Of a DNA stretch of 64,000 nucleotides, positions 1-64,000 are shown piece by piece. This stretch comes from Catenulispora acidiphila DSM 44928. GTDB taxonomy: Bacteria; Actinomycetota; Actinomycetes; Streptomycetales; Catenulisporaceae. The position numbers and the translations under genes are program-made. The stretch is taken from contig NC_013131.1 of NCBI RefSeq assembly GCF_000024025.1, positions 620,001-684,000 of the forward strand, read 5' to 3'. Each line of letters begins with the position of its first letter. Position 1 is the stretch's first letter. Under the pieces are notes generated by a model that was not told the origin of the DNA, ran no database searches, and saw nothing but the letters and a program-made list of their open reading frames with translations.

Positions 1-138
1 GAGCTCGAGGAAGTGGATCGAGTCGTAGCCGAGATCGTCGATGAGGATGAGTTCGGGTCCGGCGGTCTCCGGCTTGGCCGGCGACATGTCACCGATGATC
101 TCCTGCACGCGTACCACAGTCTGCTCATACAACTGCAT
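1..138 (-). CDS. Acyl carrier protein, 3' end outside the window
   Basis: The first 46 codons of a small acidic protein are visible, starting at ATG 138 with a good ribosome site (GGAGAGA) just upstream. The sequence ends in LIDDLGYDSIHFLEL, the acyl carrier protein signature in which the Ser of DS carries 4'-phosphopantetheine. The gene runs off the left edge. It is the last visible gene of a minus-strand series: fatty acyl-AMP ligase, ferritin-like protein, ACP. By family knowledge, an acyl-AMP ligase next to a free-standing ACP activates a fatty acid and loads it on the carrier. That this ACP is the ligase's partner is inferred from gene order only. Confidence 0.8.
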   Translation of the reverse strand, partial: MQLYEQTVVRVQEIIGDMSPAKPETAGPELILIDDLGYDSIHFLEL

Positions 139-238
139 GGGTCTCTCCAAAGGCGTACGGCGGTTCAGTCGGATTGAAGTGATGGACACACCAGACGGGT
201 GGAATCGACGGATGGGCGATGAAAGCAGGTTGATAACC

Positions 239-309
239 GCCTGACGTCGCTGTCAGAGCGGATGTGACTGAGCGGATTCGACGGAACAATGCCTGACGTC
301 GCTGTCAGA
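239..309. repeat. Two 19-bp direct repeats, each a small hairpin
   Basis: The sequence GCCTGACGTCGCTGTCAGA occurs at 239–257 and again at 291–309. Each copy contains inverted arms CTGAC and GTCAG around a 6-nt loop. The second copy overlaps the stop codon of the ferritin-like gene; the first lies in the gap before the ACP gene. They could be a duplicated regulatory hairpin or remains of a small repeat family. Confidence 0.6.
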
Positions 310-1366
310 CCAGACCCAGCTGGCGGGCCCGTGCCACCGGATGGTGGGCACCCCAACGCTCCCGGTACTCAGCGAACGCGGCGTCGAGCCCGCTGCTCCA
401 ACACAGGTTGGCCGATGTGTCCAGGGCCGCGAGCCCGACCACCTCGACATGCCGGCACATTCGCGCGTTCGCCGCGGACCACTCCGCGGCCAGGTTCCCG
501 GCATACGCGCGCAGCGCCGTCGGCAGCACCGGACTGGCCGCGCGCCGGGCCGGGTTCACCAGCACCCTGGTCGCCGCGCCGAGGCCGTCCAGATACGCCT
601 CGCCGATCGCATCGGCGTATCCCGACTGTGCCCCGCGCCGGGTCGCGGCCAGGCCGAACGTCACATGCCGTGCCTCGTCACGCACGACGTTCGCGAGCCC
701 CTCGGACAGCGCGGTCAGCTCGCAGCTCTTGGCCAGGGCCCGCAGCGCGCGCAGCCCTGCGACAGCGAGCAGCCCCTCGGCGAGCAGGTGGTAGGAGACC
801 ACCGCGACATGCCAGACCCGCCGGTCGTCGGGCCGGGTCCGCACGGCTGCGGTGTGCCGGGTCAGCAACGGGTCGTACACCACGCCGAACCCGGACTCGC
901 CGCCCATCGCGCCGTGCGGTTCCAGCTGCTCGGCGGCTATGCCCGCGACGTCGGACAGGTAGCTTTGGAAGAACCGTACGTGCCGGGCCTCGTCGGCCAT
1001 CTGTGTACACAGATAGAGGCGGTCGGCCTCATCCGGCGCGTGGTCCGCGAGGGCGCTGAGCGTCCGGGTGACGCAGGACTCTCCGATCTCGAGTTCGGCG
1101 AGCGCGCTCAGGATCTCGCGCCGGGCGAACGGCCTGAGCTCAGCGAAGCGTCGGCGGTCCCGCGCGAGGTCGAGCCCCGCGACGCTCCACTGCCGGGACT
1201 CCCACCGGTTGTAGAGATCCGCGGAACCGGGCAGGCTGCGCAGGCCGTCACGGCCCGGTGGCCCAACCTCGTCGTGCGCGTCGTGCGCGTGCCCCTCGGT
1301 ATCGGAGCCGGCCGTGCCTTCCTGCGCGCTCCCGCCGTCCGTCCCCGTGCTCGCCCCGCCGCTCAT
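305..1366 (-). CDS. Ferritin-like (ribonucleotide-reductase-R2-like) di-iron protein
   Basis: A 353-residue protein with two copies of DEARHV about 110–120 residues apart, plus upstream glutamates in ALAELEIGES and HLLAEGLL. This spacing of Glu and Glu-x-x-His ligands is that of a four-helix di-iron carboxylate fold, as in ferritin-like oxygenases. The start at 1366 overlaps the stop of the acyl-AMP ligase (TGATG), so the two are translationally coupled. An in-frame start further upstream exists but would lie inside the ligase gene. Inferred role: oxidation (hydroxylation, desaturation or N-oxygenation) of the acyl chain on the ACP encoded next. The substrate cannot be read from the sequence. 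Confidence 0.75.
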   Translation of the reverse strand: MSGGASTGTDGGSAQEGTAGSDTEGHAHDAHDEVGPPGRDGLRSLPGSADLYNRWESRQWSVAGLDLARDRRRFAELRPFARREILSALAELEIGESCVTRTLSALADHAPDEADRLYLCTQMADEARHVRFFQSYLSDVAGIAAEQLEPHGAMGGESGFGVVYDPLLTRHTAAVRTRPDDRRVWHVAVVSYHLLAEGLLAVAGLRALRALAKSCELTALSEGLANVVRDEARHVTFGLAATRRGAQSGYADAIGEAYLDGLGAATRVLVNPARRAASPVLPTALRAYAGNLAAEWSAANARMCRHVEVVGLAALDTSANLCWSSGLDAAFAEYRERWGAHHPVARARQLGLV

Positions 1367-3102
1367 CAGCTCTGCTCCCCCGCCGGCCAGGGCCATTCGC
1401 CGTGCACCAGACGCCAACCGTCGGGTACGCCTCCGTCGAGCAGTCTCAGCCACAGGTGGCGCCGGCGGGGCTTGCCGCTCGACGTCCGGGCGATGGAGCC
1501 CTTCGAGCCTTGGAAGATCAGGACCGGGAGGTCGGTCGAGGCCGCGGTGCGGATCCGCTGCTCGGCTTTGGCCGACCAGGTCCGGGGCGGATCGCCCTCG
1601 ACGAACACCGCCGCGAGGTCACGGGTCCCGATCGTGCCGAAGACCGCCGCGTACGCGGCGGGCCCCTGCTCACCGCCGAGCCGGGAAAGCTCCGCCTCCA
1701 CGTCCTCGGCGTAGACGCCGTGCCCGTGCACCCGCAGCGCGTCGCCGATGCGCCCGACGACGTAAAGCTCCCCGTCGAGCAGAAATCCGGCGTCCCCGGT
1801 GTCCAGGACAGGGTCCGCACCCGGCGCGTCCGCCGCTGAGCCCCGCGCCGAGAAGGGAACTGAACCGTCCCGCGTCAGGTACCCGGCCGCCAGCGAATCG
1901 CCCGACAGGCGTATTTCACCGAAGGTCCCGTCGGGCACCTCGTCCCCGGCGTCGTCGACGACCGTCACGGCGACGCCGTCGGCCGCGCGGCCGCAGCTCG
2001 CGAGCCACCCGGCGCCCTGGACCGCGTCCCGTCCGAGTCTGCCCTCCTGGCTGATCGCGACCGGGGAGCCGGCCGTCAGCGCCCAGTCCACGACCTTCAC
2101 CAGCCGCGAACCAGCCCGGGCGGGCACACCGGTGGCCAGGAGCGTGCCCTCGGCCAGGCCGTACGCCCCCATCAGCGACGAGGTGTCGAATCCGCGCCGA
2201 CCCACCAACGCCTGGAAGTCCGCCACCGCCGCCGGGTCGATCCGCTCGGCGCCGAGGATCGCGACTCGCCACCGCGAGAAGTCCATGCCGTCCAGCTCGC
2301 CGGCTCGGACCCGGGCCGCCACGTGGGCGTAGCCGAAGCTCGGCGACGTGGTGATGGTGGCGCCGTGGACGCCGAAGCACTCCAGCCAGCGCGCGGGCGT
2401 GCGGACGAACTGACGCGGCGTCATCAGCCACAGATCCGTCCCGGCGGCGAAGGAGGTGATCAGCGCGCCGACCAGGCCCATGTCGTGATGTAGCGGCAGC
2501 CAGCTGGCGAAGACGTCGTCGTCCTCCCAGCGCATCCAGGAGCGGATCGCCGCGATGTTCGCCGTCAGGTTCGCCCAGGAGACCCGCACGCCCTTTGGGG
2601 TGCCGGAGGAGCCGGAGGTGAACTGGAGCAGCGCCGAGTCCGAGGGCTTGCGCCGGTAGGGATCCCCGGAGTCGGCGGGCACGTGCGCGGCGTCGGCGAT
2701 GTCGACCACGCCCGCCGGACAACCCGCGGCGGCCAGCGCGGCCAGGACCTCGGCCCGGTGCCCGGCGCCGGTGCACACCAGGTCGGGCCGGGCCACCCGC
2801 AGTGTTTCGGCCACGTGCGCCACGTAGCGGTCGGCTTCGCGCAGCGCGGTCGGCGGTGCGAGCGGCACCGGCACCGCGCCGACCGCGAGCGCCGCCATGA
2901 AGGCGGTGACGAAATGCAGGGGATCGGCCAGCACGATCGCGACGCGGTCCTCGGCGCACACGTCCCGGTCGCGCAGGAGCCATATGGCCCGGCGAACAGC
3001 GGCAGCTATATCAGCATACGAATGCCGGCGCCAGTCCCCGTCACGGCCCAGTATGCACAGCCCGGTCTCGGTATTCGGCATCAACAGCCAGTTCAACAGC
3101 AT
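1366..3102 (-). CDS. Fatty acyl-AMP ligase (FAAL-type adenylating enzyme)
   Basis: A 578-residue member of the acyl-adenylate-forming superfamily. Near residues 160–172 lies the ATP-binding P-loop FTSGSSGTPKGV. Further motifs are GAYGLAEGTLL, SCGRAADG, GEIRLSGDSLAAGYL, the DTGDAGF adenine-pocket motif and the C-terminal SIARTSSGKPRR. The pattern is that of FAALs, which make fatty acyl-AMP and pass the chain to a carrier protein rather than to CoA. The start at 3102 has a G-rich stretch about 10 nt upstream; an alternative ATG at 3153 has none. The open frame continues upstream into the neighbouring transporter, but that part reads as its shadow. The gene overlaps the di-iron gene by one base. 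Confidence 0.85.
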   Translation of the reverse strand: MLLNWLLMPNTETGLCILGRDGDWRRHSYADIAAAVRRAIWLLRDRDVCAEDRVAIVLADPLHFVTAFMAALAVGAVPVPLAPPTALREADRYVAHVAETLRVARPDLVCTGAGHRAEVLAALAAAGCPAGVVDIADAAHVPADSGDPYRRKPSDSALLQFTSGSSGTPKGVRVSWANLTANIAAIRSWMRWEDDDVFASWLPLHHDMGLVGALITSFAAGTDLWLMTPRQFVRTPARWLECFGVHGATITTSPSFGYAHVAARVRAGELDGMDFSRWRVAILGAERIDPAAVADFQALVGRRGFDTSSLMGAYGLAEGTLLATGVPARAGSRLVKVVDWALTAGSPVAISQEGRLGRDAVQGAGWLASCGRAADGVAVTVVDDAGDEVPDGTFGEIRLSGDSLAAGYLTRDGSVPFSARGSAADAPGADPVLDTGDAGFLLDGELYVVGRIGDALRVHGHGVYAEDVEAELSRLGGEQGPAAYAAVFGTIGTRDLAAVFVEGDPPRTWSAKAEQRIRTAASTDLPVLIFQGSKGSIARTSSGKPRRRHLWLRLLDGGVPDGWRLVHGEWPWPAGEQS

Positions 3103-3266
3103 ATCCACAACCCCGTGGCCGTTTTGATCAGCTCTCTGATACCAGCATGACATGGAATAGCGCGAATGTGAAGTTTTTTCATTAAATAACGGCCTACCTG
3201 CGCATATTCCCGTTCGATCTTGATAGTACGGAAACCGACCTTTTTTGACGATTCGCGGTGCCTCGG
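3103..3266 (-). promoter_or_regulatory. AT-rich leader of the acyl-AMP ligase operon
   Basis: This 164-bp gap between the transporter and the ligase is clearly AT-richer than its surroundings, with runs of A and T near 3174–3188 and 3239–3246. Its composition suggests a promoter for the minus-strand ligase operon. I cannot place confident -35 and -10 boxes. Confidence 0.35.
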
Positions 3267-4508
3267 TCAGGCGCGCGGGCGCACCTGCGCGCCAGCCGGG
3301 ACCGACCGCGGCACCGACGTGGGCGCCTCCGCCGGGGAGTCCGTATGCAGCCCCAGCACCGTGAGCACCAGCGCCGCGACGGTCACCGCCGCCGCGACCC
3401 CGAAGCCCTCCCGGTACCCCAGGTGCGCCGCGACCGCGCCGCTGATCGGCCCGGCCGCCATGATCCCCAGGTCCCAGAACGAGGTCATCGTGCCCATCGA
3501 CACGCCGGCCTGCAGCGGACCGGTGCGGCCGAGTGTGATCTTGCTGGTGGACGGATAGATGACGCCGAGCCCGATGCCGGTGACGACACAGCCGGCCAGC
3601 GCACCGCCCTGGGAGGAGGAGGCGGCCAGAACGCAGAGCCCGGCGATCTCGACGACCAGCGTGACCCGGGCGACCCGGATGCCGCCGTACTGGTCGGTCA
3701 GGGGGCTGCCGGCGGCGCGTGTGGCCAGGAACGCCACGGCGAACACGGTCAGGCCGATGCCCTGGCCGCCGATGTGGTCGTGCGTCAAATAAAGGACGAG
3801 CAGTGCGTTCAGGGTGCCGTAGCCGTAGGCGGCGAGCCCGAGCACGATGCCCGGCACGCTGACGCCGATCGGCACGATGTCCCGCCAGCCCTGCGGCCGG
3901 ATCTCGCGTCGGGGCGAGACCGCGGGCTGCGGCCTGGTGGAGGCGATCAGCACGCTGGAAACCAGCGGCAGGCCGAAGATCGTCCACCACGTCGCGGTCG
4001 ACCCGCCGAGGTGGTTCACCCCGACCGCGGCCAGCGGCCCGAGCGCCAGGCCGCCCCACATCGACAGTCCGAACCAGCCCGCGATCCGGCCGCGCCGGTC
4101 GGCCGCGATCCCCGTGAGCACCCAGGGCAGGCAGCCGGAGAACAGCGCCCCCTCGCCGATGCCCATCAGCAGCCGGAAAATGATCAGCACGAGCGCGGAC
4201 GGGGCGGTCAGCTGGCCGAGGGCGGCCAGCGTGGTGATCGCGCCGCCGGCTACGGAGACGTTCCTGGCCAGCCCCGCGTCCCCGGCCCGGCCGGCGAACG
4301 GTCGGGTCACGGCGGTGCCCAGGTAGGCGATGCCCACCGCGACGCCGATGATCGTGGGGCCGTCGCCGAACTTCGACGTCATGTAGCCGGGCAGTTCCTG
4401 GAGCGTCGCCCCCAGCGCGAGGTACCCGAAGAAGACGGCGGACCACAGCCGCCGCACTGGTGGAGGCTGCACCTGCGTCACATGTTTCCCCTGCTCGCTC
4501 GACGCCAT
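3267..4508 (-). CDS. MFS transporter
   Basis: A 413-residue polytopic membrane protein with about twelve hydrophobic segments and the typical short loops of the major facilitator superfamily. It has a duplicated organisation and a central cytoplasmic loop with SPRREIRPQG. It is most likely a drug- or metabolite-exporting member. It lies upstream of the FAAL–di-iron–ACP genes on the same strand and is divergent from a LysR-type regulator 109 bp away. It may export the product of the acyl cluster under control of that regulator; this is inference from position. The ATG at 4508 is the natural start, just before the first membrane segment. Confidence 0.8.
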   Translation of the reverse strand: MASSEQGKHVTQVQPPPVRRLWSAVFFGYLALGATLQELPGYMTSKFGDGPTIIGVAVGIAYLGTAVTRPFAGRAGDAGLARNVSVAGGAITTLAALGQLTAPSALVLIIFRLLMGIGEGALFSGCLPWVLTGIAADRRGRIAGWFGLSMWGGLALGPLAAVGVNHLGGSTATWWTIFGLPLVSSVLIASTRPQPAVSPRREIRPQGWRDIVPIGVSVPGIVLGLAAYGYGTLNALLVLYLTHDHIGGQGIGLTVFAVAFLATRAAGSPLTDQYGGIRVARVTLVVEIAGLCVLAASSSQGGALAGCVVTGIGLGVIYPSTSKITLGRTGPLQAGVSMGTMTSFWDLGIMAAGPISGAVAAHLGYREGFGVAAAVTVAALVLTVLGLHTDSPAEAPTSVPRSVPAGAQVRPRA

Positions 4509-4617
4509 CGGGGGTCTGATGGCGGGGGAACGGCGCGCAGTTCCCTGCTTCGAGCATGACGGCGGGTTAAAGACCAGGTCCAGTTAGGCTTCCCGATGAT
4601 GGCTGTAAGCTGAGCTG

Positions 4618-5493
4618 ATGCTCGATGTGAATCGCCTGCGTCTGCTCCGCGAACTGTCCCATCGTGGCACGATCGCCGCCGTCGCCGAGGCCCTGTCTTT
4701 CACCCCTTCGGCCGTGTCCCAGCAACTTTCCACGCTCGAGCGGGAGGCCGGGGTCGCGCTGCTGGCCCGGACCGGCCGCCGCGTCACCCTCACCCCCGCC
4801 GGGCAGAACCTGGTCGAGCACACCGAATCGGTCCTGGAGCACCTGGCCCGCGCCGAGGCCGAACTCGCCCGGGTTCGCGCAGGGCTCGCCGGTCCCGTAC
4901 GCATCGGTAGCTACCCGTCCGCGGCCCGCACCTTGTTCCCGGCCGTCCTGACCCTACTGGCCCGCTCCCACCCGATGCTCGAGCCGCAGATCACCGAGCT
5001 CGACCCGGCCGAGGTCCCCTCCGCGCTGCGCGCCGGGGACGTCGACATGGCCCTGGTCCACGAGTACGACTTCGTCCCGGCCACGTCCGATCCAGGCCTG
5101 AACAGCGAGGCGCTGTTCACCGAGCCGCTCTACCTGGCCGCGCCGGAGCAAGGCACGATCGCCGACCACCGGGACAGCTCTTGGATCGTCTCCCCGGCCG
5201 GCACGATGTGCCGCAGCAGCACCGAACGAGCCTGCCAGGCCGCCGGCTTCAGCCCGCGCGTGCGCCACGAGATCGACGACTTCGCCACCGCCATGGTGCT
5301 CGCCGCCCTGGGCCAGGGCGTGACGCTGGTCCCGCACCTCGCCGCGCTGGCCCCGCCCGAAGGCCTGACCCTCACCCGGCAGTCCATGAGTCGGCGCACC
5401 CGCATCGCCTACCGCGCCGGCACCGCCGGTCACCCCGCGGTCGCCGCCGTCACCTCCGCCCTGCGCGAAGCCGTCCCCACCGACCTGAGCTGA
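4618..5493 (+). CDS. LysR-type transcriptional regulator
   Basis: A 291-residue protein that begins MLDVNRLRLLRELSHRGTI, followed by the helix-turn-helix AVAEALSFTPSAVSQQLSTL. A substrate-binding domain with two alpha/beta lobes fills the rest, for example VRIGSYPSAARTLFPAVL. Length and layout match the LysR family. It is divergent from the MFS transporter gene; LysR proteins usually control the divergent neighbour from the shared intergenic region, in response to a small ligand. The ligand is unknown. Confidence 0.9.
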   Translation: MLDVNRLRLLRELSHRGTIAAVAEALSFTPSAVSQQLSTLEREAGVALLARTGRRVTLTPAGQNLVEHTESVLEHLARAEAELARVRAGLAGPVRIGSYPSAARTLFPAVLTLLARSHPMLEPQITELDPAEVPSALRAGDVDMALVHEYDFVPATSDPGLNSEALFTEPLYLAAPEQGTIADHRDSSWIVSPAGTMCRSSTERACQAAGFSPRVRHEIDDFATAMVLAALGQGVTLVPHLAALAPPEGLTLTRQSMSRRTRIAYRAGTAGHPAVAAVTSALREAVPTDLS

Positions 5494-5517
5494 GGGCTGC
5501 TCCGCGCAGGCACTGGA

Positions 5518-5838
5518 TCACAGTTGCGTGAGGCCACCGTCCACCAGACTTCGAGTACGGCGACGACGACTTTGTTTCACAGCGACCACAGCGTTGTCAG
5601 CCGGACCGGAAGACACGCGGCGCAGCCGCCGATGATCAGCAGGGTCGGCTGTGGACCGGTCACGCGGTGATCGCCAGCCAGCGTTGAGGTAGACGCCTGC
5701 TGAGAGCCCGGTTTCGCGCTGGTACGGCGCGGACAGGTTGGGGATCAGCGGAAACCATACGAGCAGAAGCAGGCCGGACAGGAAGGCCGGTACTCGCAGA
5801 TAGTTGATCCACGGCAGGTTGCCTTCCTGGGCCGACAC
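5518..5838 (-). pseudogene. Fragment of a polytopic membrane protein (uncertain)
   Basis: The first 55 or so codons, from GTG 5838, read LPWINYLRVPAFLSGLLLL and on through a second hydrophobic stretch, as in a real integral membrane protein. The remaining ~50 residues are Arg-rich, without membrane segments, and look like an out-of-frame continuation. I read it as a cut remnant at the edge of the mobile-element zone. The rest of 5494–6029 shows no other gene. Confidence 0.3.
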
Positions 5839-6029
5839 CCGTTCACCCGCGAGCGGCCCCGAAGCTGCCAGCCCCGCCGGTCTGTCTCATCTATCTCCGG
5901 CCTGCGCACCAATTCGCATCCAGATCAATGAGCCGAGAACTATACGGCCGCAAATAGTCGGGCGCGCCCTCCCGCAATTTCCGCAGCTTTGCCGACGCTT
6001 TTTTATATAAGAGCGACCGAGGATAGGTG

Positions 6030-6221
6030 TTACTTCAGGCGCCGGGCGGTGGGTCGGGTATCCCATCGGTAGCGGGTGCGGGCTTCCCAGATGAGTGCAC
6101 GGACGGTGACGAACGCGGCGGCGAGGTAGAGGTAGAAGTCGACGACCTTGCCGTCGCGTTCGAAGCAGCGGCGGATCTTGGCGTAGCTGTTCATCCACGG
6201 CTGCGATCGTTCGACAACCCT
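6030..6221 (-). pseudogene. C-terminal remnant of an IS5-type transposase
   Basis: The minus strand encodes RVVERSQPWMNSYAKIRRC, then a stretch containing VDFYLYLAAAFVTVRALI, ending RPTARRLK and a stop at 6030. This is the familiar C-terminus of IS5-family (IS4-superfamily) transposases, including the catalytic Glu of the VVER motif. Everything upstream is missing: the sequence switches at about 6221 into the terminal inverted repeat of the next IS, so that IS inserted into or deleted through this one. Confidence 0.7.
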
Positions 6222-6343
6222 GCGCCTGCCGAATACCTTGTCCGTGCAGGTCAACCGCATGTGTGGGCTTGGTATGGAGGCTGTCGGCCCAGGATCGATC
6301 TTGTGCTGTGGTCTCGGCAAGGTGTCGGCCATGTTGGCCGGTT

Positions 6344-7466
6344 GTGTTGCTGCGTCTGACCTATCTCGCCGTGACCAACGCCTTCGCCGTTCTGCGGTTG
6401 CTGCCGATGAGCGACCGGGACAAGGATGCGGAGATCTTGGCCCCGCGTCATCAGCTCGCGGTCCTGCAGCGGCAACTCGGTCCGGCCGGTGCCAGGTTTG
6501 CCCCAGGGGACCGGGCCTTCCTCGCGGCGCTGCTGCAACCTCTGTCTCGGGCATCGTCGCGTCGGCTGCATCTGATCGTCAGCCCGGACACGGTGCTGCG
6601 ATGGCACCGTGATCTAATGCGCCAGCGCCATGCGAATACCTGCCGGCCGCAGCGAACCGGGCGCCTGCGTACTGTCGCCTCGATCAGGCGGCTGGTGCTC
6701 CGTCTGGTCCGGGAGAACCCACACTGGGGCTACCGCCGAGTCCACCGCGAACTGGCCACCCTGGGCATCAAGGTCGCCGCCTCGACCGTCTGGGAGATCC
6801 TCAAGGATGAGGGCATCAACCCGGCACCCGAGCGCCGCCAGCACTTGGGCCGCGTTCCTGCGCAGCCAGGCTGACGCGCTGCTGGCGTGCGACTTCATCG
6901 AGACCGTGACACTGACCGGGCAGCGCCAGTACATCCTGGCCGTCATCGAGCACGCCACCCGGCGCATCCGCGTGCTGGGCACCACTGCCCATCCCACCGC
7001 GGCCTGGGTCGCCCAAGCAGCACGGAACCTGGTCATGGACCTTGAAAACGCCGGAGCCGCAGTCAAGTACCTGATCCGCGACCGGGACGCGAAGTTCCCG
7101 CCGCTGTTCGACGAGATCCTCGCCCAGGCCGGGATCCAGGTCGTGCTCAGCGGCATCCGCATGCCGCGGATGAACTCGATAATGGAGCGTTGGGTGCAGA
7201 CCTGCCGCCGCGAACTGCTGGACCGCACCTTGATCTGGAACCAGCGCCATCTACTACACGCCCTGCGCCAGTATGAAACGCACTACAACAGCCACCGCGC
7301 CCACCAAGCGATGCAGCAGGCCGTGCCACTACGCGCAGTGCCCCCACCGATCACCGGCCCACACATCACCGACCCACACATCACCGGCCCACACATCACC
7401 GACCTCGACATCCGCCGACACGGCCGACTCGGCGGAACCATCCACGAGTACCGACACGCCGCCTGA
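6344..7466 (+). pseudogene. Transposase of insertion sequence A, frameshifted
   Basis: The protein starts at GTG 6344 (VLLRLTYLAVTNAF) and has an N-terminal helical region with HQLAVLQRQL. The reading frame changes near 6826–6840: the first half ends ERRQHLGRVPAQPG, and the other frame continues with TWAAFLRSQADALLACDF. The second half holds the rve-type catalytic core (LACDF, LIRDRDAKF, and ERW with the final Glu). Aligned with the equivalent protein in 8016–9106, a single-base indel explains the break. It is unlikely to be active unless the shift is programmed. Confidence 0.75.
7350..7409 (+). repeat. Four 15-bp tandem units in the transposase gene
   Basis: Units ATCACCGGCCCACAC and ATCACCGACCCACAC alternate at 7350, 7365, 7380 and, degenerate, 7395. 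They encode a repeated PHIT(G/D) near the transposase C-terminus. The related IS at 7924–9138 has only one copy of this segment (PPDITDLD). Confidence 0.8.
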
Positions 7467-7633
7467 CCTGCCCGGACGACATTATCGGCAGGCGCAGTGT
7501 TGGGGAGCCTTCCGCCGAACGGGCGAAAGATTATGCTCGGAGGCGGATTCGGCGTGCTTGTCAGTCGCCCCTCATGACAAGATTCGGGCGGCATCCCGAG
7601 CAGCACAACCTCTTTACTTGATGAGGAGCGTAA

Positions 7634-7918
7634 ATGGTGATCGCGGCCATTCCGGCGACCTTCGTAAGGCGGCTTGTCGTCGCCACATCCGTATTCGCAT
7701 CTTCCCTCGGAGGAGTCATTTTCTTAGCTCCGGCCGCGAACGCAACGCCGGCGCAATGCGTTGCCATTGCTTTGGCGGCCGCTCCGGACGCGAATAGGGG
7801 CCGAATCATCGAGGGTTGCCATTCCGGGCCCGATATGCATAGATGCTTTGTTCACCTGGTAGCTGCTGGCGTTGACGCAGTAGATGCCTACGACGCCTGT
7901 GAAGCCGCCCAGGACTGA
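7634..7918 (+). CDS. Small secreted protein with four cysteines
   Basis: A 94-residue protein from ATG 7634, preceded by the ribosome site GAGGAG. Residues 1–36 form a Sec signal peptide: a short basic start (RR at 12–13), a long hydrophobic core and a likely cleavage after ANA in LAPAANATPAQC. The mature ~58 residues contain four Cys (AQC, EGC, HRC, DAC), enough for two disulfides, and are otherwise Ala/Asp-rich. I do not recognise the family. It is wedged between two degenerate insertion sequences, and its lower GC and codon use suggest it came with the mobile element. Confidence 0.6.
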   Translation: MVIAAIPATFVRRLVVATSVFASSLGGVIFLAPAANATPAQCVAIALAAAPDANRGRIIEGCHSGPDMHRCFVHLVAAGVDAVDAYDACEAAQD

Positions 7919-7923
7919 CCGTA

Positions 7924-9138
7924 CCTGTCCTTGCCGAGAACCTCGTCCGTGCTGGTCGGGGGAATATCCAGATCATGATGACGGTAATTGTCCGCCGGTG
8001 GGATCGTAAGTTCTCGTGTGCTTACGCTTCGCCTACGTGCTGCCCGTCCGCGTCGTCGCCGCGCTTCGATTGTGGCGGTGCGGCGACGATTACAAGACCA
8101 TCGAGATCCTGCTGCTCCGCCACCAACTCGCGGTTTTGCAACGTCAACTCGCCGCGACAGGAAAGCGTCCGCGGCCTGACTGGGCCGATCGCGCGATCAT
8201 CGCGCTGCTGCTTGGTCTGGTACCCAAAGCGCGCCGCGTTGGACTGCGTCTTTTCGTTACCCCAGACACCATCCTGCGCTGGCACCGCGACCTGCTGCGG
8301 CGACGCCGGGCGAAGAAGTCCCGCCCGAAGAACGGACGTCTGGCCACCCACCGGAATATCAAGACCCTGATTCCGCGCATGGCACGCCAGAATCCGGGAT
8401 GGGGCTACCGTCGGATCCACGGTGAGCTGGCGGGACTCGGCATCGCCGTCGCGGCCTCCACCGTCTGGGAGATCCTCAAGGAAGCCGGCGTCGACCCGGC
8501 ACCGCGACGCGGCTCGGTGACTTGGGCGAGCTTCCTGCGGTCCCAGGCCGAAGGAATTATTGCCGCCGACTCCTTCACAGCCGACCTCCTGGACGGCACA
8601 AAGGTGCACGTCCTGGCCGTCATCGAGCATGCCACCCGCAGGATCCGTATCCTCGGCAGTACGCTCCATCCGACCGGTGAGTGGACCACGCAGAGGCCCG
8701 TAACATGCTCATGGACCTCGACGACGCTGCTACCACGGTGAAGTTCCTGATCCGCGACCGCGGATCCAACTTCACCAAAGCCTTCGACACCGTCCTGGCC
8801 GACGCCGGCATCCCTACCGTGTTGTGCAACGTGCGAACCCCACGCATGAACGCGATCACGGAACGCTGGATCGGATCCGTCCGCCGCGAACTCCTGAACC
8901 GCACCCTGATCTGGAACCACGAACATCTCCGCCAGATCCTGCGCGACTACGAGTTCCACCACAACACCCACCGGCCGCACATGGGCCTGTCCGGAGCCGC
9001 CCCGCTCAAGCCGCTGCCGCCGGACATCACCGATCTCGACGCTTTCCGAGTCCGACGAACCCGCCGCGCGGGCGGCGTCATCAACGAGTATCGAACAGTC
9101 GCTTGACCAGCATGGATGAGCTTTTCGGCAAGGACAGG
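7924..9138 (+). mobile_element. Insertion sequence B (DDE/rve transposase type)
   Basis: A 1,215-bp element with 34-bp inverted repeats that differ at four positions: CCTGTCCTTGCCGAGAA at 7924 and, on the other strand from 9138, CCTGTCCTTGCCGAAAA. No target-site duplication is visible. The right end abuts a truncated integrase gene, so the insertion (or a later deletion) removed the integrase N-terminus. Confidence 0.8.
8016..9106 (+). pseudogene. Transposase of insertion sequence B, frameshifted
   Basis: The coding sequence starts at GTG 8016 (MCLRFAYVLPV) and runs through HQLAVLQRQLAATGKR, ILRWHRDLLRRRR and GWGYRRIHGELAGLG into TWASFLRSQAEGIIAADSF. At about 8690 the frame shifts: the first frame ends in WTTQRPVTC, and the next carries ARNMLMDLDD, LIRDRGSNF and ERWIGSVRREL. 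One lost base in CAG-AGG explains it. All three acidic catalytic positions are present across the two halves. Confidence 0.8.
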
Positions 9139-9365
9139 CCGCAACCGTCCTGATCTTGCTTGAGATTTCATCCCGCGTTGTGATGGACCAAATGGGTTGG
9201 TCCAGCCCTCAGATGATCGAGCGGTACGGGCACGTCACCGATCGCAGGCGCCGCTCGCTGGCAGACCGGATAGACGGCTTCCTGGTCGGCTTGACGGACG
9301 CCGAGAAGGGGGACGCGGAGCCGGAGACGGATGACGCGGAGGAGACCGAGGAAGACCCCAACTGA
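9139..9365 (+). pseudogene. C-terminal stub of a tyrosine recombinase (integrase), first copy
   Basis: The stub is in frame from the edge of insertion sequence B and encodes VMDQMGWSSPQMIERYGHV, the last catalytic box of phage-type integrases (W/H position and catalytic Tyr in ERYGHV), then an acidic tail to the stop at 9365. The HxxR box and everything before it are gone. It lies 42 bp from a terminator and 69 bp from the attachment-site repeat, the usual place for an integrase of a tRNA-integrated element. Its twin is at 20097–20312. Confidence 0.8.
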
Positions 9366-9406
9366 GACGACAAGTGAGACCGGTCTGGAAGTAGGGCACG
9401 CAAAAG

Positions 9407-9436
9407 CTCCTCCGCTTGCGATGGCGGAGGGGTTTT
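9407..9436 (+). terminator. Rho-independent terminator after the first integrase stub
   Basis: The arms CTCCTCCGC (9407–9415) and GCGGAGGGG (9424–9432) enclose an 8-nt loop and are followed by TTTT. A near-identical copy lies at 21048–21077. Confidence 0.8.
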
Positions 9437-9507
9437 GACCTGCTATTTCATGTGCCTAACATGAGTGCGCACGAAGGGATTCGAACCCCTAACCTTCTGA
9501 TCCGTAG
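9434..9507. repeat. Attachment-site copy (att) with 3' part of tRNA-Arg
   Basis: These 74 bp are identical to 21075–21148. Bases 9466–9507 repeat the 3' 42 nt of the tRNA-Arg gene, from discriminator base to anticodon loop; beyond 9507 the sequence diverges from the tRNA. This marks the junction of an element that integrated into the tRNA-Arg gene. Similarity, with mismatches, extends leftward through the terminator. Confidence 0.9.
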
Positions 9508-9639
9508 GATCGTCAGGGGCTTGATGCAGAGCCTCTTTGACTATCCCTTCGTGCCCCAATTTCCTGTTTCGTCCTTGCGCTATCTCGCGACTAGTGCCGG
9601 TCATACGGGCCTGGTTTCGCACGGTTCCACGACATCCGC

Positions 9640-9939
9640 TCACATCCCGCTCACATCCCGCTCACACGCCAGGCCGTGGCGCCGTAGGTCGGCCTCGTAC
9701 CTACGTGCCGCATCATTTGCGGCTTGAGTGCGACGCCGTCGAGTGACCAAAGTTGGGCCAGCGTGAGCAACATGGTCATAACTAGTGACTGAGCTTAAGG
9801 TGGTATACCTCACCCGGTACTTCTGGAGCTCTGGCGCCTCGTTAACCTTTGCCGCTCCCCAGACGATCTTGAGTTCTACTTTAAGACTACGGTCGGGAGC
9901 GTTCCCGACTGTCGGATAGCGGGTCAGTAGCGGGCTCAT
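9640..9939 (-). CDS. Hypothetical protein at the island edge
   Basis: A 99-residue reading frame starts at ATG 9939 with a strong ribosome site (GGAGAGGG) directly upstream. The N-terminal half is plausible as a small beta-rich protein (LKVELKIVWGAAKV) and the C-terminal half is basic and helical (TRRRRTQAANDAARRYEADL). I recognise no family. It is the first possible gene inside the island next to the attachment site. Codon bias is weak and the call may be wrong. Confidence 0.35.
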   Translation of the reverse strand: MSPLLTRYPTVGNAPDRSLKVELKIVWGAAKVNEAPELQKYRVRYTTLSSVTSYDHVAHAGPTLVTRRRRTQAANDAARRYEADLRRHGLACERDVSGM

Positions 9940-10057
9940 GGCCCTCTCCGTCCACTAATACGCTCTGGCTGCGCTGCGAGGCCGAGCGATGGTGCCGACA
10001 GGGCTGAGGAATCGCACGTCAGTGCGACGCCCCACTGAGACGGAAGTGGAGAGCAGC

Positions 10058-10105
10058 GTGGACATATGCGAGATGACGTACGGTGCGGTCGGGGAGTCCT
10101 CATGA
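10058..10105 (+). CDS. Possible 15-codon leader peptide
   Basis: A GTG at 10058 preceded by GGAGAGCAGC opens a 15-codon frame (VDICEMTYGAVGESS). Its TGA overlaps the ATG of the cysteine desulfurase gene at 10102 (ATGA). It could couple translation of the operon's first gene or be chance. Confidence 0.2.
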   Translation: MDICEMTYGAVGESS

Positions 10106-11304
10106 CCCTACGCACTTCTCCGCCCCATCCCGGGCTGGCCGGCGGGCCGGTCTACCTGGACTACAACGCCACGACCCCCGTTGACCCACGCGTCGCGGAC
10201 GCGATGGTGCCCCACCTCACGTATCTGTTCGGCAATCCGTCCAGCAGCCATGCCTACGGCGCCGGGCCCAGGACGGCGATGCAGCGGGCGCGCGGGCAGG
10301 TTGCAGCCGTGATCGGTGCTCGGTCGGAGGGGGAGATCGTGTTCACTGGGTCGGGTTCGGAGGCTGACCTGCTCGCGCTGCGCGGTGCAGTTCTGGCCGC
10401 GGGGGGCCCGCGCCCGCATGTAATAACTCAGGTTACAGAACACCCGGCGGTTCTGGAGACGTGCAGCGCGCTCGAGCGCCTGCACGGGGCGCAGGTCACG
10501 GTGCTGCCGGTCGACGGGTACGGAATGCTCGAGCCGAGCACACTGGCCGCCGCCCTGGAGCGGCCGACTGCTCTGGTATCGGTCATGGCCGCCAACAACG
10601 AGACTGGCGCGTTGCAACCGATCGCCGAACTGGCCGCGCTCGCCCACGCACGTGGGGCGTTGTTCCACTGCGACGCGGCTCAAGCCGTTGGGAAGATCGC
10701 GCTCGACGTGCGTGCCCTGGGGGTGGATCTCCTCACCATTGTCGGACACAAGATGTATGCGCCTAAGGGTGTCGCCGCGCTGTACGTGAGGGAAGGCGTC
10801 AGGTTGGAACCGGTCGTCTACGGCGGCGGCCAGGAACGTGCACTGCGATCCGGCACCGAGAGCGTTGCCCTGGCCGTGGCTCTCGGTGCCGCGGCCGAGC
10901 TTGTGGTCGAGGACCTCGCGCATAACGAGCCCGCTCGTGTCGCCGCTCTGCGCGATGAGTTGCACCGGCTTCTGACCGCCGGTTGGCCGGGCCGTGTCCG
11001 CCTCAACGGCCCTGACGCGGCCCGCCTGCCGAACACGCTTAATGTCAGCATTGACGGGGTCCGCGGGTACGAAATGCTCGCTTCCGTGCCTGACGTTGCG
11101 GCGTCCACCGGTTCGGCCTGCCACAGCGGCGACCACACCACCCCATCGGCTGTCCTGACTGCCATGGGCTTCGACGAAGACCGTGCGTTGGGGTCCGTCC
11201 GCCTCTCACTGGGGCGCTGGAGTACTCGGCGAGAGGTTGAGAAGGCGGCGCGCGCGCTAATCGGGCATAAGTTGCCAAATAGGGATGAAGCTCCGCCACG
11301 ATAG
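10102..11304 (+). CDS. NifS/IscS-like cysteine desulfurase
   Basis: A 400-residue class-V pyridoxal-phosphate enzyme. It starts at ATG 10102, 5 nt after GGGGAG. Motifs in order: VYLDYNATTPVDPRV, GNPSSSHAYG, FTGSGSEAD, MAANNETGALQPI, HCDAAQAVGKI, VGHKMYAPKGVAALYV (the PLP-binding Lys after His) and ASTGSACHSGDHTTP with the active-site Cys. Length is normal for NifS/IscS. The family removes sulfur from cysteine as a persulfide, and many members also release selenium from selenocysteine. As first gene of an operon with selD, a TusA-like domain and a methylthiotransferase, it most likely supplies sulfur or selenium to that pathway; this is inference. The stop is TAG, 127 bp before the peptide gene. 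Confidence 0.88.
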   Translation: MTLRTSPPHPGLAGGPVYLDYNATTPVDPRVADAMVPHLTYLFGNPSSSHAYGAGPRTAMQRARGQVAAVIGARSEGEIVFTGSGSEADLLALRGAVLAAGGPRPHVITQVTEHPAVLETCSALERLHGAQVTVLPVDGYGMLEPSTLAAALERPTALVSVMAANNETGALQPIAELAALAHARGALFHCDAAQAVGKIALDVRALGVDLLTIVGHKMYAPKGVAALYVREGVRLEPVVYGGGQERALRSGTESVALAVALGAAAELVVEDLAHNEPARVAALRDELHRLLTAGWPGRVRLNGPDAARLPNTLNVSIDGVRGYEMLASVPDVAASTGSACHSGDHTTPSAVLTAMGFDEDRALGSVRLSLGRWSTRREVEKAARALIGHKLPNRDEAPPR

Positions 11305-11431
11305 GCAAGTTGGCGACCCAGCGGTCTTGACCGTTTCCTTCGCAGAATCCTGTCTCTCTGCCGTTCCTTCTCAGGGCCCTGTCTGCTACCGTCACCAAAA
11401 GTTGCTGCCTAGGTAGTGGAGGGGAGGAACT

Positions 11432-11578
11432 ATGTCGACGATCGAGCAGTTGGCTGAGGCGGCTCGCAAGAGCCAGAAGAACAAGGCGCTGGCCAAGAGC
11501 GAGCCGCGCGACGGTCGCATTCTCGACAGCCCTACTTGATGACCGATCTGCTGTCCGTGTGACAGCCCGTCGGCCTAG
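11432..11578 (+). CDS. Candidate selenocysteine-containing precursor peptide
   Basis: A strong ribosome site (GGAGGGGAGGA) precedes ATG 11432. Read to the first UGA (11537–11539) it gives 35 residues: a helical, Lys-rich N-terminus ([18 protein letters not shown]) and the tail [10 protein letters not shown]. The stop is a tandem UGA-UGA. In the same frame the sequence goes on as [11 protein letters not shown] and ends at UAG 11576, giving 48 residues with two Sec and three Cys if both UGAs are decoded. Three Cys codons in five positions is unusual for this GC-rich DNA. The tail resembles the RimO target loop of ribosomal protein S12. selD and selA lie in the same operon. The short form is certain as a reading frame; its role as a modified peptide and the Sec reading are inference. 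Confidence 0.6.
11543..11573 (+). promoter_or_regulatory. Candidate bacterial SECIS hairpin
   Basis: The lower stem CCGA (11543–11546) pairs with TCGG (11570–11573). The upper stem GCTGTC (11550–11555) pairs with GACAGC (11561–11566), extended by a possible U·G pair at 11549/11569. A small internal loop with unpaired U lies between the stems. The 5-nt apical loop CGUGU has G in its second position. The loop starts 16 nt after the first UGA and 13 nt after the second. Known bacterial SECIS elements sit directly downstream of the Sec UGA, inside the coding region, and have a G near the start of the apical loop. The fit is good but such hairpins are not rare by chance. Confidence 0.45.
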
Positions 11579-11694
11579 GGCCAGAGCAGATGAGAGTCTG
11601 CCGGAGAGCATCTCAGTACTTTGCGCGGTCCCAGCCGCCGTCGTGCTGGGGCCGCGTGGGGTTCGACAGCTTTCAACCAGTTAAACGGGGTATC

Positions 11695-13119
11695 ATGGCG
11701 GCTAGTCGTGGCACGGTATCGCTCGTCACATTGGGCTGCGGACGAAACGAAGTCGATTCCGAGGAGCTCGCGGCTCGTCTCGAGTCGGCAGGGTGGGAAC
11801 TCGCCGATCCTGACTCCGTCCCGGGTGAGTCTGACATCATCGTAGTCAATACCTGCGGCTTCATAGAATCGGCGAAGAAGACGTCGCTGGAGACGCTTGT
11901 CGCAGCGTCCAATGCCGAAGCGAAAGTAGTAGCCGTAGGCTGTGTGGCCGAGCGCTACGGCAAGAGGCTTGCCGAGGCCCTGCCGGAGGTCGACGCTGTA
12001 CTGTCCTTCGACGATTATCCCGACATATCACAGCGCCTCGACGATGTCGTGCGAGGGAAGAAGCACGAGTCCCACACGCCGCGCGACCGCCGGCGTCTGC
12101 TTCCAATTGCGCCCGTGGATCGTGCGAACAACAGCAGCGTGGTGGCACCGGGCCACGGAATAGTCAGGCAGGACTCCGAAGCTGGTTTGGGCGGCTCTAT
12201 CTTCCTGCGGAAGCGACTGGGCGGCGGAGGCCCACTGGGTGACGGAGTGGTTGCACCGCTGAAGCTAGCCTCCGGCTGTGATCGTCGGTGCTCGTTCTGC
12301 GCCATACCTTCGTTCAGAGGTGCCTTCATCTCGCGCACCCCCGATGACATCGTTGCCGAAGCCGAATGGCTCGCTGACGCTGGCGTTCGTGAACTGATTC
12401 TCGTTAGCGAGAACTCCACTTCGTACGGCAAGGACTTCGGCGACCTCCAAGCCTTAGAGAAGCTGTTGCCGAGGCTCACATCCCTGGTGAGTCGCGTTCG
12501 GATCAGCTACCTTCAGCCGGCCGAGCTTCGTCCCACGCTCATTGAAGCCATAGGGGGCATCCCCGGTGTCGCGTCATATTTCGACTTGTCGTTCCAGCAT
12601 GCCAGCGGCCCCGTCTTGCGGAGGATGCGCCGCTTCGGTGATCGTGAGCGTTTCCTAGAACTGCTTGACAAGATCCGCGTTATCGCCCCCGAGGCCGGCA
12701 TGCGATCCAACTTCATCGTCGGCTTTCCAGGGGAGACAGAGGACGACTACGGCGAGGTCGAGAGGTTTGTCTCTGAGGCGAGGCTCGACGCGGTCGGTGT
12801 CTTCGGCTACTCCGACGAGGAGGGCACCGAAGCGTTGGGACTACCCGACAAGGTGGAGCAGTCTCAGATCGCAGATCGGGTCGCCAGGCTGACCGTGATC
12901 TCACGGAAGGCGATGGACGACCGCGCGGCGGAGAGGGTCGGCTCCGAGATCGAGGTCATTGTCAAGCATCCAGGCCGAGGTTGGGCAGCACATCAGGCAC
13001 CGGCTGTCGACGGATTCGTGACGCTGACGGGGAGCTCGTCAGAGGCCGGGGATGTCCTGCGTGCGCGAGTCACCGGACAGGACGGCGCGAACCTCATCGC
13101 CGAAGCACTCGCGAAATAA
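11695..13119 (+). CDS. RimO-like radical-SAM methylthiotransferase
   Basis: A 474-residue protein with full methylthiotransferase architecture. The N-terminal domain has its three cluster Cys ([36 protein letters not shown]). The radical-SAM core has [15 protein letters not shown], then [28 protein letters not shown] and [19 protein letters not shown]. The C-terminal ~65 residues form a TRAM domain. It closely resembles streptomycete RimO, which methylthiolates an Asp of ribosomal protein S12. Here, however, it sits in an accessory operon just after a peptide with an S12-like target loop, so I read it as a paralogue acting on that peptide. ATG 11695 follows ACGGGG; an in-frame ATG at 11590 would add 35 unlikely residues. 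Confidence 0.85.
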
Positions 13120-13146
13120 CCGACGATAGCAGCGACAGCACCCGAC

Positions 13147-14406
13147 ATGACAGCTCAAGCAATAGTGAGCGATCAACGGCAATCCAACTATCGTCAGGTA
13201 TTCGCGATACGCGAGTTTCGATACGTCTTCACGGCGCACTCGGCATCAATGCTGGGCTCCGTGGTCACCGATGTCTCGCTATCCGTCCTCGTCCTCGAGC
13301 GTACGGGATCCCCGTTTCTGGCTGCGCTGACGTTCGCGTTGGGATTCATGCCCTATGCCTTCGCAGGCACGTTGCTCGCCGGGATAGGAGACAGGTATCC
13401 GGCACGACTGCTCCTTGTGACGTGCAATTGCGTATCCGCGGCGACAGTTGCCGTCATGGCCATGCCATTTACGCCAATTTGGGCACTAATTGTTCTGAGA
13501 TTCGCCGCCTCGACAATACAGCCAATCTTCACGTCGGCGCGAGCAGCGAGTCTTCCTGAGTTTCTAAAAGGGGACCGCTATACACTCGGACGGTCGATCC
13601 TGCGAATAGTGAACCAGAGTACACAGATTATCGGTTATGCAACCGGCGGCCTACTCCTGTTGGTTATTCAGCCTCGCCAGGCGCTATGGATCGACGCCGC
13701 AAGTTTCGCTGTATCGGCTGTCCTGCTCCGTGTGGGGACCGTGGGTCGTCCGGCCCGCATCACCGATCGCAAGGCGCAAGGCACACTGATCCGCGAGTCG
13801 CTGTCCGGCGCGCGGGCCGTGGTGAGGCAACCACGTATCAGGGCACTGTTGTTCCTATGGTGGACGGCCCCGGCGCTTGCCGGTATACCCGAAGGGCTGG
13901 CGGCACCGTACGTGCGGCAGATACACGCGGCATCAGTCAGCGTTGGCCTCCTCATGGCGTCCGCAGCTGTCGGCACTATCGGAGGCGAGGTGGCGATCGG
14001 CACGCTGGTCGGCCCTGCGCGCCGGATGCGGTTGGTGGTTCCTCTGGCCAGCTGTTCGCTTCTTCCTTTGGCGGTGTTTGTCCTCCGGCCGGACGTGATC
14101 GTGGCGATTGCCCTGATGGGGCTGACCGGGGTGGCCGACGCATACATGCTGGGTTTGGATCAGTGGTTCTTGGAAGCGGTGCCTGACGAACTGCGCGCCC
14201 AGGCCTTCAGCATCATGTTCGCAGGGATCATGCTCACACAGGGGCTGACCATTAGCATCGGCGGCTTGGCGGCCGAATTCGCCGCCCCGAGTTTGGTAAT
14301 TGCGATCTCTGCAGCCGTGGGAACGGTCGTGATCGCCCTTGTCTGCAGATCGGTTCTCCGAACTGCTCCTTCTCCCTCAAGCGAGGAGTCGATAAGTGTC
14401 GGTTGA
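13147..14406 (+). CDS. MFS transporter, probable exporter
   Basis: A 419-residue protein with about twelve membrane segments and the layout of MFS drug-efflux proteins. It begins with a ~40-residue cytoplasmic N-terminus before the first helix (VLVLERTGSPFLAALTFALG region). It lies 27 bp after the methylthiotransferase gene, and its end overlaps the start of selD by 11 bp, so it belongs to the same transcript. In an operon with a small peptide and modifying enzymes the simplest role is export of the product or self-resistance. That is inference; nothing in the sequence shows the substrate. Confidence 0.82.
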   Translation: MTAQAIVSDQRQSNYRQVFAIREFRYVFTAHSASMLGSVVTDVSLSVLVLERTGSPFLAALTFALGFMPYAFAGTLLAGIGDRYPARLLLVTCNCVSAATVAVMAMPFTPIWALIVLRFAASTIQPIFTSARAASLPEFLKGDRYTLGRSILRIVNQSTQIIGYATGGLLLLVIQPRQALWIDAASFAVSAVLLRVGTVGRPARITDRKAQGTLIRESLSGARAVVRQPRIRALLFLWWTAPALAGIPEGLAAPYVRQIHAASVSVGLLMASAAVGTIGGEVAIGTLVGPARRMRLVVPLASCSLLPLAVFVLRPDVIVAIALMGLTGVADAYMLGLDQWFLEAVPDELRAQAFSIMFAGIMLTQGLTISIGGLAAEFAAPSLVIAISAAVGTVVIALVCRSVLRTAPSPSSEESISVG

Positions 14407-15424
14407 CGTCGAACAGCCGTCCGGTGAAGTGACCCGGCGGCTGACCCAGTATGCGCACGGTGGCGGCTGTGCCTGCAAGATCCCGCCTGGCGAGCTCGAA
14501 AGCGTGGTGGCGCAACTCGCCGCCGCGGAGCCCGCGAAAAGTCCGTACGAGCTGTTGGTCGGCCTCGAGACCGGTGACGACGCAGCCGTCGTCCGTTTGA
14601 CTGGCGATACCGCGATCATCTCTACCGCGGACTTCTTCACTCCCGTAGTGGACGATGCCTATGACTGGGGTCGGATCGCCGCGACGAACGCCCTATCCGA
14701 CGTCTACGCCATGGGTGGCACGCCGGTTACCGCAGTGAACCTCTTGTCCTGGCCTCGGGACGTACTTCCTCTGGAGTTAGTTGCCGAGGTTCTGCGGGGT
14801 TGTCTTGATGTGACCCGTGCCGCCGGGTGTCACCTAGCAGGCGGCCACAGTGTGGACGACCCCGAGCCCAAGTACGGGATGGCGGTCACTGGTGTCGCCG
14901 ATGCACGACGGCTCCTGCGCAATGACGCAGCCACGCCGGGCCTGCCCCTAACCCTCACCAAGCCGCTGGGCATCGGAGTACTCAATAGCCGTCACAAAGC
15001 GACGGGGGAGGTTTTCCCCCAGGCGGTCGATGCGATGACGACCCTGAATGCCGATGCCGCGACCGCGGCGCTCGCGGCTGGTGCGACGTGCGCGACGGAC
15101 GTCACCGGCTTCGGACTGCTCGGCCATCTCTACAAGTTGGTGCGGGCTAGCGGTGTGACAGCGGTGATCGACCCAGGCGCTGTCCCGTATCTCGAGGGCG
15201 CACGCCGGGCTGCGCTCGACGGATTCGTCAGCGGCGGAACCAGGCGGAATCTCGCCTGGGTTAACGAGCACGTTGCCTGGGGGAGTGGCGTTGATGAGGT
15301 TGAACGGCTGCTACTCGCTGATGCACAGACCTCTGGCGGCCTGCTGATCGTCGGCGAGGTACCAGGGTTCCCCGTCATCGGTGAGCTCGTGCTGGCTGGC
15401 CCGCGATCTCTTGTCATCGGCTGA
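14396..15424 (+). CDS. selD: Selenide, water dikinase (selenophosphate synthetase)
   Basis: A 342-residue protein starting at GTG 14396, 7 nt after GAGGAG. The N-terminus has RLTQYAHGGGCACKIPP, the SelD glycine-rich loop with the catalytic Cys and the following Lys; the enzyme uses Cys, not selenocysteine. Next come LVGLETGDDAAVVRL, ADFFTPVVDDAYDWGRIAA, NALSDVYAMGG, HLAGGHSVDDPEPKYG and CATDVTGFGLLGHL, all SelD hallmarks, and length is normal. It makes selenophosphate from selenide and ATP, the selenium donor for selenocysteine and for selenium-containing metabolites. Overlap with the transporter gene shows it belongs to the operon. Presence of selA downstream favours the selenocysteine route. 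Confidence 0.95.
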   Translation: MSVDVEQPSGEVTRRLTQYAHGGGCACKIPPGELESVVAQLAAAEPAKSPYELLVGLETGDDAAVVRLTGDTAIISTADFFTPVVDDAYDWGRIAATNALSDVYAMGGTPVTAVNLLSWPRDVLPLELVAEVLRGCLDVTRAAGCHLAGGHSVDDPEPKYGMAVTGVADARRLLRNDAATPGLPLTLTKPLGIGVLNSRHKATGEVFPQAVDAMTTLNADAATAALAAGATCATDVTGFGLLGHLYKLVRASGVTAVIDPGAVPYLEGARRAALDGFVSGGTRRNLAWVNEHVAWGSGVDEVERLLLADAQTSGGLLIVGEVPGFPVIGELVLAGPRSLVIG

Positions 15425-15460
15425 GTGTGACCTGCTTCGATCTGAGAGAGGGAGAAGAAA

Positions 15461-16594
15461 ATGATGTTCGACAGGGAGCTTCTCGACACGATAGTCAACG
15501 AGGTGGTGGCTCCGGCTGCGGCCGAGGTTGACACGAACGCGGCATTCCCCCGCGAGGGAGTGGATGCGCTGGCCCGGGCCGGGGTGTTGGGCCTCACGGT
15601 GCCGAAGCAGTTCGGAGGCGCGGGTGAAGGCCTACGTTCGGCTGTGAATGTCATTCGGACGCTGTCCTCGGCGTGTGGATCGACCGCCATGGTTGTCGCG
15701 ATGCACTACAGCGGGACAGCGGTCCTCGCATCGCAGGAACGTGCCGATGTGCTTCAGGACATAGGCGATGGCCGGCACCTAACCACGTTGGCGTTCTCCG
15801 AAGTCGGTTCGCGCAGTCACTTCTGGGCACCGCTGAGCACTGCGAAGGCTGACGGGGACGACGTCCTGCTTGATGCTAGGAAGAGCTGGGTGACGTCCGC
15901 CAGCCAAGCCGACAGCTACGTTTGGTCGAGCCGGCCGATGGCGGCCGATGGCCCTATGTCGCTGTGGTTCGTGCCCTCAGACACCCCCGGGCTGTCGATT
16001 CCCCGAGCGTTTGACGGTATGGGATTGCGGGGTAACGACTCGTCACCCGTGACGGCGGACGGGGTCAGGGTGTCCCAGACTTCTCTGCTCGGCGACGATG
16101 GCAAGGGATTCGACTTGGCCATGGCGGCGGCATTGCCAGTCTTCCTCGTGCTTAATGCCGCAGCTGGGATCGGATTGATGGACGCCCTGCTCGCCGAGGC
16201 GGTCAAGCACCTCTCCGCAACTAGGCTCGACCACCTGAACCAGTCGCTCGCCCAGCAATCGCCGGCGCGGCTGACGCTCGCCCGGATGCGGATCGAGGCC
16301 GACCGGACACGGTGTCTGCTCGATGAGACGCTATCCGCGCTCGAACAGGAACGCCCCGACGCACAGCTGTTTCTGTTGGAAGTGAAGGCGGCCACGGACG
16401 AGTCGGCCGCGCTCGTCGCGGACCTCGCGATGAAGGTGTGTGGAGGCGCCGCATTCCGCAAGGAGTTGGGGATCGAGCGGCGCTTCCGCGACTCGCGCGC
16501 TGCACGGGTGATGGCCCCCACAACTGACGTACTCGAGGATTTCGTGGGGCGGGCGCTGTGCGGCCTCCCGCTGTTCGACGGGCCCGCCGCATGA
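15461..16594 (+). CDS. Acyl-CoA-dehydrogenase-like flavoprotein
   Basis: A 377-residue protein of the acyl-CoA dehydrogenase fold. The N-terminal helical domain (LLDTIVNEVVAPAAAEVD, PKQFGGAGEGL) is followed by the middle beta domain (TTLAFSEVGSRSHFW, WVTSASQADSYVW) and the C-terminal helical domain with CGGAAF. The start at 15461 follows the ribosome site GAGAGGGAGAAG. Members of this fold include desaturases and also FMN-dependent monooxygenases of the DszC kind. The catalytic Glu of true acyl-CoA dehydrogenases is not evident, so a peptide- or small-molecule oxidase is as likely. It ends ATGA-coupled to the next gene and shares the operon with selD. Confidence 0.8.
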   Translation: MMFDRELLDTIVNEVVAPAAAEVDTNAAFPREGVDALARAGVLGLTVPKQFGGAGEGLRSAVNVIRTLSSACGSTAMVVAMHYSGTAVLASQERADVLQDIGDGRHLTTLAFSEVGSRSHFWAPLSTAKADGDDVLLDARKSWVTSASQADSYVWSSRPMAADGPMSLWFVPSDTPGLSIPRAFDGMGLRGNDSSPVTADGVRVSQTSLLGDDGKGFDLAMAAALPVFLVLNAAAGIGLMDALLAEAVKHLSATRLDHLNQSLAQQSPARLTLARMRIEADRTRCLLDETLSALEQERPDAQLFLLEVKAATDESAALVADLAMKVCGGAAFRKELGIERRFRDSRAARVMAPTTDVLEDFVGRALCGLPLFDGPAA

Positions 16595-17448
16595 GCAACC
16601 GGGTCCTGCTCGGCGCGGTCGCCTACGATTCGAAGGTCGTCACGATCTGGGACGGTTTCCGTCAGTGGTTCCGGGACCGCGACTTGGACTTCGATTACGT
16701 CCTGTACTCCCACTACGAGCGTCAGATTGAGGACCTGGTTGAGGGCCACATCGATGTGGCGTGGCATTCGCCGTTGGCGTGGGTCCGGACGGTGCGTCTC
16801 GCGCGGGCACGGTCAGTCGGTGTGCGGGCCGTGGTGATGCGAGACAGTGATCGGGATCTGGTATCGGCGGTCTTGGTCCGAGCCGACTCCGATCTCGCGT
16901 CGCTCGACGATTTGCGCGGTCGGAGTGTGGCGACGGGAGCGATCGACTCTCCTCAAGCCCATCTGCTGCCGTTGTCGATGCTCCGGGAGGCCGGGCTTCG
17001 CCCGGATGTCGACTTCAAGGTCTCGCGTTTCGACGTGCGGGTCGGGTTGCACGGCGACCACGTCGGCGGCGAGCGCGACGCGGCGGTGGCGCTGCGGTCC
17101 GGCCTGGTCGACGCCGCATGCATGTTGGATGCCAACACGTTGCTGTTCTCTCGGGAGGGAACGCTGCCAGCGGGGTCGGTCAGGGTATTGGCGAAAACTG
17201 AGCCCTTCGACCATTGCACCATGGCGGTCGGTCCGGGTGCCGACAAGTCGACGGTCGACCGATTCACGGCGCTCTTACTTGGCATGGCGTACGACGATCC
17301 GACCGTTCGGCCACTGTTCGACCTCGAGGGTCTCAAACAATGGTTGCCCGCGCGGACGGATCGGTACAGCGCCTTGGAACGCGCGGTGGACGAGTTGGGT
17401 TTCCTCGACGCTGAGGGGAAGCTGTGTGCTGACGATTATCGACCTTGA
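16591..17448 (+). CDS. PhnD-like solute-binding-fold protein without signal peptide
   Basis: A 285-residue protein whose start overlaps the previous stop (ATGA). It resembles phosphonate/phosphite periplasmic binding proteins: LLGAVAYDSKVVTIWDGF, the DVAWHSPLAWV segment, LDDLRGRSVATGAIDSPQA, DVRVGLHGDHVGGERDAAVAL and VDAACMLDAN. Unlike exported PhnD proteins it starts directly with the fold: no signal peptide, no lipobox Cys and no ABC transporter genes nearby. The same fold is used by cytoplasmic enzymes such as MqnA/MqnD. I infer an intracellular binding or enzymatic role in the operon's pathway; the ligand is unknown. Confidence 0.75.
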   Translation: MSNRVLLGAVAYDSKVVTIWDGFRQWFRDRDLDFDYVLYSHYERQIEDLVEGHIDVAWHSPLAWVRTVRLARARSVGVRAVVMRDSDRDLVSAVLVRADSDLASLDDLRGRSVATGAIDSPQAHLLPLSMLREAGLRPDVDFKVSRFDVRVGLHGDHVGGERDAAVALRSGLVDAACMLDANTLLFSREGTLPAGSVRVLAKTEPFDHCTMAVGPGADKSTVDRFTALLLGMAYDDPTVRPLFDLEGLKQWLPARTDRYSALERAVDELGFLDAEGKLCADDYRP

Positions 17449-18598
17449 GGGGCTGGGGCTCGACGCCGGAGCCCATCTCGTTCTCAACCGGGCCCTGACC
17501 GGCCTGCCAGCCGGCGGGCGCCTGGCCGTTGTCGGCGGAAACCAGATGCTCGGGGTGCAACTCGGAGCCTGGTGCAGGTCGGAGGGCCACGGGTTCGACC
17601 CCGCAGACCCGCCCGTGGTCATTAAGGGCACGGCGGACGACGCCCGAGCCCGCGCCACTCAGCGGGCGGGATCCCCATCGCATGTCGACGAGCGGGCTGA
17701 TGCCGCGTGGGGGCTTGCGGCTCGAGGGGCTCTCGTCGAGCCCGGCGGCCCGCTTTTGTCTGTGGACTGGGTCGACCGTGATTTGGTTTGGGCCGACGTG
17801 GCGCCGAGGCTGTATTCGCGTGCCGCCGCCGAACAGTGGGATCCGGCGACTGCTATCGACTGGGCCTCGCACGCCGATGTGCCCGACGAGGTCGAGGACG
17901 CGGTGGTCCAGATAATGACCTACCTGATCGAGAACGAACAGGCGGCACTCATGCTCCCGGCGCGCCTGCTGGCACGCCTGCATCCGCACTTCCGCGAAGT
18001 CATGCAGTTGTTCGCCGTGCAGATAGCCGACGAGGCGAGGCACGTCGAGGTCTTCACCCGCCGTGCCTTGCTGAGCCGAGACGAACTCGGCGTGTCCGGG
18101 GCGGGTGGACGCGCGTCCCTCCAGACCCTGCTCGACGAGCCTGACTTCACACTGGCCTCGTTCCTGCTGTCGGTGCTCGGGGAGGGCAGTTTTCTCGATC
18201 TGCTGCGGTTCCTCAATGTGCACGCGCCCGATCCGATCACTGCGACGATGACCAGCTTGGTCGGTCGCGACGAGGCCCGGCACGTGGCATTCGGTGTTGC
18301 CCATACTGCACATGCGGCGAAGGCCGACGCGCGTTTCCTCGGACGCCTCCGCATGGCGGTGGAGCGCCGCCATACAGCTCTGATTGACACGGCGGGCCTC
18401 AACAAACAGGTGTTTGACGCCCTCGTCGTCCTGGCCGCCGGATCGTGGGAGACCTCTGCGATCGCGAAGGGCTGGCGCGCGGTCGAAGAGCTGCAGAAGC
18501 GGATGGAAGACGGTCGTCGTCACCGGCTGAGCTTGATCGGCTTTCCCGACGACGAAGCGGCAGAACTCGCTGCTCTGCACACCCGTAACTTCATGTGA
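17426..18598 (+). CDS. TusA-like domain fused to ferritin-like di-iron domain
   Basis: A 390-residue protein starting at GTG 17426, 5 nt after GAGGGGAA and overlapping the previous gene by 23 bp. Residues ~1–60 (LTIIDLEGLGLDAGAHL, LNRALTGLPAGGRLAVVG, LGAWCRSEGHGFDP) follow the TusA/YedF sulfur-carrier fold, but the CP motif with the catalytic Cys is replaced by LD. From ~residue 150 on, a di-iron helical domain has ENEQAALMLP, ADEARHVEVFTRR, LGEGSFLDLL and GRDEARHVAFGVAH. The ligand spacing is like that of the di-iron protein at 305–1366. YedF-type TusA paralogues are known from selenium-using bacteria. Role inferred: an oxidase working with a sulfur/selenium carrier step. Confidence 0.7.
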   Translation: MLTIIDLEGLGLDAGAHLVLNRALTGLPAGGRLAVVGGNQMLGVQLGAWCRSEGHGFDPADPPVVIKGTADDARARATQRAGSPSHVDERADAAWGLAARGALVEPGGPLLSVDWVDRDLVWADVAPRLYSRAAAEQWDPATAIDWASHADVPDEVEDAVVQIMTYLIENEQAALMLPARLLARLHPHFREVMQLFAVQIADEARHVEVFTRRALLSRDELGVSGAGGRASLQTLLDEPDFTLASFLLSVLGEGSFLDLLRFLNVHAPDPITATMTSLVGRDEARHVAFGVAHTAHAAKADARFLGRLRMAVERRHTALIDTAGLNKQVFDALVVLAAGSWETSAIAKGWRAVEELQKRMEDGRRHRLSLIGFPDDEAAELAALHTRNFM

Positions 18599-18630
18599 TC
18601 CATCAGCACCGAGCCAGTGGGAGAGAAGGC

Positions 18631-18912
18631 ATGTCCGACGTGCGCCGCGACATACCTCGGACTGACGTCGTCCTGGCGGACCCGCGCCTCGCCGCAGCCC
18701 GAGCCCGACTCGGTGTGGATGCCGTCAAGGCAGCCGTCCGCGGAGCCCAGCAGAAAGCTCGCGACGGCGAAATCGCCGCAGAGGCAGTCGTGGAGGTTGC
18801 CGTAGCCTCCTTGCCTAGTTCCGCGACCACCTTGAGACCCATCCTCAATGCCACTGGCGTGGTGCTCCACACGAATCTCGGGCGGGCGCCTCTCGCCCCT
18901 GCCGCTGTCGAG
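18631..18912 (+). pseudogene. selA: selA, N-terminal 94 codons only
   Basis: It starts at ATG 18631 after GGGAGAGAAGGC, 32 bp behind the previous gene. It encodes the SelA N-terminal domain and the conserved junction RPILNATGVVLHTNLGRAPL, ending APAAVE where insertion sequence C begins. Normal SelA (L-seryl-tRNA(Sec) selenium transferase) has about 430 residues; the PLP-Lys domain is absent, and the DNA after the IS is integrase, not selA. The enzyme converts Ser-tRNA(Sec) to Sec-tRNA(Sec) with selenophosphate. This copy cannot work, but it shows that the operon once carried selenocysteine machinery. Confidence 0.9.
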
Positions 18913-20096
<1,184 letters not shown>

Positions 20097-20097
<1 letters not shown>

Positions 20098-20312
20098 TGC
20101 ACGACGCACGACACACAGCCGCAACCGTGCTGATCCTGCTGGAGGTCTCCTCCCGCATCGTGATGGACCAAATGGGTTGGTCGAGCCCTCAGATGATCGA
20201 ACGATACGGACACGTCACCGACCGAATGCGCCGTGCGCTTGCGGATCGAATCGATGGGTTCCTGTCCACGCTTACCGAAGGGCCGTCCGAGGAGGGACAG
20301 GCCGCGACCTGA
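20097..20312 (+). pseudogene. C-terminal stub of a tyrosine recombinase (integrase), second copy
   Basis: In frame from the right end of insertion sequence C: LHDARHTAATVLILLEV, which includes the HxxR catalytic box, then VMDQMGWSSPQMIERYGHV with the nucleophilic Tyr, to a stop at 20312. The N-terminal domain and first Arg box are missing. It is close in sequence to the stub at 9139–9365, so two related elements integrated next to each other. It is very probably not functional. Confidence 0.85.
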
Positions 20313-20460
20313 CCGCTATATCGGCTCTGTACAGGCGCGATGCGGTAGGCCTGCACAAGGCCGGGCAGGTGGTTGAGATGTCACAACTACGGCTATTGAT
20401 GGGCATTACGGTTGTCGCCAGACGCCAAAGAGCGATGGCGGTGGACCCATGGAGGACCGG

Positions 20461-20973
20461 ATGGCCGACGACCACCTAATCAGCGAAGACGAGACGCGAC
20501 GAATAGCCGAGGCTTTTGTCGCGGGCGCGTCCTGGCTTGGTAAACCGGCCTGGGGAAAGACGGGGACCGGTCTGCTTGGTGCGTGGCACGCACCTGGGTG
20601 GTACCCCGAGGACGAAGAGAGAGATTTTGGTGGCCAGGAAGGTAGCTGGTCATGGGCAGTTAAAACGGTGGACCCCAGCGGCCAGAAGCAGGTCCTCAGC
20701 CACGAAAAGGTCCTCGAAGGAGTCCGGGGTCTCGTCTTCGGCGAGACAGACGACCCCCTTGACCAGCTTGCTATCCGCAAGCTCAAGCAGTGGTTCACCG
20801 AACCAGCTGCTGAGCGCCACAAGCTGACTCTCGATGATGCTCTCAGCTCGCGCGTCTGCCAGCAGGCGTTGTTTGGACGCAAGGTCTTCCCCGTGGGCGA
20901 CGAAGTGTCGTGGAGCGACAAGAAGCCCGACTGGTTCGAGGACCAGCGGCCGACGGCTGAGGACGCTTCGTAG
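20461..20973 (+). CDS. Hypothetical protein next to the att site
   Basis: A 170-residue acidic protein. The ATG at 20461 has GGAGG six bases upstream and is preferred over the ATG at 20449. It is Trp-rich (SWLGKPAWGKTGTGLLGAW, GSWSWAVKTVD, VSWSDKKPDWFED) and has no signal peptide or membrane segment. I do not recognise the family. The 148 bp before it hold no other gene. It lies between the integrase stub and the terminator, so it is island cargo whose role cannot be inferred. Confidence 0.6.
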   Translation: MADDHLISEDETRRIAEAFVAGASWLGKPAWGKTGTGLLGAWHAPGWYPEDEERDFGGQEGSWSWAVKTVDPSGQKQVLSHEKVLEGVRGLVFGETDDPLDQLAIRKLKQWFTEPAAERHKLTLDDALSSRVCQQALFGRKVFPVGDEVSWSDKKPDWFEDQRPTAEDAS

Positions 20974-21047
20974 CGTCGATGCCACTGGCGTTTTAGAGCC
21001 CAACTGAGACAAGAAGTGAGACCGGCCCAGAGCAGGGCACGCAAAAG

Positions 21048-21077
21048 CCCCTCCGCTTGCGATGGCGGAGGGGCTTT
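21048..21077 (+). terminator. Rho-independent terminator at the island's right edge
   Basis: The arms CCCCTCCGC and GCGGAGGGG surround an 8-nt loop, followed by a short T-run. It is the second copy of the hairpin at 9407–9436 and closes plus-strand transcription before the tRNA gene. Confidence 0.8.
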
Positions 21078-21148
21078 GACCTGCTATTTCATGTGCCTAA
21101 CATGAGTGCGCACGAAGGGATTCGAACCCCTAACCTTCTGATCCGTAG
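21075..21148. repeat. Attachment site (att) overlapping intact tRNA-Arg
   Basis: 74 bp identical to 9434–9507, offset exactly 11,641 bp. The right part (21107–21148) is the 3' portion of the intact tRNA-Arg gene. The two copies bound the island. Confidence 0.9.
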
Positions 21149-21179
21149 TCAGATGCTCTATCCGTTGAGCTACGCGCGC
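21107..21179 (-). tRNA. tRNA-Arg, anticodon ACG
   Basis: A full cloverleaf reads on the minus strand. The 7-bp acceptor stem is GCGCGCG with CGTGCGC (one G·U). The D arm is GCTCAACGGATAGAGC. The anticodon arm is TCTGA-CTACGGA-TCAGA with anticodon ACG. The T arm is GGGGTTCGAATCCC. CCA is not encoded. Its 3' half serves as the integration site of the island to the left. Confidence 0.95.
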
Positions 21180-21467
21180 TGGCGATGGTGTCGATAGTAC
21201 ACGGCGGAGGGGGTTCGTCGAAAATCGGTATTGGGTGGGGGTGTTGGGGCTGGTCGTGGGGGGTGTGGGGGGTCACGGTGGGTTGTCGGGGGGTGATTGT
21301 GGGTCAGTTGATGTGGCGTTAACACGGGCGAAACGGGGGGGACTTCGGGGGTGGTGAGGGTGGGGGTGCTCGGTGGTGGGTGTGCTGGGCTGCGCGGGTG
21401 GTGGTTGGGGCTCGCGGTGGCGGGGGTGTCGGTTCCGGTTCTTCGAGTGCGTCTGGTGAGGTGCGGG
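21180..21467 (+). other. G-rich leader upstream of glnII
   Basis: There is no gene in these 288 bp. From about 21232 to 21293 the plus strand has at least six runs of 3–6 G separated by short T/C-containing loops, which could form G-quadruplex structures. The stretch contains or precedes the glnII promoter; no clear promoter boxes are visible. Confidence 0.5.
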
Positions 21468-22491
21468 ATGGTCTACAAGGCTGAGTACATCTGGATTGAC
21501 GGTGGGGGTGCCCACGGCGGGGCTGCGGGCGAAGACGCGGGTGCTCGCGGACGGGGCTGTGCCGGGGGTGTGGGGGTTCGACGGGTCTTCGACGGGGCAG
21601 GCGGAGGGGCGGTCTTCGGATCGGGTGCTGCGGCCGGTGTTCACCTGCGCGGATCCGGTGCGGGGTGGGGATGCGGTGCTGGTGCTGTGTGAGGTGGAGA
21701 ACATCGACTTCTCTCCTCACTCCTCCAACACGCGGGCGGAGGCTCGGGGGGTTGCCGAGCGGTTCGCTGAGCAGGAGGCGTGGTTCGGGATCGAGCAGGA
21801 GTACACGCTCTTCCGGGGTGGGCGGCCTCTGGGCTTTCCGGAGGGTGGTGGCTTTCCGGCGCCGCAGGGTCCTTACTACTGCGGGGTGGGTGGCGGCGCT
21901 GTCTTCGGGCGGGAGCTGGTGGAGCGGCATCTGGACTACTGCCTGGCTGCCGGGCTGACGATCGCGGGGATCAACGCCGAGGTCATGCCGGGGCAGTGGG
22001 AGTTCCAGGTCGGGCCGGCCGGGCCGGTGGAGGTGGCCGACCACATGTGGGTGGCGCGCTATCTGCTGCTGCGGGTCGCCGAGGAGTTCGGGGTGTCGGT
22101 GTCGTTCGACGCCAAGCCCGAGAAGGGTGACTGGAACGGCGCCGGGGCGCACACCAACTTCTCCACCAAGGCCATGCGCGAGTCGTACGATCCGATCATC
22201 ACCGCGTGTGAGGCGCTGGGGGAGGGCGACAAGCCGGCCGAGCACGTCCGCGCGTACGGCTCCGGCATCGAGGACCGCCTCACCGGCCAGCACGAGACCG
22301 CCCCGTGGAGCGAGTACAGCTACGGCGTCTCGAACCGCGGCGCCTCGGTCCGCATCCCGTGGCAGGTCGAGGTGGACAAGAAGGGCTACATCGAGGATCG
22401 GCGGCCGAACGCGAACGTCGACCCGTATGTGGTGACCCGGCTCATCGTGGACACCTGCTGCAGCGCACTGGAGAAGGCCGGACAGGTATAG
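21468..22491 (+). CDS. glnII: Glutamine synthetase type II, with an apparent frameshift near the start
   Basis: This is the eukaryote-like glutamine synthetase found in streptomycetes, Frankia and rhizobia, which makes glutamine from glutamate, ammonia and ATP. The N-terminus MVYKAEYIWIDG (ATG 21468) is in one frame. The rest, VPTAGLRAKTRVLADG through GVWGFDGSST, GIEQEYTLF, NAEVMPGQWEFQVGP, GAGAHTNFSTKAMR, ETAPWSEYSYGVSNRGASV and RRPNANVDPYVV, is in the next. One extra G in the run at 21504–21508 explains it. A TTG start at 21496 would give a protein lacking only the first ~10 residues. It is either a sequencing error, a real mutation or an annotation trap; everything else looks functional. 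Confidence 0.85.
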
Positions 22492-22573
22492 CAAATGTAG
22501 GCGTTCTTTGTGAGGCACTCTTTGTGAGTCGCGGCTTGTGAGTCGAGCTTGTGAGCTGCGGGAAGGTTTGTGG

Positions 22574-22608
22574 CGGCGCCCCCGATCCTCTGTGGATCGG
22601 GGGCGCCG
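22574..22608 (+). terminator. Terminator of glnII
   Basis: A perfect 15-bp stem, CGGCGCCCCCGATCC (22574–22588) with its complement at 22594–22608, has a 5-nt loop and is followed by TT. Confidence 0.85.
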
Positions 22609-22721
22609 TTGCGTGTGCGTGTGCGTTCGGAAAGTAGTGGGCGACTCCGGAGACAACCTCCCGGGCTTCCACCGCGTCCCGAATATGGTTTGCGGGGAAA
22701 TCCAGTCACACGGGAGTCAAG

Positions 22722-24797
22722 GTGCCTAACTTGTCTCGTCGCGAGCTCGGTCTGCTCGGGATGGGAGCACTGGCGCTCGGCGCGTTCGGTGCCGATCACG
22801 CCGTCACTGCCGCCGAGGCCGACTTGGTCGCGTATCCGGCCCGGCTTGCCGGCCGGGTCGCGTTCCTGCATGTCGTCGCGCATCCGGATGACGATCTCTA
22901 CTTTCTGAATCCGGACATCGCCGACTCGGTGCGCACTGGGGGTGAGGTGACCACGGTCGTGCTCACGTCGGCCGAGGCCGGGGGTGGTGCGTCCTTCGCG
23001 GCGGCGCGCCAGCACGGGCTGCGCTCGGCGTACGCGCGCATGGCGGGGGCGGAGGACGACGCTCCGTGGCGCCGCAGCGTGTTGGTCACCCGTGGGGGTG
23101 AAGCCGAGCTGTGTGAGCTGGAGGCGGACGCGCGGGTGCGGCTGGTCTTTTTGGACATCTCCATGGGCAGCTACACCGGCTCCACGCCTGAGGACGAGAA
23201 CCACACGCCGCTGGCAGCTCTCTTCCAAGGCACGCTGACGACCCGTCCGGTCCTGCAGCCGAGCGAGACCTCGATCACCGCCGGCGTCTACACCCGGGAC
23301 CAGCTCGTCGGCACGCTCACCGACCTGATGGACCACTTCCTGCCGACCGTCGTGCGCACCATGGACCCCGACCCCGAACGGCGCGGGATCGGCCCGAAGG
23401 AGCGCGCCTGGCTGACCGACTCCGGCGTGCACACCGACAACGAGGACCACACCGCCGCCGCCTGGTTCACCTATGCGGCCTACGCCGACCACCGGGCCCG
23501 CCGCGGACCCTCCGCCGTCCGCCTGGACTCCTACGTCGGCTACGGCAACGCCCGCTGGCGCCACAACCTCGGCGGCTCCAGCGCCCGCGAGAAGCTCCGC
23601 CTGCTCGGCGTCTACGGCTGGGCCGACCGGCGCAAGTGCGGCGACCCCGTCGGCTGCGGCGACCGCACGGTCGGCGGCGACGCGGCACGTCCGGGCTGGT
23701 CGCAGAGCACGAACCTGCGCCACGTCGGGACCACCGACTGGCTCCGCACCGGCCCGGACGGACGGCTCCGAGCCTTCGCGGTTGTGGGCGGTCACGCGGT
23801 CGTCTGGAGCGAGACCGCGCCTGGCAGCGGCAAGTTCAGCCCGGGGAAGGCAGTGAACGCAGATCAGAGCACTGTTTCCTCGCTGACTCCTCATCTTGCG
23901 GTTTCAGTGGGACTCGATCGGCGCGCGCAGCTCGTTGGGCTTCGTGCCGCCACCGACCCCGATCGGGGTACCTGGACGCAGGAAGTAGTCGTCTCCGGCG
24001 AGCGCCCCGACGGCAGCTTCACCCCCTGGACCGCCCTCGGCGCGCCAACCGGCGCCCAGACCAAGGACGCCCACGCCGTCGGCTGCCCGACCGCGATCGT
24101 CGACGGCCGCGGCATGCTCCACGTCTTCGTCCGCAACGCTGACATGACCGTGTCGTGGCGTCGTCGCGATCTCGTGACACCCGGCGCGACCTGGACCGAC
24201 TGGCGCGACATAGGCGGACGCCGGGTCCGCGACGGCTTGACCACCGCGCTCACTCCTGAGGGTGACATCGAACTCCACGCCGTCGGCCGCACCTTGTGGA
24301 CTTGGCGCATCGGCGCCGGTGCGACCGGCGAGCCGCAACGCACTCATTCAGCCCTCCCCCCAATGGGTGACCCGCCGACGGTCCACGCACTCCAAGGCGG
24401 CGGTGCGCTCCTGGCCGCCCGCGCCGCCGACACCGGCGTCCTGACCGTCCTGTCCCGTCCGTCCGGCGGCGCCTGGCGTCCCTGCGCCGGCAAGCTCGGC
24501 GGCCAGGGCGGCTTCGGCGTCGTCGCGATCCAGCCGCACGGCGGCGGTGTCTTCCTGGCTCAGCGCGGGCGTCGTGGCGTGGTTGAGGTCGTATGGCAGG
24601 CGCAGGTTGGTACGGCAGGCGGCGTTCGCCGCTGGCTCGGCGGACCCGGCCCGATCCTGCGTCCCTCGTTGACCGTTGACGCGCACGGTCGGGTCGTGGC
24701 TGCCGCGATCGGACCCGAGGGCGCGCTCTATACAGCGCGGATCAACGCCGGAGATGTGCCGCGGACGCTGACCTGGCAATCGACCGCGTTGGCTTAG
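22722..24797 (+). CDS. Exported PIG-L-family deacetylase with C-terminal beta-propeller-like region
   Basis: 691 residues from GTG 22722. The N-terminus SRRELGLLGMGALALGAFG is a twin-arginine signal. Residues ~45–270 are a PIG-L/LmbE deacetylase: HVVAHPDDDLYFLNPD with the zinc-binding AHPDD, VVLTSAEAGGG, DISMGSYTG and a later HTDNEDHTAA segment. The last ~350 residues contain several repeats with spaced Trp/Gly blades (GTWTQEVVVSGERPDG, ATWTDWRDIGG), like a lectin or sialidase-type propeller. Family members deacetylate N-acetylglucosamine-type sugars on small molecules or polysaccharides; here export and a binding domain suggest an extracellular glycan. Substrate unknown. Confidence 0.8.
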   Translation: MPNLSRRELGLLGMGALALGAFGADHAVTAAEADLVAYPARLAGRVAFLHVVAHPDDDLYFLNPDIADSVRTGGEVTTVVLTSAEAGGGASFAAARQHGLRSAYARMAGAEDDAPWRRSVLVTRGGEAELCELEADARVRLVFLDISMGSYTGSTPEDENHTPLAALFQGTLTTRPVLQPSETSITAGVYTRDQLVGTLTDLMDHFLPTVVRTMDPDPERRGIGPKERAWLTDSGVHTDNEDHTAAAWFTYAAYADHRARRGPSAVRLDSYVGYGNARWRHNLGGSSAREKLRLLGVYGWADRRKCGDPVGCGDRTVGGDAARPGWSQSTNLRHVGTTDWLRTGPDGRLRAFAVVGGHAVVWSETAPGSGKFSPGKAVNADQSTVSSLTPHLAVSVGLDRRAQLVGLRAATDPDRGTWTQEVVVSGERPDGSFTPWTALGAPTGAQTKDAHAVGCPTAIVDGRGMLHVFVRNADMTVSWRRRDLVTPGATWTDWRDIGGRRVRDGLTTALTPEGDIELHAVGRTLWTWRIGAGATGEPQRTHSALPPMGDPPTVHALQGGGALLAARAADTGVLTVLSRPSGGAWRPCAGKLGGQGGFGVVAIQPHGGGVFLAQRGRRGVVEVVWQAQVGTAGGVRRWLGGPGPILRPSLTVDAHGRVVAAAIGPEGALYTARINAGDVPRTLTWQSTALA

Positions 24798-24813
24798 TTC
24801 GGCTTAGTACGGC

Positions 24814-25221
24814 TTAGTACGACTGCAACTCGATCAGGTTCCCCTCGGGATCCCGCACATGAGCGGTCCGCATCGTCGGACCCCACTCCGGACGGTCCGT
24901 CGGCCCGACGACCAGCGTCGCGCCGTGTCGCACGCACAACTCAGCGCCGGCGTCCACGTCCTCGACGCGGCACACGAACATCGTGTGGTCCTGTGCGGGC
25001 GCGGCGCTCGCCGGCAGGTCCCGGGTCCCGGCCAGGGCGGCCATCGCCGCGCGGTCGAACAGGATCAGGACCGCCTGGTCCTCGACGTCCCAGTTGGCGT
25101 ACGGCCCGCCCGCGGAGCCCTTCATCAGCTTCGCGCCGAGCATCTCGGGCAGCACGGCCTCGTAGAAGCCGAACATCTCCGCGAAACGGGTCACCAGCAG
25201 GCGGGGGTGCAGCGCGTCCAT
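24814..25221 (-). CDS. VOC-superfamily (glyoxalase-like) protein
   Basis: 135 residues, a single vicinal-oxygen-chelate unit: ALHPRLLVTRFAEMFGFYEA at the N-terminus, HTMFVCRVEDVDA in the middle and HVRDPEGNLIELQSY at the end, with the metal-site Glu near the C-terminus. Such proteins are lyases, dioxygenases or antibiotic-binding proteins. It is divergent from a MarR regulator, with a palindromic site in between, so it is likely under MarR control. Confidence 0.8.
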   Translation of the reverse strand: MDALHPRLLVTRFAEMFGFYEAVLPEMLGAKLMKGSAGGPYANWDVEDQAVLILFDRAAMAALAGTRDLPASAAPAQDHTMFVCRVEDVDAGAELCVRHGATLVVGPTDRPEWGPTMRTAHVRDPEGNLIELQSY

Positions 25222-25238
25222 GGCGTCTCCAAAATTAG

Positions 25239-25252
25239 TGGGTGTTCACCCA
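25239..25252. promoter_or_regulatory. Palindromic operator between VOC and MarR genes
   Basis: TGGGTG-TT-CACCCA is a perfect inverted repeat in the 58-bp divergent intergenic region, well placed to control both genes. MarR proteins typically bind such palindromes and repress themselves and the neighbour. Confidence 0.6.
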
Positions 25253-25279
25253 TGATGGGGCGACGCCTATAGTCATACC

Positions 25280-25768
25280 ATGGATGACCTGCAGACGGCG
25301 CCGCCTTCTCTGACCAGCCTGACCACCTACCTGCTCTCGCGGACCGGGAAGATCGCTCGCGGGCGGCTGGCTGAGCGTTTCTCCGAGCGCGGGCTGCGGC
25401 TGTGGCACCACGCGGTGCTGGCGGCGCTCGCCGATTTCGGGCCGCACGTGCAGCGCGACCTCGCGGCGCGGTTGGCGATCGATCCCAGCGATATGGCGAA
25501 GATCATCGACGAGCTGGCTGGGAGGGGAACCGTCGAGCGGGCCCGGGACGCCGCGGACCGTCGGCGCATCACCGTCACGCTCACCGACGCCGGCCGGACA
25601 TTGCTCGCCGAGCTGGACGCGGAAGCCGATGTCGTCCAGAGCGAGGTCCTGGAACCGCTCACGAAGGACGAGCGAGAGCAGTTGCATGCCCTGCTCGGGA
25701 AAGTGTTCGAGGAAAATAATTCGCGAAGGGCTGTCGATTCCGCGCGACCCGTTCGACGGCAGGGGTGA
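25280..25768 (+). CDS. MarR-family transcriptional regulator
   Basis: 162 residues with the winged helix-turn-helix of MarR proteins: LWHHAVLAALADFGPHVQRD, LAARLAIDPSDMAKIIDELA (recognition helix) and the wing RARDAADRRRITVTLTDAG. It is divergent from the VOC protein gene and followed 28 bp later by the YCII/ECF pair. It probably responds to a phenolic or antibiotic-like ligand; the ligand is not deducible. Confidence 0.9.
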   Translation: MDDLQTAPPSLTSLTTYLLSRTGKIARGRLAERFSERGLRLWHHAVLAALADFGPHVQRDLAARLAIDPSDMAKIIDELAGRGTVERARDAADRRRITVTLTDAGRTLLAELDAEADVVQSEVLEPLTKDEREQLHALLGKVFEENNSRRAVDSARPVRRQG

Positions 25769-25796
25769 ATCGACCGCACCACCAAGGAGACCCACC

Positions 25797-26144
25797 ATGG
25801 CCCAGTACGCGATCCTCTTGTTCGACACCGCGGGTGCCGGCGACTACACCCCCGAGCAGCAGCAGGCGAGCCAGCGGCACGCCGAGGACCTCATCGAGTC
25901 CGGCGTCCTGAGCAGCGCCTACGCCCTGGATTCCGTCGAGACCGCCACCTCCGTGCGCGGCGACGCGGTCACCGACGGGCCCTTCATCGACGCCAAGGAG
26001 GTCGTCGCCGGGTTCTATGTCGTCGAGGCTCCCGACCTGGACGCGGCGCTGGAGCTGGCCAAGCGCAATCCGGCCGTGCAGTGGGGGCGCGGCGGCATCG
26101 AAGTGCGGCCCGTCGTGGGCAGCCTTCCGCCCAGCACTCGATGA
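25797..26144 (+). CDS. YCII/DGPF-family protein paired with an ECF sigma factor
   Basis: 115 residues from ATG 25797, with AAGGAGA upstream. It has QYAILLFDTAGAGDYTPEQQ, the DGPF-type motif as TDGPFIDAKEVVAGFYVVEA, and ALELAKRNPAVQWGRGGIEVRPV. The stop overlaps the next start (ATGA). YCII/DGPF proteins are the usual partner of ECF42-type sigma factors; the function of the pair is not well established. Confidence 0.85.
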   Translation: MAQYAILLFDTAGAGDYTPEQQQASQRHAEDLIESGVLSSAYALDSVETATSVRGDAVTDGPFIDAKEVVAGFYVVEAPDLDAALELAKRNPAVQWGRGGIEVRPVVGSLPPSTR

Positions 26145-27436
26145 CGGACGCCGACGACGTCGCGCGGGCGGTCGCCGACGCGCATCGCCGCGAGTGGGCC
26201 TTCGTGCTCGCCGCGACGGTGCGCGTCGCGCAGGACTTCGACCTGGCCGAGGAATGTGTCCAGGAGGCGTACGCCGCCGCGCTGTCGGCGTGGAGGCGTG
26301 ACGGCGTTCCCGCCAAGCCCGCGGCGTGGCTGACGACCACTGCCAAACGGCGCGCGATGGACGCCATCCGCCGCGAACGCACGCTCCGCTCGAAGCTCCC
26401 ACTCCTGATCGAGCTGGAAGGTCGCGAAGGTCAGGAAGACCAAGAAGCCCGAGAAGGCCAACAGCACCACCAAGACCAAGCCGACCCGGAAGCCACCGTC
26501 CCCGACGAAAGGCTCCGCCTCATCTTCACCTGCTGCCATCCCGCGCTCGCCCAAGAAGCGCAGCTGGCGCTGACCCTGCGGCTGGTCTGCGGCCTGTCGA
26601 CGCCGGACACCGCGCGGATGCTGCTGGTCTCCGAATCGACGATGGCGGCCCGGATCACCCGCGCGAAGAAGAAGATCTCCGCGGCGCGCATCCCCTTCCG
26701 TGTGCCGCGCGCGGCGGAGCTGCCCGACCGGCTCGGCGCCGTCCTCGGGGTCGTCCACCTGCTGTTCACCGCCGGTCACACCGCGCCTTCGGGCCCTGAT
26801 CTGCTGCGCACGGAGCTGACCGACCGAGCCTTGTTTCTGGCGCGCACCCTCCGTGACCTCATGCCCGACGAGCCCGAGGTGCGCGGCCTGCTCGCGCTGT
26901 TCCTCGTCACCGACACCCGGCGCGCCACCCGCACCGACGCCGACGGCCGTCTACTCCGCCTGGAAGAGCAGGACCGCTCCCAGTGGGACGGGGAGGCTCT
27001 GGCCGAGGCGCACGAACTGATCGTCGCCGGACTGCGCGGCGGCCGTGCCGGGCGCTATCTCCTGCAGGCGGCGATCGCATCGCTGTACGCGCAGGCGCCG
27101 ACGTACGAGGAGACGGACTGGTCGCAGCTCGTGGTCCTGTACGACCGGCTCCTCGCCGTCTGGCCGTCGCCGACCGTGGCGCTCAACAGAACCGTGCCGC
27201 TGTCGATGGCTCAGGGTCCGGAGAAAGCTTTCGACGCCGTCGCTGAGTTGGAGAAAGACGATCGGCTGGCGCGGTATCCGTACCTGCCGGCGATCAAGGC
27301 GGATCTGTGGCGCCGTCTCGGCCGCGACGCGGAAGCGACGAAGGCCTACCGCCAAGCGTTGGAGCTCACCGACAACGAAGCCGAGCGGGCTTTCCTCGCC
27401 GGTCGAGCAGGGGAAACCGGGCCGCCTGTTCGATAG
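26141..27436 (+). CDS. ECF sigma factor, ECF42-type with long C-terminal domain
   Basis: 431 residues. Sigma region 2: AFVLAATVRVAQDFDLAEEC and AWLTTTAKRRAMDAIRRERT. Sigma region 4: RLIFTCCHPALAQEAQLALT then STPDTARMLLVSESTMAARI. A Gln/Asp-rich linker (QEAREGQQHHQDQADP) separates them. After residue ~190 comes the long helical TPR-like C-terminal domain typical of this group (LGVVHLLFTAGHTAP, VALNRTVPLSMAQGPEKAF). No anti-sigma gene is present; in this group the C-terminal domain is thought to regulate. Translationally coupled to the YCII gene. Confidence 0.88.
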   Translation: MTDADDVARAVADAHRREWAFVLAATVRVAQDFDLAEECVQEAYAAALSAWRRDGVPAKPAAWLTTTAKRRAMDAIRRERTLRSKLPLLIELEGREGQEDQEAREGQQHHQDQADPEATVPDERLRLIFTCCHPALAQEAQLALTLRLVCGLSTPDTARMLLVSESTMAARITRAKKKISAARIPFRVPRAAELPDRLGAVLGVVHLLFTAGHTAPSGPDLLRTELTDRALFLARTLRDLMPDEPEVRGLLALFLVTDTRRATRTDADGRLLRLEEQDRSQWDGEALAEAHELIVAGLRGGRAGRYLLQAAIASLYAQAPTYEETDWSQLVVLYDRLLAVWPSPTVALNRTVPLSMAQGPEKAFDAVAELEKDDRLARYPYLPAIKADLWRRLGRDAEATKAYRQALELTDNEAERAFLAGRAGETGPPVR

Positions 27437-27617
27437 AGTGCCCCCGGCCGTCGCGCTTCCTGGGCTTGGGGAGCGCGGCGGCTTGATACCAGACCTCAGA
27501 AACTGAATAACCCGCCCGGGCCGACTCGAACAGCGAGCCGTTCCCGGACGGGCTGGGATCCCCGTGAACCGGCACGCGGACTGCGGACGCGTGCCGGCAA
27601 TCCCCCCGATGCCGGTG

Positions 27618-27857
27618 CTAGAGGCGGATCCCTCCGCAGACCGAGGCTGGAGCCACCGGCATCCACGGGCCGCGCGGCAGCTGCCGCACCCGTACCTGCT
27701 CGATGCCCCGGCCGCCGGGCGAGGACCATGTGCACTGGCCGTAGTATTCGGCGTCCCCGCGGGTCGAGAAGCCGTCCTCGACAGACAGTGACTGATTCTC
27801 CCCGTCGGTGCGGATGAACTCGACCGCCCAGTTCTCCGACTCCTGAGTCGTTCGCAC
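27618..27857 (-). CDS. Small hypothetical protein
   Basis: 79 residues from GTG 27857, with AGGAGGA seven bases upstream, a clear start. The sequence (NWAVEFIRTDGENQSLSVED, DAEYYGQCTWSSPG, EQVRVRQLPRGPW) looks like a compact beta-rich cytoplasmic protein. No signal peptide and no known family. The surrounding gaps (27437–27617 and 27858–28080) contain no other gene that I can support. Confidence 0.6.
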   Translation of the reverse strand: MRTTQESENWAVEFIRTDGENQSLSVEDGFSTRGDAEYYGQCTWSSPGGRGIEQVRVRQLPRGPWMPVAPASVCGGIRL

Positions 27858-28080
27858 GGCGAGTCCTCCTGAAGTCCGCCTCGGTTACACCAACTGCTCC
27901 ACATCATCGCGCTGGGCGATGGGACAATGCGTCAACCGACATTTTCTCCCGGCAAGGCTGGGAGGAAAAGACCCCGGTCCCGTAGCAGGTGAACAGGCGC
28001 GCCACATTCGTGAGTACGGGAAGCAGCGTGACGGGTCCGGACGGTGAGGGGCCGCCCGCCGAGGCAGGGATCGCCGAACC

Positions 28081-29745
28081 ATGAGCAGGAAACCCAGGAG
28101 TCTGAAACAGATCCAGGTCCAGCTGTCCGAACAGCTGCGGGCCTCCGACCATTCCTGGGCCGACATCGGCCGGGAGTTCCAGCGGCGGTTCCACGTCAAC
28201 GCGCGTGTCGCGCTGCGCCAGGCCCGCGGCTGGACCCAGCCGGAGGCCGCGGAGCGGTGGAACCGGCGCTGGCCGGAGGATCCGAAGACCTTCAAGAACT
28301 TCTCCTACTGGGAGGCCTGGCCCAGCTCCACCGGCTACGCGCCGTCGCTGGAAGTGCTGGACCGGATGGCGCAGCTCTACGAGTGCAGCGTCGCGGACCT
28401 CCTGTCCGACCTGGACGACTACGGCGCCAAGAAGCGCCCGCTGTTCAGCCAGATCAGGGAACCGGGCCCGGGCGGCTCGATGAGCCTGCCGCCGCCCCGC
28501 CAAGCTCCGCAGTCGTACGCACTTGCGGCTGCGGTCCAGAACCCCGATGTGCGGTTCGATCCGTACTTCGGCGCCCCGCCGCCCAAGCCGCTGCGGGACG
28601 ACGTCGGCACGAACCCCGGCGAGCTGTTGTCCTCCATGTCCTCGGCGGCGGAGATCAGTTCTCTGATCGAGCCGCCGGATGGCGGGAACAGCCTGTCGCG
28701 GCGCTCGGCGCTGCTGAATCTCAGCAGCCTGTTCGCGGTCGCCGCCGCCGCGCCGCTCGCGGGTGAGGCGGTCCTGCCGACCCCGGCCGGCCGCGTGGAT
28801 CCGGCGATGGTGGAGAACACCGGGCTGATCGTCGGCGGCCTGCGCCAGCAGAACGCCGCCCTGGGACCGTCCGCGACACTGCAGACAGGGCTCGCGGTCC
28901 GCGCGATGATGGAAGCCGTGGTGAAGGACGCCCCGCCCGGACTGACCGGCCAGGCCTGGGTCGTCTACGGCGATCTGGCGCACCTGCTGGGCTGGATGAT
29001 GTTCAACATGGGCCAGGACGAGGCGGCCCGGTTCTACTACGACGACGCCCGCAAGGCCGCCTACCAGGCCGACGACTACGAGCTGGCGGCGAACATCCTG
29101 GCGGCGCAGGCGCATCTGAGCATGTCCGCCGGGGACCACCAGACCGCGATCGACCACGCGCAGGCCGCCGAGGAGGCAGCCAAGCGCAGCCCGAGCCGGC
29201 GCGCCAAGGCCTACGCCGCCGACATGACGGCCCGGGTCTACGCCTCGGCCGGGCAGGGCGCCCGGAGCCTGGCGGCGCTGGAGCGCGAGCGGCGGCAGAT
29301 GCAGCGCATCGACTGGGCCGAGCCGGCCGCCGAGCGGTGGGGCTTCTACGGTCCGGCGTTCTACTGGGCCCGGGAGAGCGAGTGCCACTTGCTGCTCGGG
29401 CACCCGGTGGAGGCCGCCGACGCCGGCGCCCTGGCGCAGCAGCGGTTCAATCCGGCCTACCTGCACAACAACGCGATGGCGCTCGCCCGCCGGGCGCAGG
29501 CGCAGGTGCAGTTCGGCGACGTCCCGGCGGCGTGCAAGGCGCTGGCGGAGGCGGCGCGGATGGCGACCCTGGCCGGTTCGGTGCGGCTCACCACCGAGAT
29601 GACCAGGGCGCGCAAGCAGCTGGCGCCGTACAACGGCGAGGCGGTCGTGCAGGCGCTGGACGTGCGGCTGGACCACTACGCCAAGCAGCGCGGCGCCGTC
29701 GACAACGGCGGCCGCCCGGCGAATTCTATGGAAGAGGTCTTATAA
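28081..29745 (+). CDS. XRE-type regulator with TPR-like C-terminal domain
   Basis: 554 residues. The N-terminal ~110 residues form a lambda-repressor-like helix-turn-helix, VALRQARGWTQPEAAERWNR then LEVLDRMAQLYECSVADLLS. A Pro-rich linker follows. Residues ~200–540 are helical repeats (ALGPSATLQTGLAVRAMMEA, ANILAAQAHLSMSAGDHQTA, MALARRAQAQVQFGDVPAAC) like the TPR regions of streptomycete regulators. Next to it is a SAV2177-type methyltransferase, an arrangement frequent in such actinomycetes. The target genes are unknown. Confidence 0.8.
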   Translation: MSRKPRSLKQIQVQLSEQLRASDHSWADIGREFQRRFHVNARVALRQARGWTQPEAAERWNRRWPEDPKTFKNFSYWEAWPSSTGYAPSLEVLDRMAQLYECSVADLLSDLDDYGAKKRPLFSQIREPGPGGSMSLPPPRQAPQSYALAAAVQNPDVRFDPYFGAPPPKPLRDDVGTNPGELLSSMSSAAEISSLIEPPDGGNSLSRRSALLNLSSLFAVAAAAPLAGEAVLPTPAGRVDPAMVENTGLIVGGLRQQNAALGPSATLQTGLAVRAMMEAVVKDAPPGLTGQAWVVYGDLAHLLGWMMFNMGQDEAARFYYDDARKAAYQADDYELAANILAAQAHLSMSAGDHQTAIDHAQAAEEAAKRSPSRRAKAYAADMTARVYASAGQGARSLAALERERRQMQRIDWAEPAAERWGFYGPAFYWARESECHLLLGHPVEAADAGALAQQRFNPAYLHNNAMALARRAQAQVQFGDVPAACKALAEAARMATLAGSVRLTTEMTRARKQLAPYNGEAVVQALDVRLDHYAKQRGAVDNGGRPANSMEEVL

Positions 29746-29878
29746 AGGTCGCCGTTCTCCAGCGGCCGGCGAGGGAAAAGTGCAAGCTTAGAGGGGCGGG
29801 TTGCGGCTTTTGCGGGATGTGAGCCGCCGAAGCGGCCGTCCGATCCCCCCTCCGACTTCCCCAAGGAGCACGAAGACG

Positions 29879-30730
29879 ATGAGCGAACCGACTCCAGCGC
29901 ACGACGGCCACGACGTGGACGCGATCTTCGACGACCTCCCGTCGAACATCGACACCGACGTGTTCAGCGTCGCGCGGCTGTACGACTTCCTGCTCGGGGG
30001 CAAGCACAACTTCGCCCCCGACCGGGACTTCGGGCGGCAGCTGCTGGCGATCGAGCCCAACGGCCGCATGATCCTGCAGCAGAACCGGCTGTTCCTGGCC
30101 CGGGCGATCAGGGTGATGCTGGACGACGGGGTCCGGCAGTTCCTGGACCTCGGCAGCGGGATCCCGACGCAGAACTACGTGCACGAACTCGCCCACGCCG
30201 TGGACCCCGCCGCGCGGGTCGTCTACATCGACAACGACCCGCCGGCGGTGAGCCACAGCAACTACATCCTGCGCGGCGACGACAACGCCGGCGCGGTGCT
30301 GGCCGACATGACCGACGCCGAGCGCGTCCTGGGCGACCCCACCGTCAAGTCGCTGATCGACTTCGACAAGCCGGTGGGGCTGACCGCCCTGGCCGCCTGG
30401 CACTTCGTGGACGACCACGACGACCCGGCCGGCGTGCTGGAGAAGTACCGGCGGATGCTGGCTCCGGGCAGCTACCTGGCGCTGACGCACGCCACCATCG
30501 ACGGCGCCACCGGCGACCTGGTCCGCGACGTCCAGAGCCAGTACCAGGCGGTCATGAAGAACCCCTCGCCGCGGACCCGGGACCAGATCGCGGGCTTCTT
30601 CGAGGGCTTCCGGATCCTGGAGCCGGGCATCGTGAACCTGCCGGCCTGGCGTCCCGACAAGGCCGAGGACGCCGTCGGCGCGGAGAACGTCTGGTTCTAC
30701 GGGGCGCTGGGCAAGCTGACCGCGGCCTGA
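29879..30730 (+). CDS. SAV2177/DUF574-type SAM-dependent methyltransferase
   Basis: 283 residues from ATG 29879, with AAGGAGC upstream. Characteristic of the family: ARLYDFLLGGKHNFAPDRDF, FLDLGSGIPTQNYVHE (SAM-binding), VVYIDNDPPAVSHSNYIL and GLTALAAWHFVDDHDDPA. The family is large in Streptomyces and relatives, and substrates are mostly unknown. It follows the XRE/TPR regulator and converges on the next gene with a 34-bp overlap. Confidence 0.9.
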   Translation: MSEPTPAHDGHDVDAIFDDLPSNIDTDVFSVARLYDFLLGGKHNFAPDRDFGRQLLAIEPNGRMILQQNRLFLARAIRVMLDDGVRQFLDLGSGIPTQNYVHELAHAVDPAARVVYIDNDPPAVSHSNYILRGDDNAGAVLADMTDAERVLGDPTVKSLIDFDKPVGLTALAAWHFVDDHDDPAGVLEKYRRMLAPGSYLALTHATIDGATGDLVRDVQSQYQAVMKNPSPRTRDQIAGFFEGFRILEPGIVNLPAWRPDKAEDAVGAENVWFYGALGKLTAA

Positions 30731-32721
30731 GCCGGATCAGGATCAGGATCGGGACCGGGATCGCCTGACGCGGTACCGCCCGGCGAATCCGTAGCGCCCA
30801 CCACGTTTTTGTCGGCGCGGATCAGCTCCTCCAGATCGACGTAGAACCGGCCGGAAGGACACGGGCTGCCGAGCAGGATCCGCCGGGCGGCCTCGGTCAC
30901 CAGCGCGCCCCCGAGAGCCACCCCGGAGGCGAGCTGCGGCCAGCTGCTGAGCGTGCGGCCGATCTCCGGGATGCTGGCCGCCAGCGCCGGGGAGACGCGG
31001 TCGGCGTCCACCATGGCCAGGATCAGGTCCACGCGTTCGGCGAAGGTCAGATCCAGGCAGTCGTCGGGGGTCAGCGCGCCGAGCAGACCGTGCAGCAGCG
31101 GCCGGTGCGGTTCGCGGTCGAAGCGCTCGATGTCCAGCAGACCGCGGTCGTTGGCGTCCATCACCACCGGCACGCCCAGGTCCCGCGCGGCTTCGCGGGC
31201 GGCGAGCTTCACCCACGGGGTGTCGCATTCTTCGACGAGCAGGTCGATCGGACCGTGGCCGCCGAGGAAGAACTCCCTCACCGTGTCCTCGGTCAGACCG
31301 GCGGGGAAGATCTCGATGTCCAGATACGGGTCGATCTCGAACATCTGCCGGGCTGCCAGCACCGCCTTGTTCACGCCGATCTGGTGCAGGCCGGCGCGCA
31401 GGCGGTTCAGGTTGGACACGCTCAGGGTGTCGAAGTCGGCGAGTTTGAAGGCTCCTGCGACGCCTTCCTGCGCCAGGGTCAGCGCGGCGCTGTTGCCGAC
31501 CGACAGGCCGATGACGCCGATCCGTTTGTCCAGCAGCCTGCGCTGTTCGGGACGGTCGATCTTGCCGCGGTTGCGGTCGGTGCGGACGAGGCGGAACTCT
31601 TCGCGGGGCAGGACGTGGACCAGGCGGCCGGACCACGGGTACCAGGCCCACGTGCCGTAGGCCCAGGGGCGCGCGCCCTCCAGCTGGTCGCTGCGGGCGT
31701 CGGCGAGGGCGTCGGCGTCGAATACGCGGCCGGGGTCGCGGGCCCGGATCAGTTCCTCGAGCTGGGCGTCGACGGTGTCGAGGACCTCGCGGACCGCGCC
31801 GGTGTTGAGCAGCGAGGTCATCGCCGCGCGGGCGTCGGGCTGGGCCGGCTCGAACAGGACGGGCTTCCAGCGGTGCGGGTCCGACGGGCCGATCGCGGTG
31901 AGGCGGCGCGGCGGGGCGTCACGCCAGACCGGTCCGCGGTCGGGGACGGTGAATGAGGGTTCTGCTTTGGCGGCGGATCGCGAGGACAGGGAAGACAGCG
32001 ACGACAGCGACGACTGAGCGGAGCGGGCGAGCGGGACGGACGGCTCGGCGAGGCCGGCGTCCTCCATCAGGTCGTAGCGGAACAGCAGCCGGTACTCGTC
32101 GACCAGGGCAGTGTGCTCGCCAGCGCCTTCCTCGGTGCGGTGCAGCAGGATGACGACGTCTTCGGTGTACTTCTCGACGTAGCGCCGGGTGCCGGGGACC
32201 GGGTGGAAGCCGAAGCGCGCGTGGAAGCGGTCCTGGCCGTCGGCGGTGCCGGACGTGCCGATCATCGCCGCCGCGCCGAGCTCGTGGGCGGCGGCCACGG
32301 CCAGGGCGTTCAGGTGCAGTCCGAGGCCGAGCTTGCGGGCCCGGTGCTCGACGACGAGCCGGCTGTGTTCGAACACTGCCGCGGGGTTCAGGCCCTCGGT
32401 GCTCAGGACCTCCTCGTAGTGGGTGCTGCCGAGGAATTCCCTGGACTGGTAAAGGGAAGCGGTCACGGGTGTCAGGAGGCGGACGTAGCCCAGCGGCGGG
32501 CCGTGCGCGCCGTCGCGGGCGCGCCGGGCGGCGAAGTGCCAGGCGCCGTGATCCTGCGGCTGGTCGTCGGCGTGGTCGCCGGCGCGGCTGCGGAAGGCCG
32601 GGCGGCGGCCTTCGTCGAAGAGGATCCGGGCGCGGAGATGCCGTATCTCCTGGAGGGCGTCCGGCGCCGCGCCCGGGTCGGCCGGGGCGCGGAAGGCGGT
32701 GAAGATCCACGGGGAGTCCAT
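30697..32721 (-). CDS. GNAT-like / ThiF (E1-like) fusion protein, Rv1355c-type
   Basis: 674 residues. Residues ~1–215 resemble an acyltransferase of the GNAT/autoinducer-synthase kind (REFLGSTHYEEVLSTEGLNP, RKLGLGLHLNALAVAAAHEL, RFHARFGFHPVPGTRRYVEK). Residues ~340–620 are a ThiF/E1 adenylation domain: RIGVIGLSVGNSAALTLA (nucleotide loop), LADFDTLSVSNLNRL, IGVNKAVLAARQMFEIDPYL and VVMDANDRGLLDIERF. There is no CxxC zinc site, and no ubiquitin-like or ThiS-like partner is nearby. It resembles mycobacterial Rv1355c as I remember it. The tail has an Asp-Pro repeat. It is divergent from a ketoacyl synthase III gene. Confidence 0.75.
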   Translation of the reverse strand: MDSPWIFTAFRAPADPGAAPDALQEIRHLRARILFDEGRRPAFRSRAGDHADDQPQDHGAWHFAARRARDGAHGPPLGYVRLLTPVTASLYQSREFLGSTHYEEVLSTEGLNPAAVFEHSRLVVEHRARKLGLGLHLNALAVAAAHELGAAAMIGTSGTADGQDRFHARFGFHPVPGTRRYVEKYTEDVVILLHRTEEGAGEHTALVDEYRLLFRYDLMEDAGLAEPSVPLARSAQSSLSSLSSLSSRSAAKAEPSFTVPDRGPVWRDAPPRRLTAIGPSDPHRWKPVLFEPAQPDARAAMTSLLNTGAVREVLDTVDAQLEELIRARDPGRVFDADALADARSDQLEGARPWAYGTWAWYPWSGRLVHVLPREEFRLVRTDRNRGKIDRPEQRRLLDKRIGVIGLSVGNSAALTLAQEGVAGAFKLADFDTLSVSNLNRLRAGLHQIGVNKAVLAARQMFEIDPYLDIEIFPAGLTEDTVREFFLGGHGPIDLLVEECDTPWVKLAAREAARDLGVPVVMDANDRGLLDIERFDREPHRPLLHGLLGALTPDDCLDLTFAERVDLILAMVDADRVSPALAASIPEIGRTLSSWPQLASGVALGGALVTEAARRILLGSPCPSGRFYVDLEELIRADKNVVGATDSPGGTASGDPGPDPDPDPAQAAVSLPSAP

Positions 32722-32837
32722 GATCGTTCACGATGGGATGGCGAACCTGGCGGAGACAAACGGAAGATGAACCTAACGGGTGAATTTACCGCGAAAGTCC
32801 TATGTGAGTCCGGTCTGTCCCCCCGAGAATCGACCGC

Positions 32838-33857
32838 GTGACCACACGCGCGGCAGTCGTCCAGGGAGTGGGCGGGTGCGTGCCGCCCCGCTCCGTCGAC
32901 AACAACGAACTGAGCTCACGGTTGGAGACCTCCGACGCGTGGATCAGAGAACGGCTCGGCATCGGCCGGCGGTACGTCGCCGACGGCGTCTCGACCGTGG
33001 ACCTGGCCGTGGAGGCCGGAGCCCGGGCCCTGGAGATGGCCGACGCCGGCGCCGGACTCGGGCCGCTGGACGTCGTGCTGCTGGCCACCACGACCCCGGA
33101 CCGATTATGCCCGGCGTCGGCGCCGGAGGTGGCCTCGCGGCTGGGGTACACCGGGATCGCGGCGTTCGACGTCAACGCGGTGTGCGCGGGTTTCGTGCAC
33201 GCCCTGGCCACGGGGAACGCGCTGATCCGGGGGCACATGGCCGACCGGGTGCTGGTGATCGGCGCGGACACCTTCACCACCCTGGTCGATCCCGCCGACC
33301 GGCTGACCGCCTCGATCTTCGGCGACGGCGCCGGAGCGCTGGTGCTGCGGGCCGGGACGCCGGACGAGCCGGGCGCGCTGCGGGCCTTCGACCTGGGCAG
33401 CGACGGCTCGCAGGTGGCGACGGTGGAGGTACCGGGGGGCGGGGCGCGGGACCGGCTGGGGATGCCGGTGGCGAATCAGAGGCCGTATCTGGTGATGGAC
33501 GGTCCCGCCGTGTTCCGGCGCGCGGTCCAGGAGATGACCGCGTCCTCGCTGCGGGTGCTGGCGAAGGCGAAGTGGGACGCGGGGTCGGTGCGGCGGTTCG
33601 TTCCACACCAGGCGAACATCCGGATCATCCGCGGGGTCGCAGAACGGCTGGGGATCGGCGCGGAGCGCGTGGTCGCGAACATCGAGGACGTGGGGAACAC
33701 GGTCGCGGCGTCGATCCCGCTGGCACTGGCCGACGCGCACGACAGCGGACGGCTCGGCGCCGGGGAGCGGGTGCTGATGACCTCGATCGGCGCCGGGCTG
33801 GCGTGGGGGTCGGCGGTGCTGACGTGGCCGGAGCTGCAGGGGAAGGCACGGTTGTGA
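32838..33857 (+). CDS. 3-oxoacyl-ACP synthase III-like enzyme (FabH family)
   Basis: 339 residues from GTG 32838. The catalytic triad is complete: Cys in FDVNAVCAGFVHAL, His in RFVPHQANIRIIRGV, Asn in ANIEDVGNTVAASIPLAL. It also has LETSDAWIRERLGIGRRYV and IFGDGAGALVLRAG. It condenses an acyl-CoA starter with malonyl-ACP in fatty-acid or polyketide starter formation. It lies alone opposite the GNAT–ThiF gene rather than in a fab operon, which suggests a specialised role. Confident of family, not of substrate. Confidence 0.88.
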   Translation: MTTRAAVVQGVGGCVPPRSVDNNELSSRLETSDAWIRERLGIGRRYVADGVSTVDLAVEAGARALEMADAGAGLGPLDVVLLATTTPDRLCPASAPEVASRLGYTGIAAFDVNAVCAGFVHALATGNALIRGHMADRVLVIGADTFTTLVDPADRLTASIFGDGAGALVLRAGTPDEPGALRAFDLGSDGSQVATVEVPGGGARDRLGMPVANQRPYLVMDGPAVFRRAVQEMTASSLRVLAKAKWDAGSVRRFVPHQANIRIIRGVAERLGIGAERVVANIEDVGNTVAASIPLALADAHDSGRLGAGERVLMTSIGAGLAWGSAVLTWPELQGKARL

Positions 33858-33950
33858 GCGCGGGTGGCGGGCGGCTCAGGGCTCTTAGAGCGAATCAGAC
33901 TCCGAATGATGCGAGTGCCGAAAGCAGACCTCGGACCTGAGCGGGGACCT

Positions 33951-34089
33951 CAGATGCCGGATTTGAGCGCGGCCATCCGCTGCCGGATCTGAGCACTCCG
34001 AAAACAGATGCCGGCTCCGAGCGGGAGACTCAGATGCCGGATCTGAGCGGGAGACTCAGATCCCGGACCTGAGTGCGGCCATCCGCTGC
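33951..34089. repeat. Duplicated 3' end of the flavin reductase gene and tandem units
   Basis: A 33-bp segment at 33951–33983 recurs with a few changes at 34057–34089, where it forms the last codons of the flavin reductase gene. Between them a 26-bp unit beginning GAGCGGGAGACTCAGAT is tandemly repeated at 34019 and 34045; each unit holds the palindromic pair CTCAGAT and ATCTGAG. The 198-bp gap 33858–34055 contains nothing else. Confidence 0.7.
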
Positions 34090-35348
34090 TCGAAGGGCAC
34101 GACGTCCTCGAACTCGTCGCGGCGGCGGCGGCCGGCGGCGGGGGTGCCGGCCATCAGGTCGCCGAGTTCGGTGCCGGCGCGGCTGATGCGCTCATTCAGG
34201 CTGTTCTCGCCGGTCGACGCCCAGTCCTCGGAGGCGGCGAAGACCGCGGTCGGGACCATGAAGGCGCGCAGGTAGGCGAACATCGGGCGCAGGGCGTGGT
34301 CCAGGGCCAGCGAGTGCCGGGCGGTGCCGCCGGTGGCCGCTATCAAGGTTGGCTTGCCGGTGAGCGCGTCCTTGTCCAGGACGTCGAAGAAGGACTTGAA
34401 CAGGCCGCTGTAGCTGGCGGTGTAGATGGGGCTGACGGCGATCAGGCCGTCGGCGCCCTCCACGGCGTCCAGCGCGGCGCGCAGCTTGGCGCCCGGGAAG
34501 CCGGCGACCATCGCCCCGGCGATGTCCAGCGCCAGATCGCGCAGCTCCAAGACCTCCACGAGCACCTGCCGCCCGCGCTCGCCCAGCCGCGCCCGAGCCG
34601 CCTCGGCGAGCCGGTCGGCCAGGATACGCGCGGTCGAGGGCTGCCCGAGCCCGGCGGTGACAGCCACCAGCCGCAGGACGTCGCCGGCCGGACCAGGACG
34701 CGGCGGACCCGGGTGCGCCAGCGCCGGGAGCAGGGCACTGCTACTGGTCGGATCGGCGGCGTGACGCGTGGCCGGCGGGGCGGAGAAGTCCTGACGGCCG
34801 AACCCGGGGTCGGTGTACGCGACGGCGTTGGGGCTCGAGGCGGGGTAGTCCGGGAGGGCGGTGCGGCCGGAGGTCGAGCCGGAGCCGGTGCCGCTGCTGT
34901 GAGAAGCGCCGAAGCCAGCGCCGTTAGCACCGCCGGAGCCGGAGCCGCTGCCGTTTGTGCCACCGAAGCCATCGCCCGCGCCGTAGCCGCCGCCGTTCGC
35001 ACCGCCGTAGCTAGCGCCATTCGCACCGCCGGAGCCAGTGCCGCTCGCACCGCCGGAGCCGCTGCCATTTGCACCACCGAAGCCAGCGCCGTTCGCCCCG
35101 CCGAAGTCGCCGCCACCGGTCGGCATCGCGCCGAATCCGGCGTCGGCGAAGGCGGTGCCGATGGCCGCGCCGAAGCCGCCCGGCGCCGTGCCGAAGCCGG
35201 CTGCCGGGGCGAACTCGTGGCCGTTCGCCGGGGCGCCGTCGCCGGGGAGGGCTGGGACTCCTGGTGCTCCGCCGAACCAGGCGCTGTTGCCTGGGGGCGG
35301 GTAGCCCTCGTCGCCGAAGGCGTTGTCCGCCGCCTCGTATGCACTCAC
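34056..35348 (-). CDS. NADPH-dependent FMN-reductase-like protein with long Gly-rich N-terminus
   Basis: 430 residues from GTG 35348, overlapping the stop of the monooxygenase gene (GTGA). Residues ~1–200 are low-complexity, made of GGANG/GSGS repeats (FGGANGAGFGGANGSGSGG and similar) with a few Phe and Tyr. Residues ~215–400 are the flavodoxin-like reductase domain: LRLVAVTAGLGQPSTARILA, DGLIAVSPIYTASYSGLFKS and PTLIAATGGTARHSLALDH. It probably provides reduced FMN to the coupled luciferase-like monooxygenase, as in CE1758/CE1759-type pairs. The long glycine-rich extension is not part of the family. Confidence 0.82.
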   Translation of the reverse strand: MSAYEAADNAFGDEGYPPPGNSAWFGGAPGVPALPGDGAPANGHEFAPAAGFGTAPGGFGAAIGTAFADAGFGAMPTGGGDFGGANGAGFGGANGSGSGGASGTGSGGANGASYGGANGGGYGAGDGFGGTNGSGSGSGGANGAGFGASHSSGTGSGSTSGRTALPDYPASSPNAVAYTDPGFGRQDFSAPPATRHAADPTSSSALLPALAHPGPPRPGPAGDVLRLVAVTAGLGQPSTARILADRLAEAARARLGERGRQVLVEVLELRDLALDIAGAMVAGFPGAKLRAALDAVEGADGLIAVSPIYTASYSGLFKSFFDVLDKDALTGKPTLIAATGGTARHSLALDHALRPMFAYLRAFMVPTAVFAASEDWASTGENSLNERISRAGTELGDLMAGTPAAGRRRRDEFEDVVPFEQRMAALRSGI

Positions 35349-36469
35349 GGTGCGATGGCCTCCTTCGTGTCGGACAGAGCCGACCGCTCGTCGTGCCGCG
35401 CTGTCAGGCTCGCGTGCGTCGGCGCGTCTGGGACGCCGGCCGGGCGGCCGATCGCGAACTCCTTGCGCAGTACCGGGACCACCTCCGCGCCGAGGAGGTC
35501 GATCTGCTCCAGCACCGTCTTCAGCGGCAGGCCGGCGTGGTCCAGCAGGAACAGCTGGCGCTGGTAGTCGCCGGCGTAGGCGCGGAAGGACAGCGTGCGC
35601 TCGACGACCTGCTCCGGGCTGCCCACGGTGAGCGGGGTCTCGGCCGTGAACTCCTCCAGGGAGGGCCCGTGGCCGTACACCGGGGCGTTGTCGAAGTAGG
35701 GCCGGAACTCGCGTACCGCGTCCTGCGAGTTCTTCCGCATGAACACCTGGCCGCCCAATCCGACGATCGCCTGCTCCTCCGTGCCGTGCCCGTAGTGGGC
35801 GAAGCGCCGGCGGTACAACGCGACCATGCGCTGCGTGTGTTCCTTGGGCCAGAAGATGTTGTTGTGGAAGAAGCCGTCCCCATAGTACGCGGCCTGCTCG
35901 GCGATCTCCGGGGATCGGATCGAGCCGTGCCAGACGAAGGGCGCGACGCCGTCCAGCGGCCGGGGCGCGGCGGTGAAGTTCTGCAGCGGGGTGCGGAAGC
36001 GGCCGGACCAGTCGACGACGTCCTCGTCCCACAGCCGGCGCAGCAGCGCGTAGTTCTCCAGCGCCAGGTCGATGCCGTCGCGGATGTCCTTGCCGAACCA
36101 GGGGTAGACCGGGCCGGTGTTGCCGCGGCCCAGGGTCAGGTCCACGCGGCCGTCGGCCAGGTGCTGGAGCATCGCGTAGTCCTCGGCGATCTTCACCGGG
36201 TCGTTGGTGGTGATCAGCGTGGTCGCGGTGCTCAACAGCAGCTTGGAGGTGCGCCCGGCGATCCAGCCGAGCAGCGTCGTGGGGGAGGACGGGACGAACG
36301 GCGGGTTGTGGTGCTCCCCGGTGGCGAAGACGTCCAGGCCGGCCTGCTCGGCGTGCTCGGCGATGGTCACCATGGCCTTGATGCGCTCGTGTTCGGTCGG
36401 CGCACGGCCCGTCGTGGGATCGGGCGTCACGTCTCCGACGGTGAAGACGCCGAACTGCATCTGGCTCAC
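35345..36469 (-). CDS. Luciferase-like flavin-dependent monooxygenase
   Basis: 374 residues from GTG 36469, seven bases after AAAGGAGGATCC. The TIM-barrel motifs of bacterial luciferase-like enzymes are present: MQFGVFTVGDVTPDP, QAGLDVFATGEHHNPPF, TSKLLLSTATTLITTNDPVK, MLQHLADGRVDLTLGRGNTG and VGSPEQVVERTLSF. It uses reduced FMN, probably from the reductase translated from the overlapping next gene. A palindrome upstream suggests MarR-type control. Substrate unknown. Confidence 0.88.
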   Translation of the reverse strand: MSQMQFGVFTVGDVTPDPTTGRAPTEHERIKAMVTIAEHAEQAGLDVFATGEHHNPPFVPSSPTTLLGWIAGRTSKLLLSTATTLITTNDPVKIAEDYAMLQHLADGRVDLTLGRGNTGPVYPWFGKDIRDGIDLALENYALLRRLWDEDVVDWSGRFRTPLQNFTAAPRPLDGVAPFVWHGSIRSPEIAEQAAYYGDGFFHNNIFWPKEHTQRMVALYRRRFAHYGHGTEEQAIVGLGGQVFMRKNSQDAVREFRPYFDNAPVYGHGPSLEEFTAETPLTVGSPEQVVERTLSFRAYAGDYQRQLFLLDHAGLPLKTVLEQIDLLGAEVVPVLRKEFAIGRPAGVPDAPTHASLTARHDERSALSDTKEAIAP

Positions 36470-36485
36470 GGTGGATCCTCCTTTG

Positions 36486-36499
36486 GTTGAAGTTTCAAC
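36486..36499. promoter_or_regulatory. Palindromic operator before the monooxygenase operon
   Basis: GTTGAA-GT-TTCAAC, with a further half-site TTCAAC at 36506–36511. TTGAA-type palindromes just upstream of the ribosome site are typical of MarR-family operators. No such regulator lies beside this operon. Confidence 0.5.
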
Positions 36500-36557
36500 A
36501 GCTTCTTCAACCACATATGAGGAGATCGTATTCCGCGAGGTTAGGTTCCCCTATCTT

Positions 36558-37637
36558 TCAGCGCTGTCTGTTTGCCCACATCCGCCAGGGCAGATAGCCC
36601 ACGCACAGCCCGATCGCGCAGCCGATCAGGGTGTCCAAGACGCGTTCGCGCAGCACCGCCCACGAGATGTCGTTCCCGAGCTCGTTCAGCATGGTGATCA
36701 GCGGTGTCATCACCGCGGCGTAGGCGGTGTAGTTCGCCAGTTTCAGATACGGCCGCACCGCGCCGATCACGCCGATCAGCGCCACAATGCCCCACGTCGG
36801 CAGTACCCCGATCAGCCCGCCGCCGACCAGCACGCCGATCGTCGTCCCGAGTCCCCGCTCCAGGGCGCGCATCGGCGCCGCCGCCTCGTCGCGCAGCACC
36901 ACCAGCGTCACGGTCAGCGCGATCCAGTACGTGTGGGCGCCGGGTCGGAACTGGGAGACCACCTCGGCGACCGCGATCGACGTGACCAGGCGTACCGCGT
37001 ACTGCCAGCCGTGCCACGTCCGCAGCCCCGCGCGCCACTTCGGCACGCTGCGCCGGAACGGCCACTCCGGTCCCGGCGGACCCTCGAGTTCCCTGCGCCG
37101 GAGGGGTGACAGCGCGCGGCCGAGCGCGTGCGTGCCGAGGGTGAGCGCGGCCGCCGCCGCCATGCCGAGCGCGACGTAGAGCACGATGTGCCCGGGCGAC
37201 TCAGGACCCGTGCCCAGATGCGCGCCGATGACGGTGAACACGGTCGCGTTCGCCGCGATCCGCGCCTCCAGCGTCCCGATGCCGCCGGCCATCGCCGCGC
37301 CGAAGGCCATCGCGACGATCCAGACGCTCGCCAGGTTCCCGTGCGCGCCGATCAGCGCTCCGAGCCACACCACCAGCGCGCCGACCGCCGCCGAGGCGCC
37401 GAGGTCGACGCAGCGCGCCCGCCATCCGCCCTCGTGCCCGGCCGCGCTGACCAGCAGCGCGCCCAGGACCGCGGTCAGACCGTCGGCCAGGCGGTCGGTC
37501 GCGGCGCCGATCGCGACCGGCAGCGCCAGCGCGATCCCCGACAGGACCAGCCGGGTCGCGTCGATCTCGATCCGCTGGAAGCGGACGAGGCGCACGGCGT
37601 GGTCCTTGACGGGAGTCGGGTCCTTCACTTGAGCCAT
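36558..37637 (-). CDS. FUSC/aromatic-acid-exporter-like membrane protein
   Basis: 359 residues from ATG 37637. Two halves each contain a bundle of hydrophobic helices, e.g. LVLSGIALALPVAIGAATDR and YWIALTVTLVVLRDEAAAP. The second half carries RALERGLGTTIGVLVGG, the FUSC signature region. The family exports aromatic acids and drugs from the cytoplasm. It follows the monooxygenase operon's promoter region on the same strand but is separately started; a link in aromatic detoxification is possible. Confidence 0.75.
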   Translation of the reverse strand: MAQVKDPTPVKDHAVRLVRFQRIEIDATRLVLSGIALALPVAIGAATDRLADGLTAVLGALLVSAAGHEGGWRARCVDLGASAAVGALVVWLGALIGAHGNLASVWIVAMAFGAAMAGGIGTLEARIAANATVFTVIGAHLGTGPESPGHIVLYVALGMAAAAALTLGTHALGRALSPLRRRELEGPPGPEWPFRRSVPKWRAGLRTWHGWQYAVRLVTSIAVAEVVSQFRPGAHTYWIALTVTLVVLRDEAAAPMRALERGLGTTIGVLVGGGLIGVLPTWGIVALIGVIGAVRPYLKLANYTAYAAVMTPLITMLNELGNDISWAVLRERVLDTLIGCAIGLCVGYLPWRMWANRQR

Positions 37638-37707
37638 TGGACGTGTTCGTTTGCCTCGGCGCAAACAGGCACTAGACTCGGCGGCCGATCCGGGAAAGAT
37701 CCGATGA

Positions 37708-38031
37708 ATGAGGGGAGTCCTGGTGCGGGTCGCCATCCACACCCGGCTGAAGCCCGAGGGCGTCACAGGGTACGAACAAGCTCACGACGACATCCCGCCG
37801 GAGATCCCCGAGCTGTTGCGGGCCGGCGGCTGCACCGCCTGGACGATCTGGCGCAACGGCGTGGACCTCTTCCACCTGGTCGAATGCGAGGACTGGGAGG
37901 CGCTGCGGGCGTTCCTGGCGGACAAGGACGACGATCGCGCGTGGCAGGCGCGCGTCGGGGTGTTCCGTGACTTCTCGCTGGTGGGCGGGGATCAGCCGCT
38001 GCCGATGATCTTCGAACTGCCGGAGGGCTGA
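37708..38031 (+). CDS. L-rhamnose mutarotase-like protein
   Basis: 107 residues with the compact ferredoxin-like fold of RhaM: RVAIHTRLKPEGVTGYEQAH, CTAWTIWRNGVDLFHLVECE and WQARVGVFRDFS. It is followed 2 bp later by a lactonase-like amidohydrolase. RhaM interconverts anomers of L-rhamnose; with the neighbour it suggests catabolism of a 6-deoxyhexose through the lactone route. No sugar dehydrogenase or transporter lies nearby, so the pathway is incomplete here. Confidence 0.85.
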   Translation: MRGVLVRVAIHTRLKPEGVTGYEQAHDDIPPEIPELLRAGGCTAWTIWRNGVDLFHLVECEDWEALRAFLADKDDDRAWQARVGVFRDFSLVGGDQPLPMIFELPEG

Positions 38032-38033
38032 GG

Positions 38034-38873
38034 ATGCGGATCATTGACGCGCATCACCACCTGTGGGACCTGGCCGTACGAGACCAGCCCTGGACCGCCG
38101 AGCTGCCCGCGCTGCGCCGCAGCTTCCTGCTGTCCGACCTGGAGCCGCTGGCCGCGGCCGCCGGCGTCTCGGCGACGGTGCTGGTGCAGACCATCCACGC
38201 GGCCGACGAGACGCCGGAGATGCTGGCGCTCGCCGAGACATCGGATCTCGTCGCCGGAGTGGTGGGCTGGACCGACGTCGCCGCACCGGACTTCGGCGAG
38301 CGTCTCAGTGAACTGCGTTCCGGCGTAGGCGGACGGCGTCTGGTGGGCATCCGGCACCAGGTGCAGGAGCTGCCGGACGGCGGGTGGCTGACCCGCCCGG
38401 ACACTCGCAGAGGTCTGCGACAGCTCGCCTCCAATGGGCTGGCCTTCGACCTGATCGTGCGGGCCGACCAGATCCCGGCGTGCGTTGCCGCCGCGCGAGC
38501 CCTCCCTGACCTGCGCTTCGTCCTGGACCACCTGGGCAAGCCGAATATCGCGAGCGGCGAGCGCGAGCCTTGGGCGTCGGATATCAGGGCCCTGGCAGAG
38601 TTGCCGAACGTCGCCTGCAAGCTCTCCGGCATGGTCACCGAGGCCGACGCGGAGCGGTGGACGGTCGCGGACCTGCGGCCCTACTCCGATCTCGTGCTGG
38701 AGGCGTTCGGACCCGAGCGCCTGATGTTCGGCAGCGACTGGCCGGTGAGCACGCTGGCGGCGGGTTACCCACAGGTTGTGGAAACCGCGATGCAGCTGAC
38801 CTCCGAGCTGAGCGAGGCGGAGCGGGAAGCGGTGTTCGGCGGTACTGCGACCGAGGTCTATGGGCTGGGATAG
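38034..38873 (+). CDS. Amidohydrolase-2 family sugar lactonase (L-fuconolactonase/L-rhamnonolactonase-like)
   Basis: 279 residues with metal-binding motifs of the amidohydrolase fold: MRIIDAHHHLWDL at the N-terminus, RLVGIRHQVQELPDGGWL, LRFVLDHLGKPNI, NVACKLSGMVTEAD and RLMFGSDWPVS with the catalytic Asp. Length and motifs fit 2-pyrone-4,6-dicarboxylate lactonase relatives that open L-fuconolactone or L-rhamnono-lactone. Directly behind the mutarotase gene, so co-transcribed. Confidence 0.85.
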   Translation: MRIIDAHHHLWDLAVRDQPWTAELPALRRSFLLSDLEPLAAAAGVSATVLVQTIHAADETPEMLALAETSDLVAGVVGWTDVAAPDFGERLSELRSGVGGRRLVGIRHQVQELPDGGWLTRPDTRRGLRQLASNGLAFDLIVRADQIPACVAAARALPDLRFVLDHLGKPNIASGEREPWASDIRALAELPNVACKLSGMVTEADAERWTVADLRPYSDLVLEAFGPERLMFGSDWPVSTLAAGYPQVVETAMQLTSELSEAEREAVFGGTATEVYGLG

Positions 38874-38880
38874 CGCGTAG

Positions 38881-39699
38881 CTACTTCTGCCTGCGCTGCC
38901 GCGCCGCTTCGTACAGAACGACCGTGGCGGCGTTGGCGGCGTTCAGTGAACTCGCTGTTCCGCGCATGGGGATGCTCAGAACACGGTCGCACGCCTCGCG
39001 CCAGCCGGTGCTCATCCCGACTGCCTCGTTGCCGACGACGAACAGGGTCGGGGCGCAGAAGTCGTAGTCCTCGATGTCGGTGTCGCCGTCCTCGTCGGTG
39101 CCGACGACCGTGACGCCGGTTTCGCTCAGCCACTCCAGCACTTCGCGGTGGGACTGCGTGCGCACGGTCGGCAGACCGAACAGCGATCCGGTGCTGGCGC
39201 GCACGGTGCGGGGATCGTAGACGTCGGCGGCGTGGCCGGTGACGACGACGCCGTCGGCGCCGAAGGCGTCCGCCGAGCGGATCAGGGTACCGAGATTGCC
39301 CGGTTGGGCGGGGCGGTCGAAGGCGACGCCGAGAAACGTGTCCGTGATCTGGATGCGGATGAGGTCGTCCGGGGGCATGGCGACCACGGCGAGCAGTTCC
39401 GGTGCCGCTTCCTGGTCTTTCTCGCCGAGTTCGGCCAGCATGTCGGCGGGCAGGGCGATCACGTCGGCGTCGGCGGTGTGGGCGGCGTCGAGGAAGTCCT
39501 CGGCCCAGCGCGACAGCCGGCGGTCGTCGTCGACCAGCAGTTCCTCGATGCGCCAGCCCTGTTCGGCGGCCAGGGTGAGGGGACGGACGCCCTGGACGAG
39601 GAAGCGTCCCGCGCGCTGGCGCTTCTGACGGTTCGTGAGCAGGGTCTGCCACTGCTGGAACCTGGCGTTGCGGGAAGCCACCCGGTGGTGTGCGCGCAT
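38881..39699 (-). CDS. SpoU/TrmH-family RNA 2'-O-methyltransferase
   Basis: 272 residues. The N-terminal substrate-binding domain (LTNRQKRQRAGRFLVQGVRP) is followed by a SPOUT fold: PGNLGTLIRSADAFGADGVV (motif 1), LFVVGNEAVGMS (motif 2) and IPMRGTASSLNAANAATVVL (motif 3, the knot). It uses SAM to methylate a ribose 2'-OH of rRNA or tRNA; the target base cannot be told. It converges on the lactonase gene and diverges from the next methyltransferase by 17 bp. Confidence 0.9.
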   Translation of the reverse strand: MRAHHRVASRNARFQQWQTLLTNRQKRQRAGRFLVQGVRPLTLAAEQGWRIEELLVDDDRRLSRWAEDFLDAAHTADADVIALPADMLAELGEKDQEAAPELLAVVAMPPDDLIRIQITDTFLGVAFDRPAQPGNLGTLIRSADAFGADGVVVTGHAADVYDPRTVRASTGSLFGLPTVRTQSHREVLEWLSETGVTVVGTDEDGDTDIEDYDFCAPTLFVVGNEAVGMSTGWREACDRVLSIPMRGTASSLNAANAATVVLYEAARQRRQK

Positions 39700-39716
39700 C
39701 CCGCTAGGCTACCGGC

Positions 39717-40592
39717 GTGGCCGAGCCCGAAGATCCATCGACATCCCCGCAGAACTCCCAACCCTCCCAGGCTTCCCCGACCTACGACGACGCCGAGCGC
39801 GTGCTGTGGGCCGATGCCGGCTCGGGGTACGAAGCCGTCTACGCCGCCTTGTGCGCCCACACGATTCCCGCTCTTCTCGACGGCGCCGGGGTCCAGGACG
39901 GCAGTGCTCTGCTGGACGTCGGCACCGGGACCGGCACGCTCGTCCGGGCGGCCGTGGCGCGCGGGGCGCGGGTGACGGCGGTCGACGCCGAGCCCTCGAT
40001 GCTCGCACTGGCGCGGGGGAAGGCGCCGGAGGCGGAGTTCCTGCTGGCGGTCGTGCCGGATCTGCCGTTCGAGCCGGACACGTTCGACGCCGTGGTCGGC
40101 AACTTCGTGCTCGACCACTTCGGGCGGCCGAAGGTCGCGATGCGGGCCCTGCGCGCGATCGCCAAGCCGGGCGGGCGAGTGGCGTTCACGCTGTGGCCCG
40201 CGGAGCGCTCCGCCGGGCGGTCGGTCTTCTCCCGGACCGGAGCCATGACCGAGGGCTGGATCCCGCGGCAGATGCCGCCGCTGGTCCTCGCCGACGACTA
40301 CCCGCGGACCGAGGAAGGGCTCGCCGGGCTGTTCCGCGAGATCGGTCTGGCGGACGTCACCACCACCGTCATCGACTGGGAGCACCTGACGACCGCGGAG
40401 GAGTGGTGGATCTCGATGGGGTCCGGCGTCGGTCCGTCCGGCCGTACCTACCAGGCGCAGACCCCTGAGGTCCGCGCCGCTTTCCACGAGAACTATCTGC
40501 GTGTCGCCGCCGAGATGACCGACGCCGAGGGCACGATGCGGCTGCCGTACCGCGCGCTCTTGGCAGTCGGGACGGTAGTCGACAGCGAGTAG
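39717..40592 (+). CDS. Class I SAM-dependent methyltransferase
   Basis: 291 residues. SAM-binding motif ALLDVGTGTGTLVRAAVARG, acidic loop VTAVDAEPSMLALARGKAPE and post-motif FDAVVGNFVLDHFGRPK. The N-terminal ~30 residues are Ser/Pro-rich and disordered. The substrate is unknown; the C-terminal half resembles UbiE/COQ5-like methyltransferases. It ends before a strong hairpin terminator shared with the converging dehydrogenase gene. Confidence 0.85.
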   Translation: MAEPEDPSTSPQNSQPSQASPTYDDAERVLWADAGSGYEAVYAALCAHTIPALLDGAGVQDGSALLDVGTGTGTLVRAAVARGARVTAVDAEPSMLALARGKAPEAEFLLAVVPDLPFEPDTFDAVVGNFVLDHFGRPKVAMRALRAIAKPGGRVAFTLWPAERSAGRSVFSRTGAMTEGWIPRQMPPLVLADDYPRTEEGLAGLFREIGLADVTTTVIDWEHLTTAEEWWISMGSGVGPSGRTYQAQTPEVRAAFHENYLRVAAEMTDAEGTMRLPYRALLAVGTVVDSE

Positions 40593-40620
40593 AAGCGGGC
40601 GCACCCTGAACGCACGGGGC

Positions 40621-40645
40621 CGGGCCGCTGTTTCGGGGCGGCCCG
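40621..40645. terminator. Hairpin terminator between converging genes
   Basis: CGGGCCGC (40621–40628) and GCGGCCCG (40638–40645) form an 8-bp GC stem with a 9-nt loop. No T-run follows. Confidence 0.6.
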
Positions 40646-40647
40646 AC

Positions 40648-40733
40648 TCCGTGCCTGCGTGACTGTGTGCTTGCGTAACTCCGTGCCTGCGCGACTGTGT
40701 GCTTGCGTCACTCCGTGCCTGCGTGCTCGCGCG
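40648..40733. repeat. Tandem repeat of about 32 bp
   Basis: CTCCGTGCCTGCGTGACTGT is followed by GTGCTTGCGT; the block recurs nearly unchanged and then a third, partial time. It lies between the terminator and the converging dehydrogenase gene. No function seen. Confidence 0.7.
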
Positions 40734-40743
40734 CCGAACCGAA

Positions 40744-41550
40744 TCAGCGCTTTGCGTTCAGCGCCCGCACCGCTTCGCCGAGATCGGCGTCCGGGTCCGG
40801 GACCGCCTCCAGCGCGCGCTGCGCGGCGGCGATCACCGGCAGGTCCAGCACCTCGCCGGCCAGCCGCAGGTCCTTCGCGGCCATCTCGGCGGAGAAGTCG
40901 ACGCCGGTGGCGAAGGCGCGGGCCACCAGTCCGCCCAGCGGGCTGGCCTCCAGCACCGCGCGGGGGTCGGGCAGACCGAGCTTCTCGGCCAGCGCCAGTG
41001 TCTCGCCGACCACCGCCACCCCGGCGACGATGCCGCTGATCAGCACCAGCTTGCGGGCCGAGCCGGTTCCGGGTCCGCCGCATTCGGTGACGTTGCCGAA
41101 CAGCTTCAGCAGATCGGCCACGCGCGCCAGGTCCTGCGGCGTGCCGCCGGCCAGCACCGCCAGCGTCCCGTCGGCGGCGCGGTCCACACTGCCCATCACC
41201 GGGGCGTCGACCAGGCCGACCGAGGCGGGAATCAGGCCTCTGATTCGCTCGGTTCCGTCCGGTCCGATCGTGGACATCTCGACCAGGACCGCGTCCGGGC
41301 GCAGCGCTCCGGCGATGGCCTCGGCGACAGCCGTCACCGCGGCCGGGTCGGAGAGCATCGTGATCACGAACTCGGCGCCGGCCACCGCCCCGGCCGGATC
41401 CGCCGCCGCGCCCGCGCCGAGCGCGACCAGCGGCTCGGTGCGGGCGGCTGTCCGGTTCCACACCACGACCTCGTAGCCGGCGCCGATGACGCGCGCCGCC
41501 ATCGGCGCGCCCATCGCGCCCAGTCCCAGGAAAGCAACCTTTGTCGTCAT
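40744..41550 (-). CDS. NAD(P)-dependent dehydrogenase, 3-hydroxyisobutyrate dehydrogenase family
   Basis: 268 residues. Rossmann motif KVAFLGLGAMGAPMAARVIG, VEMSTIGPDGTERI (substrate-binding SxxxP-like region, here with G) and ECGGPGTGSARKLVLI carrying the catalytic Lys. Length is slightly below the usual ~290. Family members oxidise beta-hydroxyacids or reduce imines; the variant substrate loop prevents a closer call. Confidence 0.85.
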   Translation of the reverse strand: MTTKVAFLGLGAMGAPMAARVIGAGYEVVVWNRTAARTEPLVALGAGAAADPAGAVAGAEFVITMLSDPAAVTAVAEAIAGALRPDAVLVEMSTIGPDGTERIRGLIPASVGLVDAPVMGSVDRAADGTLAVLAGGTPQDLARVADLLKLFGNVTECGGPGTGSARKLVLISGIVAGVAVVGETLALAEKLGLPDPRAVLEASPLGGLVARAFATGVDFSAEMAAKDLRLAGEVLDLPVIAAAQRALEAVPDPDADLGEAVRALNAKR

Positions 41551-41605
41551 GGTTCCCAGCCTAGGCAGGGGCGCGGGGGCGTGCCTGGTCGTGCGAAGAC
41601 CAGTG

Positions 41606-42358
41606 TCAGGCGGTACCAGGCAGGGCGGAGCCGGCGTGCAGGCCCGCCATGCCCATGACCGGCGGCGCGCCCGCGGACTGCGGCGGGTTGCGGTTCAGCG
41701 CGTCGAAGGCCTGGTGGATGTTTTTGATCATGACGTGCACTTCCTCGCGGGCCTTCTCCAGCGCGCCCTCCACCTGCACGCCGAAGGCGACGCCAAACGC
41801 CTTGAGGAACTCCAGCTGCTGCTCGAGCGAGTGCAGGCTGGTCGAGAGCTGTTCGCTGCGCCGCTGGAACGCCGACTCCGCCGCCAGCAGGCCCTGCCGG
41901 TGTCCCTCGTTCACCGTGACCGTGTACTGGTTGCGGGCGTACTCCGTGACGTTGCGGACGTACTCCTCGGCCGCGCGGATCTGCTCCTCGGCCTGGCGCT
42001 GCGCCATCGCGATCGCGTTGACCGCGGCGGCGGTGACCCGCTGCTCGGGGGCGAACGACGAGGGCGCCGCCGGCGCGGCGGCCGCGCCGCCGTTGGCCGG
42101 ATCGCTGCCCGCGTAGGTGGTGCGCAGCTGGTTGGTCAGCTCGTCGTTGCGCTGCCGCAGCTCGGTCTCGATCTGGGCGGCGGCCTGTAGCTCGCCGAGC
42201 ACGCGCCGCTTGAAGCGGAGCACGCCCTCCTCGTCGAAGCCGCGGTGCGCCAGCCCGGCGCGCGGGAACTCCCAGGCGTCGATCTGCTCGGCACTGAGCC
42301 GTTCCGGGCGCCGGGCGCCAGTGCCGCCCGGTGCTCCGTCGTACTCATTGAAGCTCAC
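41606..42358 (-). CDS. DivIVA-like coiled-coil protein
   Basis: 250 residues from GTG 42358, overlapping the stop of the flavohaemoprotein gene (GTGA). It has a short N-terminal region with FPRAGLAHRGFDEEGVLRFK, then heptad-rich helices (LQAAAQIETELRQRNDELTN; AMAQRQAEEQIRAAEEYVRN; RRSEQLSTSLHSLEQQLEFL). The pattern resembles the DivIVA/Wag31 type of polar scaffold proteins, but the membrane-binding N-terminus is not classical. It is the third gene of a haemoglobin operon, an unexpected partner. Confidence 0.7.
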   Translation of the reverse strand: MSFNEYDGAPGGTGARRPERLSAEQIDAWEFPRAGLAHRGFDEEGVLRFKRRVLGELQAAAQIETELRQRNDELTNQLRTTYAGSDPANGGAAAAPAAPSSFAPEQRVTAAAVNAIAMAQRQAEEQIRAAEEYVRNVTEYARNQYTVTVNEGHRQGLLAAESAFQRRSEQLSTSLHSLEQQLEFLKAFGVAFGVQVEGALEKAREEVHVMIKNIHQAFDALNRNPPQSAGAPPVMGMAGLHAGSALPGTA

Positions 42359-43470
42359 GGCTGACTCTCCTCCAGGTGGATGGCGCCCGGGATCACTCCC
42401 GCTTCCTTCAAGCGGGCCGCAGTGTGCTCGCACATCCCGGCCGAACCGACGATGAACACCTCGTGCCCGGGCCAGTTCCCGTAGGCGGCCGCGATGTCGC
42501 CGACCAGGCCGTGCCGGCCCTCCCAGGCGTGGTCGTCGGAGACCACCGGGATCACGCTCAGCCAGCCGTGGTGCGCGGCCAGCTGTTCCAGGCGGGGCAG
42601 GTCGTACAGGTCGCTGCCGATGCGGGCGCCGTAGAACAGGGTGACGTGGCGGCCGTGGTCGGGCGTGCGGGCCAGCTCCTCGACGATCGCGCGCAGCGGC
42701 GCGACCCCGGTGCTGCCGGCGATCAGCAGCAGGTCGGTGCCCGGGGCGGTGGAGGCCAGGGTCAGCTGGTACCCCACCGGCGGGCCCAGGCGCAGCCGGT
42801 CGCCCACGCCCATGATGTTGACCAGCTGCCAGGACACCGCGCCGACGAGCTTGATGTGCAGTTCGATCAACCCGTCCTGGCGGGGCGGGTTGGCCGGGGT
42901 GTAGAAGCGCCAGCGGGCCGGCGCCATCGCCGTCTCCAGCGTCATGGACTGGCCGGCGGTGTAGGCGTAGGGCTGCCGGGTGGCGATGGTGACCCGCGCG
43001 ATGTCGCGCCGGCCGCCGACCACCTCGTGCGCCACGATCTCGGCCTCCCACCACGGCGGGGTGCTTTCGGAGGCTGCGGCGGCGGCGTCGGTCATCACCT
43101 TGGCGACGATGCCGTAGGCCTCGGTCCAGGACTCGGCGACCGCGGGGGTCCAGTCCGGTCCGAGGAACTGCTCCAGGGTGGCCAGCAGGCTCGCTCCGAC
43201 CGCCGGGTAGTGGCCGGGCTCCACCGCGAACTTGCGGTGGTCCCGGCCCAGGCCCTGCAGGAACGGCACGGCCGAGTCGAGGTTGTCGACGTTGGCCACG
43301 ACGGCTCCGAGGGCGGCGACCAACCGGTCGCGCTGTGCCGCCATCGACGGCGGGAACATCGCGCGCACCTCGGGATGGCTGAGGAACAGGTGGCCGTAGA
43401 AGAACAGCGGGACCTGCTCCCCGTACTGGGCGACCTTCGCCCAGGAGGTGCGCAGGAGGTGCGGATCCAT
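42355..43470 (-). CDS. Flavohaemoglobin-like protein
   Basis: 371 residues. The globin domain (~1–130) contains FFYGHLFLSHPEVRAMFP and the proximal-His segment GLGRDHRKFAVEPGHYPAVG. The reductase part has the FAD motif ARWRFYTPANPP, the flavin/NAD loops LLLIAGSTGVAPLRAIVEEL, and EVFIVGSAGMCEHTAARLKE. Such proteins oxidise nitric oxide to nitrate with NAD(P)H. It follows a truncated haemoglobin gene by 5 bp and overlaps the coiled-coil gene, forming a NO-response operon. ATG 43470 is chosen; a GTG directly before it is possible. Confidence 0.85.
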   Translation of the reverse strand: MDPHLLRTSWAKVAQYGEQVPLFFYGHLFLSHPEVRAMFPPSMAAQRDRLVAALGAVVANVDNLDSAVPFLQGLGRDHRKFAVEPGHYPAVGASLLATLEQFLGPDWTPAVAESWTEAYGIVAKVMTDAAAAASESTPPWWEAEIVAHEVVGGRRDIARVTIATRQPYAYTAGQSMTLETAMAPARWRFYTPANPPRQDGLIELHIKLVGAVSWQLVNIMGVGDRLRLGPPVGYQLTLASTAPGTDLLLIAGSTGVAPLRAIVEELARTPDHGRHVTLFYGARIGSDLYDLPRLEQLAAHHGWLSVIPVVSDDHAWEGRHGLVGDIAAAYGNWPGHEVFIVGSAGMCEHTAARLKEAGVIPGAIHLEESQP

Positions 43471-43475
43471 CACGA

Positions 43476-43859
43476 CTACGCGGCCACCACGAAGGGCTGC
43501 ACCGTGGCCAGTACGCCCTCGATCGTTTCCACGATGTCGTCGGGAACGCTGAACTCCTCGAGCGTGTCCAGCAGGACCTTGCCCGTCAGCTCGAAGTCGG
43601 ACAGCGAGACGCCGAGGTCGGCGTGCGCCTCGGTGAGGTAGCCCGCCAGGTCTATGTCGGTCCGCGCGCCCGGGCCGCCGAGCACGACCTGGAGCACCTC
43701 CGCCATGTGCGGCTTGATGTCGTCCACTGCGACGCTCTCGAAGAAGCCGGCGAGTTGCGGCTCGTCGAGCACGCCTTCGTAGAAGCGGTCGAGGACGGCC
43801 TTGATGGCTGCCTCCCCGCCGACACGCTCCCACTGGGACTGGTTCTGGCTCTCGCTCAT
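43476..43859 (-). CDS. Group I truncated haemoglobin
   Basis: 127 residues from ATG 43859, preceded by GGAAGGA. It has the 2/2 globin pattern: WERVGGEAAIKAVLDRFYEG (Gly motif), LAGFFESVAVDDIKPHMAEV and YLTEAHADLGVSLSDFELTG with the proximal His region. Truncated haemoglobins of group I bind O2 and detoxify NO. First gene of the operon with the flavohaemoprotein. The 265 bp upstream (43860–44124) contain no gene. Confidence 0.85.
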   Translation of the reverse strand: MSESQNQSQWERVGGEAAIKAVLDRFYEGVLDEPQLAGFFESVAVDDIKPHMAEVLQVVLGGPGARTDIDLAGYLTEAHADLGVSLSDFELTGKVLLDTLEEFSVPDDIVETIEGVLATVQPFVVAA

Positions 43860-44068
43860 GCTGCGGGTCCTTCCGATGCTTGCATAGTTCTCAGGGGGGT
43901 GGTGCGGCTCGGAAAACCCGCGAAGCATAGCAGCCGAGAATCAAAAGGCTCGAACATTCGTATTTGATCAGGAGCGTGATCTCAGGGGTCTACCGTTGCA
44001 CGGCCGGTGACCGGGTGAGTGCCCTGGGGTGATCGAAATCGGCTCGAACACGGCCTTCTCATGGCGAA

Positions 44069-44100
44069 GGCCGGGTCCCGCCGCGAGGCGTGACCCGGCC
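44069..44100 (-). terminator. Terminator downstream of htpX
   Basis: GGCCGGGTC (44069–44077) pairs with GACCCGGCC (44092–44100), giving a 9-bp stem with a 14-nt loop, just after the htpX stop codon. Confidence 0.7.
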
Positions 44101-44124
44101 GTCACAGAACGACTAGTTGAGCCT

Positions 44125-45069
44125 TTAGCCGTTCTTTGACATCTCAGTAGACATCTTGACCAAGCGGTCCAGCCGAGCCTGCGTCGTCGGGTGCGTGGAC
44201 AGCAGGTGGTGCGCTGTGGTCTTGGCGGAGGTCACGGGGGCGAAGTAGAAGGCGTTCAGCGCGCCGGCCTTGCGCAGGTCGGTCTGCGGGATGCCGCCTC
44301 CGCCGTGCACCTTGGCCTCGACCTTCGCCAGGGCGGAGGCCAGCGCCGAGGGGTTGCCGGTCAGCTGCGCCGCCGAGCGGTCTGCGGCGAACTCGCGGTA
44401 GCGGGACAGCGAGCGGGTCAGGACCAGCGAGACGAACCAGGTCGCGGTGGCCAGGGCGATCAGGCCGATGGCCGCGACGATGATGTGCCACAGGCCGCGG
44501 GCCCGGCCGCCGATGTAGATGAAGCGCAGTCCGACCCGGGCGACCAGTCCGGCCAGGACGCCGACGAAGGCCGCGACGGTCATCACCGCGGCGTCGCCGT
44601 GCTCGATGTGCGCCATCTCGTGGGCGATGACGCCCTCGAGCTCCGGCGGGTCCAGCGTGTCCAGCAGGCTGCGGGTCACGCACAGGGTAGCGCCGCCCTT
44701 GGAGCGTCCGACGGCGCAGGCGTTCGGGATCCGGGACTCGGCCACCGCGATGGTCGGCTTCTTCATACCGGACAAGGCGCAGAGGCGGTCGACCAGAGCG
44801 TGCAGCTCCGGCTCCTCCTCGGCGCTCACTTCGCGGGCACCCATGGTGCGCATCGCGACCTTGCCGGAGGTCAGGATCTGGAACACGGCGAAGGCGACGA
44901 CCACGGCGAGCCCGAGCGGCCAGGCGCGTCCCATGAAGCGGATCATCAGAAGGATCGCGGCGCCGTAGACGGCAGCCAGCAGCACCATGACGGACAGCAT
45001 CCGCGCGCTGAGGTTGCGGTCGGCCCGGAAGCGGGCGTCGGTACGGCGATCTGAAAGGGAAGAGGACAC
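44125..45069 (-). CDS. htpX: HtpX-like membrane zinc metalloprotease
   Basis: 314 residues. Two N-terminal membrane helices (MLSVMVLLAAVYGAAILLMI; RAWPLGLAVVVAFAVFQIL), the catalytic GVIAHEMAHIEHGDAAVM (HExxH), two further hydrophobic segments, and the third zinc ligand region SRYREFAADRSAAQLTG. Length matches HtpX. It degrades misfolded membrane proteins in the cytoplasmic membrane and is usually stress-induced. Confidence 0.93.
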   Translation of the reverse strand: MSSSLSDRRTDARFRADRNLSARMLSVMVLLAAVYGAAILLMIRFMGRAWPLGLAVVVAFAVFQILTSGKVAMRTMGAREVSAEEEPELHALVDRLCALSGMKKPTIAVAESRIPNACAVGRSKGGATLCVTRSLLDTLDPPELEGVIAHEMAHIEHGDAAVMTVAAFVGVLAGLVARVGLRFIYIGGRARGLWHIIVAAIGLIALATATWFVSLVLTRSLSRYREFAADRSAAQLTGNPSALASALAKVEAKVHGGGGIPQTDLRKAGALNAFYFAPVTSAKTTAHHLLSTHPTTQARLDRLVKMSTEMSKNG

Positions 45070-45200
45070 GGCGTCACCTCGACAACACCTATTACTGCTT
45101 TTAACTGGAAACGCGTGACCAGTGTCGCGCGTTCCCGATCGGCTGTCGAGGAGTGCTTACAGCCTTACGACGAAGCTCAGAGCAAACCCCACAGCAAACC

Positions 45201-46250
45201 TTAGGAAGGAGCCAGTGTTGCCGAGGGGATCTCTACCAGGGCTCCCTCATGGAGAAGGTCTCTTATAGGGCGCGGCAACAGGTACGCCATACCGCCTCCC
45301 GGCTGTCCGAACCACGGAATCGCCGTACCGGTGAGGGCACGCAGTGGGTCACGGACTCGGTACACCCTGTAGGGCCGCCCTATGTAGTCCGGAGGCAGGG
45401 AACGGTGCGGGTACCTGGTGCGCGCCGCGTAGACGGTGTTGCCCTGTTGGTCCCCGAAGCGGTCCACCTCCGTGCCCGGAGTCAGGATCGTGAGGCGCTG
45501 GTCGGAGTACAGCGTGGTCGGCGGATCGCCGGCCAAAGGAGTGATCGGCGGTCCGGCGAGCATTTCGGCCAGCGGATCGGTGCTGCGTCCGGGCAGCGCC
45601 GCGCGTCCGGCGGCGTGCTTGGGGAGCGCTCCGCGTTCGGCGGCGGCGATGAGCAGGACGCCGGCGAAGTGGATCGCCGCCTGCTCGGGGTTGTCGAACG
45701 AGCCGGCGTAGCGGCGCCGTCCGCCGTCGGCCAGGAAGATGGACCAGCGGCCGTCGTCGGGGATCAGGCAGACCGCGCCGTCGGTGACCGTGCCGATGGA
45801 GTACAGGTCCGGGTCGGCGTCCAGGGAGTCGACGGCGTAGCCGAGGATGCGTTCGGCCTCCTCGACGGTGCTGACCTCCGGCGGGCGCGAGGCGGCGGGC
45901 TGGACCGTGCCGACCGCGACCATCATCGTCGAATTGCCGTCGCTGGGGTTGCCGACGCGAGAGTTGCCGATACGCGGGTCGGCAGTCGGGGGCGGCTGTG
46001 AGGGAGGCGGAGTGGGCGGCGTATAGGGACTGTCTATATAGGTGTTCGCTATGTAGACCTGCGGCTCCTGCCAGCGTGACTGCGGCTGGTAGGGCGGCGC
46101 CGGAGCGTCCGGACGCGGACCGCCGGGACGGGACATGGGGACCGGCTTGAGTCCGTGCGGCATAACCGGAATCGACTCCGGACCTGCTTCGGCACGGTCA
46201 CGCGCGGTGGAGAGCCGCGGTGCGGGTTCCTGCTGCCAGTTCTCCGTCAT
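45201..46250 (-). CDS. TNT-domain protein (predicted NAD+ glycohydrolase)
   Basis: 349 residues. Residues ~1–120 are Pro-rich and disordered; ~125–205 form a small domain (STVEEAERILGYAVDSLDAD, GRWSIFLADGGRRRYAGSF). The C-terminal ~110 residues match the TNT fold of mycobacterial CpnT: GTEVDRFGDQQGNTVYAA, RSLPPDYIGRPYRVYRV and GTAIPWFGQPGGGMAYLLP. TNT toxins hydrolyse NAD+. There is no signal peptide, no secretion-type N-terminal domain and no obvious immunity gene beside it, so it may be an intracellular enzyme or be secreted by an unrecognised route. Confidence 0.75.
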   Translation of the reverse strand: MTENWQQEPAPRLSTARDRAEAGPESIPVMPHGLKPVPMSRPGGPRPDAPAPPYQPQSRWQEPQVYIANTYIDSPYTPPTPPPSQPPPTADPRIGNSRVGNPSDGNSTMMVAVGTVQPAASRPPEVSTVEEAERILGYAVDSLDADPDLYSIGTVTDGAVCLIPDDGRWSIFLADGGRRRYAGSFDNPEQAAIHFAGVLLIAAAERGALPKHAAGRAALPGRSTDPLAEMLAGPPITPLAGDPPTTLYSDQRLTILTPGTEVDRFGDQQGNTVYAARTRYPHRSLPPDYIGRPYRVYRVRDPLRALTGTAIPWFGQPGGGMAYLLPRPIRDLLHEGALVEIPSATLAPS

Positions 46251-46298
46251 CAGATGCGGTCCATCCCCAAGGTGGCAACGACGTCCCTGACCGCGAGT

Positions 46299-47126
46299 CT
46301 ACAAGTCGGATGGTCCTACGACCTCTCGCGTTCCGGCGGGCAGCGCCCCCGTCGTCTCCAGGATCAGGCGGCTGACACGCTCGGGGTCGTCGTTCATCGG
46401 CACGTGCCCGCAGCCCGGCAGATCCTCGAACCGCGCCTTCGGCAGGACCTGCTTGGCCTGGGCGAACTGGCGGCGCAGCAGGATGCGGTCCTTGGTGCCC
46501 CAGGCCACCGTGGTCGGCACGTCGCTCTCGCCGGCGTAGCGGTAGTGCTTCGCCTCCCTGCCGACCGGCCGGAACGAGCGGCCCGCGCGCAGCGCCAGGG
46601 TGTCCGCCAGGGCCAGCGCCGGGTCCAGGCGGCGCGGCTTGCCGAAGATCATGCCGAACGCCAGGGCGCGGGTGGTCTCGTGGTCGGCGATGTAGCGCAG
46701 GACCGGTTCGGGGGCGAAGGCGGCGGCGCGCGTCAGGCTCAGGTTCCCCAGCGCCCACGCGGTCTCCCAGCGCGTGTGCCAGAAGCCTGCCGGGGAGAAG
46801 GCGGTCGCCGAGGCCGCCAGGCCGTGCCGGGCCAGCTCCAGCGCCAGGGCGCCGCCCAGGGAGTTGCCGGCGACGTGCGGGCGCTCGATCCCGAAGCCGG
46901 GGAAGGACTCGGCGATGCGCTCCATCGCCAGCCCGATCGTGGGGTGCTGACCCGCGGCCAGCTTGAGCGGCGCGGACTTGCCGAAGCCGGGGATGTCGAT
47001 CGCGATGACGTCGTGGTGTTCGGCCAGGCGGTCCAGAACCGGTTCCCAGGCCTGCCATCGGTGGCCGATGCCGTGGATCAGGACCAAGGGTTCGCCCGAG
47101 CCGCGGCGCGCGTAGGAGAGTTCCAT
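46299..47126 (-). CDS. Alpha/beta-hydrolase
   Basis: 275 residues from ATG 47126. It has the oxyanion region LVLIHGIGHRWQAWEPVL, the nucleophile elbow HVAGNSLGGALALELA (Ser), a cap domain with HTRWETAWALGNLSL, Asp in VAWGTKDRILL and His in GCGHVPMNDDPERV. An esterase or C–C hydrolase of unknown substrate. An upstream in-frame start would add 15 residues without recognisable function. Confidence 0.85.
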   Translation of the reverse strand: MELSYARRGSGEPLVLIHGIGHRWQAWEPVLDRLAEHHDVIAIDIPGFGKSAPLKLAAGQHPTIGLAMERIAESFPGFGIERPHVAGNSLGGALALELARHGLAASATAFSPAGFWHTRWETAWALGNLSLTRAAAFAPEPVLRYIADHETTRALAFGMIFGKPRRLDPALALADTLALRAGRSFRPVGREAKHYRYAGESDVPTTVAWGTKDRILLRRQFAQAKQVLPKARFEDLPGCGHVPMNDDPERVSRLILETTGALPAGTREVVGPSDL

Positions 47127-47179
47127 GTTACTGGACGGTAGCCGCTGGCGGGGCGCGGCGGAAGACGGCACAAAAGAGA

Positions 47180-47206
47180 ACAGCCCCGGCGTGTCGCCGG
47201 GGCTGT
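47180..47206 (-). terminator. Terminator of the mannosyltransferase gene
   Basis: ACAGCCCCGGCG (47180–47191) and its perfect complement (47195–47206) form a 12-bp stem with a 3-nt loop. On the minus strand it is followed by TCTCTTTTG. Confidence 0.85.
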
Positions 47207-47232
47207 CGTCGCGGTTGCGAGTGGACGGGGTC

Positions 47233-48954
47233 CTAGATCCAGCTGGGCCACCACATGCGGTCGAGCCATTGGTTGTAGGTGATCGTCTGCGCCGACAGGA
47301 TCGGATAGAAGTAGATGAACATCACCAGGATGTAGACGGTGATGGCGCCGGCGACGACCGCGCCCCAGACCCGCCGGTACTGGAGCGCGTCGGAGCGTCC
47401 GACGATCACCCCCAGCAGGTACGCCGCCGCGAGGCACATGAACGGCACGAAGGCGACGGCGTAGAACGTGAAGATCGTCCGGTGCTGGTAGTTCAGCCAG
47501 AACGCCCACGCCGCGAGCATCCCGCACAGGATCGAGCCGGCGCGCCAGTCGCGGCGGGCGATCCAGCGCCAGCAGCACCAGACCAGCGCCAGGCTCGCGA
47601 ACCACCACAGCGGCGGCGTGCCGAGCGCCAGGACCTGCTGGTGCTGGTCGGCGGCCAGCGGCGGGCAGCCCGTCGCGCCCTTGGAGCAGTAGTAGTAGTC
47701 GGTGGGGCGGCCCATGACCAGCCAGCTCCACGGGTTCGACATGTACGCGTGCGGCGAGTCCAGGTTCACGTGGAAGTGATAGGTCTGCCAGTGGTACTCC
47801 CACCAGCTGCGCAGCGCGGACAGGACCGGGACGTGGATCGCGTTGTTCTGCGCGGCCCACTGGCGGTAGTTGCCGTCCTTGGTGACGAACCAGCCGGTCC
47901 AGGTGGCGGCGTAGGTGGCCAGGACCAGCAGCCCGAGCAGCGTGGTCTGCCAGGTCTCGCGGCGGAGGAAGCCGGACCAGTGGCGCCGGATGCCCACGGC
48001 GCGCAGCGCGGCGTGGTCCCACAGCAGCGACATCGCGATGAAGCAGGGGATGATCCACAGCCCGCTCCACTTGGTGCCCAGGTCCAGCCCCAGGCAGACC
48101 GCGCCGGCGATGCGCCAGGGACGCCAGCCCAGCGGCGGCGCCTTGACGTCGTCGGGCAGCGGAGTGGAGGGGAAGCTCTCCCGCCAGTCGACGAGTCTGG
48201 AGCGCATCTTGTCGCGGTCGACGAGGAAGCAGCCGAAGGCGGCCAGCGTCCAGAACATCACGAAGATGTCCAGCAGCGCGGTGCGGCTCATCACGAACTC
48301 CAGGCCGTCGGCGGCCAGGAGCACGCCGGCCAGGCAGCCGATGAGCGTGGAGCGGAACATGCGCCGGGCGATGCGCGCGGTCATCAGGATCGCCAGGGTC
48401 CCGCAGACCGCCGGGATGAAGCGCCACCCGAACGGGGTGAAGCCGAACAGCCACTCGCCGGCGCCGATCATCCACTTGCCGACCGGCGGGTGCACCGCGT
48501 TGCCCTGGTGGTTGGCGACCAGCGTCCGCCAGATGTGCGGGTTGGCGATGATGGCGTGGTCGTCGTTGGCCATGCCGACGCCCGGGCCGTCGTCGTGCCA
48601 GCCGATCTCGTGGCCGAAGTGGATGGTCGCCCAGGCGTCCTTGGCGTAGTAGGTCTCGTCGAAGATGACCCATTTGGGCAGGCCCAGATGCCAGAACCGC
48701 ATGAACCCGCCGACCAGCGTGATCAGCAGCGGGAAGCCCCAGGTCACCCACCACGGCTCGCGCGCGAAGGAGGGGACCAGGCGCTCGCGCAGCGTCAGCT
48801 CGCCCTGCTCGTCGTCGCGCGGGTCCAGGTTCGGGCGCCACCAGACGCGTCCGCGTTCGCGGTGCGAGCCGCTACGGCCGCGGCGGCGGCCGCCGTAATC
48901 CTCCTCGCTGTCGTCATCCGGCAGCGAGGAACGGGTCGGGGCGAGGCTGGTCAC
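47233..48954 (-). CDS. pmt: Dolichyl-phosphate-mannose–protein mannosyltransferase (GT39)
   Basis: 573 residues with about ten membrane helices. The first extracytoplasmic loop has the family's acidic catalytic motif in VIFDETYYAKDAWATIHFGH. Also present are HPPVGKWMIGAGEWLFGFTP, GLDLGTKWSGLWIIPCFIA and SNPWSWLVMGRPTDYYY. It transfers mannose from polyprenyl-phosphate-mannose to Ser/Thr of secreted proteins on the outer face of the membrane. It is divergent from rsmI with 68 bp between, the usual arrangement in actinomycetes. Confidence 0.9.
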   Translation of the reverse strand: MTSLAPTRSSLPDDDSEEDYGGRRRGRSGSHRERGRVWWRPNLDPRDDEQGELTLRERLVPSFAREPWWVTWGFPLLITLVGGFMRFWHLGLPKWVIFDETYYAKDAWATIHFGHEIGWHDDGPGVGMANDDHAIIANPHIWRTLVANHQGNAVHPPVGKWMIGAGEWLFGFTPFGWRFIPAVCGTLAILMTARIARRMFRSTLIGCLAGVLLAADGLEFVMSRTALLDIFVMFWTLAAFGCFLVDRDKMRSRLVDWRESFPSTPLPDDVKAPPLGWRPWRIAGAVCLGLDLGTKWSGLWIIPCFIAMSLLWDHAALRAVGIRRHWSGFLRRETWQTTLLGLLVLATYAATWTGWFVTKDGNYRQWAAQNNAIHVPVLSALRSWWEYHWQTYHFHVNLDSPHAYMSNPWSWLVMGRPTDYYYCSKGATGCPPLAADQHQQVLALGTPPLWWFASLALVWCCWRWIARRDWRAGSILCGMLAAWAFWLNYQHRTIFTFYAVAFVPFMCLAAAYLLGVIVGRSDALQYRRVWGAVVAGAITVYILVMFIYFYPILSAQTITYNQWLDRMWWPSWI

Positions 48955-49022
48955 CCGGTCATCGTAGGGAGTCGTCCGGCCGTTCGGACAGGGGATCAGC
49001 GTTTTTGGGCGAGGATGGTCAC

Positions 49023-49910
49023 GTGACTGGAACAGAACCCACCCCGGGCCTGCTCGTCCTCGCCGGCACCCCGATCGGCCAGGACGAGGACGCCTCCCCC
49101 CGGCTGGCGGCCGAGCTGACCGCGGCGGACGTCATCGCCACCGAGGACACCCGCCGCCTCAAGCGCCTCCTCCGGGTGCTGGACCTCACACCCAAGGCCC
49201 GCTTCGTCTCCTACTTCGAAGCGAACGAATCCGCCCGCACCCCCGACCTCCTCCGCGACCTCCTCGCCGGCGCCCGCGTCGTCGTGGTCACCGACGCCGG
49301 CATGCCCTCCGTCTCCGACCCCGGCTACCGCCTCGTCGCCGCCGCCGTCGAAGCCGGCGTCCGAGTGACGGCAGTCCCAGGACCCTCAGCGGTCCTGACC
49401 GCACTGGCCGTCTCAGGCCTCCCCGTCGACCGCTTCTGCTTCGAAGGCTTCCTCCCCCGCAAGGGCGGCGGACGCTCCTCCCGCCTGACGGAACTTTCAT
49501 CAGAACCCCGCACCATGGTCTTCTTCGAGGCACCCCACCGCCTCGCCGCCTCCCTGGCCGACATGGCGGCAGCCCTCGGCACCGACCGCCCAGCGGCCGT
49601 CTGCCGCGAACTGACCAAGACCTACGAGGAGATCAAGCGCGGAACCCTCGCCGACCTGGCGAAATGGGCCGCCGACGGCGAAATCCGCGGCGAGATCACC
49701 GTAGTCGTCGGCGGCGCGCTCCCCGGCGCGGGCCGAGACCTGAGCGGCGCGGAGATCGCAGAGCTGGTGTTCGCGCGAGAGACGGCCGGGGGCTTGCGGC
49801 GCAAGGAGGCGATCGCGGAGGTCGCCGCCGAGCTCGGGCTGCCGAAGCGGGACGTTTTCGACGCGGTGGTGGCGGCGAAGGAAGCGGCTGAGGCAGCGGA
49901 CGAGAGCTGA
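49023..49910 (+). CDS. rsmI: 16S rRNA (cytidine1402-2'-O)-methyltransferase
   Basis: 295 residues from GTG 49023. It has the tetrapyrrole-methylase-like fold of RsmI: LLVLAGTPIGQDEDASPRLA, DVIATEDTRRLKRLLRVLDL, FVSYFEANESART, VVVVTDAGMPSVSDPGYRLV, TAVPGPSAVLTALAVSGLP and FFEAPHRLAASLAD. It methylates C1402 in the ribosomal decoding centre with SAM. Confidence 0.95.
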   Translation: MTGTEPTPGLLVLAGTPIGQDEDASPRLAAELTAADVIATEDTRRLKRLLRVLDLTPKARFVSYFEANESARTPDLLRDLLAGARVVVVTDAGMPSVSDPGYRLVAAAVEAGVRVTAVPGPSAVLTALAVSGLPVDRFCFEGFLPRKGGGRSSRLTELSSEPRTMVFFEAPHRLAASLADMAAALGTDRPAAVCRELTKTYEEIKRGTLADLAKWAADGEIRGEITVVVGGALPGAGRDLSGAEIAELVFARETAGGLRRKEAIAEVAAELGLPKRDVFDAVVAAKEAAEAADES

Positions 49911-49985
49911 TCGCTTCGGCGGGTGATCGAAGCGTCGCAGATTGCTATATTGAGGCCATTCCTTAGGTGCCGACGAGCTGAGCTC

Positions 49986-50357
49986 TCAGCCCGTCCACTC
50001 CCGCAGCACCGCCGCGATCGCCTCCACATCCCCCAACTCCGACGCCGCCGCTCTCATCACGAAGTCGACTGCGGCGTCCTCGTCGGGGGTGAAGTCGGCG
50101 CCGTTCACGGCGAGGAATGTGCGGCAGGCGACCCATGCGAGGCGCTTGTTGCCGTCGACCAGGGGGTGGTTGCGCAGGATTGAGTGGAGGATCGCTGCCG
50201 CCTTGGTGTGGAGGTCGGGGTAGGCGTCCTCGCCGAAGGCGGTGGTGCGGGGGCGGTGCGCTGCGGAGGCGATCATGCCGGGGTCGCGGATCGGGGTGTT
50301 CGGGCCGAGGGCGGCGGTGGTGATCGCGAGGAGGTCGGCGGTGGTCAGGTACCTCAT
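49986..50357 (-). CDS. doc: Doc-type toxin (Fic fold)
   Basis: 123 residues from ATG 50357, overlapping the antitoxin stop (ATGA). The catalytic Fic motif is [19 protein letters not shown]; the N-terminal [18 protein letters not shown] fits Doc. Doc proteins phosphorylate elongation factor EF-Tu and stop translation until the antitoxin neutralises them. It lies between rsmI and metG. Confidence 0.88.
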
Positions 50358-50548
50358 ATGGTGCCCAGACGGTGGATGATCGCCGCGTCGCTGGCGATGA
50401 TACGGCGGGCGGTTTCCAGGACCAGGGCGTCCGGCAGGTCGTCGCGCGGGTCGTCCTGCAGCTCGTCCACCAGCTCGCCGTCCGCGCCCGCACCGCTGTC
50501 GCGGCGCTGCTCCTCGGCCGGCTCGGCGCCGGTCGGAATCGTGTTCAC
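50354..50548 (-). CDS. Antitoxin partner of Doc
   Basis: 64 residues from GTG 50548. It is very acidic, with a disordered N-terminus and a C-terminal amphipathic helix ([20 protein letters not shown]) that would cap the Doc active site. The DNA-binding Phd fold is not obvious, so it may be a minimal or divergent antitoxin. Gene order antitoxin–toxin with ATGA coupling is standard. Function inferred from position. Confidence 0.65.
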
Positions 50549-50630
50549 GTGTCTGCCTCTCCACGTCCAGTATCTGGACCGCATCGCAACCGCACCAGGT
50601 GAGCCTGCCGCGCCCGATACCCTAGGGCTC

Positions 50631-52448
50631 ATGCCGTCCACCCAGCGCACCATCCTCACCGCCGTGGCGTGGCCCTACGCCAACGGTCCCCGCCACATCG
50701 GGCACGTCTCCGGCTTCGGCGTCCCCTCCGATGTCTTCAGCCGCTATCAGCGGATGGCGGGCAACCGGGTGCTGATGGTCAGCGGGACCGACGAGCACGG
50801 GACGCCGATCCTGGTGCAGGCCGACAAGGAGGGCGTCACCGCCCGGGAGTTGGCCGACCGGTACAACCGGGTCATCGCTGAGGACCTGCAGTCGCTGGGT
50901 CTGGCCTATGACCTGTTCACCCGCACCACGACGCGCAACCACTACGCGGTCGTGCAGGAGATCTTCAAGGGTCTGTACGACAACGGCTACATCTTCCCCA
51001 AGACCACGATGGGCGCCATCAGCCCCTCGACCGGCCGTACGCTGCCGGACCGCTACATCGAGGGCACCTGCCCGATCTGCGGCTATGACGGCGCGCGCGG
51101 CGACCAGTGCGACAACTGCGGCAACCAGCTCGACCCGGACCGGCTGATCGACCCGCGCTCGCGGATCAACGGCGAGACGCCGAAGTTCATCGAGACCGAG
51201 CAGTTCTTCCTGGACCTGCCGGCCTTCGCCTCGGTGCTCGGCGGCTGGCTGCAGCAGCAGAAGACCTGGCGTCCCAACGTCCTGAAGTTCTCCCTGAACC
51301 TGCTGGACGACCTGCAGCCGCGCGCCATCTCCCGCGACCTGGACTGGGGCGTCCCGGTCCCGCTCGAGGGCTGGGTCGACCGCCCCGACAAGAAGCTCTA
51401 CGTCTGGTTCGACGCGGTCGTGGGCTACCTGAGCGCGAGCGTGGAGTGGGCCCGCCGCACCGGCGACCCGGACGCCTGGCGCGCCTTCTGGCAGACCGGC
51501 CCGAACGGCGAGGCGCCCGACGCCTACTACTTCATGGGCAAGGACAACATCGTCTTCCACTCCGAGATCTGGCCGGCGATGCTGCTGGGCTACGACGGCC
51601 GGGGCGAGAAGAACGGCAAGCCGGGCTCCCTCGGCGCGCTGAACCTCCCGCACGAGGTGGTCAGCTCAGAGTTCCTGACCATGGAGGGCCGCAAGTTCTC
51701 CTCCAGCCGCGCCGTGGTCATCTACGTCCGCGACTTCCTGTCCCGCTACGACGCCGACGCCCTGCGCTACTACATCACCGCGGCCGGCCCGGAGACGCAG
51801 GACACGGACTTCACCTGGTCGGAGTTCCTGCGCCGCAACAACGACGAGCTGGTCGCCGGCTGGGGCAACCTGGTCAACCGCGCCATCTCCATGGCGGCGA
51901 AGAACCTCGGACAGATCCCGGCCGCCAAGGACCTCACCGCCGAGGACGAGGCGCTGCTGGCGACCTCGCGCGGCGCCTTCGCCGTGGTCGGCGACCTGCT
52001 GGACCGCTGCCGCTTCAAGGCCGCGCTGGCCGAGGCGATGCGCCTGGTGGCCGAGGCCAACAAGTACGTCTCGGACCACGAGCCGTGGAAGCTGGCCAAG
52101 ACCGACCCCGAGCGCATGGCCACCGTCCTGCACGTCACCCTGCAGGTCGTGGACGACGCCAAGACCCTGCTGACCCCGTTCCTGCCCTTCTCCTCCGAGA
52201 AGGTCTTCCACCTGCTCGGCGGCGAGGGCACCTGGTCGGCGATGCCGGAGCTGCGGGAGGTCGAGGACCTGGACGGCGGCCCGGGGTACCCGGTGCTCAC
52301 CGGCGACTACGAGCAGGCGCTGGCCCGCTGGGAGTCGACCCCGATCGAGGCCGGCCGCCCGCTGGCGCCGCCGACGCCGATCTTCAAGAAGCTGGACCCC
52401 TCGATCGTCGACGAGGAGCTGGCGCGGCTCGGCGGCGAGGCGGCGTAG
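50631..52448 (+). CDS. metG: Methionyl-tRNA synthetase
   Basis: 605 residues. Class I signatures: [19 protein letters not shown] (HIGH) and [19 protein letters not shown] (KMSKS-like, here KFSSS). The zinc knuckle [18 protein letters not shown] is complete. The anticodon-binding helical domain fills the C-terminus. It charges tRNA-Met. ATG 50631 gives the normal N-terminus ([19 protein letters not shown]). Confidence 0.97.
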
Positions 52449-52452
52449 GCGC

Positions 52453-53439
52453 GTGGCGGACAGTGAGACAGGGCTCGGCGGGACCGAGCCCGGCCCGGCG
52501 GATCCGGCCGCATCAGAGCCCGGCGAGACCAAGCGCAAGCGGAAGCGCAAGTCCCGGGAGCGGGACGAGACCCCGCCCCCGGCGCCCGAGCCGCTGCCGG
52601 CTCCGGTCGGCGACAGCCACACGCACCTGGACATGCAGGAGCCGGCGGCCGCGGACATCATCGCGGCCGCGGACGCGGTGAACGTGCGCCGGCTGGTCCA
52701 GGTCGGCGTCGACGTCCCGTCCTCGCGCACCGCCGTGGAGCTGGCCGCCGCCTTCGAGCGCGTCCATGCCGCCGTCGCCCTGCACCCGAACGAGGCGCCG
52801 CGCCTGGTCCTCGGCGACCCCGACGGCTGGTCCGGCCAGCACCGCGCGCCCGGCGGCGCGGCGGCGCTGGAGGAGGCGCTCGCCGAGATCGACAAGCTGG
52901 CCGCGGACGAGCAGGTCCTCGGTATCGGCGAGACCGGCCTGGACTACTTCCGCACCGGCCCGGAGGGCGCGCAGGCGCAGCAGGACTCCTTCCGCGCCCA
53001 CATCGCCATCGCCAAGCGGCATGGCAAAGCCCTGGTGATCCACGACCGCGACGCACACGAGGACGTCCTGCGCATCCTGGTCGAAGAGGGTTCCCCCGAA
53101 ACAGTGGTCTTCCACTGCTATTCGGGTGACGCCGCGATGGCGAAGGTGTGCGCCGAGCGCGGCTACTACATGTCCTTCGCCGGGAACCTCACCTACAAGG
53201 CCAATCAGGCATTGCAGGAGGCATTCCAGGTGGCGCCGATCGACCGGGTCCTGGTCGAGACCGACGCGCCGTTCCTGACGCCGCTCCCTTATAGAGGACG
53301 GCCGAACGCGCCCTACCTGGTTCCTTATACGGTGCGCGCCATGGCGGCGCTGCGAGGCATGGACAGTGTCACCGGTTTGGCCGAACTCTGTCAGGCCCTC
53401 GACAGCAACCTGCGGGATGCCTTCCAGGTGCGGGCATAA
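52453..53439 (+). CDS. tatD: TatD-family deoxyribonuclease
   Basis: 328 residues from GTG 52453, 4 bp after metG. The first ~55 residues are a Pro/Lys-rich extension. The TatD fold has GDSHTHLDMQEPAA (metal site), LGIGETGLDYFRTGPEG, ALVIHDRDAHEDVLRIL, VVFHCYSGDAAMAKVC and RVLVETDAPFLTPLPYRGR. It cuts DNA in repair and turnover. The metG–tatD–rpfB–ksgA order is conserved in actinomycetes. Confidence 0.93.
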   Translation: MADSETGLGGTEPGPADPAASEPGETKRKRKRKSRERDETPPPAPEPLPAPVGDSHTHLDMQEPAAADIIAAADAVNVRRLVQVGVDVPSSRTAVELAAAFERVHAAVALHPNEAPRLVLGDPDGWSGQHRAPGGAAALEEALAEIDKLAADEQVLGIGETGLDYFRTGPEGAQAQQDSFRAHIAIAKRHGKALVIHDRDAHEDVLRILVEEGSPETVVFHCYSGDAAMAKVCAERGYYMSFAGNLTYKANQALQEAFQVAPIDRVLVETDAPFLTPLPYRGRPNAPYLVPYTVRAMAALRGMDSVTGLAELCQALDSNLRDAFQVRA

Positions 53440-53643
53440 CGCCGGGGCATAGCCAGTCATATCAGTCGACCGACAGCCGACATGGAGTGAAAGGGATGTC
53501 GCAGGACATCCATCGGACTTCCGCTGGCGGCGCGGCGGGGTTGCCGCTAGTGTCGCCTCGGCAGCCGGATCGACGCTCTTTGAGAACGGGTCTTCGATGG
53601 AGTCCCGGGCGTCGTAGCCGGACACGGCGAGGTCTGGATCAGC

Positions 53644-54771
53644 GTGAGCAGTAGACGTTCCGCTAGTCGGCACAGCGAGGGTTCCAAGGTCAAGGTCCGC
53701 GCCGTTCAGGGCACGGTCCTGCTGGGACTCGTCGGCGCCGCCGGAGCCTACGTCGGCTTCGAGAAGACCGTCCATTTGACCGTGGACGGCCAGGAACGCA
53801 CCATCCACACGTTCGACGGCAAGGTCGCCGACGTCCTCAAGGCCCAGGGCATCAGCACCGACGGCCACGACCAGGTGGCGCCGGCTCCCGGCGAGAGCTT
53901 GGCGGACGGCGAGCAGATCTCGGTGCGCTACGGCCGCCAGCTGGACGTGAGCGTCGACGGCAAGGACCAGAAGATCTGGTCCACCGCCACGACCGTGGAC
54001 GAGGCGCTGGGCGATCTGGGCCTGCACGGCTCGAACCCCGCCCTGTCGGTCAACCGCGACCAGGCGATCGGCCGCCAGGGACTGAGTTTCCAGATCAAGA
54101 CCCAGCGGCACGTCAACGTCCTGGTCGACGGCCGCTCGATCCCGCTGGACACCACCGCGCAGACCGTGGCGCAGGCACTGAGCCAGGCCCATGTGACGCT
54201 GGCCGGCCAGGACACCGCGAGCCCGGCTCCGGACACCTTCCCGACCAACGGCGAGACCATCACCGTGGACCGGGTCACCGGGACGCAGGAGACCAAGCAG
54301 GTCCCGATCGCGTTCTCCACGACCGAGCAGTCCGACCCGAGCGCCTACGTCGGATCGCGGACCACGGTCTCCTCCGGCACGCAGGGCGTGCAGGAAGTCG
54401 TGTACGCGTACCTGACCGTCAACGGCGTGAAGCAGGCGCCGAAGATCGTCAGCAAGACCGTCACCAAGCAGCCGGTGAACGCGGTGGTCAAGGTCGGCAC
54501 CAAGCCGGTACCGACCACCGTGGCCGGCGCGGACAACCTGAACTGGGCCGGTGTCGCCCAGTGCGAGTCCGGCGGCAACCCCAAGTCGGTCGGCGGCGGC
54601 GGGCTGTACTTCGGGCTCTACCAATTCTCGGTGTCGACCTGGGCCGCGATGGGCGGTTCCGGGCTGCCCTCGAACGCCACGCCGGCGGAGCAGACCTACC
54701 GCGCGAAGCTGCTGTACGTGCGCTCCGGCGCCGGGCAGTGGCCGGTCTGCGGGCGGAAGCTGTTCACCTGA
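53644..54771 (+). CDS. rpfB: Resuscitation-promoting factor RpfB-like
   Basis: 375 residues from GTG 53644. It has an N-terminal membrane anchor/signal ([17 protein letters not shown]), three DUF348 units ([60 protein letters not shown]) and a G5 domain. The C-terminal transglycosylase-like Rpf domain is [18 protein letters not shown] then [17 protein letters not shown]. It cleaves peptidoglycan on the cell surface to wake dormant cells or spores. The 204-bp gap before it (53440–53643) contains no gene and no riboswitch that I can recognise. Confidence 0.93.
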
Positions 54772-54931
54772 CGCGGCCGAGCCTGTCAGCGACTTGCGAC
54801 GGCGCGGTATCCGGCGGGAGCCGGGTGCCGCGCCGTCGGCGTTCGGCCCGGTGAGAGCGCTTCGTATCAAAGGTGCGACGGATTACGCGGCGTTCTCCCG
54901 GGGGACCCGCCGCGGCATACGATGGCAGGCG

Positions 54932-55852
54932 ATGTCCGAAACCCCGCACTCCCCGCCACCGACTCCCGAGCCCGACCGGCTGCCGGCCCGCCTTTTGGGC
55001 CCCGCCGAGGTCCGCCGGCTCGCCGAGAAGCTCGGCGTCTCGCCGACCAAGAAGCTCGGGCAGAACTTCGTCATCGACCCGAACACGATCCGGCGGATCG
55101 TGCGGGCCGGCGACGTCACCGCCGAGGACGTGGTGGTCGAGGTCGGTCCGGGCCTGGGCTCGCTGACCCTCGGGCTGCTGGACGTGGCGCGCCGCGTCGT
55201 CGCCGTCGAGATCGACCCGGTCCTGGCCGCCGCGCTGCCGGACACGCTGGCCGAGTTCGCGCCGGGCATCGCCGCCGGGCAGGCGGAGTTCGAGCTGGTG
55301 CGCGCCGACGCGCTGCGGATCGCCGAGCTGCCCGGTTCGCCGCCGACCGCGCTGGTCGCGAACCTGCCCTACAACGTCGCGGTCCCGGTGCTGCTGCACA
55401 TGCTGGAGCGCTTCCCGAGCATCGAGCGCACGCTGATCATGGTCCAGTCCGAGGTCGCCGACCGGCTGGCCGCCGAGCCCGGCGGCCGGGTCTACGGCGT
55501 GCCGTCGGTCAAGGCCCGCTGGTACGCCGACGTCAAGCGGGCCGGCGCCATCGGCCGCAGCGTCTTCTGGCCGGCGCCGAACGTCGACTCCGGGCTGGTG
55601 CGCCTGGACCGCCGCGCCGTCCCGCCGAGCACGAAGGCCGGGCGCCGCGACGTGTTCGCCGCCGTGGACGCCGCCTTCGCCCAGCGCCGCAAGACCCTGC
55701 GGTCGGCGCTGAGCGGCTGGGCCGGCTCGCCGGCGGCCGCCGAGACGGCGCTGACCGCCGCCGGGATCAACCCGAGCGCGCGCGGCGAGACGCTGACCGT
55801 CGAGGAGTTCGCCCGGCTGGCCGAGCACCGGCCGCAGCGGGAGGCGGCATGA
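54932..55852 (+). CDS. ksgA: 16S rRNA dimethyladenosine transferase
   Basis: 306 residues from ATG 54932. It has [40 protein letters not shown] (SAM motif), [40 protein letters not shown] (NLPY catalytic) and [17 protein letters not shown]. It dimethylates two adenines in helix 45 of 16S rRNA. It overlaps ispE by ATGA. Confidence 0.96.
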
Positions 55853-56799
55853 GCTCCGCGGCGTACATCCCGGACGAGGGTCCGCGCCCCGGCGAGACCG
55901 AGTCCGTGACCGTCCGCGTCCCGGCGAAGGTCAACCTCGCGCTCTCCGTCGGCCCGCTGCGCTCCGACGGCTACCACGACCTGGCGACCGTCTTCCACGC
56001 CGTCGGGCTGTTCGACGAGGTCAACGCCGCCGCCGCCGACACCCTCGCGGTGACCTGCGAGGGCGAGGGCCAGGTCGAGGTGCCGCTGGACGACACCAAC
56101 CTGGCGTGGCGCGCCGCCGAGCTGCTGGCCCGGACCGTCGGCCGCAGCCCCGGCGTGCGGCTGCACCTGACCAAGGGCATCCCGGTGGCCGGCGGGATGG
56201 CGGGCGGCTCGGCCGACGCCGCCGGCGCGCTGGTCGCCTGCGACGCGCTGTGGGGCACCGGGCTCTCGCGCGACGACCTGCACGTCCTTGCCGCGCAGCT
56301 GGGCAGCGACGTCCCCTTCGCGCTCCACGGCGGCACAGCGATGGGCACCGGACGCGGCGAGCAGATCACGCCGGTGCTGGCCCGGGGCGAGTTCCACTGG
56401 GTCTTCGCCTTCGCTCATGACGGGCTTTCCACTCCGGCGGTCTTCCACGAGCTGGACCGGCTGCGTGAGGCTGCGGGGGAGGAGGCGACGGCTCCGGGAG
56501 TGGAGGACGAGCTGCTGCGGGCGCTGCGGGCCGGAGACTCAACGCTGCTGGGTGCGGCGCTGCGCAACGACCTCACGCGGCCCGCGACCTCGTTGCGTCC
56601 CGATTTGCGCGCCACGCTCCAAGCCGGCCGCGAAGCCGGAGCGCTGGGAACCCTGCTCTCCGGATCCGGCCCGACCTGCGCTTTCCTCGCCGCCGACGCG
56701 GTCGCCGCGGCTACGGTCGCGGCGGCGCTGGAGGCGGCGCCCTCGGTCCGTGCGGTGCGGCGGGCGTTGGGTCCCGCTGCGGGCGCGCACCTGCTGTGA
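55849..56799 (+). CDS. ispE: 4-diphosphocytidyl-2-C-methyl-D-erythritol kinase
   Basis: 316 residues. GHMP kinase motifs: [40 protein letters not shown] (ATP loop), [20 protein letters not shown] and [16 protein letters not shown]. It phosphorylates CDP-methylerythritol in the non-mevalonate isoprenoid pathway. Start ATG 55849 overlaps the ksgA stop. Confidence 0.96.
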
Positions 56800-56872
56800 G
56801 AACGGCAAACGTCGCCGCCGTGCCACCGAACCCGATACCCGCCGATACGCTTTCCCCTCAGAAGGGGGACCC

Positions 56873-59386
56873 ATGGATGCGCTGAAGCCCGAAGACCCGT
56901 CCCGCGTCGGGCCGTTCACCCCGCTCGCGCGGATCGGCGCGGGCGGCATGGGCCGGGTCTACCTGGCCCGGTCGCGCGGCGGCCGGCCGGTGGCGGTGAA
57001 GGTCATCCGCGCCGAGTACGCCGAGGACGAGCGCTTCCGCACCCGGTTCCGGCGCGAGGTGCAGGCCGCGCGCACCGTGGACGGGATGTACACGGCGCCG
57101 GTCCTGGACGCCGGTCCCGACGACGCCGAGCCGTGGCTGGCCACCGCCTACATACCCGGTCCCTCCCTTCAGCGCGCCGTCCACGAGCACGGTCCGCTGC
57201 CCGAGCGCACGGCGCGGGTCATGGGCGCCGGCATCGCTGAGGCGCTGGGCGCGATCCACAGCGCCGGCCTGATCCACCGCGACCTGAAGCCCTCGAACGT
57301 CATCCTCGGCCCGGACGGCCCGCGCGTCATCGACTTCGGCATCAGCGCCAGCGAGGGCGGCAGCTCCCTGACCACGACCGGCATCGTCGTCGGCTCGCCG
57401 CGCTACTCCAGCCCCGAGCAGTGCCGCGCCGATCCGGCGCTGGGACCGGCCTCCGACGTCTTCGCGCTCGGCGGCGTCATGGTCTACGCCACCACCGGCG
57501 TCCCGCCCTTCGGCGACGGTCCGGACCACGTCCAGCTCTACCTCGTGGTGCACGAGACCCCGGACCTGACCGGGGTGCCGATGGGGCTGCGGCCGATCGT
57601 CTCGGCGTGCCTGGAGAAGGACCCGGCCAACCGGCCGACCACCGACGAGCTGCTGGACACCCTGCTGCCGCCCGAAGAGGCCGGCGCGACCAACGCCGTG
57701 GACTGGCTGCCCGACGCTGTGTACCGGGACCTGCGCGAGTACTCCGCCGCGCCGATCGTGGCGCTGGCGGCGGGGACGACGCACGAGCGCGGCGAGGACT
57801 CCGCGCGGACGCCCGCCCCGGGCGAGGCGACCCCCACCGGCGCCGGCTTCGACGGCGGGGGCGTCACGGGGATCGGCAGCGGTGTGGGCACGACCGCCGC
57901 GCCCTCGTCCGCCGGCTCGGATGGACCCTCGAACCCGGGGCGGCGCCGGATGCTGGCTGGGATCGCGGGCGCCGTGGTCGTGGCCGCGGGCGGCGGCGGT
58001 GCCTGGTACGCCGCGACGCGCGACAGCGGCAGGAAGTCGGCGACGCAGAGCGCCGGGGCGACCTTCCCGCCCTCGACGGGGTCGCAGAACCCTTCCACGC
58101 CCGCGGCGCCCTCGACGACGCCCACGCCCTCGACCACGCCCTCGACGACGCCCACGCCGACCCCCTCGCACGTCCTGGGTCCGTGGCAGGAGGACTGGAG
58201 CTCGAAGACCGACCTGGGCGGCGCCTCGGGCGGCGCGGTGATCAGCGGCAGCAAGCTGGTCGGCGTCTACACGGCCACGAGCGTGTCCAACCCGATCCCG
58301 CCGCAGGACCTGATCGCGATCGACACCGTCTCGGGCGGCTCGGCGTTCCCCGCGAGGTCGATCCCCGCGGTCGACAACGTCGGGGGCGCGGGGATCGCCG
58401 CCGACGACACGCACGCGTACAGCTACGGCGCCGGGACCGTCTACGCGTGGAACCTCAGCGACGGCTCGGCGGCGTGGAACGCCAAGAGCGGCCTGCAGAC
58501 CTCGACGTCCACCAACAACATGCCCACGACCGGCATCCTCGGGATGGTCGGTACCCTCCTGATGGTCGGCTCCGGCAACTACGACCCCGGATTCCCGCCC
58601 TGCCTGGCCGCGTTCGACGTCACGCTCAAGAAGGCGGTCTGGACGTTGAAGCCGGAGGACATGCAGATCGTGGCCTCCCCGCCGACCGGACTGGTCCTGA
58701 ACCAGACCAGCATCGCCGTGTCGATCCCCAAGCTGGGGAACCTGTTCTACGTGATGCTCTGCGACGAGAACTCGCTGCGGGTGCTCAAGGCCATGGACAT
58801 GGCCACGGGCAAGGAGGTCTGGCACGTCTTCTTCGAGGCCTACAGCGACAACGGCGCCGGCACCGTCACCCCGACCGTGACCGGCACTGAGCAGCACGTC
58901 TACCTCACCGACATGCACAGCGGCTCGGTCCACGCCTACAGCGCCGCCGGCAAGTGGATGTGGACCTACCCCAGCGCCGTGGGCAAGACGGCGCCCTCCT
59001 CCGACCGCCGCTTCACCGGCCAGGTCCTGGAGTCCGGCGACGCCGTCTACGCCGCCGACGCGAACCGCGTCTACGCCCTCCAGGTGAGCACCAAGGCGGT
59101 CGGCGGAACCCCGGTGTGGAAGAACCCTGCGACGTTCAACGGCATCGCCAACGTCCCCGCCCTCGTCGGCGACAAGATCTGGGTCGAGGTCCACACCCCC
59201 ACGGAGAAGAACCCGCTGGCGATGATCGTGGTGGACACCGCCGACGGCCAGGTCGTGCACTCCTACCCGATGCCCGAGGGCCCGACCGCCAGCAGCGCCG
59301 AGCTCACGGTCCCCGACCCCTCCGGCCAGGCGGCGTACGTCCTGACCGCCAGCGGCCAGGTGCTCGGCTACCGGCGGAACCAGTGA
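56873..59386 (+). CDS. Transmembrane Ser/Thr protein kinase with PQQ-type propeller sensor
   Basis: 837 residues from ATG 56873. Kinase domain (~15–270): ARIGAGGMGRVYLARSRGGR (P-loop), PVAVKVIRAEY (Lys), LIHRDLKPSNVILG, VIDFGISASEG (DFG) and GSPRYSSPEQ. A Thr/Pro linker flanks one membrane helix (RRMLAGIAGAVVVAAGGGGA). The exterior ~450 residues consist of PQQ-like beta-propeller repeats (AIAADDTHAYSYGAGTVYAW-like blades, VHAYSAAGKWMWTYPSAVG). The layout is that of actinobacterial PknB/PknD-type receptors sensing an extracellular ligand. Confidence 0.9.
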   Translation: MDALKPEDPSRVGPFTPLARIGAGGMGRVYLARSRGGRPVAVKVIRAEYAEDERFRTRFRREVQAARTVDGMYTAPVLDAGPDDAEPWLATAYIPGPSLQRAVHEHGPLPERTARVMGAGIAEALGAIHSAGLIHRDLKPSNVILGPDGPRVIDFGISASEGGSSLTTTGIVVGSPRYSSPEQCRADPALGPASDVFALGGVMVYATTGVPPFGDGPDHVQLYLVVHETPDLTGVPMGLRPIVSACLEKDPANRPTTDELLDTLLPPEEAGATNAVDWLPDAVYRDLREYSAAPIVALAAGTTHERGEDSARTPAPGEATPTGAGFDGGGVTGIGSGVGTTAAPSSAGSDGPSNPGRRRMLAGIAGAVVVAAGGGGAWYAATRDSGRKSATQSAGATFPPSTGSQNPSTPAAPSTTPTPSTTPSTTPTPTPSHVLGPWQEDWSSKTDLGGASGGAVISGSKLVGVYTATSVSNPIPPQDLIAIDTVSGGSAFPARSIPAVDNVGGAGIAADDTHAYSYGAGTVYAWNLSDGSAAWNAKSGLQTSTSTNNMPTTGILGMVGTLLMVGSGNYDPGFPPCLAAFDVTLKKAVWTLKPEDMQIVASPPTGLVLNQTSIAVSIPKLGNLFYVMLCDENSLRVLKAMDMATGKEVWHVFFEAYSDNGAGTVTPTVTGTEQHVYLTDMHSGSVHAYSAAGKWMWTYPSAVGKTAPSSDRRFTGQVLESGDAVYAADANRVYALQVSTKAVGGTPVWKNPATFNGIANVPALVGDKIWVEVHTPTEKNPLAMIVVDTADGQVVHSYPMPEGPTASSAELTVPDPSGQAAYVLTASGQVLGYRRNQ

Positions 59387-59406
59387 GCGGGCAGGAGAGC
59401 GCACGC

Positions 59407-59444
59407 ATGAGTACGGGATTGAGTACGGGATTGAGTACGCGAAT
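59407..59444 (+). repeat. Short tandem repeat ATTGAGTACGGG
   Basis: Three consecutive 12-bp units, the first ATGAGTACGGG. It lies in the 107-bp gap between the kinase and the next gene, with further GAGT/GTACTC pieces behind it. No function seen. Confidence 0.7.
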
Positions 59445-59493
59445 GAGTGCTCGTACTCACGACCACTGACCCCGCCACCGACATCATCGAAGC

Positions 59494-59784
59494 ATGAGTA
59501 CGCCACTGGCACAAAAGAACACGGCCGCGTACTACTTCCAGGCGGTCGCCTCCTTCATCGTTTCCACCGGCGCGACCGTCATCGGTATCGCCTACCTCCC
59601 CGTCAACGCCTGGGAGCGCGCCTTCCTCGGCCTGGGACTGCTGTACACCATCACCTCGGCCATCACTCTCGCCAAGGTCGTCCGCGACAAGCAGGACGAG
59701 GTACAACTCGTCGGCCGCGTCGACAAGGCCCGGCTCGACAAGCTGCTGACCGAGCACGATCCGTATCGGGTGGACGCGCCTTAG
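59494..59784 (+). CDS. YiaA/YiaB two-helix membrane protein
   Basis: 96 residues. Two membrane helices, AVASFIVSTGATVIGIAYLP and AFLGLGLLYTITSAITLAKV, follow the conserved NTAAYYFQ, and a short charged tail ends with DPYRVDAP. The YiaAB family has this helix pair and no known biochemical role. Confidence 0.85.
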   Translation: MSTPLAQKNTAAYYFQAVASFIVSTGATVIGIAYLPVNAWERAFLGLGLLYTITSAITLAKVVRDKQDEVQLVGRVDKARLDKLLTEHDPYRVDAP

Positions 59785-59837
59785 GCGGGGGTTCTGGGCG
59801 GCAGACACCCAACGTCGGCAGCCTTGCCGCCCCCACC

Positions 59838-60362
59838 TCACGCCTCGCCCTCCTCCGCCGCCTCCTTGCCCGCCGCATCAGGAACCATCACCTCGTCGTT
59901 CGCGAAGCGCGACGCCCAGCGCCGCCCGTCGGCGAACTTCAGCACCGGGATGTGCCGGACCTCCAACGCCAGCAGCACCAGTGCTGTGCCGCCGGTGGCG
60001 AGGATGAGGCGGCCGAAGCCGCAGGCGGCGCCGATGGCGGCGGCGGCGAAGATGGTGGCGGCGGTGGTGACGCCTTTGACGGTGTCGAGCAGGTGGCGGC
60101 GGGCGTTGAGGGTCAGGTTGGGGCGGAAGACCACGCCGGCGCCGATGAAACCGACGCCGGTGATGACGCCGGCCAGGGCGTTGGGGGCGTTGCCGTCCTT
60201 GGCCAGGACGGCGATGATGGCGCTGCCGACGCCGATCAGGGAGAACGTGCGGTCGCCCGCCGGGGAGCCGCGCAGGTCGCGTTCGAAGCCGAGCAGGTAG
60301 GTCGGGGCGAAGGCCAGGGTCAGGCGGCCCAGCTGGCTCAGGCTTTCCAGGTGCAGGTGCAC
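59838..60362 (-). CDS. MgtC/SapB-family membrane protein
   Basis: 174 residues: LGRLTLAFAPTYLLGFERDL, RTFSLIGVGSAIIAVLA, GVITGVGFIGAGVVF (signature) and VKGVTTAATIFAAAAIGAAC. Hydrophobic part of MgtC without the C-terminal cytoplasmic domain. MgtC proteins support growth at low magnesium and in acid, partly by inhibiting ATP synthase in pathogens. Its role in this organism is not evident. Confidence 0.88.
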   Translation of the reverse strand: MHLHLESLSQLGRLTLAFAPTYLLGFERDLRGSPAGDRTFSLIGVGSAIIAVLAKDGNAPNALAGVITGVGFIGAGVVFRPNLTLNARRHLLDTVKGVTTAATIFAAAAIGAACGFGRLILATGGTALVLLALEVRHIPVLKFADGRRWASRFANDEVMVPDAAGKEAAEEGEA

Positions 60363-60372
60363 ATCAGTTCCC

Positions 60373-61617
60373 TTATATGCCGGGGGCGCGGTGCCGGTCG
60401 GCTGGGCGCAGCATCGGTGCCAGTTCGGTGAGTGTGGCGTTCAACTGCTCGACTTCCTCGTCCGTGTTCGCCGCGGTCACCTGGATCCGGAACCCGGCCT
60501 GGTCCCGCGGGACCAGCGGATACGCCGCCAGTGTGACGTAGATGCCGCGCTCCCACAGGATCGTGGCGATCGCGTCGATGTCGGACGGCTCGCGCGCCGG
60601 CAGCTCGATGATGGGGAAGCCGCTGACGTTCGGGGTGGAGAGCCCGAGCTTGCGGACGTGGTCGATGACCCGCGCCGTCTTGTGCCAAAGCCGGCCGCGA
60701 ATCTCCTCGCCGCGCTCGCGGTTCACCTTCAGCCCGGCCAGAACGGTCGCCAGCGAAGCCGTCGGCGACGGTCCCGAATACAGGTACGGCGCCGCCGCGA
60801 ACTTCAGGTACTCCTTCATCTGCGTCGGCAGCGCCAGGAACGCCAGCAGCGAGGAGTACGCCTTCGAGAACCCGCCGACGAGCACCAGCCCTTCGTAGGA
60901 CTCCCCGAGGTGCCGCACGATGCTGTTCCCGAGCGCCCCGTACGGCGAGGTCTCCGCCTCCGACCGCTCGCCGATGACGCCGAACCCGTGCGCGTCGTCG
61001 ACGTACAGCAGCGCGCCCTCGGCCCGGCAGATGTCCGCGATCGCCGCCAGCCCCGGCTCGTTGCCGCTCATGCTGTTGATGCCGTCCATGCACACCAGCC
61101 GCGGCAGGTCCTTCGGCGCCTTGCGCAGGGCGATCGCCAGCCCGCCGAGGTCGGTGGCACGCCAGCGGTGCAGCGTGGCGCCGTTGCCGCGCGCCACCGA
61201 GCTGCCGTCGTAGATGGTGCGGTGCGCCTGCGCTTCGCAGAACACTGTCCCCTTGCCGGCCAGGACCGGGATCACCGTCATGTGGATGTGCGTGATCGTC
61301 GGGAGTACCAGCGTGTCAGGAGCCTGTAACAGGTCGGTGAGCTGATCCTCGATGTCCAGGTACGGCTTGGGATTCCCCAGCAGCCGCGACCAGCTCGGGT
61401 GCGTTCCCCACTTCGCGATCAGCTCCGCCGGGGCGGCCATGATCTCCGGATCGACGTCGAATCCGAGGTAGTTGCAGGACGCGAAGTCCGACAGCCAGTG
61501 GTCGCCGATCCGGATCCGCCGCGGCTCCTTCCGATCCTGCTCCTCGATGACGGCGTCGTAGAACCTCGTGGTGTCCTTCAGCCGGGCGAGCTCGGCCCAT
61601 ACTTCGTGCCGCGCCAT
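60373..61617 (-). CDS. Alpha-oxoamine-synthase-like PLP enzyme (KBL/BioF family)
   Basis: 414 residues from ATG 61617. It has DFASCNYLGFDVDPEIMAAP, SWSRLLGNPKPYLDIEDQL, YVDDAHGFGVIGERSEAETS (Asp and His contacting PLP), LVLVGGFSKAYSSLLAFLAL (Schiff-base Lys) and GRLWHKTARVIDHV. It condenses an amino acid with an acyl-CoA/ACP, losing CO2. No biotin genes are nearby. The start overlaps the stop of the GGDEF–EAL gene (TGATG), coupling it to c-di-GMP signalling. This raises the option of an autoinducer synthase like CqsA, which is speculation. Confidence 0.85.
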   Translation of the reverse strand: MARHEVWAELARLKDTTRFYDAVIEEQDRKEPRRIRIGDHWLSDFASCNYLGFDVDPEIMAAPAELIAKWGTHPSWSRLLGNPKPYLDIEDQLTDLLQAPDTLVLPTITHIHMTVIPVLAGKGTVFCEAQAHRTIYDGSSVARGNGATLHRWRATDLGGLAIALRKAPKDLPRLVCMDGINSMSGNEPGLAAIADICRAEGALLYVDDAHGFGVIGERSEAETSPYGALGNSIVRHLGESYEGLVLVGGFSKAYSSLLAFLALPTQMKEYLKFAAAPYLYSGPSPTASLATVLAGLKVNRERGEEIRGRLWHKTARVIDHVRKLGLSTPNVSGFPIIELPAREPSDIDAIATILWERGIYVTLAAYPLVPRDQAGFRIQVTAANTDEEVEQLNATLTELAPMLRPADRHRAPGI

Positions 61618-63896
61618 CAGTTCTCTCCCATCTCTATGGTGGCCCGCACACCGGACGTCTCCCCCAGCGGCACCGCCGGCGAGTAGAAGAAGCCCTGCGC
61701 GTAGGCACACCCCATGTCGCGCAGCAGATCCCGCTGCTCGACCGTCTCGACCCCCTCGGCGACCACGGCGATGTCCATGGTTCCCGCCACATGCACGATT
61801 CCCCGGAGCAGCCGTTCGTGGTCCTTCTTGCTCGCGATCCAGTCGACGAACGACTTGTCGGCCTTGATCACGTCGAACTTCAGGTCCCGCAGGTACCCGA
61901 TCGAGGAGTACCCGGTCCCGAAGTCGTCGATGGCGACCCGCACCCCGAGCATCGCCAGCCGCTGCAGGTCCAGCAGCGCGTTGGCGGTCGCCTCGTGCAG
62001 GAAGACGTTCTCGGTGATCTCCACGGTCAGCCGGTCGGCGGGCAGGTCCGCCGCGCGCAGCGCCGAGCGCACCGTGTCGACGAACCCGCCGTTGCTGAAC
62101 TGGTGCGGGGAGACGTTGACGGCCACGTACCCGAACCCGGCCGCGGCGGCGTCGGCGGTCGCCTGCCGCAGGATCCACGCGCCGATCGGGGTGATCTGCC
62201 CGGTCTCCTCGGCGACCGGCACGAAGTTCCCCGGCGACAGCAGCCCGAGCTGGGGATGCCGCCAGCGCACCAGCGCCTCGAACCCGGCGACCCGCGGCGG
62301 GCCCTGCAGCTCCACGATCGGCTGGTAGTGCAGCTCGAACTCCCCGACGGCCAAAGCCCGGTCCAGCCCGGTGCGCAGCGCCAGCCGCTGAAGGGCCGCT
62401 TCGTACAAGCTTGGTTCGAACAGCCGCCAGGTGCCCTTGCCGTCCGCCTTGGCCGCGTACAACGCCAGGTCGGCGTTGCGGAACAGCACCTCCTCGGTGC
62501 CCCCGGCGCCGCCGGAGCTGGTCGCGACCCCGATGCTGGCGCGCACCGGCACCGGCGCCCCGGCCAGCCGGAACGGTTCGGCCAGCACCCCGATCAGCCG
62601 CTGCGCCAGGGCGACCGCCGCCGTCTCGGTCGCGCCGTCGGACAGCAGGACCGCGAACTCGTCGCCGCCGAGGCGGACCGGCAGGTCACCCGGGCGCACC
62701 GCCCCGGCTATCCGCTGCCCGGCGGCGACCAGCAGCTCGTCGCCGACCTTGTGCCCCTGGGTGTCGTTAACCTCTTTGAAGTTGTCCAGGTCGATGAGCA
62801 GCATCGCCGCCTCGCCGCCGCAGTCCTGGGCCCGGGCCAGGGCGCGCTCGGCCCGCTCCTGGAAGCGCAGCCGGTTGCCCAGGCCGGTCAGCGAGTCCCG
62901 GTAGGCGCGGTGTTTCAGCTCGCGCAGCATGGCCCGGGTGTGCGCGCGGTTGTCCAGCTCGCGGGTCTGCCGGCCGGCCAGATACAGCCGCAGCAGCACC
63001 AGCAGGAACATCAACGCCGAGGTCACGGCGATGACCGGGCCGTCGCGCAGGTCCGTCTCCAGCGATTCGATCATCAGCACGGTCGGCGCGACCAGCGCCG
63101 CGACCGCCAGCGGGATCACCCGCGCGCTGTCCGCGCCGTGTCTGGCGCGGGCCACCGGCTCGGTCAGCTCGGTCATCGACGGCGCGAGCCCGGCCGCGCC
63201 CCAGGCCACGTAGAAGACCACCCAGCCCAGGTCGGCAGGGGTACCGACGTGCCAATCGCCGTAGAGCCGGACCAGCGCGTAGGCGACGTCGGACCCGGTC
63301 AGCCCGAGCACGCCGAGCAGCAGCAGCCGCACCGCCGGCCCGCGCAGCCCCCCGCCGGTGGCCAGCCGCGCGGTCACCGCCAGCAGCAGCACGTCGCCGA
63401 GCGGGTAGGCGATGGACACCGCGCTGCTCAGCCAGGGCTGCTTCCCGTTGTCCACGGTCGGGGTGATGATGTAGACCCACAGCAGCAGGGCCGCCGCCGT
63501 GGTCAGGATGACGGCGTCGATCAGCGCCGCCCGGTCGCGCAGCGGACTGCGCCGCCGCACCATGAGCAGCACGCCGCCGGCCGCCAGGGGGTAGGTCGCC
63601 AGGTAGATCGCGTCGGCGACCGAGGGGAACGGCTCGACCTGCCCGAAGACGTCGGTCAGCAGGTTGTAGACGGTGTCCCCGCCGACCAGCGTCAGCATCG
63701 CCCCGGCCAGCAGGTACCAGGCGAGCGGGGTGTGCGGGCGGTACCGGCGGACCCCGACCAGCACCGCGCCGACCCCGCCCAGGCCGATCACGGTCCAGGT
63801 CAGCAGGTGCAAACTGGGAACCGAGTAGTAGAAGACGGTCCACAGCGCCATGAATGCCGCGAACCGGAGCGCCATAGGTTCGAGGGGATCATGCAC
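61617..63896 (-). CDS. Membrane-bound GGDEF–EAL protein (c-di-GMP turnover)
   Basis: 759 residues. The N-terminal ~300 residues have about nine membrane helices forming a sensor domain (e.g. WTVFYYSVPSLHLLTWTVIG). GGDEF domain: YRDSLTGLGNRLRFQERAER and VRLGGDEFAVLLSDG, with an intact active site. EAL domain: GFEALVRWRHPQLGLLSP, VNVSPHQFSNGG, VEITENVFLHE, AIDDFGTGYSSIGYL, IKADKSFVDWI and VVAEGVET, also intact. It can thus both make and degrade c-di-GMP, which controls sporulation timing in streptomycetes; it resembles RmdA/RmdB. Coupled to the PLP enzyme gene. The 104 bp beyond it hold no gene. Confidence 0.92.
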   Translation of the reverse strand: MHDPLEPMALRFAAFMALWTVFYYSVPSLHLLTWTVIGLGGVGAVLVGVRRYRPHTPLAWYLLAGAMLTLVGGDTVYNLLTDVFGQVEPFPSVADAIYLATYPLAAGGVLLMVRRRSPLRDRAALIDAVILTTAAALLLWVYIITPTVDNGKQPWLSSAVSIAYPLGDVLLLAVTARLATGGGLRGPAVRLLLLGVLGLTGSDVAYALVRLYGDWHVGTPADLGWVVFYVAWGAAGLAPSMTELTEPVARARHGADSARVIPLAVAALVAPTVLMIESLETDLRDGPVIAVTSALMFLLVLLRLYLAGRQTRELDNRAHTRAMLRELKHRAYRDSLTGLGNRLRFQERAERALARAQDCGGEAAMLLIDLDNFKEVNDTQGHKVGDELLVAAGQRIAGAVRPGDLPVRLGGDEFAVLLSDGATETAAVALAQRLIGVLAEPFRLAGAPVPVRASIGVATSSGGAGGTEEVLFRNADLALYAAKADGKGTWRLFEPSLYEAALQRLALRTGLDRALAVGEFELHYQPIVELQGPPRVAGFEALVRWRHPQLGLLSPGNFVPVAEETGQITPIGAWILRQATADAAAAGFGYVAVNVSPHQFSNGGFVDTVRSALRAADLPADRLTVEITENVFLHEATANALLDLQRLAMLGVRVAIDDFGTGYSSIGYLRDLKFDVIKADKSFVDWIASKKDHERLLRGIVHVAGTMDIAVVAEGVETVEQRDLLRDMGCAYAQGFFYSPAVPLGETSGVRATIEMGEN

Positions 63897-64000
63897 CCGA
63901 ACGGGTCAGCAACTTGAGGGCTACGTGCGGATGACCCCCGGAGCCCTCCGCCGGGCCGGTATTCGGGTCGCTCATCGGGTGGCCATCGGGTGGCTTGTCG

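Follow-up and report, generated by a model that had tools for sequence, protein, structure and literature searches.

Selenocysteine (Sec) is already known in RiPPs. The selenobacteriocin, or thio(seleno)oxazole, systems (TIGR04081, SbtM) are reported to combine a small precursor with a UGA-encoded Sec, a SECIS element directly downstream and a radical SAM enzyme (PMC11002830, PMC13188914). The locus described here appears to share this organization, with the differences that its adjoining radical SAM gene is of the RimO type and not a SPASM protein of the SbtM type, and that the precursor is proposed to end in Sec. At E<=0.1, no NCBIfam or Pfam family, TIGR04081 included, is matched by this precursor or its homologue. 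No RimO-type RiPP with a C-terminal Sec was found in a literature search that covered titles and the beginnings of abstracts, with most subscription journals outside its coverage. A Sec near the C-terminus is present in mammalian thioredoxin reductase, a protein unrelated to the peptide discussed here.

The window, that is, the whole stretch of DNA analyzed, comprises 64,000 nucleotides of the soil actinomycete Catenulispora acidiphila DSM 44928 (positions 620001–684000 of its genome, one contig of 10467782 bases). It contains a short gene, preceded by the ribosome site GTGGAGGGGAGGAACT upstream of its ATG, that ends in two consecutive UGA codons (UGA1 and UGA2), beyond which the frame stays open until a TAG at 11576–11578. 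The coordinates given for this 35-codon gene in an earlier note were confirmed (Table 1), and selD and the start of a selA gene probably lie in the same operon, as judged from strand and overlaps. The earlier note took both UGA codons for Sec, giving a peptide with a UUPICCPC core. We propose instead that UGA1 encodes Sec and UGA2 is the stop, so that the precursor would have 36 residues and end in Sec, a reading to which we assign a probability of about 0.72. The proposal is based on a homologue with Cys at the corresponding position, the Sec genes of the genome, a hairpin similar to the SECIS elements of actinobacterial Sec formate dehydrogenase (FDH) genes, and the sel genes of the operon.

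Table 1. Positions of the features discussed, in window coordinates.
Feature	Position	Strand	Remarks
NifS-like cysteine desulfurase, proposed Se donor	10105..11304, start approximate	+	below NifS equivalog cut-offs; 68% to NifS-like gene by the Sec-FDH of L145
Precursor peptide gene	11432..11542	+	ATG 11432, 35 sense codons, then UGA-UGA; homologue L099:393-506
GRILD motif (Gly28-Asp32)	11513..11527	+	likeness to S12 loop GGRVKD
First UGA (UGA1), proposed Sec36	11537..11539	+	faces TGC (Cys37) in G004; 16 nt before loop
Second UGA (UGA2), proposed real stop	11540..11542	+	faces TGA stop in G004
SECIS-like hairpin	11543..11573	+	upper stem GCUGUC 11550-11555, loop CGUGU 11556-11560, stem GACAGC 11561-11566
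Open frame past UGA2, proposed untranslated	11543..11578	+	mostly hairpin sequence in frame; without counterpart in L099
RimO paralogue	11695..13119	+	UPF0004 + radical SAM + TRAM; CxxxCxxC C195/C199/C202; N-terminal Cys C15, C54, C83
MFS exporter	13147..14406	+	62% identical partner in L099
SelD, selenide water dikinase, second genome copy	14396..15424	+	TIGR00476 392.5 bits, cut-off 125; 76% to other SelD
Acyl-CoA dehydrogenase-like flavoprotein (ACAD)	15461..16594	+	nearest NCBIfam Rv1679/FadE16, below cut-off
Periplasmic-binding-protein-like (SBP)	16591..17448	+	Rv1680 as nearest NCBIfam and, with less similarity, putative selenate-binding TIGR04553, each below cut-off
Ferritin-like/AurF-like (FER)	17432..18598, start approximate	+	two DEARH motifs by eye; AurF 17.5 bits, below cut-off 29.6
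Start of second selA, cut off beside insertion sequence	18631..18957	+	broken copy
Transposase (integrase core) adjoining broken selA	18979..20052	+	PF13683 42.2 bits

A homologue of the peptide was found in one other genome of the genus (G004, 90% complete), in which the peptide gene, the RimO paralogue and the MFS exporter lie on a contig stretch of 3577 bases (L099). The two peptides are 49% identical, the RimO paralogues 74% and the exporters 62%. In both genomes, the same trio thus shows the arrangement expected of a RiPP locus, in which a modifying enzyme and an exporter are encoded next to the precursor. The G004 peptide ends in GRVLDYGGVT followed by a Cys codon (TGC) and a TGA, and in the alignment the Cys faces UGA1 while the stop faces UGA2; in this single homologue, then, the in-frame UGA1 is matched by Cys. 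With UGA2 taken as the stop, the distance from the stop to the start of the RimO gene is 152 nt in the window versus 155 nt in G004. After the G004 stop, no hairpin with a 6-bp stem and a 5-nt loop is present at the offsets tested, as would be expected since a Cys codon is used there.

These observations bear directly on the reading in which both UGA codons specify Sec and the peptide runs through the Cys-rich tail. The frame is open to the UAG and one hairpin follows both codons, as that reading needs, but the G004 peptide has Cys and then stops, with no Cys-rich tail after the stop in L099. Moreover, the Cys codons of the tail belong to the hairpin itself: PICCPC (TGC TGT CCG TGT GAC AGC) is the hairpin read in frame, and no protein-level reason for it is needed. 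The loop is also just 13 nt away from UGA2, less than the 16–37 nt of a published SECIS model, though some elements are reported to deviate from that model (PMC13188914). On these three grounds the double-Sec peptide with its UUPICCPC core was rejected, and Sec at both codons is given a very small probability; of the original claim, the part concerning UGA1 stands. The earlier note had named homologues with an end at UGA1 or an unrelated sequence after it, loss of the hairpin, or a genome lacking selB and tRNA-Sec as findings that would speak against it. The tail and the hairpin are indeed absent from G004, whereas UGA1 faces Cys there, and selB and tRNA-Sec are present in C. acidiphila.

The hairpin folds as the earlier note had described it (−14.7 kcal/mol), with the loop CGUGU starting 16 nt past UGA1. 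None of 200 shuffled sequences was as stable (z −4.28, for bounds that were chosen on the hairpin), and the longer stretch 11530–11600 has an unremarkable fold (z −1.35, 23 of 200 shuffles being as stable). Under a permissive SECIS-like rule, 575 of 1755 TGAs (33%) in 84 kb of the C. acidiphila genome qualify; a hairpin after a UGA therefore means little by itself, and the general rule was discarded as evidence. The published model specifies a loop of 3–9 nt, a stem of 4–16 bp, a G in the first two loop bases, a spacing of 16–37 nt and an MFE <= −7.5 (PMC13188914). UGA1 fits it with a loop of 5 nt, an upper stem of 6 bp, G as the second loop base, a spacing at the lower limit (16 nt) and the MFE given above, while UGA2 fails by its spacing.

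A more specific comparison was made with actinobacterial Sec-FDH genes. In four of these (L145, L211, L214 and L215), 12 nt separate the UGA from a stem of 6 bp or more (with G-U pairs in some of the genes), and the 5 nt at its top read GGUCU or AGUUU. In the window, UGA1 is followed by 10 nt rather than 12, then by GCUGUC, CGUGU and GACAGC, and the loop shared with the FDH genes is NGUNU. The narrow geometry taken from these genes (6-bp stem, 5-nt loop NGUNU, start 9–13 nt after the UGA) is found once among the 1757 TGAs in 84 kb of the own genome, at UGA1, and at 2 of 33304 TGAs in 80 other actinobacterial loci with Watson-Crick pairs, or 10 of 33304 if G-U pairs are allowed; the NGUNU rule was written after the window loop was known, its fixed letters being the three that never vary among the FDH loops. 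There is variation among the FDH hairpins themselves: that of L145 is not the best fold of its 55 nt (z −0.52 in 34 nt), and the outer loop bases of L214 pair to give an 8-bp stem with a 3-nt loop. Among the candidates for this comparison, L205 proved to be the same place as L211, and L199 was a spurious regex match that was dropped. A fifth gene, a Nonomuraea formate dehydrogenase, was left out, and has Cys (TGC, L216:7998–8000) where the four related actinobacterial genes have UGA.

The tandem itself was compared with ordinary gene ends. In 80 actinobacterial loci, TGA is the stop in 783 of 1042 well-coded ORFs, and the next codon is again TGA in 7 of these 783, a rarity to be read with the fact that the present site was picked for its tandem. 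A C-terminal Cys occurs in none of the 1042, which are long ORFs and not peptide precursors. Because TGA-TGA is rare at ordinary stops, a sense UGA1 followed by a stop at UGA2 is the easier reading, and the possibility that UGA1 is an ordinary stop is slightly lowered. In that case the peptide would end in SPT, the hairpin would be incidental or regulatory, and the sel genes would serve something else. The abundance of loose SECIS-like hairpins and the broken state of the operon selA are in keeping with it, and readthrough at UGA1 is a proposal made from the sequence; against it stand the Cys-then-stop of the homologue, the rare hairpin geometry and the presence of Sec genes in a genome in which no Sec-FDH was found. 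We consider it unlikely, while leaving it an appreciable share of the probability.

The genome of C. acidiphila contains SelA, SelB, SelD and tRNA-Sec, the set expected of a bacterium that makes selenoproteins. A selD-selA-selB locus with tRNA-Sec lies at 6.56 Mb (G000:C1:6562939-6567335, L136). Its SelA scores 415 bits, and the tRNA-Sec scores 72 bits and is classified as SeC by ARAGORN. The SelB-wing_3 domain of SelB is kept, and over the last 130 aligned columns the protein is 51% identical to the SelB of Arthrobacter and 55% to that of Tsukamurella. Formate dehydrogenase was rejected as the host gene of the system, there being no TIGR01553 or TIGR01591 match in the own genome that has an internal stop or exceeds the cut-off. 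Of 10 genomes in the genus, 8 have tRNA-Sec-like matches that pass the Infernal cut-off, and ARAGORN finds a tRNA-Sec in C. acidiphila only; the 12 Infernal matches listed from the nine other genomes are 11 tRNA-Ser and one tRNA-Gly according to ARAGORN, with no SeC. SelA is over the cut-off in none of these nine genomes, three of which are 77, 81 and 90% complete; the last is G004, in which neither SelA over the cut-off nor tRNA-Sec was found. In another genome of the survey (G543), two SelA genes over the cut-off lie on different contigs (L210, L213). In the proposed mechanism, SelB bound to the hairpin would deliver Sec-tRNA to UGA1, the ribosome would stop at UGA2, and selenium would be supplied by NifS, SelD and the native SelA.

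RimO is the methylthiotransferase of ribosomal protein S12, and the S12 loop that it modifies contains GGRVKD. The paralogue beside the peptide gene resembles RimO in its full set of UPF0004, radical SAM and TRAM domains and in its cysteines, and passes the TIGR01125 cut-off narrowly (361.9 versus 356.95 bits). It differs from RimO in being an extra copy located by a peptide gene, with the peptide as its proposed substrate. Both peptides contain GR(I/V)LD, similar to GGRVKDLPGV of the S12 loop. In the E. coli ribosome structure 4ybb, S12 reads GGRVKXLPGV, with an X in place of the aligned Asp, and we take this X to be methylthio-Asp. Counted over 434375 residues, the pattern GR[VI].D has 29 occurrences, or about 0.002 per peptide of such length. 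Owing to this resemblance, we suggest that the RimO paralogue recognizes the peptide by its S12-like GRILD and adds a methylthio group to Asp32, a proposal whose chances are evenly balanced. The MFS protein would export the product after trimming.

Two other roles of the enzyme have to be weighed. It may still modify S12 and have nothing to do with the peptide, an arrangement compatible with Sec at UGA1 and with the RimO family cut-off being passed, if narrowly; another RimO is kept in the genome, at 9.105 Mb, however, and the pairing of peptide and paralogue in both genomes, like the resemblance of GR(I/V)LD to the S12 loop, argues against it, so that we regard it as rather unlikely. Alternatively, the selenium genes might feed the RimO paralogue to yield methylseleno-Asp, with UGA1 as either Sec or stop, since the operon of the paralogue also contains SelD and NifS. 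G004 has the same RimO without SelA over the cut-off or tRNA-Sec; the enzyme thus seems independent of the Sec genes, and this reading is improbable.

Taken as a whole, the locus may reflect a duplicated RimO that was recruited for a peptide natural product by a precursor mimicking the S12 loop, with the C-terminal Cys changed to Sec in C. acidiphila and the genome retaining its Sec machinery mainly for one small exported molecule carrying methylthio-Asp and Sec. We offer this combined scenario tentatively and consider it less likely than not. A peptide of the proposed kind would add a second type to the Sec-containing RiPPs known from selenobacteriocin, one that ends in Sec and is tailored by a methylthiotransferase. 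It would also provide a clear Cys/Sec change in the precursor of a secondary metabolite, and a case of a housekeeping ribosome-modifying enzyme recruited through substrate mimicry.

Searches for further relatives suggest that the RimO-associated peptides form a new family with two known members, of which the window member is the one proposed to carry a C-terminal Sec. Among 293 genomes of the order, the peptide has a match at E<=10 in 111, and at E<0.1 solely in C. acidiphila and G004. A regex for R[VIL].D, 1–8 residues and T[CU]-stop, applied to 196 loci, returned just the two known peptides. The RimO profile has matches at E<=1e-188 in three of 391 genomes of the order (C. acidiphila, G004 and G015). 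In 394 genomes of the class it has matches at E<=1e-165 in 209, one each, a count for which four candidates were scored per genome, so that a more distant second copy could escape, and whose sample does not contain G004. The other seven operon proteins gave no tblastn match at E<=1e-8 in the best 80 loci of the contig scan (4.0–21.5 kb) and none at E<=1e-5 in 29 further loci (L168-L196, 3.2–4.4 kb). In a plasmid collection, the peptide and the AurF-like protein had no match, and the RimO paralogue matched 101 records with a best identity of 60%.

The genes from NifS to selA are on one strand with several overlaps (NifS, peptide, RimO, MFS, SelD, ACAD, SBP, FER and the broken selA), and on this basis probably form one operon. 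Its GC content is 64.6%, compared with about 71% in the flanks, and together with transposase or integrase-core genes on both sides this makes the operon look acquired. Further integrase-core or transposase-like genes are located at 6630-7466, 8016-8741 and 8681-9106. Given the broken selA copy and an island full of IS elements, the operon may be decaying.

The operon shares with the actinobacterial Sec-FDH loci a similar SECIS and, in one of them, neighboring genes: in G026 (L145), ACAD-SBP-FER-NifS directly precede a Sec-FDH that is followed by SelA, the only such case among the stretches compared. It differs from them in having no FDH, and in the peptide-RimO-MFS trio that sits between NifS and SelD. 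Strong homologues of FER occur in four other genomes of the 394 searched (59–67% identity), and no relative of known structure was found at E<=0.01. All four of these genomes have SelA over the cut-off, which is absent from a fifth genome with a weak homologue, a comparison that covers these five genomes. From these gene neighborhoods, ACAD, SBP, FER and NifS probably belong to selenium supply, and the first three are possibly an undescribed unit for the acquisition of selenium or sulfur. As a separate observation, the ACAD-SBP-FER trio (window 15461-18598; L144, L145, L146 and L147) stays together as a conserved unit, and SelA accompanies it in the small number of genomes compared.
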